This document shows, piece by piece, positions 1 through 27,258 of a DNA stretch of 27,258 bases; position 1 is the first letter of the stretch, and each line of letters begins with the position of its first letter. The DNA is from a virus. The notes below the pieces were generated by a model that worked only from the letters and a program-made list of their open reading frames with translations, did no database searches and was not told the DNA's origin. The position numbers and the translations under genes are program-made. The stretch is from positions 1 through 27,258 of IMG/VR virus record IMGVR_UViG_3300033143_001610, one strand, 5' to 3'.

Positions 1-384
1 ATCATGTGCTCCTGGTGCACCAGCTGCTGCCCACTCAGGTCTATTAGTTCCCATAGTTAATACGTCACTTGGTGATCCAGCCACTAAAGGCTCCCAATCT
101 GAAACACCTCCTATTATCACTGAACCATCTACATAACTACCAAGATCTGTAAGATCTACATCTCCTGTATGTACGTCAAAATCATGTGATGCTGGAGCAG
201 TATCAATGAAAGAAACCGTTTTCCAGTTAGTTCCATCATGATACATGAATAAGTTATTTGTAGTATCAGCATATATCTGACCTTCAGCCCCTGCTGGCTC
301 AGAAGCTTTTATTATATTGTGTACCAGTTGGTTTTGAATCTCCAACGTATTCATATTAATTGGTACTAAAAATCTCTTCGCCAT
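1..384 (-). CDS. Phage tail or head fibre protein, N-terminal part (cut by window edge)
   Basis: The frame is open from an ATG at 384 down to base 1, so only the first 128 residues are visible. The protein begins MAKRFLVPINMNTLEIQNQ, and residues 26 to 45 carry ASEPAGAEGQIYADTTNN followed by FMYHDGTNWKTV. The pattern (P...GQIY.+TT.N.L..Y+G..W) is the short module repeated in many phage tail or head fibre proteins, where it precedes a variable receptor-binding part. The C-terminus is missing, so no receptor domain can be named. It is the last visible gene of the leftward late operon, 23 nt after the preceding gene. An A/T-rich run (TTTTAATTAA) lies upstream of the start and no Shine-Dalgarno is seen. 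I am confident that it is a real fibre-type gene and unsure whether it belongs to tail or capsid. Confidence 0.8.
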   Translation of the reverse strand, partial: MAKRFLVPINMNTLEIQNQLVHNIIKASEPAGAEGQIYADTTNNLFMYHDGTNWKTVSFIDTAPASHDFDVHTGDVDLTDLGSYVDGSVIIGGVSDWEPLVAGSPSDVLTMGTNRPEWAAAGAPGAHD

Positions 385-407
385 AATCGTATTGTTTTAA
401 TTAATTT

Positions 408-818
408 TTAATTCATATAAGCTTTACCAGAAAAAGTTGAAGTAAAGTTTATTACTAAGTTATTTGCATCTGTATATTCCATATCTCCTATTACTTCATT
501 ATCTACTGAATCTATCACTGTTACACTTGGATACTTACCAAGATTATGTGTGACACTCCAACTAGAAGATGGTACCTGTTGATTGTGTTGATAAAATAAA
601 TCTAGTGGTTTTACTACAAGATCTGGATCTGTAAGTCCATCTTTATACCAATATTCTATAGTATTTACATTACAAGTTAAACCATAATATCTAACCCCTA
701 TAGGAATAGCAGAATTGGCTGCACTAACAGTAGTATAAGGAGTACCATCATTATCATAATAATGGTTTAAAGGTTTTGGGTTTATTACTTTTACTCCATA
801 AGGAATTTCTAAACTCAT
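408..818 (-). CDS. Phage structural protein with C-terminal HNLGKYPSVTV module
   Basis: This 136-residue protein has two parts. The N-terminal half (residues 12 to 60, with NPKPLNHYYDNDGTPYTTV and IPIGVRYYGLT) reads as a small fibre-associated domain. The C-terminal half has SWSVTHNLGKYPSVTVIDS at about 86 to 104 and ends in FSGKAYMN. The second module is a widespread beta-rich appendage domain found at the ends of phage tail proteins and alone in Bacteroidetes phages; this is from memory of the family. The gene lies in the late structural operon, 10 nt after the 392-residue gene and before the fibre gene, which suits a baseplate or fibre accessory protein. Its exact role is not established. 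Confidence 0.75.
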   Translation of the reverse strand: MSLEIPYGVKVINPKPLNHYYDNDGTPYTTVSAANSAIPIGVRYYGLTCNVNTIEYWYKDGLTDPDLVVKPLDLFYQHNQQVPSSSWSVTHNLGKYPSVTVIDSVDNEVIGDMEYTDANNLVINFTSTFSGKAYMN

Positions 819-828
819 CTGTTACTTT

Positions 829-2007
829 TTATGTAGTTGTTATTTGGTGTCTATGATTAGATGAGTAAGGTATTGCAACATTCATCTCGTATATATTGTA
901 AGCCCTGTTTGTACCACCTGCATCTAACACATCAATACTACTCTGAGCAATATATTCACTTGTTATATCTGCTCCTAAAGCATCTAAATCTATAACTTCA
1001 GTAATAGTATGTCCTGGTGGTAAGGCTACTACAAATTTTATCTCTGTAGAACCAGTGTTTAAATTAAAAACATCACTCCCTGATTGAAATGCAGACGAAG
1101 GTAAAGCCCTTACTGTTGCACTATTTGTAGGACTACTTGCTGTAGGTCCATAAAATCTGTAAAATAATCCAGTCACTGTAAATAAACTACTATTAAATTC
1201 TACATCAGGATTAGGAGTTTCATCTAAACCTATCCCTCTCCACCTTTGTGTCTCACTTTCAGTGTTTAATTGATTACTATTTATAGTGACTACCTGTGAT
1301 CCATCGTTTGGTGTATCTAATTGTATATAAGAACTATCAGTATAATCATATATATCTATTGTATTAACAGATCCTGATCCTTCATTGATCGCCCAAGTGA
1401 ATGTTTTAGAACCACTCAGTGTAGTTCCTACTTCAACTGTAGTTGCTTGACCTGACACGCTAAAGGATGTGAAACTAGCATCTATATATTCTATTGCTAT
1501 ATCATTCAAAACTTGTTCAAAGGTTTTACCCGCTGCGGGTATCGTTTCACCGGTTAAATATTTACCAAAATTCTTACCACTCGATAATGTTACTAATATA
1601 TCTGATATAAAAGTAGCTGTTGCAGATGATGTAGTGTGTATATAAGTCCCTGTAGAAGCTTGATAAACTAATATGTCTCCATCTACTCTAGTAGAATCTA
1701 CGTCTCTTAATTCTATTAGTCTTGTAACTCCACCTTCAGAACTATATATAGGAACTTCTATTGTTTCTAAGAGTACTATACCATCAGAAGGTATTGATAA
1801 AGGAGTTTGTATAGGTATTGTAGTTTCTACTAACACTCCGTTTTGTAAGAAACCTTCCTCTATATCAGGTATCTCTATTGGATTAGCTGTAGGAGTAACT
1901 AATTCCTGCCCTATAAGTTCATCAGCAGGTATTGTTGCTGGTACTTGTATAGCTGGACTAGTGCCTTGAGGCTGATCTTGAGATGTACCTAATTCTAATG
2001 TAGCCAT
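829..2007 (-). CDS. Phage structural protein with Ig-like region
   Basis: A 392-residue beta-rich protein. Residues 1 to 90 are Pro/Ile/Val-rich and include PLSIPSDGIVLLETIEVP (69 to 86), which closely matches a segment of the 141-residue gene at 6457-6882. Residues 110 to 125 (GDILVYQASTGTYIHT) resemble the fibre module seen in many phage proteins. Residues 141 to 170 carry SGKNFGKYLTGETIPAAGKT, a motif common in phage proteins of Bacteroidetes and marine viromes, and the remainder looks like one or two Ig-like folds. The start overlaps the previous stop as TAATG, indicating translational coupling. A virion appendage or tail protein is the best call; the specific role is unknown. Confidence 0.75.
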   Translation of the reverse strand: MATLELGTSQDQPQGTSPAIQVPATIPADELIGQELVTPTANPIEIPDIEEGFLQNGVLVETTIPIQTPLSIPSDGIVLLETIEVPIYSSEGGVTRLIELRDVDSTRVDGDILVYQASTGTYIHTTSSATATFISDILVTLSSGKNFGKYLTGETIPAAGKTFEQVLNDIAIEYIDASFTSFSVSGQATTVEVGTTLSGSKTFTWAINEGSGSVNTIDIYDYTDSSYIQLDTPNDGSQVVTINSNQLNTESETQRWRGIGLDETPNPDVEFNSSLFTVTGLFYRFYGPTASSPTNSATVRALPSSAFQSGSDVFNLNTGSTEIKFVVALPPGHTITEVIDLDALGADITSEYIAQSSIDVLDAGGTNRAYNIYEMNVAIPYSSNHRHQITTT

Positions 2008-2543
2008 TATTTACCATATATTAAAGGTAGTACCTTATTTGCTGTTACTGTAGGTATTTTTGCAAGTACATCACCACTACTATCTATTATAACATGACCT
2101 GTTACATCCTCATCCCATACAGCATCTGCTATATCTAGCTTATCTTGTTCTGTTACACCTGATCCTTCTACTCTAACAATCAAACCAGCTGAATTTGTAG
2201 GTATAACTTGCACTTGATTTTGATTAAGTATACCTGCTGCTACATCAAATATGTTATTATTCGAACCAGTTAGTATAACTGTATATTGTCCATCCTCAAA
2301 AGTAACACTATAAGGTGCCAATATAGCAATAGCACGAGCATATATAATTCCTACAATTGTAACTTCTGTATTATGTTGATGTGTCTTAAGAAATGTAATA
2401 CCACCTGTAGCATCATCTTCCCAATCTTTTAAAGCAAGTCTAAAAACATCTGTATCCATTTCATACAATGTACCATTAATCAAAGTTAAGTCTGATTGAG
2501 GTATTGTTATAACAAATGTTTGAGGATCTACGGTAAATGCCAT
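2007..2543 (-). CDS. Conserved phage structural protein (tail region)
   Basis: 178 residues. The N-terminal part (TLINGTLYEMDTDVFRLALK, then KTHQHNTEVTIVGIIYAR and VTFEDGQYTVILTGSNNNI) matches from memory a conserved protein of unknown function in Bacteroidetes and other phages, encoded among tail genes. The C-terminal part carries DIADAVWDED (about 136 to 146), a short motif that recurs in phage tail proteins before a trimerising or glycine-rich end. It is coupled by TAATG overlaps to both the 75-residue coiled-coil gene upstream and the 392-residue gene downstream, suggesting that the three products are made in a fixed ratio and may assemble together. No enzymatic motif is present. Confidence 0.75.
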   Translation of the reverse strand: MAFTVDPQTFVITIPQSDLTLINGTLYEMDTDVFRLALKDWEDDATGGITFLKTHQHNTEVTIVGIIYARAIAILAPYSVTFEDGQYTVILTGSNNNIFDVAAGILNQNQVQVIPTNSAGLIVRVEGSGVTEQDKLDIADAVWDEDVTGHVIIDSSGDVLAKIPTVTANKVLPLIYGK

Positions 2544-2770
2544 TATACGGTCCCTCCATTAAATATTTTTACTTGTAAATTAGCAATCAATTTCTTTAAA
2601 TCTTCTATTGTAGAAGATTGAAGTCTCAATTGCCCTTCTAATAATACTACTTTCTCTTCTAATTCTCTTTGTAAATCACGAGTAGCTGTACTATAATCTA
2701 CTACAGTTCTTACATTTCTAGTAGTTACTTCTTCAAATGCTTGTCTCGATTCGAATTCACCTGCTTCCAT
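2543..2770 (-). CDS. Small coiled-coil phage protein
   Basis: 75 residues with heptad-like spacing of Leu, Ile and Val from about residue 25 to 70 (TRDLQRELEEKVVLLEGQL and STIEDLKKLIANLQVKI), so a parallel coiled coil is likely. There are no other motifs. Its position between two appendage genes, and its TAATG coupling to the 178-residue gene, suggest a trimerisation or tethering element for a fibre complex; this is inference. It starts 4 nt after the stop of the 581-residue gene. It is not recognised as a named family. Confidence 0.65.
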   Translation of the reverse strand: MEAGEFESRQAFEEVTTRNVRTVVDYSTATRDLQRELEEKVVLLEGQLRLQSSTIEDLKKLIANLQVKIFNGGTV

Positions 2771-2774
2771 ATTC

Positions 2775-4520
2775 CTAATTTTCTACTAAACCAACCGTTG
2801 CTGTATAACCTAAGACACTATCTATAGTATCTATAAGTGTTCCTTGTTGATAATAAGGAGATGTTGTAGATTTTCTAATTCTAGCCATCATTGGCTGATT
2901 ACTACCAACTACTCTGTTATCAGATGCTATACCAGATGAGTTTGTTAGTTTATTTAAGAACAAAAAGGTTGAAGTAATAGTACCTGTTGCAGGGGATGTT
3001 ATGATCGTTTCAGCTGTTGTATACGTATACGTATCAACTCCTGTTACTATAATTTCATAAGCCCCTACATAATTCTCTTGGTTAGCGCCTTGTATCCATA
3101 CATTATCAGCAGTTGATAAGCCATGGTTAGTGTGCGTAACTGTTGCAGTTGTACCTGTACCAGTAATACTAGTTATGCTAGCTTCATGAGGGAAGTTAGT
3201 TCCGTCTGTAACCCATAACAATACTCTAGCATTTTCTACATCTAATCCAGTTCCTACATCCTTTACTGTAATTTGAGTAGTAACAGATGCTCCTAAAAAG
3301 TTAACAATATCCCCACTAGGATTATAACTATTTGGATCAGACCCGTTATTTTTACTTATACTAACTTCAATTCCACTTGTATTATTTACATCATAGTTTC
3401 CAGCTTCATCATCAAAAGTAAAATCATCAAATTTTGGCGAACTTGCATCAGAAGAGGAATCATATTCTACACCATTATCACAATTGATAAATTCTAATCC
3501 ACTTATATTTGAATCATCACTAGGAAATAATAGTGCACCAGTTGTACCTATATAATTTGAAAATATCATACCTGTAAAGGTAGAAGTACTAGGGTCAACT
3601 TGTCCACAGTTATTAAAAACAGAACTTAAAATAGTTTCTCCTGCTGAAAATGTAACACTACTTGCTTTTTCAAATTGAACTCCTGATAAATCAAATGAGT
3701 TTAAATTTGTATCACTTGCATCAAAGGTAAAATTTTGAGTTCCAGCAGCTCCATAAGTACCACCTGCTATATCTACATTACAAGCACTACCTTCAAATGT
3801 TACAGAATATAAAGTAGATAATACAGGTAAATCTTTAAACTGAATTTTCTGTCCTGAATTAAAATAAGTAGTTGTAGCACCATTTCCAACTATAACATCT
3901 CCTGCAAAGAAATAAATATCATCAATTCTAGTAACAATTCCATAAGCATTTGTTTTATCAATAGCTGATACATAACTCCAATCAATTTCATCTCCAGATG
4001 TTCCCCCCGTAATAGTATAGCCATCTCCATAAATCCACTGGTCTACCCACATGTTTGCAGGAACATTTCTTGGTTTAGCGGTAGTATTAATTCTAAACCC
4101 TATTTGTGTAGAATTACCTGTTGGTACTGTACCACTTGTAGGAGTACCTCCAGTATATGTAACAAATTGAACCCATCCCCCACCATATGTATCAGAACCT
4201 CCTACAGTCCAATAAGCTGTATTTGTACCATCACTAATAAATATTTGCATACCATTATTAGATTCAATATCTCCATAAGCTCCTACATAAGAACTATTTA
4301 CCCAAAGTCTTAAATGTTCACCACCTGTTAAATCCCAAGTTCCTGATACATATATATCATTTACACCATTATTGGTTTGAGCACAGGCAATAGAATTAGC
4401 CCCTTCTACTTTAATATCAGGTTCTAAAGTAAATGTATCACCATTCCAATTACCTTCATCTGTTGCATCATTACAACCATTGATAATAGTTGGAGTATTA
4501 GTTAATACTGCTGTAGCCAT
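2775..4520 (-). CDS. Large beta-rich phage appendage protein with FCCH-like domain
   Basis: 581 residues, rich in Gly, Thr, Ser, Asn and Asp. Residues 1 to 170 look like a jelly-roll or carbohydrate-binding-like sandwich (ANSIACAQTN, HLRLWVNSS, GGGWVQFVTY). Residues 200 to 400 have the repetitive short strands of a right-handed beta-helix or beta-roll (VTFEGSACNVDIAGG, FDLSGVQFEKASSVTF, GLEFINCDNGVEY). Residues 447 to 516 (GTGTTATVTHTNHGLST, then VWIQGANQENYVGAYEI and TYTYTTAE) resemble the FCCH-type beta domain often found in phage and marine proteins. This layout fits a tail spike or surface appendage. No catalytic triad could be picked out, so polysaccharide-degrading activity should not be assumed. 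Confidence 0.7.
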   Translation of the reverse strand: MATAVLTNTPTIINGCNDATDEGNWNGDTFTLEPDIKVEGANSIACAQTNNGVNDIYVSGTWDLTGGEHLRLWVNSSYVGAYGDIESNNGMQIFISDGTNTAYWTVGGSDTYGGGWVQFVTYTGGTPTSGTVPTGNSTQIGFRINTTAKPRNVPANMWVDQWIYGDGYTITGGTSGDEIDWSYVSAIDKTNAYGIVTRIDDIYFFAGDVIVGNGATTTYFNSGQKIQFKDLPVLSTLYSVTFEGSACNVDIAGGTYGAAGTQNFTFDASDTNLNSFDLSGVQFEKASSVTFSAGETILSSVFNNCGQVDPSTSTFTGMIFSNYIGTTGALLFPSDDSNISGLEFINCDNGVEYDSSSDASSPKFDDFTFDDEAGNYDVNNTSGIEVSISKNNGSDPNSYNPSGDIVNFLGASVTTQITVKDVGTGLDVENARVLLWVTDGTNFPHEASITSITGTGTTATVTHTNHGLSTADNVWIQGANQENYVGAYEIIVTGVDTYTYTTAETIITSPATGTITSTFLFLNKLTNSSGIASDNRVVGSNQPMMARIRKSTTSPYYQQGTLIDTIDSVLGYTATVGLVEN

Positions 4521-4530
4521 TTTTTATCTT

Positions 4531-5706
4531 TTATAAATCAGTTGTCCGAATCGCATTCAATGTTTGGTTAGAAGAAGTCAAAGACCACTCTGCAATAAAT
4601 TGCTTAATAGGAGCTGTATCATCCCCATTTCTTACAAGAGCTACTAACGTTCTATCTGAAGCATAAGTAGATTGAAATGTAAGTGTTGTAGTAGCAGCAT
4701 TTTCATCTATATAAGTAACATATACATTATTATCTACAGATGCTTGATATGTACCAGAACCTTGAATACCATCAAAATCAATACTTGTTACAGTAAATGT
4801 TGTTCCAGTCCAAGATGTATATGTAACTAACCTTTCAAAACCGTCATCATCTGTTACACGAATAGTTCCTGCTGAAGGAGTATCTGTTGGTATAGCTGTT
4901 TCTGTACCTGTTTTTACAATTATTGATGTAACACCACTTGTATTAAGAGCAGTACTTAAAAGTAATTGTCCTTTATCAACTTCTGGATCACCATTTACAT
5001 CATAAGATGTTCCATCCCACGGAGCTACAAGAACTCTATCATCATCACCATCTTGTGAAAGACCACCAACTGTGTTTGTTACTAAGTTAGGTCTTGAATA
5101 TGTATTACCATCAAGAGCAGTAAGTACATCAGAATCATTAATTTGGTCAGTTTCAAATCCAATACCATATGCACCGATAATATTACTACCAGTTGATACT
5201 CCAATAAAAGGAGTTTTAATAGTTCTTTCCGTAGAAGCACTTGTTAAAGTTAAAACATTAGTTAAATCTGTACTTTCATAAATTGTTCCACTATTAGATG
5301 GGGCAGTTCCTTTAGTAACTTGTATATAAAGATTTCCAGTAGCACCGTCATCATCTACTGCAAGGCAAACAAATGCTCCACCACCTGTTACAACAGTTGG
5401 TGTACCTGAAACAGTTAATTGCTGTGTAGTTCCTTCCTGAGAAGTAAATGTATCAGCATCAGTAACTGCACCACTTTCTACTGCAATAATTACAGCATCG
5501 TTTGTATCATCTACTGCAATAACTCTTCCTTTCCATACAGGAATAGCTGTATCTTCCCACACTGCTTCGCCAACAGTCATTGTAATTGTAGCACTTGATA
5601 CTGCTACAAGAGTTCCCCAAGTACCTGTATCATTAGTAACTGGGTCCCAAGCTGTTCCTGAATAAGCGAAATTATGTGTAATTCCTCTAAAGGCTTCTCC
5701 ATTCAT
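4531..5706 (-). CDS. C-terminal part of a split phage structural protein
   Basis: 391 residues from the first ATG (MNGEAFRGITHNFAY), Thr/Asp/Gly-rich and beta-rich, ending SNQTLNAIRTTDL. The reading frame does not begin at this ATG. It stays open to the stop at 5938-5940, and the 58 codons just before the ATG are protein-like (WRTDITNIEGLNLIDIDADG, then EEYYSKWDTSG and YYERLKWLTRDGSGST). In related marine and Bacteroidetes phage proteins, as I recall them, YERLKWLTR..G.....NGE.FRGITH is internal to one long protein that begins like the gene at 5856-6443. The real product is therefore probably a fusion with that gene through a -1 shift near 5880. Alternatives are a sequence error or a recently broken gene. 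Confidence 0.7.
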   Translation of the reverse strand: MNGEAFRGITHNFAYSGTAWDPVTNDTGTWGTLVAVSSATITMTVGEAVWEDTAIPVWKGRVIAVDDTNDAVIIAVESGAVTDADTFTSQEGTTQQLTVSGTPTVVTGGGAFVCLAVDDDGATGNLYIQVTKGTAPSNSGTIYESTDLTNVLTLTSASTERTIKTPFIGVSTGSNIIGAYGIGFETDQINDSDVLTALDGNTYSRPNLVTNTVGGLSQDGDDDRVLVAPWDGTSYDVNGDPEVDKGQLLLSTALNTSGVTSIIVKTGTETAIPTDTPSAGTIRVTDDDGFERLVTYTSWTGTTFTVTSIDFDGIQGSGTYQASVDNNVYVTYIDENAATTTLTFQSTYASDRTLVALVRNGDDTAPIKQFIAEWSLTSSNQTLNAIRTTDL

Positions 5707-5855
5707 TCCTCCTATAGTAGAACCACTTCCATCTCTGGTTAACCACTTAAGTCTTTCATAATAATCATTTTGACCATGAGAACCTGAAGTATCCCATTTT
5801 GAATAATATTCTTCATTACCACCATCAGCATCAATATCAATAAGATTAAGACCTT

Positions 5856-6443
5856 CTATATTTGTAATATCTGTCCTCCAAAAGTGAAATGGTCTGTTCC
5901 AGTTGTTGTATCCATTACTCTTGTAGTACCAATAAGTCTACGCCCATCAATATCTACACCATTTTCACGAGTTTTAACCATAAATCTATGTGAAATACCA
6001 GCACCAGCATCAGCATTTACGCCAACTGGACCTGTTAAATTCCACCAATCATCTGTTATAACTGAACCATCTTGTAAAATTTGTATAACCACATCTGCAT
6101 TACCAAAGTTTACAATACCATCATATATCCTATTTCCACCATCTTCTATAATAGAACCATCAAATAGAAACTCATATGATTTATGTGTACCATCTGTTTT
6201 TAATGTATAACCATTAAGCATGGTTATAATATTATCTGTAGATCTTTTTGAAGGATCTGTATTTGTTATATCAAGTTCATCCCCAGATGACGCAATGGCA
6301 ACAGCATTATCTGCTAAAGCCTGAGCCCACCTGTGAAACTCAATAACAGTCGCATAGGTTGCAGCACCATCATGGTCTGCCCCTATATATTCGAATTCTT
6401 TTGTTGCACGATCAATCGTCCAATCTAATGCTGTTAAAGCCAT
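5856..6443 (-). CDS. N-terminal part of a split phage structural protein
   Basis: 195 residues. The sequence begins MALTALDWTIDRATKEFEYI and continues with YATVIEFHRWAQALAD, STDNIITMLNGYTL, IYDGIVNFGNADVVIQILQDG, and SHRFMVKTRENGVDIDGRRL. These are hallmarks of a phage protein family common in marine viromes and Bacteroidetes phages, whose members as I recall are several hundred residues long in one frame. Here the frame ends soon after, at DHFTFGGQILQI and TAG, while the -1 frame continues into the protein expected to follow. It is thus either the unshifted short product of a frameshifting gene or a truncated copy. It starts 13 nt after the 141-residue gene. Confidence 0.75.
   Translation of the reverse strand: MALTALDWTIDRATKEFEYIGADHDGAATYATVIEFHRWAQALADNAVAIASSGDELDITNTDPSKRSTDNIITMLNGYTLKTDGTHKSYEFLFDGSIIEDGGNRIYDGIVNFGNADVVIQILQDGSVITDDWWNLTGPVGVNADAGAGISHRFMVKTRENGVDIDGRRLIGTTRVMDTTTGTDHFTFGGQILQI
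5877..5886 (-). other. Candidate -1 frameshift site (TTTT run in mRNA)
   Basis: Read on the minus strand, the junction is ACT TTT GGA GGA CAG. A tRNA-Phe on TTT can slip back one base onto another TTT, because the preceding base is T, and the next codon becomes TGG. This joins residue 188 of the 195-residue frame to the open downstream frame and gives a 637-residue product reading ...TGTDHFTF-WRTDITNIEG.... It is not a full X XXY YYZ heptamer, and GGAGGA just downstream is purine-rich. The same join would result if one base had been lost from this four-base homopolymer during sequencing. Confidence 0.45.
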
Positions 6444-6456
6444 TTTTTATTATTTT

Positions 6457-6882
6457 TTAAGTTTCTATTGTTGTTATTTGAGTCACTTCTCCAGCAACTC
6501 TTGTAAAGGTCACTCTTCGTGATTCCTCTCCGTAGTTATTTATGTCTAAATAATCAACTTCCCCAGCGACATAAGTAAAGGTTGTTGTTTTAACGCCATA
6601 TGCGTTAGTAGTTGTTATTAAAGTAACATCTCCATTACCATCTCTAGTAAATACTACAATGGCTGGAACTGGTTGTTGTATATTATATATATCATCACCA
6701 GCATCACAATCACAAACAGCCGGTATTATATACGCAGAACCCGGTAATTCTACACTTTCTAGTAATACCGGTTCATCCTGTGGAACACTCACTGGGAGTG
6801 CAATTGCGTCTATGTCTTCACCAATTGGAGCAAGGTTAAGATCTTCCCCTAATTGTACTATACCTTTTGTTTGTAAAACCAT
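6457..6882 (-). CDS. Small phage structural protein, beta-rich
   Basis: 141 residues. Residues 27 to 47 (IALPVSVPQDEPVLLESVEL) closely match residues 66 to 86 of the 392-residue protein at 829-2007, suggesting a shared docking or folding module. The C-terminal half alternates hydrophobic and Thr residues in two similar units (TTTFTYVAGEVDYLDINNYG and RRVTFTRVAGEVTQITTIET), each with V-A-G-E-V, like a short beta-repeat. It contains CDCDAGDD near residue 57. The position in the tail gene run supports a virion or appendage role. It is not recognised as a named family. Confidence 0.65.
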   Translation of the reverse strand: MVLQTKGIVQLGEDLNLAPIGEDIDAIALPVSVPQDEPVLLESVELPGSAYIIPAVCDCDAGDDIYNIQQPVPAIVVFTRDGNGDVTLITTTNAYGVKTTTFTYVAGEVDYLDINNYGEESRRVTFTRVAGEVTQITTIET

Positions 6883-7665
6883 TTACCAAGTTAAGTTACT
6901 TCCGTTTACAACTAAGTTGTTTAATGTTGATAACATCCCCAATAATTCTTCTTGTTTAGCCGTATAAGCTGAAGTTTCTATTGAAGATAAATAAGCAGCT
7001 GCTAGATCTGCCTCTAAAATTTCTTTTGACGTAGTATCATTATTACATAAATATGTAGCAGGGATAGTTCTAAGTTTATCATAAACTAAAACTTTGACCT
7101 GTCCATATACTAATATGATCACATCTAATTCTGTAACCGCTGTTTCAACGGCTGAATTTTCAGGAGTTATACTTATATTATAAGCAATATCATATAATCC
7201 ATCAATTAATTCAGTATCTGTAGTATCACCTAATAACAATGCTGTAATAGTATATACTAAATCAGCACTCTCTTCAAACTCAGGAACTACTCCATCTCCA
7301 AATTCAGCTACTAAATCTACTTGACTTTTAGCACTTTCCTCATACGAAGTATCTGTTACAGTAGTGTCTAATGTAGCTGCTGTGATTTCTGTAATCAAAG
7401 GAGTTACTTCTTTTGCTTGATCTGTGCCAGCTAAAGTGCCTGTACCCGTAGAAATAAATCTCGAACCTGCAGCATCTGAATCAGATCCAGCTGTAGTGAA
7501 AGTACTATTACCACCATCGAAAACTACTTCATACATAACATCTACCTCTAAAGAAGTACCTGTACCAAAAGTAGAACCGCTTTGATTCCAATCACTAGTA
7601 TCTGTTAATACTAAAGCTTTGTTATCATTCTGTTCTTGATATGATAAACTTAAAGTTAAATCCAT
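6883..7665 (-). CDS. Conserved phage structural protein
   Basis: 260 residues. The N-terminal 90 residues are a Thr/Ser/Gly-rich beta domain. The C-terminal part (residues 188 to 260, with YGQVKVLVYDKLRTIPATYL, then CNND, EADLAAAYLSSIETSAY and TLNNLVVNGSNLTW) is helical and resembles, from memory, a conserved protein in flavobacterial and related phages encoded among tail genes. No enzyme motif is seen. It is the first gene after the terminator at 7678-7706 and directly abuts the 141-residue gene, so its level may be set by read-through of that terminator. Function is unassigned. Confidence 0.65.
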   Translation of the reverse strand: MDLTLSLSYQEQNDNKALVLTDTSDWNQSGSTFGTGTSLEVDVMYEVVFDGGNSTFTTAGSDSDAAGSRFISTGTGTLAGTDQAKEVTPLITEITAATLDTTVTDTSYEESAKSQVDLVAEFGDGVVPEFEESADLVYTITALLLGDTTDTELIDGLYDIAYNISITPENSAVETAVTELDVIILVYGQVKVLVYDKLRTIPATYLCNNDTTSKEILEADLAAAYLSSIETSAYTAKQEELLGMLSTLNNLVVNGSNLTW

Positions 7666-7677
7666 AATATTTTATTT

Positions 7678-7706
7678 AAAAAAAGGCGGACGTTTTAAAG
7701 CCCGCC
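7678..7706 (-). terminator. Rho-independent terminator after the 376-residue structural gene
   Basis: On the minus strand GGCGGGC (7706-7700) pairs with GTCCGCC (7691-7685) over 7 bp with one G-T wobble and an 8-nt loop, followed at once by seven T residues (7684-7678). The wobble is a mismatch on the plus strand, so the hairpin is best formed by leftward transcripts. It lies between the stop at 7737 and the next start at 7665. Confidence 0.85.
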
Positions 7707-7736
7707 CTATTTAATTATTCAAATTTTTAAAACTGA

Positions 7737-8867
7737 TTAGTCAGCATCAGTTAATACATTGTCATAAAGTGCTTGAAAGTTGCCTGGAATACTTCCCATC
7801 CAACCATCTAAAGCTCTAACAACACCTGTTTCTTCTGGAGTTGTTAATTCTAAACCAGCTTGATCACCATCATTAGTACCATCTAATGCTGTTTGCAAAT
7901 AGATAATAGTTGCTAAACGAGCTACTTCCATACCTTGGTTATTAGGAGCTACATAACTCTTATTATGCTCAATTGTAATAGTATCATAGTAACCACCTGT
8001 TGCAGCACCTGTTCCTTTTATAACATTTGCATCGGGAGATAATACTGGAAAATGGGTCTTATTGGATACTCCAATATAACCGAGTGCTAATTTCTCAGCA
8101 TCTCTTACTTGTTCCCAATTACCTTGTCCAAATACAGGAGCTACATTGACGTTAGTAAGTGCAGTTAAACCTGTACCATCTACTGCGTCAACCCAATCAC
8201 CATCACTATTAACTCTTAACATAAAGACATCAAATTCAACCATATCGAATTCATCGATATCACTAATGTTAGTTGTACATTCTGGAATTGGTTTTCCTGT
8301 TAGTACTACTGTAGTTGAAGTTTCTGTTGCTTGTACACGTCTACCAGTATGAGCGTTAACTTTAGCTGCAAGACTATCTGTAAATACATCCAAAGATGCA
8401 ACATCAAGTGCTGTAGCAATATGCCTATAGGTTTGTGTAAATTGTCCAGGATGTTCTTTTATGTCCTTATAAACAATTCTAATTATATACTCTGTACCTA
8501 ATACAGGAACTCCTGTAAAAGTAAGAGTTGTGGCCTGTTCTGCCTTTACAACAAAATCTTGACCATGATAATTGACTACGAGTCTAGCTTCAATAGGACT
8601 TGATAACAAAGTTTTTCTAGTAGTGAAAACTGTACCGTCTTCTCCAGTAAAAACAACTTGTTCTGACGTTCCCTGAGCAACAAAGATAGTATCAGTAGCT
8701 GAACCTTCAACATACGTGATAGCTGATCCGTCAATTAACGTTTTGTTTTTATCAAGAATTATAATTTCACCTTCCACAATCGTTTCTAACAGTGATTCAT
8801 AGTCACTACCCGTTGCTGTTCGGTTAATATCCTTCCCGATAAATACTTTATTTACTCTTTCCATCAT
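7737..8867 (-). CDS. Putative abundant virion protein (tail tube or capsid accessory)
   Basis: 376 residues beginning MMERVNKVFIGKDINRTATG. Residues 90 to 140 are beta-rich (RLVVNYHGQDFVVKAEQATT, YIIRIVYKDIKEHPGQF). Residues 145 to 180 include a DVASLDVFTDSLAAKVNAHTG helix typical of ring- or tube-forming phage proteins, and the end is YLQTALDGTNDG..GLE. The gene follows the adaptor-like gene and has its own strong terminator, a pattern typical of proteins needed in many copies. I do not recognise the family securely; a major tail tube, sheath-like or capsid decoration protein are all possible. The start is preceded by an A/T-rich stretch. It is certainly a gene, with the role inferred from position. 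Confidence 0.7.
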   Translation of the reverse strand: MMERVNKVFIGKDINRTATGSDYESLLETIVEGEIIILDKNKTLIDGSAITYVEGSATDTIFVAQGTSEQVVFTGEDGTVFTTRKTLLSSPIEARLVVNYHGQDFVVKAEQATTLTFTGVPVLGTEYIIRIVYKDIKEHPGQFTQTYRHIATALDVASLDVFTDSLAAKVNAHTGRRVQATETSTTVVLTGKPIPECTTNISDIDEFDMVEFDVFMLRVNSDGDWVDAVDGTGLTALTNVNVAPVFGQGNWEQVRDAEKLALGYIGVSNKTHFPVLSPDANVIKGTGAATGGYYDTITIEHNKSYVAPNNQGMEVARLATIIYLQTALDGTNDGDQAGLELTTPEETGVVRALDGWMGSIPGNFQALYDNVLTDAD

Positions 8868-8910
8868 AATATTTCAATTTTTATATTATTAATTGTAACC
8901 TTCTCAGAGG

Positions 8911-9594
8911 TTACTCCATGGTACTCACCTCATTCATATGAGTTTGATACCGAGGCTGCTCTATATTTTCCAGAGCTATACTTGCAGCCATTATCACAAT
9001 TTCATCGTGAATATGCTCTGATAAATCACAATCTATAGTTCCAGATAATGAAACTTCGACTGGTTTTCTTAAATACCTTAAATAATAAGAAGTTACATCA
9101 TAATCACCATCTGTTATTAATTCAACAGTTTCTTGATATACTAACCTAATAGGTTTGGCATTCTCATAATGTAAATGATGTTCACTATACGGATCGTCTA
9201 TTTTTGCACGATAGTTATTTACTGTAGCTTCAGTTACTCCTTGTCGTTCTGTAGTTGTAGAAATATCACCTAATTTGATATATTCTATATCCACTTCTTC
9301 TCCTAAAGTAAACCACAAGGGATCTGTTAGACCACTTATGTCTGCTATAAAAGAATTTGGTTTAACAGTACCAACAGTTGGAGTAAGTTCTACTTCAACT
9401 ATTAACTCTTTTAAATCATCAATCCGTTTTTGATTCTTTTCAAACTCTTTAGTTCTAGTTTTAACAATCTTACGAATAGAACGATTTAACCAATAATCTA
9501 TCTCTTCTGGTTCAAATGCAGGTAATTGTAAAGAAGCCGGAGCTCCTTTGTCAACCTCTAATTTAAACCCAATGTGCATTGTAGCAATATCCAT
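8911..9594 (-). CDS. Putative head-tail adaptor (connector) protein
   Basis: 227 residues. The N-terminus (DIATMHIGFKLEVDKGAPAS, then FEPEEIDYWLNRSIRKIVKTR) is helical, and the C-terminus has YYLRYLRKPVEVSLSGTIDC followed by DLSEHIHDEIVIMAASIALENIE. The pattern YLR+P..V.L.....C.L.EH.H.EIV..A.....E is one I associate with adaptor or ring proteins that sit under the portal in Bacteroidetes phages, including crAss-like ones. Its place two genes after the major capsid protein fits. The start overlaps the previous stop by one base (TAATG at 9594). It is likely a virion protein at the head-tail junction; this is resemblance plus position, not proof. Confidence 0.6.
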   Translation of the reverse strand: MDIATMHIGFKLEVDKGAPASLQLPAFEPEEIDYWLNRSIRKIVKTRTKEFEKNQKRIDDLKELIVEVELTPTVGTVKPNSFIADISGLTDPLWFTLGEEVDIEYIKLGDISTTTERQGVTEATVNNYRAKIDDPYSEHHLHYENAKPIRLVYQETVELITDGDYDVTSYYLRYLRKPVEVSLSGTIDCDLSEHIHDEIVIMAASIALENIEQPRYQTHMNEVSTME

Positions 9595-10487
9595 TAAATA
9601 GTATCTCCTTTACTTTGTGGTGTACTTGAATTTTTAGTACCAACCGTATCATCAGACTCACTCTTCTTTGAATGATCAAATGATTTAGTCTCTGTTTCCG
9701 GCATATCCACTTCAGGTTGTTTATAATAAGGATCTATAATAGTCTCCTTTGATTCTAATTGTGTCATTATGGCTATTTTGATATCTTGATTTTTAGGATT
9801 GTGTAGAAAATCAACTGCTTCACCCATACTGTGTGCGATGGTATCTGTTCCGTACTTATAAACATTCTTATTTTTTCTGATAACATTTTTAGCAATTGCT
9901 TTTTCAATAATAACTTCAACACCTCTGTTCTTGTTATTTACCCAACGATCTAAGAATGCTTGTGGATTGCCGTCAACTATTGTAAACAACCTATCTTCTG
10001 CAACCTCTGCAGTCATCCTATCACCATTATGACCATATAATCTAAGACATTGTTTAACATCTTCAGAACTCAACTTATCGAACTCTCTGTTAGCATTACG
10101 TTTAATTTTATTAAATATATTAGAACGTTTAGCCTCTTCGTCTTTATTTACTAAGACAAAATTAGCTGTTGCTTTATGTTCAAGTAGTGAGGTCTTAACT
10201 CTTTTATGGTTTTTGAGAAATAAATATTTTATTTCATCAAGAGAATCTTCTGTATTTAGATATAAATCTGTACCAGATGTTCTTATAAAGAACTCTTTCC
10301 AGTAATCAGAATAAGGTCTAAGGTCCAACCCTAAGTCTTCCCCTAACCTTGTTTCATCAAGTTTAGTCAATCCTGTGTAAATTTGTCCAGATCTTGTATA
10401 ATAAGGAGCTAAATCCTCGTGACAATTTCTGTATTTTTTTAATCCTGACCATTGATTTACGGCAATTGGTCGTAATATAACTCTCAT
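9594..10487 (-). CDS. Conserved phage protein encoded after the major capsid gene
   Basis: 297 residues, charged and mostly helical. Features visible are PYSDYWKEFFIRTSGTDLYL (about 58 to 77), EIKYLFLKNHKRVKTS, ANFVLVNKDEEAKRSN, LSSEDVKQCLRLYGHNGDRM and KYGTDTIAHSMGEAVDFL. The C-terminal 40 residues are low-complexity and hydrophilic. Similar proteins occur, as I recall, beside capsid genes in Bacteroidetes phages, without known function. GAGGAAA lies 4 nt before the ATG, an unusual Shine-Dalgarno-like match here. The gene follows the terminator at 10521-10553, so it may depend on read-through from the capsid gene. A head completion or assembly role is inferred from position only. Confidence 0.65.
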   Translation of the reverse strand: MRVILRPIAVNQWSGLKKYRNCHEDLAPYYTRSGQIYTGLTKLDETRLGEDLGLDLRPYSDYWKEFFIRTSGTDLYLNTEDSLDEIKYLFLKNHKRVKTSLLEHKATANFVLVNKDEEAKRSNIFNKIKRNANREFDKLSSEDVKQCLRLYGHNGDRMTAEVAEDRLFTIVDGNPQAFLDRWVNNKNRGVEVIIEKAIAKNVIRKNKNVYKYGTDTIAHSMGEAVDFLHNPKNQDIKIAIMTQLESKETIIDPYYKQPEVDMPETETKSFDHSKKSESDDTVGTKNSSTPQSKGDTI

Positions 10488-10520
10488 ATTTTCCTCGTTT
10501 TTAAACGGTTTAATTAATAA

Positions 10521-10553
10521 TAAAAGGGAGTGAGCGGGTTACCCCGCCCCCTT
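10521..10553 (-). terminator. Terminator after the major capsid gene
   Basis: On the minus strand GCGGG (10547-10543) and CCCGC (10538-10534) form a 5-bp GC stem closed by a GTAA loop, extended imperfectly outward by GGGGG/CTCCC-like pairing, and followed by TTTTATTATTAA. It lies between the capsid stop at 10568 and the next start at 10487, so it would lower expression of downstream genes relative to the capsid protein. Confidence 0.75.
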
Positions 10554-10567
10554 GTCCCAATTATTTT

Positions 10568-12034
10568 TTATTCAGCATCACAAATCAGTTCACCTGACGT
10601 GGTTGGATCACCGAGCATAATTCCTTGTTCAGACAAGAAGTTTACTGAGTAACCATCCTTAGAGTTTGCACGTAAAGTAGTGATTGATTTAGAATGACCT
10701 ACACCTGGAGCTACTGCACCAGCTACATGCCACATTACAAATTCACGATCTTTACGAACAACCTTACGTAGGTTAGATTCGCCATCCCTCATACCGTAAT
10801 CAATAAATGTCATACGATACGACTCAAGTGGCTTACCACTCGTTGGATGTAGTTTTCTGTTAAATACAGGATTATCATACAATGGGAAATGCTTCAGAGT
10901 AATCTCTGTTCCATTTAGTCCTTTGTAAGTTGTAAATTGTCCACCTAATGTCAAATTCTGACCGGAACCTTGTACAAATTTACTATCAACTAATTGGAAA
11001 GAAGAAGCTTTTGCCCTCAATACTCTATCAAACTCTCTCATACCCATCTCACCGGTCAAGGCAATGAACTTACGTTCACCATGTCCGAGGATATTATAGG
11101 AGAGATCTCCCATAAAGGTGTCGAGAATATTTAGAGTAAGAGTTGTATAATAGCGCCTGTTGGCTGGTGCAATTTGTTGCAACAACCCAGCTCCGATATA
11201 TACCGGACGACCGTTAGTTCCTTGAAGACTTACAACACCGTTTTTGTCGGCATTAAACTTCGAGTACATTGTCATCCTATCGATTCTTTCATACCATTGT
11301 CTCATAGCTATCCATTCCTGGTAAGCAGACCAATAGAAAGTAGACTTATTTGTTTTGGGATCTTTGAATGCGATCACCATCACTGAGGAATAAGCGTCTC
11401 CAGTAATATCATATGTCAGCCTCATTGTAGTCAGGTGATTCCTGAGCTTAAATGGGGTCTGATAGTTAATGATATCAGCTTCGTCACTGTACTCTTCGTA
11501 AGCACTACCGGTTCTACTAACTTGTTTTCCAGCGGCTAGTAATGAGGCAGGAATGAATGATTCAGCCTGACCGTCTGCTACTACTACTGTGTAAACCCAA
11601 TTTTGACCATCTTGATATGGTTCTCCAACAACACGTACCTGAAACTCTTTATCATCGAATTCAAGGATGGCACCTGGGCCAAACCATTTCTCTGCAAGAG
11701 TCAGTATGATAGGTTGTTGATTGATACCTGCAACGTCGGCACTAGCTACTGCAGCTCCGTCGATTACAGCACTTACAATACGAACCGCTTTGTCATGTTC
11801 AATCATAACATTCCACTCATATTGTCTGTTCTCAATCGTCATAGTTTTACCAACACCGTTGGTAATGAAATCTATGATGTTACCATGATCAAAGCGACCA
11901 AAGATGTAAGAAAGTACCTGAGATACTTCATGGGGTTTCGTAAGTAGTGTATTAGCCAGCATGTTCTCATCAACCAATCCTTCGAAGAATTTAGTACGAT
12001 AGAGCTGTAGACTATTTAATACATTATTTTCCAT
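10568..12034 (-). CDS. Major capsid protein
   Basis: 488 residues. The assignment rests on position (terminase, portal, scaffold-like, then this gene), on length, on a dedicated terminator, and on resemblance to capsid proteins of large Bacteroidetes phages. Landmarks are KFFEGLVDENMLANTLLTKP near the N-terminus, a central RNHLTTMRLTYDITGDAYSS, STFYWSAYQEWIAMRQWYER, and a C-terminal part with LGHGERKFIALTGEMGMREF and MTFIDYGMRDGE. Codon choice is richer in GC than in neighbouring genes, consistent with high expression. It is expected to adopt the HK97 fold, though this cannot be shown from sequence alone. The phage also encodes a GroES-like protein (21389-21748) that might help fold it. Confidence 0.8.
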   Translation of the reverse strand: MENNVLNSLQLYRTKFFEGLVDENMLANTLLTKPHEVSQVLSYIFGRFDHGNIIDFITNGVGKTMTIENRQYEWNVMIEHDKAVRIVSAVIDGAAVASADVAGINQQPIILTLAEKWFGPGAILEFDDKEFQVRVVGEPYQDGQNWVYTVVVADGQAESFIPASLLAAGKQVSRTGSAYEEYSDEADIINYQTPFKLRNHLTTMRLTYDITGDAYSSVMVIAFKDPKTNKSTFYWSAYQEWIAMRQWYERIDRMTMYSKFNADKNGVVSLQGTNGRPVYIGAGLLQQIAPANRRYYTTLTLNILDTFMGDLSYNILGHGERKFIALTGEMGMREFDRVLRAKASSFQLVDSKFVQGSGQNLTLGGQFTTYKGLNGTEITLKHFPLYDNPVFNRKLHPTSGKPLESYRMTFIDYGMRDGESNLRKVVRKDREFVMWHVAGAVAPGVGHSKSITTLRANSKDGYSVNFLSEQGIMLGDPTTSGELICDAE

Positions 12035-12058
12035 AACTCACTTTTAAATTATTATACG

Positions 12059-13186
12059 TTAAGTATTTATATATTTACCTAAAGAATGTAATTTAATATC
12101 AGATCCACCGCTTAAATCTTGGCCTCCTGAAGCTTTAGCTCTTTTGCCTTTACTAGCTTTAAGTTTCTGATGTAATTCTTTATAGGCATTCGAGGTTGCG
12201 TTTTGTTTAGCTTTCGCTATCAAGGCATCCCCCTTTTTAGTAAAATAAGCCGACTCTATCAGATTCCGAACATCAGAGGCATAATCCCGTTGATATTCTG
12301 TTGAACCGTCAGCGCTCGGCTTAAATATGTAATTAAGCAATTCTTGCTTATCTTTGGAAGTAACCTTGATTCCTCGCACCTCTTCCAAATCTTTTATACT
12401 GTCTTGTACGTTAGAATAGAAATTTTGTTGCTCTTCTCTATAAGCTGTAGCTTTTTTTTCTTGAGTTTCTAATAGCTTTTCAGTATTTTTAGACTTGTAT
12501 TCTTTTAACAACTCCAAAGCATCTTCAGCTTCATCTGCTAAAACACCAGCATCTTCATACCTGTTTACAACCTTTTCAGCTCTATCATTACTATACCCTT
12601 TAGCTATAAGATGTTCTTTGATGATAACCTTTTGATTACCCTCTTTATCTATATCAATAGTATCTAAATTAACATCACCAGGGTTAGCAATTTTATAATA
12701 GTCATTTAAACTACCACCATCTCTAATAAAGTCATCTAACTTTCTAACTTCATCATTTGAATAAACTGGTTTAGAAGATTCCTCTACAATACCTCGCATA
12801 TAACCAACAAGATCTTTCATTGATTCAAACTTATCTTCTTCTTCAAATTCTAAGTTTAATTCTTCTCCCAACTTATCTCTAAGAAACATTGTCATTTCTG
12901 CTTCCATACCCTCAAATTCCTCAGTATCTACAGGATCAACTGGATCAACTGGATCTACTACAGGATCTACTGGTTCAGGATCTACTGGATCTATTATATC
13001 TTCAGGATCAATCACAGGGTCTGGTTCTAAAACAGGATCAACAGGATCTATTGGTTCAATAGGATCTATGATATCTTCTGGATCTACGATTGTATCAACG
13101 GGTTTACTACCTGGTAATCCCGGATTTATCTCATTGATCAATGAACTCAAAGTGAATCCACCAATCTCATCTTTTTTCTCAGCCAT
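12059..13186 (-). CDS. Putative capsid scaffold protein with DP-rich repeat
   Basis: 375 residues, very acidic. Residues 35 to 87 are low-complexity repeats of DPV, DPE and IDP units. Residues 93 to 180 are acidic and helical, residues 195 to 300 are strongly helical and Lys/Glu-rich (LLKEYKSKNTEKLLETQEKK), and the end is basic (HQKLKASKGKRAKASGG). An acidic coiled-coil protein encoded between portal and major capsid protein is the usual place and type for a head scaffold. No protease motif is visible, so it is probably not a protease-scaffold fusion. The start is 5 nt after the portal stop. Role by position and composition. Confidence 0.65.
   Translation of the reverse strand: MAEKKDEIGGFTLSSLINEINPGLPGSKPVDTIVDPEDIIDPIEPIDPVDPVLEPDPVIDPEDIIDPVDPEPVDPVVDPVDPVDPVDTEEFEGMEAEMTMFLRDKLGEELNLEFEEEDKFESMKDLVGYMRGIVEESSKPVYSNDEVRKLDDFIRDGGSLNDYYKIANPGDVNLDTIDIDKEGNQKVIIKEHLIAKGYSNDRAEKVVNRYEDAGVLADEAEDALELLKEYKSKNTEKLLETQEKKATAYREEQQNFYSNVQDSIKDLEEVRGIKVTSKDKQELLNYIFKPSADGSTEYQRDYASDVRNLIESAYFTKKGDALIAKAKQNATSNAYKELHQKLKASKGKRAKASGGQDLSGGSDIKLHSLGKYINT
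12923..13084 (-). repeat. DP-rich coding repeat in the scaffold-like gene
   Basis: A degenerate 6- to 12-base repeat of GGATCT, GGATCA and GGTTC units on the plus strand encodes about 50 residues of D-P-V, D-P-E and I-D-P. The copies vary at third positions and in unit length, so this is an in-frame protein repeat rather than a recent perfect tandem array. Confidence 0.8.
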
Positions 13187-13191
13187 AATTA

Positions 13192-15519
13192 TTATTTTTT
13201 ACTCGGTGCAGCCACCGGTTTATTTGCTTGTTTTCTTTTAATTTCTATCTCCTCTTGTCTTTGAGATTCACCTTTCTTATTTTTCCTAACATTTTCTGCT
13301 AGTGTATCATCTTTAAATTTTGCTTCATCTTGTTGTTTCTCAATCTGAACTCCCAACTTTTCTTGATCTAAATTATTATCTATCTCACCATCTCCATCTT
13401 TAGATTCAGCATTTATTAAAGCTACTTCAATTGCAGTTTGAGACTTACGTATAGAATCTTGTTCCTCTAATTGCATCTTAGTCTGTTCCATCTGCATTTG
13501 CATTTCAACTTGTTGCTGTTCAACTTGTTGCTGTTGAGCCATCATCTCTTCACGTTTCTTTTCTATATCACCCAAAGTACGTTTGATCATAGAGAAGTTA
13601 TCTGCTGACATAATTTCAGCAGCATCTAATAGTGTAGCACCATTCTGCATAGCAGGTTGTAACAATGTTTTTAAAGCTTCAATGTTCCTATCTTCTTCAG
13701 TAGAATCACTTAAAAATACATCTAAATCGGCATATACAAAATCAGGTTCTACTTCTAAGAAAATACGTTCCGTATCATTTAATATATAATGTATATTCTT
13801 CCCGGGTTTTTCTGCCCACGCAAACTTAGCTACATCCAATAACATTGTTAATGCATTTTTCTTAGCTTGATTGTGATTCCAAAATAAAGGTTCTGTAATA
13901 TGAGATGATTGTATAACCTCACGTTCAACATTACCAACCAATGAACTCTGATGAATCTGTCCTTGTCTAGCTTTAGATACCCCTGATATCTCACCAATCA
14001 TATCCTCAACTTTAGCCATAAGCCCTATATATTCATTAATGACATTACTCATCGTTAAATCTATAGCATTGATTTGATTATGTGGTGAAGGTTTTCCACC
14101 TTCTCTACCTGGTATATCCCAACCCTCATCGTAAGGATTAATAAAATTAACCCCTAAAGCTGTTAAATAATGCATCCATTGATTAACATCTATCCCAAGA
14201 CCTTTAGGAATTTGTGTGATATCCATATTAATAACTTTACCTTTATCCCTAGCTAAAGCTAATTCTAAACGATACCATAGTATAATATACATATATTGTA
14301 AAGGTTTCATAATACTAACCAAAGATTTAGACCTTGAATTAGTGTTACTATAAATTACACCACAGTAAGGAAGTTTCTTATTTGAAGGACTATCTACAGA
14401 TACATGTTGATATTCTAAGGCTTCTATACCAATAAAAATTCTTTCACCTATTCTATAACCTTCCCATATTTCAGGAACCCACTCCCATTTAATACTCTCT
14501 CCTTTATCAGCTTTGTAATTCTCATCTACAATTTCTGTGTTACCATCTGGCATAGTAAGAAATCCAATCTTTTTATAAGATCTCCAAGTAACATGCCACA
14601 CAGTTAATAAATTCATATGCGATTCATTATTGAAAAACTTACTTGACATTTTTTCCTTATACATCACACTAGGATTATTAACTTGATCTGGTCTAGTTCT
14701 AGATACGTTATTACCACTGTATTCTAACATTTCATCTAAATCAGATTCATCCATGATATCAAAAAATCTATCATATATAGTAGCAGGACTCATCTCCATT
14801 CTACGAACAAAGTATTCTCCATCCTCTATAAACTCAAGATCTGGATCTTTATCAAAGTCTCCATATAAAGGATTTACTCTCTCTAGAGCTGGTTCCCCAT
14901 TAACCATACCAACATAATAAATCTCTTCACCACCTATAAGACCATCTCTCCAACCTTTTAAAAATTCATTAGGTAGATTGAGCTTTTCCTTTAAATAATT
15001 TAAAGAATGATATGCTGTATTTTCTGCGACACTTTTATAACTAAATTTAAGATATTTATCAATTTCCTCTGGTGTAATAGGATTACCCTCTTCATCTTGT
15101 TGAGGTCCGCCCATTTCACCCATCACATATTCGAGGAGTAAACTTTTCTTTTGTTCTTGAAGTTGAGTAACTACATCACCATTAGTTTGTATAACTTTGA
15201 TATTAAAAGGTCTCTTACTTTCTTCCCCTATTAACAAGTCAATCTTAGGTCTAATAATATTAAACTCTTGAGTCTTTGCTGGGAAACCGTCTTCAACTTT
15301 AAAAGGATCTGTAACATATTTTAAATCCTCTTCATTGTAATCACTATTATATAAACCATAAGCTGTAGCCATGTACCCTTTACGAGTTTCATCTCCCATG
15401 TATCCCACACCTTCTTGTCTAGCTATAAATGAATTCACAGATGCTTCTTTCCAATCTGTATTTTTTTTACTCAATGGTAATTTTTGTACAGGAAAAGCAA
15501 TATTGCGTGTATCAATCAT
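13192..15519 (-). CDS. Portal protein
   Basis: 775 residues, at the long end for portals. Residues 87 to 106 contain FNIIRPKIDLLIGEESKRPF, a segment I recognise from portal proteins of Bacteroidetes phages. The central part has NLPNEFLKGWRDGLIGGEEI and ALERVNPLYGDFDKDPD. Residues 480 to 520 have NVINEYIGLMAKVEDMIGEI and SGVSKARQGQ, the usual wing-to-stem layout. From about 655 to 700 it is Gln/Met-rich coiled coil (MMAQQQQVEQQQVEMQMQM), and the tail is charged and probably disordered. It lies between terminase and scaffold-like protein. It would form the dodecameric ring at the packaging vertex. The call is secure on order and motif. Confidence 0.87.
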   Translation of the reverse strand: MIDTRNIAFPVQKLPLSKKNTDWKEASVNSFIARQEGVGYMGDETRKGYMATAYGLYNSDYNEEDLKYVTDPFKVEDGFPAKTQEFNIIRPKIDLLIGEESKRPFNIKVIQTNGDVVTQLQEQKKSLLLEYVMGEMGGPQQDEEGNPITPEEIDKYLKFSYKSVAENTAYHSLNYLKEKLNLPNEFLKGWRDGLIGGEEIYYVGMVNGEPALERVNPLYGDFDKDPDLEFIEDGEYFVRRMEMSPATIYDRFFDIMDESDLDEMLEYSGNNVSRTRPDQVNNPSVMYKEKMSSKFFNNESHMNLLTVWHVTWRSYKKIGFLTMPDGNTEIVDENYKADKGESIKWEWVPEIWEGYRIGERIFIGIEALEYQHVSVDSPSNKKLPYCGVIYSNTNSRSKSLVSIMKPLQYMYIILWYRLELALARDKGKVINMDITQIPKGLGIDVNQWMHYLTALGVNFINPYDEGWDIPGREGGKPSPHNQINAIDLTMSNVINEYIGLMAKVEDMIGEISGVSKARQGQIHQSSLVGNVEREVIQSSHITEPLFWNHNQAKKNALTMLLDVAKFAWAEKPGKNIHYILNDTERIFLEVEPDFVYADLDVFLSDSTEEDRNIEALKTLLQPAMQNGATLLDAAEIMSADNFSMIKRTLGDIEKKREEMMAQQQQVEQQQVEMQMQMEQTKMQLEEQDSIRKSQTAIEVALINAESKDGDGEIDNNLDQEKLGVQIEKQQDEAKFKDDTLAENVRKNKKGESQRQEEIEIKRKQANKPVAAPSKK

Positions 15520-15532
15520 AATTTAATTCGAA

Positions 15533-17572
15533 TTAAATAATTAATTTTTCTTCTATTCTAAAGAGACCACCTTTGAATAATTCAACTTTAGCATCTCTTT
15601 TCTTCTTCTTAACTGAATGATTAAATAATTCTCTTATGTATATCATAACCATCATAAATGCCATCACACGGTCGAAGTTGCCATCGGAATTGTAAGCTAT
15701 TAATTCCTCTAGTAACGGCTCAGAAAAAATCTTTGTGAGGTTTCGTTTACCTGGAGCGTATTCTTCAATAAGCCAATCTTTAATGGCTCCCTCACCCCAG
15801 TCTTTAATATGGACATTCATATGAATACCCTTACCCCTTTGTACTTTACTATCTTTAATAATATCCTTTATTATATCAGGCTGATCTGCTAACAAATGTT
15901 CAGAATGTTTACGTGTAAAATAATCAAATAAACCTTTCTTCTCATTCTCATATAATATAGTAGCTTTATAATAAAGAGAAAGTGCCCTCACTTTTTCATA
16001 GAATTCGTCAGCTGTATCGGGTCTACCTGTATATTCTGCAACCGGTAGATCATAATAAGCTTCAAATCCCTGAAACCTTTTATATACTATTGCTGACCCT
16101 AAAGAACCTGTGTTTGATTTGTCGTGGTCGTAAGGGTCACAACCAATTACATATAATCCATAAGGTGGATCATCTTCTGGGTGTTCCCAAATAACCACTG
16201 CTCCCGCAGGATCATCAAGCGCACTCAATCTATAACTGGTTAAATCTTTTAATCGAGGATCTAATTCCCATCGAATCTTCCCCTCTGTATCGAAATCCAA
16301 ATCACCAACCTGTTTGAATTCCTTTAATTTCTCACTATTTCGTATCTCAGCTAAATGAGCTATCAGTAATTTTTTTGGAAATATATTACCTGATATTTGA
16401 AGAGTAGCTTCCACTGGTGTGAAAGGTCTCTCAGCAATATACCTATCAATAGATGTCTTATCACTAGAGTGTTCAATAATTACATCCCTAGCTAATAAAC
16501 TCCACTTCTTTGCAAACGGAATATCTGAATTCCCATTACTATCCATGAAACGCCTGTCCTGTTCCACATCCCCTTTCTTATCAGACCCTTCCATATTATA
16601 ATACTGAGGTACAAAGAAACCACAAGCTTTTGTGGCACCATCATCCCAGACATTTTCAACAGGTAGAGCATTATAACCTAAAGGTTCATAGAACAAATCC
16701 TTTAAGCCTTCATAGTCAGCATCCTCTGTACCACCAGTACCAAATGCAACCATCAACCCAAAGGCAATGTTATTATCCTCGACCGAAGGTCGGGCTATCT
16801 GCCATGCTTCCTTAAGGTTCGGAAACTTACCAGCTTCCTCCCAAAGGATCAGCTTGCCCCGCTTACCCCTCGCTTTCTGTGGATCGTTTTTTAAACTAAT
16901 CCCCATAATCTCGGAGCGGAAACCTTGTTCTGATTTAATAGAATAATCACCTTGATTATCAATTACAAAAGATGCACGTTTATGCATATAAGTATCCTTC
17001 TTCTGTCTCTTCTTAGCAAAGGCTGTGTGTTGATCAATGAAACTCATCATCTCCCACGCCTTAGTTAATAAACCATCCTTAGTTAAGAATTCACTTTCTG
17101 ATGCAATAGCATAAGATTTAGAATTTGGTATACAAAAGAAATTCCTACATAACATAGCACTACCTTTATAAGAATATCCTGCACCCCTTTTCTTAACTGT
17201 TACAAGATGTTTACCCTGATCTTCTGCTTCCTCTATAGCATCAAAATAAGATCTATCATAATCATAAAACCTAGGAAATGACTCTACCCTCCTTGCGATA
17301 AGTCTAGTTCTTCCTCTAACATCTGTCATTAACTTCTCAACAGTCTTAATAATCCTAGAGTAATTTAAATAAAAATAGAAGTAACCTGTTATATAATCCT
17401 TATCCTCTGTAATATAACCATGTATACATCTGTATAACTCTTGATCCCAAAATCTCATAAAAGCTGTTGTTCCAGGTGGTGCATTAGTATAGTAACCATA
17501 CTTTTCAAAAGTTATGGCCGCCTTCCTAAATTTATCAGCATTATCTGCAAATTTTACATCTATCTTATACAT
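15533..17572 (-). CDS. terL: Terminase large subunit (packaging ATPase and nuclease)
   Basis: 679 residues. The ATPase half shows a degenerate Walker A at 127 to 138 (KKRGAGYSYKGS), Walker B at 241 to 248 (LILWEEAG) with the catalytic Glu, and a motif C-like FGTGGT at 277 to 282. The nuclease half has the expected acidic residues: Asp479 in YVIGCDPYDHD, Glu542 in ILYENEKKG, and Asp634 in GNFDRVMAFMM. Together these define a complete terminase that drives DNA into the capsid and cuts it. The Walker A lacks the classical GK[ST] ending but fits the RG.G+S form found in phages of this type. The ATG overlaps the stop of the 44-residue ORF (TAATG). Confidence 0.93.
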   Translation of the reverse strand: MYKIDVKFADNADKFRKAAITFEKYGYYTNAPPGTTAFMRFWDQELYRCIHGYITEDKDYITGYFYFYLNYSRIIKTVEKLMTDVRGRTRLIARRVESFPRFYDYDRSYFDAIEEAEDQGKHLVTVKKRGAGYSYKGSAMLCRNFFCIPNSKSYAIASESEFLTKDGLLTKAWEMMSFIDQHTAFAKKRQKKDTYMHKRASFVIDNQGDYSIKSEQGFRSEIMGISLKNDPQKARGKRGKLILWEEAGKFPNLKEAWQIARPSVEDNNIAFGLMVAFGTGGTEDADYEGLKDLFYEPLGYNALPVENVWDDGATKACGFFVPQYYNMEGSDKKGDVEQDRRFMDSNGNSDIPFAKKWSLLARDVIIEHSSDKTSIDRYIAERPFTPVEATLQISGNIFPKKLLIAHLAEIRNSEKLKEFKQVGDLDFDTEGKIRWELDPRLKDLTSYRLSALDDPAGAVVIWEHPEDDPPYGLYVIGCDPYDHDKSNTGSLGSAIVYKRFQGFEAYYDLPVAEYTGRPDTADEFYEKVRALSLYYKATILYENEKKGLFDYFTRKHSEHLLADQPDIIKDIIKDSKVQRGKGIHMNVHIKDWGEGAIKDWLIEEYAPGKRNLTKIFSEPLLEELIAYNSDGNFDRVMAFMMVMIYIRELFNHSVKKKKRDAKVELFKGGLFRIEEKLII

Positions 17573-17706
17573 TAAATTAAACTATCCAATAATATATACA
17601 ATTTCTTTCTAAACTCTTTTCGATCTCTTTCCTTTATAATAAAGATCTTACTATCAGTAACTGTGGCAATATAACTCTTGCCTTGCTTTTCAATCTTAAT
17701 CTCCAT
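17572..17706 (-). CDS. Small 44-residue ORF between the two terminase-region genes
   Basis: The minus-strand frame from ATG at 17706 reads MEIKIEKQGKSYIATVTDSK, then IFIIKERDRKEFRKKLYILL and DSLI, and stops as TAATG overlapping the large terminase start. It also overlaps the end of the upstream 189-residue gene by 11 nt, so it fills the gap exactly. The composition is protein-like (a beta-hairpin, then a basic helix) and Lys-rich like its neighbours. It is not recognised as a family. The coupled overlap at both ends supports a real gene. Confidence 0.6.
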   Translation of the reverse strand: MEIKIEKQGKSYIATVTDSKIFIIKERDRKEFRKKLYILLDSLI

Positions 17707-18265
17707 AATCTACATCTTCTCTTGGCGTCTCATAAAACCCTATTTCACCACCCCCTCGTACAATACTTTCACTCTGTTCTTTCTTAACTAGATCTTCTAA
17801 TATACCTAAAGATTTAACTATACCACCAACCTCTTTTAAGTTAGCAGCCAACTCCCTAGATGAAAACACTGGTTTACCATCCTTATCAAGTTCGCTAAAA
17901 TCAACAGTATCAAAGTATTCTGACAACTTCTCTGATGCATTCTTAGCAGACCTAAGTAGCCTAGAGTTTGTAGTCTGAGTCGCTTCCTTATGTTTCTTAA
18001 CTGCCTTCAATATATCCCCATCGGCTTTCCATTTTGAACCACCCATAAAGTCCTGTTTTAAAACTTTATCACGATCTTCAATACGATAAGCCCTGTAAGG
18101 ATTATTAGAACTCTCATCACACAAGTATACCACATATGATATCTCCCTATATGCTTGGTCCTTTTCTTCAGAATCATCCCTATCCCAGATAGTTTTAAAT
18201 TCTGGCATGGCTAAGGCTTGTGGATTCATTACAACCTTGCCGTCTAATATATCAAATAACTTCAT
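17696..18265 (-). CDS. Conserved protein in small-terminase position
   Basis: 189 residues beginning MKLFDILDGKVVMNPQALAM. It has DRDDSEEKDQAYREISYVVY, then CDESSNNPYRAYRIEDRDKV, a helical middle (LKAVKKHKEATQTTNSRLLR SAKNA), and ends with IVRGGGEIGFYETPREDVDY. Proteins of this type occur, as I recall, just before the large terminase in many Bacteroidetes phages. The helical, oligomer-like architecture and position fit a terminase small subunit, but no helix-turn-helix is obvious. An alternative is a conserved head-assembly protein. The start is coupled (TAATG) to the 35-residue membrane peptide. Confidence 0.6.
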   Translation of the reverse strand: MKLFDILDGKVVMNPQALAMPEFKTIWDRDDSEEKDQAYREISYVVYLCDESSNNPYRAYRIEDRDKVLKQDFMGGSKWKADGDILKAVKKHKEATQTTNSRLLRSAKNASEKLSEYFDTVDFSELDKDGKPVFSSRELAANLKEVGGIVKSLGILEDLVKKEQSESIVRGGGEIGFYETPREDVDYGD

Positions 18266-18372
18266 TACTTACCATTAATATATTTACCAACCCAATTACC
18301 TATAAGAATACCACCTATAATTAAAAGTGATATTAATAACCAATCAGCTTGTACTATTTCTAATAAATTCAT
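18265..18372 (-). CDS. 35-residue single-span membrane peptide
   Basis: ATG at 18372 overlaps the stop of the HExxH gene (TAATG), and the stop at 18265-18267 overlaps the next ATG (TAATG). The peptide is MNLLEIVQADWLLISLLIIG then GILIGNWVGKYINGK, with one hydrophobic helix at about residues 11 to 28 and a short basic C-terminus. The exact fit between two coupled genes supports translation. The size and topology would suit a pinholin-like or regulatory membrane peptide; this is speculative. Confidence 0.6.
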   Translation of the reverse strand: MNLLEIVQADWLLISLLIIGGILIGNWVGKYINGK

Positions 18373-18719
18373 TATTTTTTAAATACGTGTTTAAACCAAG
18401 CGTAACATTTCCTAGTTTTTAGATAATCTGCATTATTTTCATTGTTATTAGCTTCACGTTCAAAGCTTAAACTGTAATAAGCACTCTTAGGTAAGTTAAT
18501 TTTAAGTAATGGTTTAAGGGTCTTAATAAACCACTCAATACCATACCATAGATAAAATGGTAAAACAAGCATCTCTACTTGTTGTTTCCAATGAATCTTT
18601 TCATGGTTAACTATCACCTTATTATTAAGATATTTTTCCTCACTAAAATAAATACCAAAAGGGCATAGCGTAATTGCCGCAAAACCTTTAGGTACTATCT
18701 TACTTACTTTTAATTTCAT
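18372..18719 (-). CDS. HExxH putative metallopeptidase-like membrane-associated protein
   Basis: 115 residues. VNHEKIHWKQQVEM places HExxH at His39-Glu40-His43, and SFEREANNNE at 85 to 94 offers a third zinc ligand (Glu87 or Glu89), as in gluzincins of the M48/M56 type. Between them, LVLPFYLWYGIEWFI (about 51 to 66) is a hydrophobic, membrane-active-looking helix. Similar short proteins are frequent in Bacteroidetes genomes and their phages, usually uncharacterised. It lies between a lipoprotein gene and a tiny membrane peptide, directly before the packaging genes, so a role at the envelope or in lysis is possible. The fold call is fairly good; the biological role is unknown. Confidence 0.6.
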   Translation of the reverse strand: MKLKVSKIVPKGFAAITLCPFGIYFSEEKYLNNKVIVNHEKIHWKQQVEMLVLPFYLWYGIEWFIKTLKPLLKINLPKSAYYSLSFEREANNNENNADYLKTRKCYAWFKHVFKK

Positions 18720-18721
18720 TA

Positions 18722-19006
18722 TTATTTAATTTTTTCACACTTCATTTCATTAAAATAATGTTGATCTCCAACAATACTATCACTATAAGACTTTTCATTT
18801 TCGTAAAATCTAATCTCTGATTCACAAATACCACATAAGGTATCAACTTCACTACTTAATGTAAATACTATAGGAGGATCTGTAAGAACTAATCTAGTAG
18901 TTTCTGTACATCCCCAACATTCAATTCCCTCTTTCTCTTCGCACGAAAAACCAAAAGCTAAAATTGAAGCCAACAGTACATAATTTATAATATTCTTTAA
19001 TTTCAT
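18722..19006 (-). CDS. Small Cys-rich lipoprotein
   Basis: From ATG at 19006 the product begins MKLKNIINYVLLASILAFGF followed by Cys, a typical signal peptide with lipobox AFGFSC, so the mature protein would be lipid-anchored. The mature part has C-W-G-C, C-G-I-C and a final Cys, enough for two or three disulfides, and EIRFYENEKSYSDS, which resembles short lipoproteins of Bacteroidota. In-frame ATGs at 19021 and 19039 exist, but they overlap the preceding gene and add residues ahead of a standard n-region. Four bases separate the chosen start from the previous stop. It could act as an outer-membrane lysis (spanin-like) or superinfection-exclusion lipoprotein; neither is shown. Confidence 0.65.
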   Translation of the reverse strand: MKLKNIINYVLLASILAFGFSCEEKEGIECWGCTETTRLVLTDPPIVFTLSSEVDTLCGICESEIRFYENEKSYSDSIVGDQHYFNEMKCEKIK

Positions 19007-19010
19007 AATT

Positions 19011-19397
19011 TTACTTTTCATATTCTCGCCAAGCATCATAAATCATACGAACTTTATCATAATCTTTACTCTTCCCAGCATCTTCTATAATCTTAATAGC
19101 ACTCTCTTTTTTAGAAATAGGAAATTCCAACCGTGTAATCATGGTTAGAAAAACATTATCAATGTTGTTACTATCTAACAATACATTAATCATTGGACTA
19201 AGTTTTAATTGTTTATTTAGTCTCTCCTTCTGTAAGAATACGCCAAAATAACGTATACGTACAGGTCTCATATCTACAGGGTCTTGTATTACTTTAGCAG
19301 CAAATTTAATAGGGGAATATACTATCTGTTTAATTACCCTCGGATCCTTCTGGTATTTCTTGGCTAAACCCTTTATTATTTTCTCCTGCTCCGTCAT
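19011..19397 (-). CDS. Conserved Bacteroidetes-phage protein (RIRYFGVF family)
   Basis: 128 residues. MTEQEKIIKGLAKKYQKDPR, VIKQIVYSPIKFAAKVIQ and RPVRIRYFGVFLQKERL form a signature I recall in many Bacteroidetes phages, generally next to a helix-turn-helix gene as here; its function is unknown. The C-terminal 60 residues are helical (ITRLEFPISKKESAIKIIED). The start overlaps the previous gene by 68 nt in another frame, but the family N-terminus matches this start, so the overlap seems real rather than a wrong start. Confidence 0.7.
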   Translation of the reverse strand: MTEQEKIIKGLAKKYQKDPRVIKQIVYSPIKFAAKVIQDPVDMRPVRIRYFGVFLQKERLNKQLKLSPMINVLLDSNNIDNVFLTMITRLEFPISKKESAIKIIEDAGKSKDYDKVRMIYDAWREYEK

Positions 19398-19737
19398 CTG
19401 TAGCGTCTAATGTAAATGTTAATTCTATAATAGAGTCATGTGTTGGTCTAAGATTATCATTTAATACCCATTTACCTGTAGGTGATTTAACTATCAAAGC
19501 TTTAGACTTCATAGTATTTAAATACCTACTTAAATTTGACTCACTTACACTCAGTGTATTCTTCATTACACTCCTACAAAGAGATGAGTTTATATTAGCC
19601 TCATTCCCATTTGCATCGAGCATTAATATAAATGAGAATACCTCAACCTCCCTTTTGGAAAGTTGAAGTACACCATTTAATATGTTAACATACTCAGTGT
19701 AAAGCGAATCTTTAGTCACTTTCTTCCTGAGATTCAT
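19330..19737 (-). CDS. Winged-helix-like putative DNA-binding protein
   Basis: 135 residues. Residues 20 to 98 read as a winged helix: NGVLQLSKREVEVFSFIL, MLDANGNEANINSSLCRSVM, then SVSESNLSRYLNTMKSKAL as the recognition helix region and IVKSPTGKWVLNDNLRP as the wing. The C-terminal 35 residues are acidic and Gly-rich, and overlap the next gene. Phage proteins of this kind may be late regulators or the DNA-recognition subunit of the terminase. Position upstream of the terminase makes both possible. It overlaps the zinc-ribbon gene by 26 nt at its start. Confidence 0.55.
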   Translation of the reverse strand: MNLRKKVTKDSLYTEYVNILNGVLQLSKREVEVFSFILMLDANGNEANINSSLCRSVMKNTLSVSESNLSRYLNTMKSKALIVKSPTGKWVLNDNLRPTHDSIIELTFTLDATDDGAGENNKGFSQEIPEGSEGN

Positions 19738-20224
19738 CTGCTTGTTCTTTTACAATTTCGTCTTCAAAGAGCCCATTCTTATATACTAGTTCCATCCTAG
19801 TTCCACAGCTATCACAAATTAGTGCAAACTCTGCTTCACTGTTAGTTGGCATCCATAAACTGACCCCGTCAGTTACACGCCCCATTACTTGCTCATGTCC
19901 ACAAGTATAACATCTTTGGAACATATCAGCTTGTTTCCAAACTATAATTGGGTTTTCTGGTTGTTCAGGAGTAGGTTCTGATTCTGTTTTCACATCCTCG
20001 TCAACATACTCAAAATTCTCACCTATACCTTCACGGATAACTTCCGGAGATAATGTAAGGGCTGAGTTTGCATATGCATAACCTTCATCTGAAATATCTT
20101 CTTCAGCATTGAAGAAAACATACTTCCCATACTCTTCAAGATATTCTAAAATAGTACCTTCATCAACCCCAAGAAAGGGGGATATAACCTTAACGGGAAG
20201 ATACTTTATAATTTCTTTATTCAT
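19712..20224 (-). CDS. Zinc-ribbon phage protein
   Basis: 170 residues. A Cys4 zinc ribbon is formed by Cys105 and Cys108 (RCYTCGHEQV) and Cys137 and Cys140 (ICDSCGTRME). The N-terminal 100 residues are acidic with a short helical start (VKVISPFLGVDEGTILEYLE), and both the linker (ESEPTPEQPENP) and the C-terminus (EQADESQEESD) are acidic and probably disordered. The function is unknown; a nucleic-acid or protein-binding adaptor is plausible. It is the second gene of the late operon, 17 nt after the basic 84-residue gene. Confidence 0.65.
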   Translation of the reverse strand: MNKEIIKYLPVKVISPFLGVDEGTILEYLEEYGKYVFFNAEEDISDEGYAYANSALTLSPEVIREGIGENFEYVDEDVKTESEPTPEQPENPIIVWKQADMFQRCYTCGHEQVMGRVTDGVSLWMPTNSEAEFALICDSCGTRMELVYKNGLFEDEIVKEQADESQEESD

Positions 20225-20241
20225 TTTGCTTTAACTTACTT

Positions 20242-20496
20242 TTAAGTCTGTTTAACATCTGTGGGCTTAGAAGACACTTTTGAAGTACTTGTAGAACCAC
20301 CACCTGTAGAAACCTTAGTTGGGGTTACAGGTACAGCCTTAGTACACTTCTTCAAAATCCACTCTTTAAAGGTCTTAAATACACCTTTACTAAAACCTTT
20401 AGTTAGCCAAACGAGAAACTTACAGAACCAATTCTTAGGTACTTGTTTAGTTGCTACGAGTTTAGCTTTAGGTTTATAATACTTTTTCTTACTCAT
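20242..20496 (-). CDS. Small highly basic phage protein, first gene of the late operon
   Basis: 84 residues, Lys-rich (MSKKKYYKPKAKLVATKQVP), with an amphipathic aromatic middle (WFCKFLVWLTKGFSKGVFKT FKEWILKKC) and a Ser/Thr/Gly-rich tail. The composition suits nucleic-acid or membrane-surface binding. No family is recognised. It is the promoter-proximal gene of the leftward late block and follows the terminator at 20591-20619 with a spacer of about 95 nt. Confidence 0.55.
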   Translation of the reverse strand: MSKKKYYKPKAKLVATKQVPKNWFCKFLVWLTKGFSKGVFKTFKEWILKKCTKAVPVTPTKVSTGGGSTSTSKVSSKPTDVKQT

Positions 20497-20533
20497 TATT
20501 TATTTGTTTTACGTTAATTATCATTGGAGTACA

Positions 20534-20539
20534 ATTATA
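20534..20539 (-). promoter_or_regulatory. Possible -10 element for the late leftward operon
   Basis: The spacer between the terminator at 20591-20619 and the ATG at 20496 must hold a promoter if the late operon is transcribed independently. TATAAT is present on the minus strand in GGTATAATTGTAC, with no good -35 match and no Bacteroidetes TAnnTTTG at the right distance. The call rests mainly on position. Confidence 0.25.
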
Positions 20540-20590
20540 CCGTATATTAACTACTACGTAAGGATGCTCAAAAGGTTACAATTTAGACAT

Positions 20591-20619
20591 AAAAAAACCA
20601 CAGGATATAACTCCCGTGG
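20591..20619 (-). terminator. Rho-independent terminator of the small-gene operon
   Basis: On the minus strand CCACGGG (20619-20613) pairs with CCTGTGG (20604-20598), 7 bp with one wobble and an 8-nt loop, followed by seven T residues (20597-20591). It lies 58 nt after the stop of the 47-residue gene and insulates the late operon from transcription upstream. Confidence 0.85.
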
Positions 20620-20676
20620 CCCTTTATAAGGACCTTCCCCTAAAATATCTTCTGGTAGAAGGTGCCCTTATTATTA

Positions 20677-20820
20677 TTACGTATGAAATACTTGCCTACA
20701 TTTAGTACATATCCTCTTATTTCTATGTTTAGGATATAAACCTTTATTACCAAAATTGTAGTCATGGTATACAACATGGTGTCGTCTATGAAATATAAAA
20801 CATTTTAATCTACTTAACAT
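20677..20820 (-). CDS. 47-residue zinc-finger-like peptide
   Basis: ATG at 20820 gives MLSRLKCFIFHRRHHVVYHD, YNFGNKGLYPKHRNKRIC and TKCRQVFHT, ending at TAA 20677. Cys7, Cys38 and Cys41 with several His residues form a small zinc-binding pattern, and the HDYNFGNKGLYPK segment recalls small phage proteins of the type YYDYN.GNKGLYP....C..C. It is 10 nt after the stop of the 58-residue ORF and before a good terminator, so it is a plausible last gene of a short transcript. The function is unknown. Confidence 0.65.
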   Translation of the reverse strand: MLSRLKCFIFHRRHHVVYHDYNFGNKGLYPKHRNKRICTKCRQVFHT

Positions 20821-20830
20821 TCTTATGATT

Positions 20831-21007
20831 TTAACCTATTTTCCTTATCCCACCCTCGTAGTTTGAATTCCCAACATTCACCTCTGGCGAACCTGACCTA
20901 TTAATCAGTAAACATACAACGCCTGTTCCAACACCTGGTATTGATGAAGTCGATGGCGTCCCTTTTGGGTACTTTCTTTCACCTACTGGTGAGCCCTTTA
21001 TAGTCAT
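20831..21007 (-). CDS. 58-residue hypothetical ORF
   Basis: The frame runs from ATG at 21007 to TAA at 20831: MTIKGSPVGERKYPKGTPST, then SSIPGVGTGVVCLLINRSGS and PEVNVGNSNYEGGIRKIG. It has balanced composition and no low-complexity regions, and its GC content is visibly higher than that of neighbouring genes. A CGTGA/TCACG hairpin lies 6 nt upstream of the ATG. No family is recognised. Because this region is also able to form several RNA hairpins, the alternative is a non-coding RNA with a chance frame. It is coupled closely to the 47-residue gene downstream, which supports a coding role. Confidence 0.5.
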   Translation of the reverse strand: MTIKGSPVGERKYPKGTPSTSSIPGVGTGVVCLLINRSGSPEVNVGNSNYEGGIRKIG

Positions 21008-21011
21008 TTAG

Positions 21012-21058
21012 ATCGTGAATCTACTCACGGCAGCTCAGGGGTGTTCTACGTCCCCCTC
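21012..21058 (-). promoter_or_regulatory. Structured leader before the 58-residue ORF
   Basis: On the minus strand two hairpins lie in tandem: AGGGG...CCCCT (loop GACGTAGAACA) and CGTGA-GTAGAT-TCACG, the second ending just before ATCTAAATG. They lie downstream of the terminator at 21086-21113 and may form a 5' leader with a regulatory role. I found no known riboswitch. Confidence 0.35.
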
Positions 21059-21085
21059 TCGACTGATATATAGTATACGAGGTAA

Positions 21086-21113
21086 CAAAAAAAAGGTTAC
21101 ATAAAATGTAACC
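21086..21113 (-). terminator. Terminator of the co-chaperonin and zinc-ribbon gene operon
   Basis: GGTTACAT-TTT-ATGTAACC is a perfect 8-bp hairpin (21113-21095) and is followed on the minus strand by eight T residues. It lies 25 nt after the stop of the 82-residue gene. The plus-strand reading is followed by CTTTTC, so weak bidirectional activity is possible. Confidence 0.85.
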
Positions 21114-21137
21114 CTTTTCAGTCCTCTATAGCTTTTA

Positions 21138-21386
21138 TTAAGCCTTACCATCTTGATGTCCTTTATGGTCATCTACTGGATTATCAGTTAACATTCTTAA
21201 TTCTAAATTAGATAATAAACGATGTGCATCATCAAAAGTATCTTTAGGTGACCAACTACGATAACCATCAGCATATTGAACTAAATAACCTTCATCTATA
21301 CCAACTGGACGATTTAGTACTAATGTAGCTTCTTCACCAGTCATTGGTTCAGCTTTTATAATTTTAACTCCTATATAAATCTTCAT
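21138..21386 (-). CDS. SWSPK-motif phage protein (related to a domain found beside Tad2/DUF2829)
   Basis: 82 residues: MKIYIGVKIIKAEPMTGEEA at the N-terminus, DEGYLVQYADGYRSWSPKDT at about 32 to 51, then FDDAHRLL. From memory, IGxKxIxAxPMTxxEY...DEGYLVxYxDGYxSWSPKxxFExAYR is a short domain widespread in phages and prophages, often fused upstream of DUF2829, the family that includes the Thoeris anti-defence protein Tad2. Here only the SWSPK domain is present; the DUF2829 part (FG.ALEALK.GK...R.GW) is absent. The function is therefore unknown. It is the last gene of its operon, directly after the co-chaperonin-like gene and before a strong terminator. Confidence 0.65.
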   Translation of the reverse strand: MKIYIGVKIIKAEPMTGEEATLVLNRPVGIDEGYLVQYADGYRSWSPKDTFDDAHRLLSNLELRMLTDNPVDDHKGHQDGKA

Positions 21387-21388
21387 AA

Positions 21389-21748
21389 TTATTCTTTTAT
21401 GATAGCAACTATATCATACTTCTTTAATACACTTACTCCCTTAAATAGATCAAAGTCCTGAAGTGATCCAACGTTATAAACAATCTGGTCCCCAACCTTA
21501 ACCCTAACTTCCCCGTCAGGTATCTGTAAAACTGTAGCTTTCTGAAACCTGTAATTAATGGTCTCAATAACTGTCTTAACTTGCATCTCATCATTTAATG
21601 GATCTAAATCTTTATTCTTCTCATCATCTAATACTACTTGTTCTTGTTTGTAGGTCCTAATACGTTCAGGAGATATTAGTACTCTACCCTCCAACGGATT
21701 AATATTCGCAACCCGTGAGATTAATTTTTCAATTTTATTTGTCATCAA
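21389..21748 (-). CDS. GroES/gp31-like co-chaperonin
   Basis: 119 residues. The ends fit the GroES beta-barrel: INPLEGRVLISPER at 16 to 29 (compare PL.DRVL+.P), then ATVLQIPDG at 71 to 79, VRVKVGDQIVYNVG at 81 to 94, and KKYDIVAII at 109 to 117, matching the family C-terminus ..DILAVI. Between strands one and two is a long segment with Val38-Val39-Leu40 (EQVVLDDE), in the place of the GroES mobile-loop hydrophobic triplet (IVL in E. coli) that docks to GroEL. Phage co-chaperonins such as T4 gp31 replace GroES to fold large capsid proteins, so the likely partner is the host GroEL and the client the major capsid protein. The assignment is from motif reading only. Confidence 0.65.
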   Translation of the reverse strand: MMTNKIEKLISRVANINPLEGRVLISPERIRTYKQEQVVLDDEKNKDLDPLNDEMQVKTVIETINYRFQKATVLQIPDGEVRVKVGDQIVYNVGSLQDFDLFKGVSVLKKYDIVAIIKE

Positions 21749-21917
21749 ATTTTATTTTTGTTTGTTTCAATTCTTCTAAACACCCTTCACAAAGACGATC
21801 TTTTGATATATGGATTGTCATAGGTTTTCCACATATATCACAGGTTGTCTCTATATAAGTTAACTCCCCTTTAGTAAGTTCCTCGAAGTGTTCATTATTT
21901 AATTCATTCAGTGTCAT
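21735..21917 (-). CDS. Small Cys4 zinc-ribbon protein
   Basis: 60 residues: MTLNELNNEHFEELTKGELT, then CDICGKPMTIHISKDRLCEG C. Cys26, Cys29, Cys43 and Cys46 make a compact zinc ribbon. It overlaps the co-chaperonin start by 14 nt and is joined at its start to the stop of the 95-residue zinc-ribbon gene (one-base overlap), so the three are translationally linked. The function is unknown. Treble-clef or ribbon peptides of this size often bind nucleic acid or host polymerase; that is inference. Confidence 0.65.
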   Translation of the reverse strand: MTLNELNNEHFEELTKGELTYIETTCDICGKPMTIHISKDRLCEGCLEELKQTKIKFDDK

Positions 21918-22186
21918 TAGTTTTCGTGTACATATATTTGACTAGTGTATAACAACTTATCACACACATCACACTTCATAGTTATTTCATTTAAAGGGAG
22001 GGTAGGATCAAAATCTAACTTATATTCTTTTTTACAAAAACTACATTGTGCATCATAAGCTACATCTAATATATCACCTTGATGACTACCAATAGTAGAT
22101 TTTATTTTACCCCTGAGTTGGTTACCAGCTTGAGTATTTAAGATCTGGTTAATATACCACTCATTTTTACTAATCTTATCTGCCAT
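21917..22186 (-). CDS. Small zinc-ribbon protein
   Basis: 89 residues from the ATG at 22186 (MADKISKNEWYINQILNTQA). Cys48, Cys51 (CSFC) and Cys72, Cys75 (CDVC) form a zinc ribbon around a FDPTLPLNEITMK stretch. An in-frame ATG at 22204 would add six residues; I prefer 22186 because the extra residues overlap deeper into the upstream gene and because GGAGGAAG lies just before it, an unusual SD-like match. The function is unknown. Confidence 0.6.
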   Translation of the reverse strand: MADKISKNEWYINQILNTQAGNQLRGKIKSTIGSHQGDILDVAYDAQCSFCKKEYKLDFDPTLPLNEITMKCDVCDKLLYTSQIYVHEN

Positions 22187-22394
22187 ACATCTTCCTCCGA
22201 TCAATCACTATCTTATTTAATATAGATATCTTTTGCTGTGCTAGATCAGTCATAACTTGATCATTAATGAATTTAAAGTCATCACTAAGATCATCACGTT
22301 CATTCATTTTCCTTAAGTCAGTTAGTTTCTTCCCTATACTAACAATCTGTTGCATTCTCTGTGCTTCTAAATCCATATAATATCTATTTTCCAT
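22176..22394 (-). CDS. Small helical protein
   Basis: 72 residues, charged and predicted fully helical (MQQIVSIGKKLTDLRKMNER, DDLSDDFKFINDQVMTDLAQ), likely a two-helix coiled coil. It overlaps the next gene by 11 nt and the previous one by 11 nt, so it sits in a tightly packed operon. No family is recognised. Confidence 0.55.
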   Translation of the reverse strand: MENRYYMDLEAQRMQQIVSIGKKLTDLRKMNERDDLSDDFKFINDQVMTDLAQQKISILNKIVIDRRKMYGR

Positions 22395-22572
22395 TGTTAT
22401 CTAAGTCTAAAAGTTCATTCAGTATAGTTACTTCACTTTCTAACTTCTTACATAATTCATCTAATATGGGAGTTTCATACCAAGTTTCAATTTCAATGAC
22501 TATCTTCTTAACTCCAGTACCATCTTCACCTGTAGTATTATATACTACCTTCTTGTTAAATTCTTGTCTCAT
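22384..22572 (-). CDS. Small hypothetical protein
   Basis: 62 residues: MRQEFNKKVVYNTTGEDGTG, then VKKIVIEIETWYETPILDEL and a helical, acidic end (ESEVTILNELLDLDNN). A beta-strand pair followed by a helix is likely. It overlaps the next gene by 11 nt. The compact operon context supports a real gene, but nothing points to a function. Confidence 0.5.
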   Translation of the reverse strand: MRQEFNKKVVYNTTGEDGTGVKKIVIEIETWYETPILDELCKKLESEVTILNELLDLDNNGK

Positions 22573-22574
22573 AG

Positions 22575-22691
22575 TTAGAATAAGTTAATTAACCATTTTA
22601 CTATACTTATCAGGGTATATACGATACTACCTAATACTACAATACTTGGTAACCATCCCTTAACCTTTATATAACTCTTAGATGTAGACAT
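22575..22691 (-). CDS. 38-residue single-span membrane peptide
   Basis: From ATG at 22691 the product is MSTSKSYIKVKGWLPSIVVL then GSIVYTLISIVKWLINLF, with one membrane helix at about 15 to 36. A longer in-frame start at 22790 is possible but would lie across most of the upstream gene in another frame and adds a random-looking sequence. The chosen start overlaps the upstream stop by 14 nt, the habit of this operon. Confidence 0.5.
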   Translation of the reverse strand: MSTSKSYIKVKGWLPSIVVLGSIVYTLISIVKWLINLF

Positions 22692-22953
22692 AATAACATT
22701 CACTAGGTAAGAGAGGTTTTTGTATAAGATACCTATTCTCAATATCCTTGTAAAAGGTTGCCTTGTAAAAATCCCTTTGCTTACGCTCAACTAATTTACG
22801 TTTTGGGGTATCATACCAGCACACACACTCCAACACTTCAGAGTTGGTTGCATATGTATATGGGTTTTCAAATTTGATACCTAACTTCCTCAGGTAATTT
22901 AACCACCTGGTCATCTCTCTTTTTTTCATAATTTTATTATTTATTGTACTCAT
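22678..22953 (-). CDS. Small hypothetical protein
   Basis: 91 residues: MSTINNKIMKKREMTRWLNY, LRKLGIKFENPYTYATNSEV and a basic aromatic C-terminal half (RKQRDFYKATFYKDIENRYL). Basic and compact, it could bind nucleic acid, but no motif is recognised. Later in-frame ATGs (22929) also exist. It starts 6 nt after the stop of the 58-residue Cys-rich gene. Confidence 0.55.
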   Translation of the reverse strand: MSTINNKIMKKREMTRWLNYLRKLGIKFENPYTYATNSEVLECVCWYDTPKRKLVERKQRDFYKATFYKDIENRYLIQKPLLPSECYYVYI

Positions 22954-22959
22954 ACTTAC

Positions 22960-23136
22960 TTATACTATATTATATAACAAAAGGTTACGTTTATGTGCCT
23001 TTTTATTCAATAAAGGGCATTCTTTTGGCTGTTTATTGATATCTGGTATAACTTTATACGGTATCCCCATTGTACACAACTCTGGACACATAGTATAATT
23101 AGTATGTTGCCTATATTTACATTCTTTACACATCAT
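22960..23136 (-). CDS. 58-residue Cys-rich peptide, first gene of the leftward small-gene operon
   Basis: ATG at 23136 (or 23133) opens MMCKECKYRQHTNYTMCPEL, CTMGIPYKVIPDINKQPKEC and PLLNKKAHKRNLLLYNIV, ending at TAA 22960. Cys3, Cys6, Cys17, Cys21 and Cys40 with a His suggest a small zinc-binding domain. The stop lies 6 nt before the ATG of the 91-residue gene. AAAAGGAG lies upstream of the start. This gene accounts for most of the apparent gap between the divergent operons. The function is unknown. Confidence 0.65.
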   Translation of the reverse strand: MMCKECKYRQHTNYTMCPELCTMGIPYKVIPDINKQPKECPLLNKKAHKRNLLLYNIV

Positions 23137-23230
23137 AATTGTTTATACTCCTTTTATAGATTAAAGTTACAAAAAATTTTTTATATTTTTTTTGTGAATA
23201 TTTTAGAGAACGTGTACGACCTAATCACAT
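23137..23230. promoter_or_regulatory. Divergent promoter region
   Basis: The spacer between the leftward small-gene operon (from 23136) and the rightward early genes must hold both promoters. It has an A/T tract (ACAAAAAATTTTTTATATTT) near its middle. On the minus strand TTGTAA is followed 18 nt later by GTATAA, a plausible -35/-10 pair ending shortly before the ATG at 23136. On the plus strand no convincing promoter was picked. The location is strong; the individual elements are weak. Confidence 0.4.
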
Positions 23231-23269
23231 AACCCCCTACCACAAAGGGGTTGGAAAATACCCCGTGGT
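23231..23269 (+). promoter_or_regulatory. Leader RNA with two mutually exclusive hairpins
   Basis: GGGG at 23247-23250 can pair in two ways. It pairs upstream in AACCCC (23231-23236) with GGGGTT (23247-23252), or downstream with CCCC (23261-23264), extended by ACCAC (23239-23243) with GTGGT (23265-23269). The second form is 9 bp with a 3-nt bulge and is followed by TATTTATT. The ATG of the first rightward gene is 26 nt on. The arrangement is that of an attenuator or a switch; no known riboswitch class is recognised. Confidence 0.5.
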
Positions 23270-23294
23270 CTATTTATTAACTAAACTTTATATT

Positions 23295-23507
23295 ATGCCA
23301 GTAATTAAGAAAGTAGTAGGTCAGGTAGATACCAAGAAAGTTACCTGCGTTGGTGTTCGTAGCACCAAGAATGAATACAAATGGATACTTGTTGACATGG
23401 ACGGCGTAGACGTCGAAGTATACTGCGAGCGTTCGTTGCCTGTTAAAGGGGAGACAGTGCGATTAAGAATGGACGAGAAGAACGGTTGGTGGGTAGCATA
23501 CTGTTAG
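23295..23507 (+). CDS. Small early protein, beta-rich
   Basis: 70 residues from ATG at 23295: MPVIKKVVGQVDTKKVTCVG, VRSTKNEYKWILVDMDGVDV, EVYCERSLPVKGETVRLRMD and EKNGWWVAYC. The alternating hydrophobic pattern suggests a small beta-barrel (OB- or SH3-like). An upstream in-frame ATG at 23265 would start inside the leader hairpin and is not favoured. Codon use is GC-richer than that of its neighbours. It is the first gene of the rightward block. No family is recognised. Confidence 0.6.
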   Translation: MPVIKKVVGQVDTKKVTCVGVRSTKNEYKWILVDMDGVDVEVYCERSLPVKGETVRLRMDEKNGWWVAYC

Positions 23508-23508
23508 C

Positions 23509-23536
23509 AGTAGGGGGAGCCGTTGGCTCTTCTACT
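23509..23536 (+). other. Strong hairpin after the first early gene
   Basis: AGTAG-GGG-GAGCC-GTT-GGCTC-TT-CTACT forms a 10-bp stem with an internal loop, beginning 1 nt after the stop at 23507. There is no T-run after it, so it is not a standard terminator; it may stabilise or be a processing site for the early transcript. Confidence 0.5.
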
Positions 23537-23621
23537 CAAACCAGTAATAACCTAGCTACGTGATACACACAACTATCAAATCTATTGCACTCATAGCTAT
23601 AACACTAACAATACAACAACC

Positions 23622-23891
23622 ATGAATAAACAACAGAACTGGTTAAAAGATATCATAAACAATGGCTTGTTTAATGATGGTGAAGTAAGTAAAGCTTATA
23701 CCAGGAAGAAATCTGACAAGCCTTCTCGTAACATAAGGGAGCTATCAATAGTTGCCTTTGCTTCTAAACATGGGGAAAGACTCAATAATATCATAGACAA
23801 AGAATGTGATATCCTGGGTACTGAACCAAGTAAAGCACAGCTCAAAGAGCTTCAAAAAGAAATATACAGTTTTATAATATCTAATAACTAA
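23622..23891 (+). CDS. Small early hypothetical protein
   Basis: 89 residues: MNKQQNWLKDIINNGLFNDG, EVSKAYTRKKSDKPSRNIRE and a helical end (KAQLKELQKEIYSFIISNN). It is basic and helical, with no motif recognised. The start is preceded by an A/C-rich stretch (ACAATACAACAACC), the kind of context typical here in place of Shine-Dalgarno sites. It is followed 5 nt later by the 44-residue basic ORF. Confidence 0.55.
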   Translation: MNKQQNWLKDIINNGLFNDGEVSKAYTRKKSDKPSRNIRELSIVAFASKHGERLNNIIDKECDILGTEPSKAQLKELQKEIYSFIISNN

Positions 23892-23896
23892 CAGTC

Positions 23897-24031
23897 ATGA
23901 TAGAATCAAGAACAGATAAGCTCTTTAAACGATATTATAAGAAAAGAGCAAGACGTGCAGTCAAGAAATTATACGCAAAGTATTTAATAAGGGAAGAAAT
24001 TGAAATAGCTAATGAGCTAAATAGGAGATAA
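23897..24031 (+). CDS. 44-residue highly basic ORF
   Basis: ATG at 23897 gives MIESRTDKLFKRYYKKRARR, AVKKLYAKYLIREEIEIANE and LNRR, ending TAA at 24029-24031. Sixteen of 44 residues are Lys or Arg, giving a basic helix that could bind RNA or DNA. It starts 5 nt after the previous gene stop and ends 20 nt before the structured region at 24052. No family is recognised. Confidence 0.55.
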   Translation: MIESRTDKLFKRYYKKRARRAVKKLYAKYLIREEIEIANELNRR

Positions 24032-24051
24032 TTCTCATGACTGTGAGGATA

Positions 24052-24215
24052 AGGTTACCGAAAATTTAAGTACGTAACCTGGGGTGATTAGCAAGACCTT
24101 GCAAGGGTTGAGAAGGATTACCCCAAATAATGCTGCAACGCTGACCAGTAATGGTCTAACATAGTTAGCGTTACACTCCGATATATAGTGGTTTTAAATC
24201 GTCCACTATGGGGTG
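24052..24215 (+). ncRNA. Candidate structured RNA (four consecutive stems)
   Basis: Four stems follow one another with almost no spacer. (1) AGGTTAC (24052-24058) with GTAACCT (24074-24080). (2) GGGGTGATT (24081-24089) with GATTACCCC (24116-24124), including wobbles. (3) AACGCT (24137-24142) with AGCGTT (24167-24172), enclosing the GNRA-type hairpin GACCA-GTAA-TGGTC and a small TAAC/GTTA hairpin, like a three-way junction. (4) CACTCC (24174-24179) with GGGGTG (24210-24215), then ATAGTGG with CCACTAT after a 5-nt bulge. No ORF longer than 10 codons begins here. It precedes the 291-residue gene by about 65 nt. A regulatory leader or a stand-alone phage RNA is possible; it does not match a family known to me. 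Confidence 0.55.
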
Positions 24216-24280
24216 TTTAGGAACTTTGTTATTATTACAAATCATCACAAATTATTAACTAATAATTAAAATTACACACA

Positions 24281-25156
24281 ATGAGTAACACAAAAAGAAA
24301 ACTCAAAGACCATGAGATTAAAGCTCTTTTAATTTCAGAAAATCCTGGGGTATTTGACAGAACTAACCCTCATGTAGCCCAAGTACATCGTGTATTTATC
24401 ACTGGTTACAACAAAAAGACGGGTGAAAAGAAAAGCGAACCACGCTTTGTTCAAACATCTAATCCGACAGATGAAGCACAAGCTGTTGATATCACATCAT
24501 CAAGGTACATCCGGGCAATGGTTGAAGTTGCATTAAATGATGTAACAGGAGATACTGGTTTAAAAGCTGGTAGACATTCAAAAAAGCCTGTAACAGCAAA
24601 CATCTTTGAATCAGCCCAACCAAGTACATTTAAAGATTTCTTCGCCTTATTACAAGAGAAGAATGATGCTGGTGAATATACCGGTATTGGTAAAATCATA
24701 AAAACCAAAGACGGTTTACCAACAGCTGAATGTACAAGGGGTATCTATGGTAAGATATTTAAGTTTAATGTGCATGAACATTTCCTGGTTAACACAGCAA
24801 AAGGCTCTGATGAAAGAACCTTCCTTGAATCAGGTACCTATAACATTGACACCAATGAATGGGTTAAGGAGAAAGCAAGAGATACAGTCTTGACTATGTT
24901 TGTAGAAGATGACGATACAGGTTTTGGGGACTTGTTAGCACAAGCAGTTAAACTGTACAAAAGAAAAGTAATGCCTTATTTCACTAACATGGCAGTTGTT
25001 GAAAATGCTCTTAAAGCATCAGATACAGTCAAAGGTGATGATGAGGACAAATCAGCAAGTCCTAAAGCCAAAGAGGAGAAAGTGGACACTGATAATCTTG
25101 TGACTGATAAAGAGGAAGACAACATCAATGATGATGCAGAGACTGACAATCCGTAA
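24281..25156 (+). CDS. Acidic-tailed early protein, possibly single-strand DNA binding
   Basis: 291 residues. Residues 1 to 235 look like a globular mixed fold (VHRVFITGYNKKTGEKKSEP, ARDTVLTMFVEDDDTGFGDL, KLYKRKVMPYFTNMAVVE). The last 45 residues form a long acidic tail (VKGDDEDKSASPKAKEEKVD, then EEDNINDDAETDNP). A basic or aromatic core with an acidic C-terminal tail is the plan of phage single-strand DNA-binding proteins such as T7 gp2.5 and T4 gp32, but I cannot align it to them, so this is inference. A separate structured leader and a strong 3' hairpin suggest high expression, which fits an abundant DNA-binding protein. Confidence 0.5.
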   Translation: MSNTKRKLKDHEIKALLISENPGVFDRTNPHVAQVHRVFITGYNKKTGEKKSEPRFVQTSNPTDEAQAVDITSSRYIRAMVEVALNDVTGDTGLKAGRHSKKPVTANIFESAQPSTFKDFFALLQEKNDAGEYTGIGKIIKTKDGLPTAECTRGIYGKIFKFNVHEHFLVNTAKGSDERTFLESGTYNIDTNEWVKEKARDTVLTMFVEDDDTGFGDLLAQAVKLYKRKVMPYFTNMAVVENALKASDTVKGDDEDKSASPKAKEEKVDTDNLVTDKEEDNINDDAETDNP

Positions 25157-25166
25157 AAACTCATAA

Positions 25167-25182
25167 CCACTTCCCCAAGTGG
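25167..25182 (+). other. Short hairpin after the 291-residue gene
   Basis: CCACTT-CCCC-AAGTGG is a perfect 6-bp hairpin with a tetraloop, 10 nt after the stop codon and 6 nt before the longer terminator-like hairpin. Confidence 0.55.
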
Positions 25183-25188
25183 ATTACT

Positions 25189-25245
25189 AAACGTGTTAGG
25201 TGTACATAACTGGCAGTACACTTAACATGTTTATATTTATTCTAT
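25189..25245 (+). terminator. Long hairpin and T-rich tail, probable terminator
   Basis: AAACGTGTTAGGTGTA (25189-25204) pairs with TACACTTAACATGTTT (25217-25232) over 16 bp with two G-T wobbles, closing a 12-nt loop, and is followed by ATATTTATTCTATT. The T tract is interrupted, so termination may be partial. It follows the 291-residue gene. Confidence 0.6.
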
Positions 25246-25250
25246 TGTTC

Positions 25251-25287
25251 ATTTACACCAGGCCCTTCTGTGCCTAGCCCCGTAAAT
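25251..25287 (+). promoter_or_regulatory. Hairpin leader before the 82-residue gene
   Basis: ATTTAC (25251-25256) pairs with GTAAAT (25282-25287), and AGGC (25260-25263) with GCCT (25272-25275) inside it. The ATG of the next gene is 13 nt on. The hairpin could occlude or protect the translation start. Confidence 0.4.
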
Positions 25288-25299
25288 ACCAACTAAATT

Positions 25300-25548
25300 A
25301 TGAGAGAAAGAGTTATAAAATCAAGACGAGCATCTATTATTTGGCACAATGAATTAAGTAAAAAAGTAATTGACTACTTAACCAAAGTATTAGACCATCT
25401 TGAAAATGACAATGAAGATGATACTATTGAAATGCGTGAAATCATGGTTCAATACCTAGAAGATGAAACCATCTTCAATAGACTAGAAAGTGAAGACCTA
25501 ATTCATTATTTTATCATAAATGAATGGGTAATGAGAGAGTTTTTCTAA
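25300..25548 (+). CDS. Small acidic helical protein
   Basis: 82 residues: MRERVIKSRRASIIWHNELS, KKVIDYLTKVLDHLENDNED and DTIEMREIMVQYLEDETIFN. A basic N-terminus is followed by three acidic helices. No DNA-binding or enzyme motif is seen, and no family is recognised. It is followed 18 nt later by a membrane-protein gene. Confidence 0.55.
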   Translation: MRERVIKSRRASIIWHNELSKKVIDYLTKVLDHLENDNEDDTIEMREIMVQYLEDETIFNRLESEDLIHYFIINEWVMREFF

Positions 25549-25566
25549 TCAACTAAATCCACAAGT

Positions 25567-25899
25567 ATGAAAAAACCAATTAATAGAGACGTGATATTAG
25601 ATGAATATGGAGGTGGAATATACACTGGTATAACAACATCTCAACAAATTGATAAACTACTAAAGAATCTTAACAAATTGTTTATAGTCATGATAATAAT
25701 AGCTATAAAATCTACTTCAGGTCTTATACTATTTTTCACAGCCTTGATTATCAATAATACAAAACTATTAACTTTAGGTTTTGCTATAGTTATCATTCAT
25801 AGTCTTATATACCTATCCATAATGTACATAAGAAACAAATGGTGGGTTAAACTTGAAACTTTGATGAAAGAAGAAGCCAAGGAAGGAATAAAACAATGA
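25567..25899 (+). CDS. Membrane protein with two hydrophobic segments
   Basis: 110 residues. Hydrophobic segments are at about 37 to 62 (KLFIVMIIIAIKSTSGLILF FTALII) and 68 to 89 (LLTLGFAIVIIHSLIYLSIM), with a 35-residue N-terminal soluble part and a basic C-terminal tail (KWWVKLETLMKEEAKEGIKQ). The topology suggests a hairpin in the inner membrane. The stop overlaps the next ATG (ATGA). The setting in an early cluster of membrane proteins would suit superinfection exclusion or host take-over; this is not shown. Confidence 0.55.
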   Translation: MKKPINRDVILDEYGGGIYTGITTSQQIDKLLKNLNKLFIVMIIIAIKSTSGLILFFTALIINNTKLLTLGFAIVIIHSLIYLSIMYIRNKWWVKLETLMKEEAKEGIKQ

Positions 25900-26156
25900 T
25901 TAGAGGTATAGCTTATATCATAGCCTTTAAACTAACATCAGGTCAAATAGAAATACATCCAACACCACACATGTTAAAAGCATGGGGTTTAGCAATTGTT
26001 TATGAAAATCCTATGATTGAACATGAACAAACAATGTATAGTTATTACACACCTAATATGATATTACCTTGGAAACTCAACGAAGTTAATAAATACAAAA
26101 TTATTGACTCAATACCTAGATTTGCTATTGTACATGTAAAAAAAGAAAACACATGA
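25896..26156 (+). CDS. Small hypothetical protein
   Basis: 86 residues: MIRGIAYIIAFKLTSGQIEI, HPTPHMLKAWGLAIVYENPM and IPRFAIVHVKKENT. It is beta-rich, with one short hydrophobic stretch at the N-terminus but no clear membrane span. ATGA overlaps with both neighbours make it part of a three-gene coupled unit. No family is recognised. Confidence 0.55.
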   Translation: MIRGIAYIIAFKLTSGQIEIHPTPHMLKAWGLAIVYENPMIEHEQTMYSYYTPNMILPWKLNEVNKYKIIDSIPRFAIVHVKKENT

Positions 26157-26845
26157 GACCTGTTGGATACTTATACTTAGCATTTATGGCTTTCAATATA
26201 CTTTTATTAGTGACAGTAATTAAAGACAATTGGGAATCTATCAAAAAACATATCTTCGGTGAAATGGAAGACTATGAAAAATCAATGTACACATCAAATA
26301 AACCAAATATGAAACAATCACAAAAAGAAACACAGCGTCAAAGCAGAAACTTAAAATGGATACTAGGGTTTATAATACTCTTATTTACATGTACCCTTTT
26401 ATTATGTAACAGAGATGCTAAAGCACAATCTGTTGTAAGAAATGCAGTAGAAGACTTGGATAGGTCTAGCTTTACAATCACTGCACAAACCGTTGACGAC
26501 GGCAACGTCAGTCAAATAGGTTGGTCCCAATTCGAAGCACCTATATTAGGTAGACTCGATAACAAAGGACTGTCAATATTCTATTTTTATAGAGAGTATA
26601 GAGTATACTTCTTTAATGATAGTAGATTAACTTCCTTTGTAGAAAGAAATGAATTAGGTGAATGGACATATGGTAAAACAGCAACTGGTAAAGACAAATG
26701 GTCTAATGAAACTGTTATAGTTAAACAATACTGGCATGCAGGTAAACCTTATGGGCAACTGTCCTTAAGTTACACTGATCGAAATCAAACTATCACTTAT
26801 AAAATAGATTTCAATTATGTAACAGCCTATAACCAAAAGGAATAA
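26153..26845 (+). CDS. Membrane-anchored protein with extracytoplasmic beta domain
   Basis: 230 residues. A first hydrophobic helix at 5 to 23 (GYLYLAFMAFNILLLVTVI) is followed by a charged loop and a second helix at about 69 to 85 (WILGFIILLFTCTLLLC) that ends NRDAKAQS, like a signal-peptidase site. The following 135 residues (SFTITAQTVDDGNVSQIGWS, YFYREYRVYFFNDSRLTSFV, GQLSLSYTDRNQTITYKIDF) are beta-rich and would lie outside the cytoplasmic membrane. An internal ATG (MKQSQK..., near residue 53) would give a classic secreted protein. The function is unknown; the cell-surface setting suggests a role in the infected-cell envelope. Confidence 0.6.
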   Translation: MRPVGYLYLAFMAFNILLLVTVIKDNWESIKKHIFGEMEDYEKSMYTSNKPNMKQSQKETQRQSRNLKWILGFIILLFTCTLLLCNRDAKAQSVVRNAVEDLDRSSFTITAQTVDDGNVSQIGWSQFEAPILGRLDNKGLSIFYFYREYRVYFFNDSRLTSFVERNELGEWTYGKTATGKDKWSNETVIVKQYWHAGKPYGQLSLSYTDRNQTITYKIDFNYVTAYNQKE

Positions 26846-26865
26846 AATACTATACTTATTCACAT

Positions 26866-26950
26866 TAAGGTAAGGAGACAATAACACACGTTACTAAACC
26901 AAGACATGATAACTTGAAAAATACATCAATTGGCTTGTCTCCTCACCTTA
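26866..26950. repeat. 15-bp inverted repeat with 55-bp spacer
   Basis: TAAGGTAAGGAGACA (26866-26880) and TGTCTCCTCACCTTA (26936-26950) are complementary at 14 of 15 positions. The spacer holds a further CCAA/TTGG pair and no gene. The right arm ends 16 nt before the ATG of the DnaA-like gene, so it may act as an RNA hairpin at that gene's leader, or as a DNA site such as an operator or an origin element. Confidence 0.6.
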
Positions 26951-26966
26951 TATTAAAATCAACACT

Positions 26967-27258
26967 ATGGATATAGAACTCATGAAATTTGGTAAGTTCT
27001 TATTAAGAGAACTAAAAATACCATCTAAAACAATAAATTGGGAAGACATAATTCATAAGTTTCATTTAAACCATGTCAAATTAAGACGTGGTATACATTC
27101 TATCAACCAACATGTAGCATGGTTTTTCGAAAAAGATCCACTTGAAGTACAAAAATACAAAGGTAGAAGAGAAGAACTGATATTACCTAAACAAATAGCA
27201 ATTTACATTGCCTTGCGTTTTTACAACCTACCTTCAAAAGAAGTAGCTATATTTTATG
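26967..27258 (+). CDS. DnaA domain IV-like protein, N-terminal part (cut by window edge)
   Basis: 97 residues are visible from ATG at 26967. The second half (VKLRRGIHSINQ, then KYKGRREELILPKQIAIYIA and LRFYNLPSKEVAIFY) resembles DnaA domain IV, the DnaA-box-binding helix-turn-helix domain, where (R)+RE+V.PRQIAMYL.....S...IG..FG is the family pattern. Phages sometimes carry this domain alone, perhaps to bind DnaA boxes in the phage origin or to interfere with host initiation. The conserved DHTTV-type signature would lie beyond the window edge, so the call is not complete. The start is preceded by an A/C-rich stretch and an inverted repeat. Confidence 0.55.
   Translation, partial: MDIELMKFGKFLLRELKIPSKTINWEDIIHKFHLNHVKLRRGIHSINQHVAWFFEKDPLEVQKYKGRREELILPKQIAIYIALRFYNLPSKEVAIFY

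Follow-up and report, generated by a model that had tools for sequence, protein, structure and literature searches.

The segment at 24052-24215, part of a crAss-like phage fragment from the environment, very probably adopts as RNA a single well-defined fold of four hairpins, and it is best filed as a candidate structured phage RNA that is without relatives in the databases searched. This fragment, called the window here, comprises 27,258 bases and is a virus record of IMG/VR. It encodes the major capsid protein of Crassvirales (PF23898, E 3.5e-185) as well as terminase and portal proteins that match phrog_6681 and phrog_6547. The closest full-length terminases of other viral contigs share 73-76% identity with that of the window (best segment), and for the named crassviruses identity is 57% or lower, cr118_1 being the top match. 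The minus strand carries the genes as far as ~23.1 kb and the plus strand those from ~23.3 kb onward, and the plus-strand block is taken to be the early operon, after the layout of crassvirus genomes. The RNA lies in this block, in a spacer (24032-24280) flanked by a 44-aa ORF and a 291-aa ORF. The first-pass annotation had described the stretch as gene-free, which is borne out by the ORF list and by a check for a missed or recoded gene, in which no substantial frame was found in the standard, TAG-recoded, or TGA-recoded codes. No intrinsic terminator, in the sense of a G+C-rich stem followed by a U-tract, was found on the + strand of the spacer.

Table 1. Positions of the features discussed in the text (window coordinates unless a genome is named).
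Feature	Position	Strand	Details	Basis or score
Gene-free early-operon spacer	24032-24280	+	structure and AU-rich 65-nt tail	ORF list; no substantial ORF in alternative codes
Hairpin P2	24052-24080	+	7 bp AGGUUAC/GUAACCU (24052-58/24074-80), 15-nt loop	pair probability 0.76-0.93, all contexts
Hairpin P3	24081-24124	+		pair probabilities 0.99 and 0.91
P4 region	24128-24173	+	inner hairpin robust, outer stem ambiguous	inner helix probability 0.71-0.97
Hairpin P5	24174-24215	+	13 bp with 5-nt bulge GAUAU	pair probabilities 0.99 and 0.93
AU-rich spacer, structure to start codon	24216-24280	+	18% GC	composition, unpaired probabilities
291-aa early protein	24281-25156	+	acidic C-terminal tail	distant homologs in G001 and G002
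Next spacer, after 291-aa gene	25157-25299	+	18-bp inverted repeat (25188-25233)	z -4.24
Early-operon spacer	26846-26967	+	long hairpin	z -4.67
Hatchet ribozymes	L034 9338-9456; L045 15600-15728; L048 6908-7034	-		Rfam
Hatchet ribozymes	L046 8624-8747, 10800-10938; L047 8508-8633, 12000-12128			Rfam
Hatchet ribozymes	L049 11392-11519; L050 12048-12147			Rfam

The four adjacent stems, the GNRA loop, and the 13-bp bulged stem that had been noticed by inspection all recur in the predicted fold, as hairpins P2 to P5 (Table 1). P3 consists of a 9-bp outer helix (GGGGUGAUU/GAUUACCCC, 24081-89/24116-24) and an inner helix (GACCUU/AGGGUU, 24095-100/24104-09) that are joined by the internal loop AGCAA/GAGAAG, while P5 combines the helices CACUCC/GGGGUG (24174-179/24210-215) and AUAGUGG/CCACUAU (24185-191/24203-209). 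Within P4, the inner hairpin GACCA-GUAA-UGGUC (24143-147/24152-156) is closed by a GUAA loop of the GNRA type, and the outer-stem strand AGCGUU(A) pairs with either AACGCU or UAAUGCU, neither register exceeding a probability of ~0.5 when the flanks are present; with flanks added, this strand also has an alternative longer-range pairing. Hence the inner GNRA hairpin of the three-way-junction-like unit described earlier is retained and the junction itself is unreliable, because the P4 outer stem has competing partners. All four hairpins are still predicted when flanks are added to the segment, and an outer helix that encloses the whole element (~24041-24249) is then seen. Pairing of the P2 loop with the P5 loop in a kissing interaction (AUUUAA/UUAAAU) was considered and set aside, as it would comprise only six A-U pairs.

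The comparison of folding energy with shuffled controls that the first-pass annotation had proposed came out in favor of the structure: the minimum free energy is -52.9 kcal/mol, against -38.1 +/- 4.2 kcal/mol for the shuffles (z -3.53), 3 of 200 of which were as stable, and in a second set 2 of 1000 dinucleotide shuffles were as stable. A stronger measure than energy is how well the fold is defined, in that 41 pairs have a probability >0.9, compared with an average of 12 among the shuffles, of which not one in 1000 gets to 41. The extent of pairing, which had been thought improbable for an ordinary spacer, is ordinary here, the mean pairing of 0.60 being matched by 121 of 1000 shuffles. Among 663 windows of 164 nt on both strands of the fragment, the segment ranks third; its boundaries were chosen by eye, and the nearest unselected tile (24027, + strand) has a z of -3.96. 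As few as 3 of 426 GC-matched natural crassvirus segments were as stable. We consider it unlikely that the segment has no specific function and is GC-richer intergenic sequence (43% GC, compared with 34% in the fragment) derived from termination or recombination hairpins that folds well by chance. Such an origin would agree with the base composition, with windows inside genes that are equally extreme, and with conservation not having been found, and a chance rate of ~1 in 65 to 1 in 500 is not decisive in a scan of 663 windows; however, it fits poorly with a near-certain pair count that no shuffle equals, with the strand bias, and with four independent hairpins that follow one another consecutively.

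This strand bias, with a z of -1.74 on the opposite strand, arises because the G-U pairs of P3, P4, and P5 are lost there, and it points to an RNA transcribed in the same sense as the operon. The same G-U pairs, which favor the + RNA strand over its complement, make it extremely unlikely that the segment acts instead as DNA, for example as a replication origin or a cruciform by the genome strand-switch, even though the fold with DNA parameters has a z of -3.17 and the cumulative GC skew reaches its minimum ~1 kb upstream, close to where the genes diverge. The skew changes because the coding strand switches at 23.2 kb.

Two more spacers of the operon, the one that follows the 291-aa gene and the one at 26846-26967, are equally extreme (Table 1), and stable intergenic hairpins are therefore common here and not peculiar to 24052-24215; the early-operon spacer 23508-23621 is not unusual (z -1.72). 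The long inverted repeat at 26866-26950, between early genes, has the stem TAAGGT-AGGAGACAA / TTGTCTCCT-ACCTTA. The top folding window of the fragment, 19517-19680 on the - strand (z -6.4), lies inside predicted minus-strand genes.

The earlier statement that no known riboswitch, ribozyme, or tRNA fits the segment agrees with the searches of known families. Rfam 15, with its riboswitches, ribozymes, RAGATH RNAs, and tmRNA, gave no match to the window RNA at the gathering score and, at E<=10, only chance matches to eukaryotic and archaeal snoRNAs and lncRNAs, and a tRNA/tmRNA scan by ARAGORN gave 0 genes. Eight candidate stretches of the window were scored for hatchet (RF02678, core plus P1-P4) and none matched, nor did the window RNA match RAGATH-7 (RF03159) or RAGATH-9 (RF03146). 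Nothing above chance was returned by blastn of the region against phage and plasmid collections, and in 36 records plus a further 80 loci a covariance model of the RNA matched only itself. In viral contigs, the exact pattern of P3 had zero matches, and an exact-pattern scan gave one 17-base match that was attributed to chance and is not surrounded by structure. The P4 pattern occurred in 87 stretches, and the 80 that were examined were judged to be chance because the full 5-bp stem is present only in the window and most of them have no downstream GCGTT partner. The stability of the fold and the exclusion of known families agree with the proposal of a novel structured RNA, which would call for conservation or covariation as well, and the two relatives that encode a homolog of the 291-aa protein do not retain the RNA in recognizable form.

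What is known of other crassviruses bears on the location of the window RNA. In 2015, hatchet ribozymes were without any example in completely sequenced genomes (PMC4604424), and the literature searched contained no paper combining 'crAss' and 'hatchet ribozyme'. When the early regions of cr6, cr60, cr115, cr125, cr10, cr50, and cr1 were searched with Rfam, every one of them had one or two hatchet ribozymes, together with varied combinations of RAGATH-7, RAGATH-7-assoc, RAGATH-9, RAGATH-20, RAGATH-22, and permuted tmRNA; the hatchet-bearing genomes (L034 and L045-L050 in Table 1) are seven named Suoliviridae (Crassvirales). A whole-record search placed hatchet in the same 7 of 13 named genomes, as was the case with RAGATH-9 at E <= 0.001 (5 of the 7 being above the family cut-off), and neither was found in cr118, crAss001, phi14:2, cr272, cr7, Dulem virus 42, or the window lineage. 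RAGATH-7, -7-assoc, -20, -22, and the permuted tmRNA are patchier than RAGATH-9 across these seven genomes, and in L046 and L047 the RAGATH-9 end is the annotated tmRNA start. Structured RNAs are evidently kept in the early-gene gaps of crassviruses, and the location of the window RNA therefore favors a genuine RNA. Folding energy says little on function either way, since the known crassvirus RNAs of the early niche (mean z -1.1) fold like the unlabelled gaps (-1.2); most known RNAs of the niche are less extreme than the window RNA.

The window RNA resembles RAGATH-7, RAGATH-9, RAGATH-20 (RF03048), and RAGATH-22 (RF03098) in phage order, early-gene strand, similar size, and placement in gene-free spacers amid small genes, but none of their covariance models matches it. 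Hatchet sits in this genomic niche in seven gut crassviruses and was not matched in the window or in the closest relatives of the window. That the segment is a free-standing noncoding RNA or a self-cleaving ribozyme, specific to its lineage and filling the hatchet/RAGATH niche, is possible if on balance rather unlikely. The presence of hatchet and RAGATH-9 in the early region, where this could be read, of 7 of 13 named genomes would be in keeping with it, as would a size of 164-210 nt, which is within the RAGATH range, the unusually well-defined fold, and the outer helix that appears with the flanks; the results that argue against it are the lack of any Rfam match at E<=10, of a second copy or homolog, and of a recognized catalytic core.

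Our preferred reading, which we hold tentatively, is that the window RNA acts in cis in the early mRNA, as an intercistronic or leader RNA specific to this lineage. Its fold, strand bias, and position come directly from computation; that it is transcribed and acts in cis we infer, as we do the mechanism. When the early operon is transcribed from the + strand, 24052-24215 would fold into four stable hairpins, which would separate the 291-aa cistron from those of the small genes upstream; the 291-aa start codon lies outside the hairpins, beyond the AU-rich spacer. The hairpins would most likely fix a processing point or the stability of the downstream transcript, or tune its translation, and they are possibly a putative binding site for a phage protein. 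Consistent with a leader are a fold that is stabler and far better defined than those of shuffles, the strand bias, the persistence of the hairpins when flanks are added, the stable hairpins in other spacers of the operon, and the known structured RNAs in early-region spacers of named crassviruses.

Further evidence for a leader comes from distant homologs of the 291-aa protein, which are encoded in two crass-like contigs, G001 and G002 (21-24% identity). Direct searches with the 291-aa protein as query (viral contigs, genome contigs, and phages) gave no relative, it has no match in Pfam, PHROG, or PDB, and the two homologs, used as queries for further relatives, each found just the other. Their genes lie behind gene-free stretches of 755 and 435 nt in G001 and G002, which as a whole have z values of -2.56 and -4.65 against shuffles and have A-rich tails, and the operon spacers of two relatives have unusually stable hairpins too. 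Against the leader reading, no homolog of the RNA was found, the leaders in G001 and G002 have no recognizable sequence resemblance to it, short windows inside the L031 spacer are only weakly unusual, one spacer of the operon itself is ordinary, and energy is a weak guide, as the known crassvirus RNAs demonstrate. A weak similarity between the L031 leader and the window RNA (TAATGCTG..ACCAG..GTCTA) was rejected, as 197 of 300 shuffles were as good. The homolog leaders at L031 4885-5010 (-) and L032 6255-6375 (+) have a short similar stretch, TCGT.ACTG.CTC.ACCCACAA, the score of which was matched by 9 of 300 shuffles.

In phage T4, gene 32, which is early and encodes an acidic-tailed protein, is preceded by a structured element and then an AU-rich leader, and the window has the same succession of structure, AU-rich leader, and early acidic-tailed gene. 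By this analogy, the 291-aa protein would bind single-stranded nucleic acid and repress its own translation by binding the structure and the AU-rich tail, which we regard as very unlikely. The acidic C-terminal tail, the early operon, the order of structure, 65 nt of 18% GC, and start codon, and the structured spacers with A-rich tails before the homolog genes would all suit autoregulation of this kind. The window differs from T4, however, in having no demonstrated pseudoknot, no family match backs an SSB identity for the 291-aa protein, its AlphaFold models (pLDDT 42-43) are too poor for a fold search, and an acidic tail is not evident in the G002 homolog.

The early regions of crAss-like phages contain long gene-free spacers with hatchet ribozymes and with RAGATH RNAs that are unassigned in function, and the occurrence of a family-less RNA at the same placement in an environmental relative would suggest that different lineages fill the niche with different RNAs, and would be an entry point to the role of the early-region RNAs. 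It is a doubtful prospect that the window RNA represents a structured phage RNA of a new class, perhaps self-cleaving, that takes the place of hatchet and RAGATH in the early region of an environmental crassvirus lineage.
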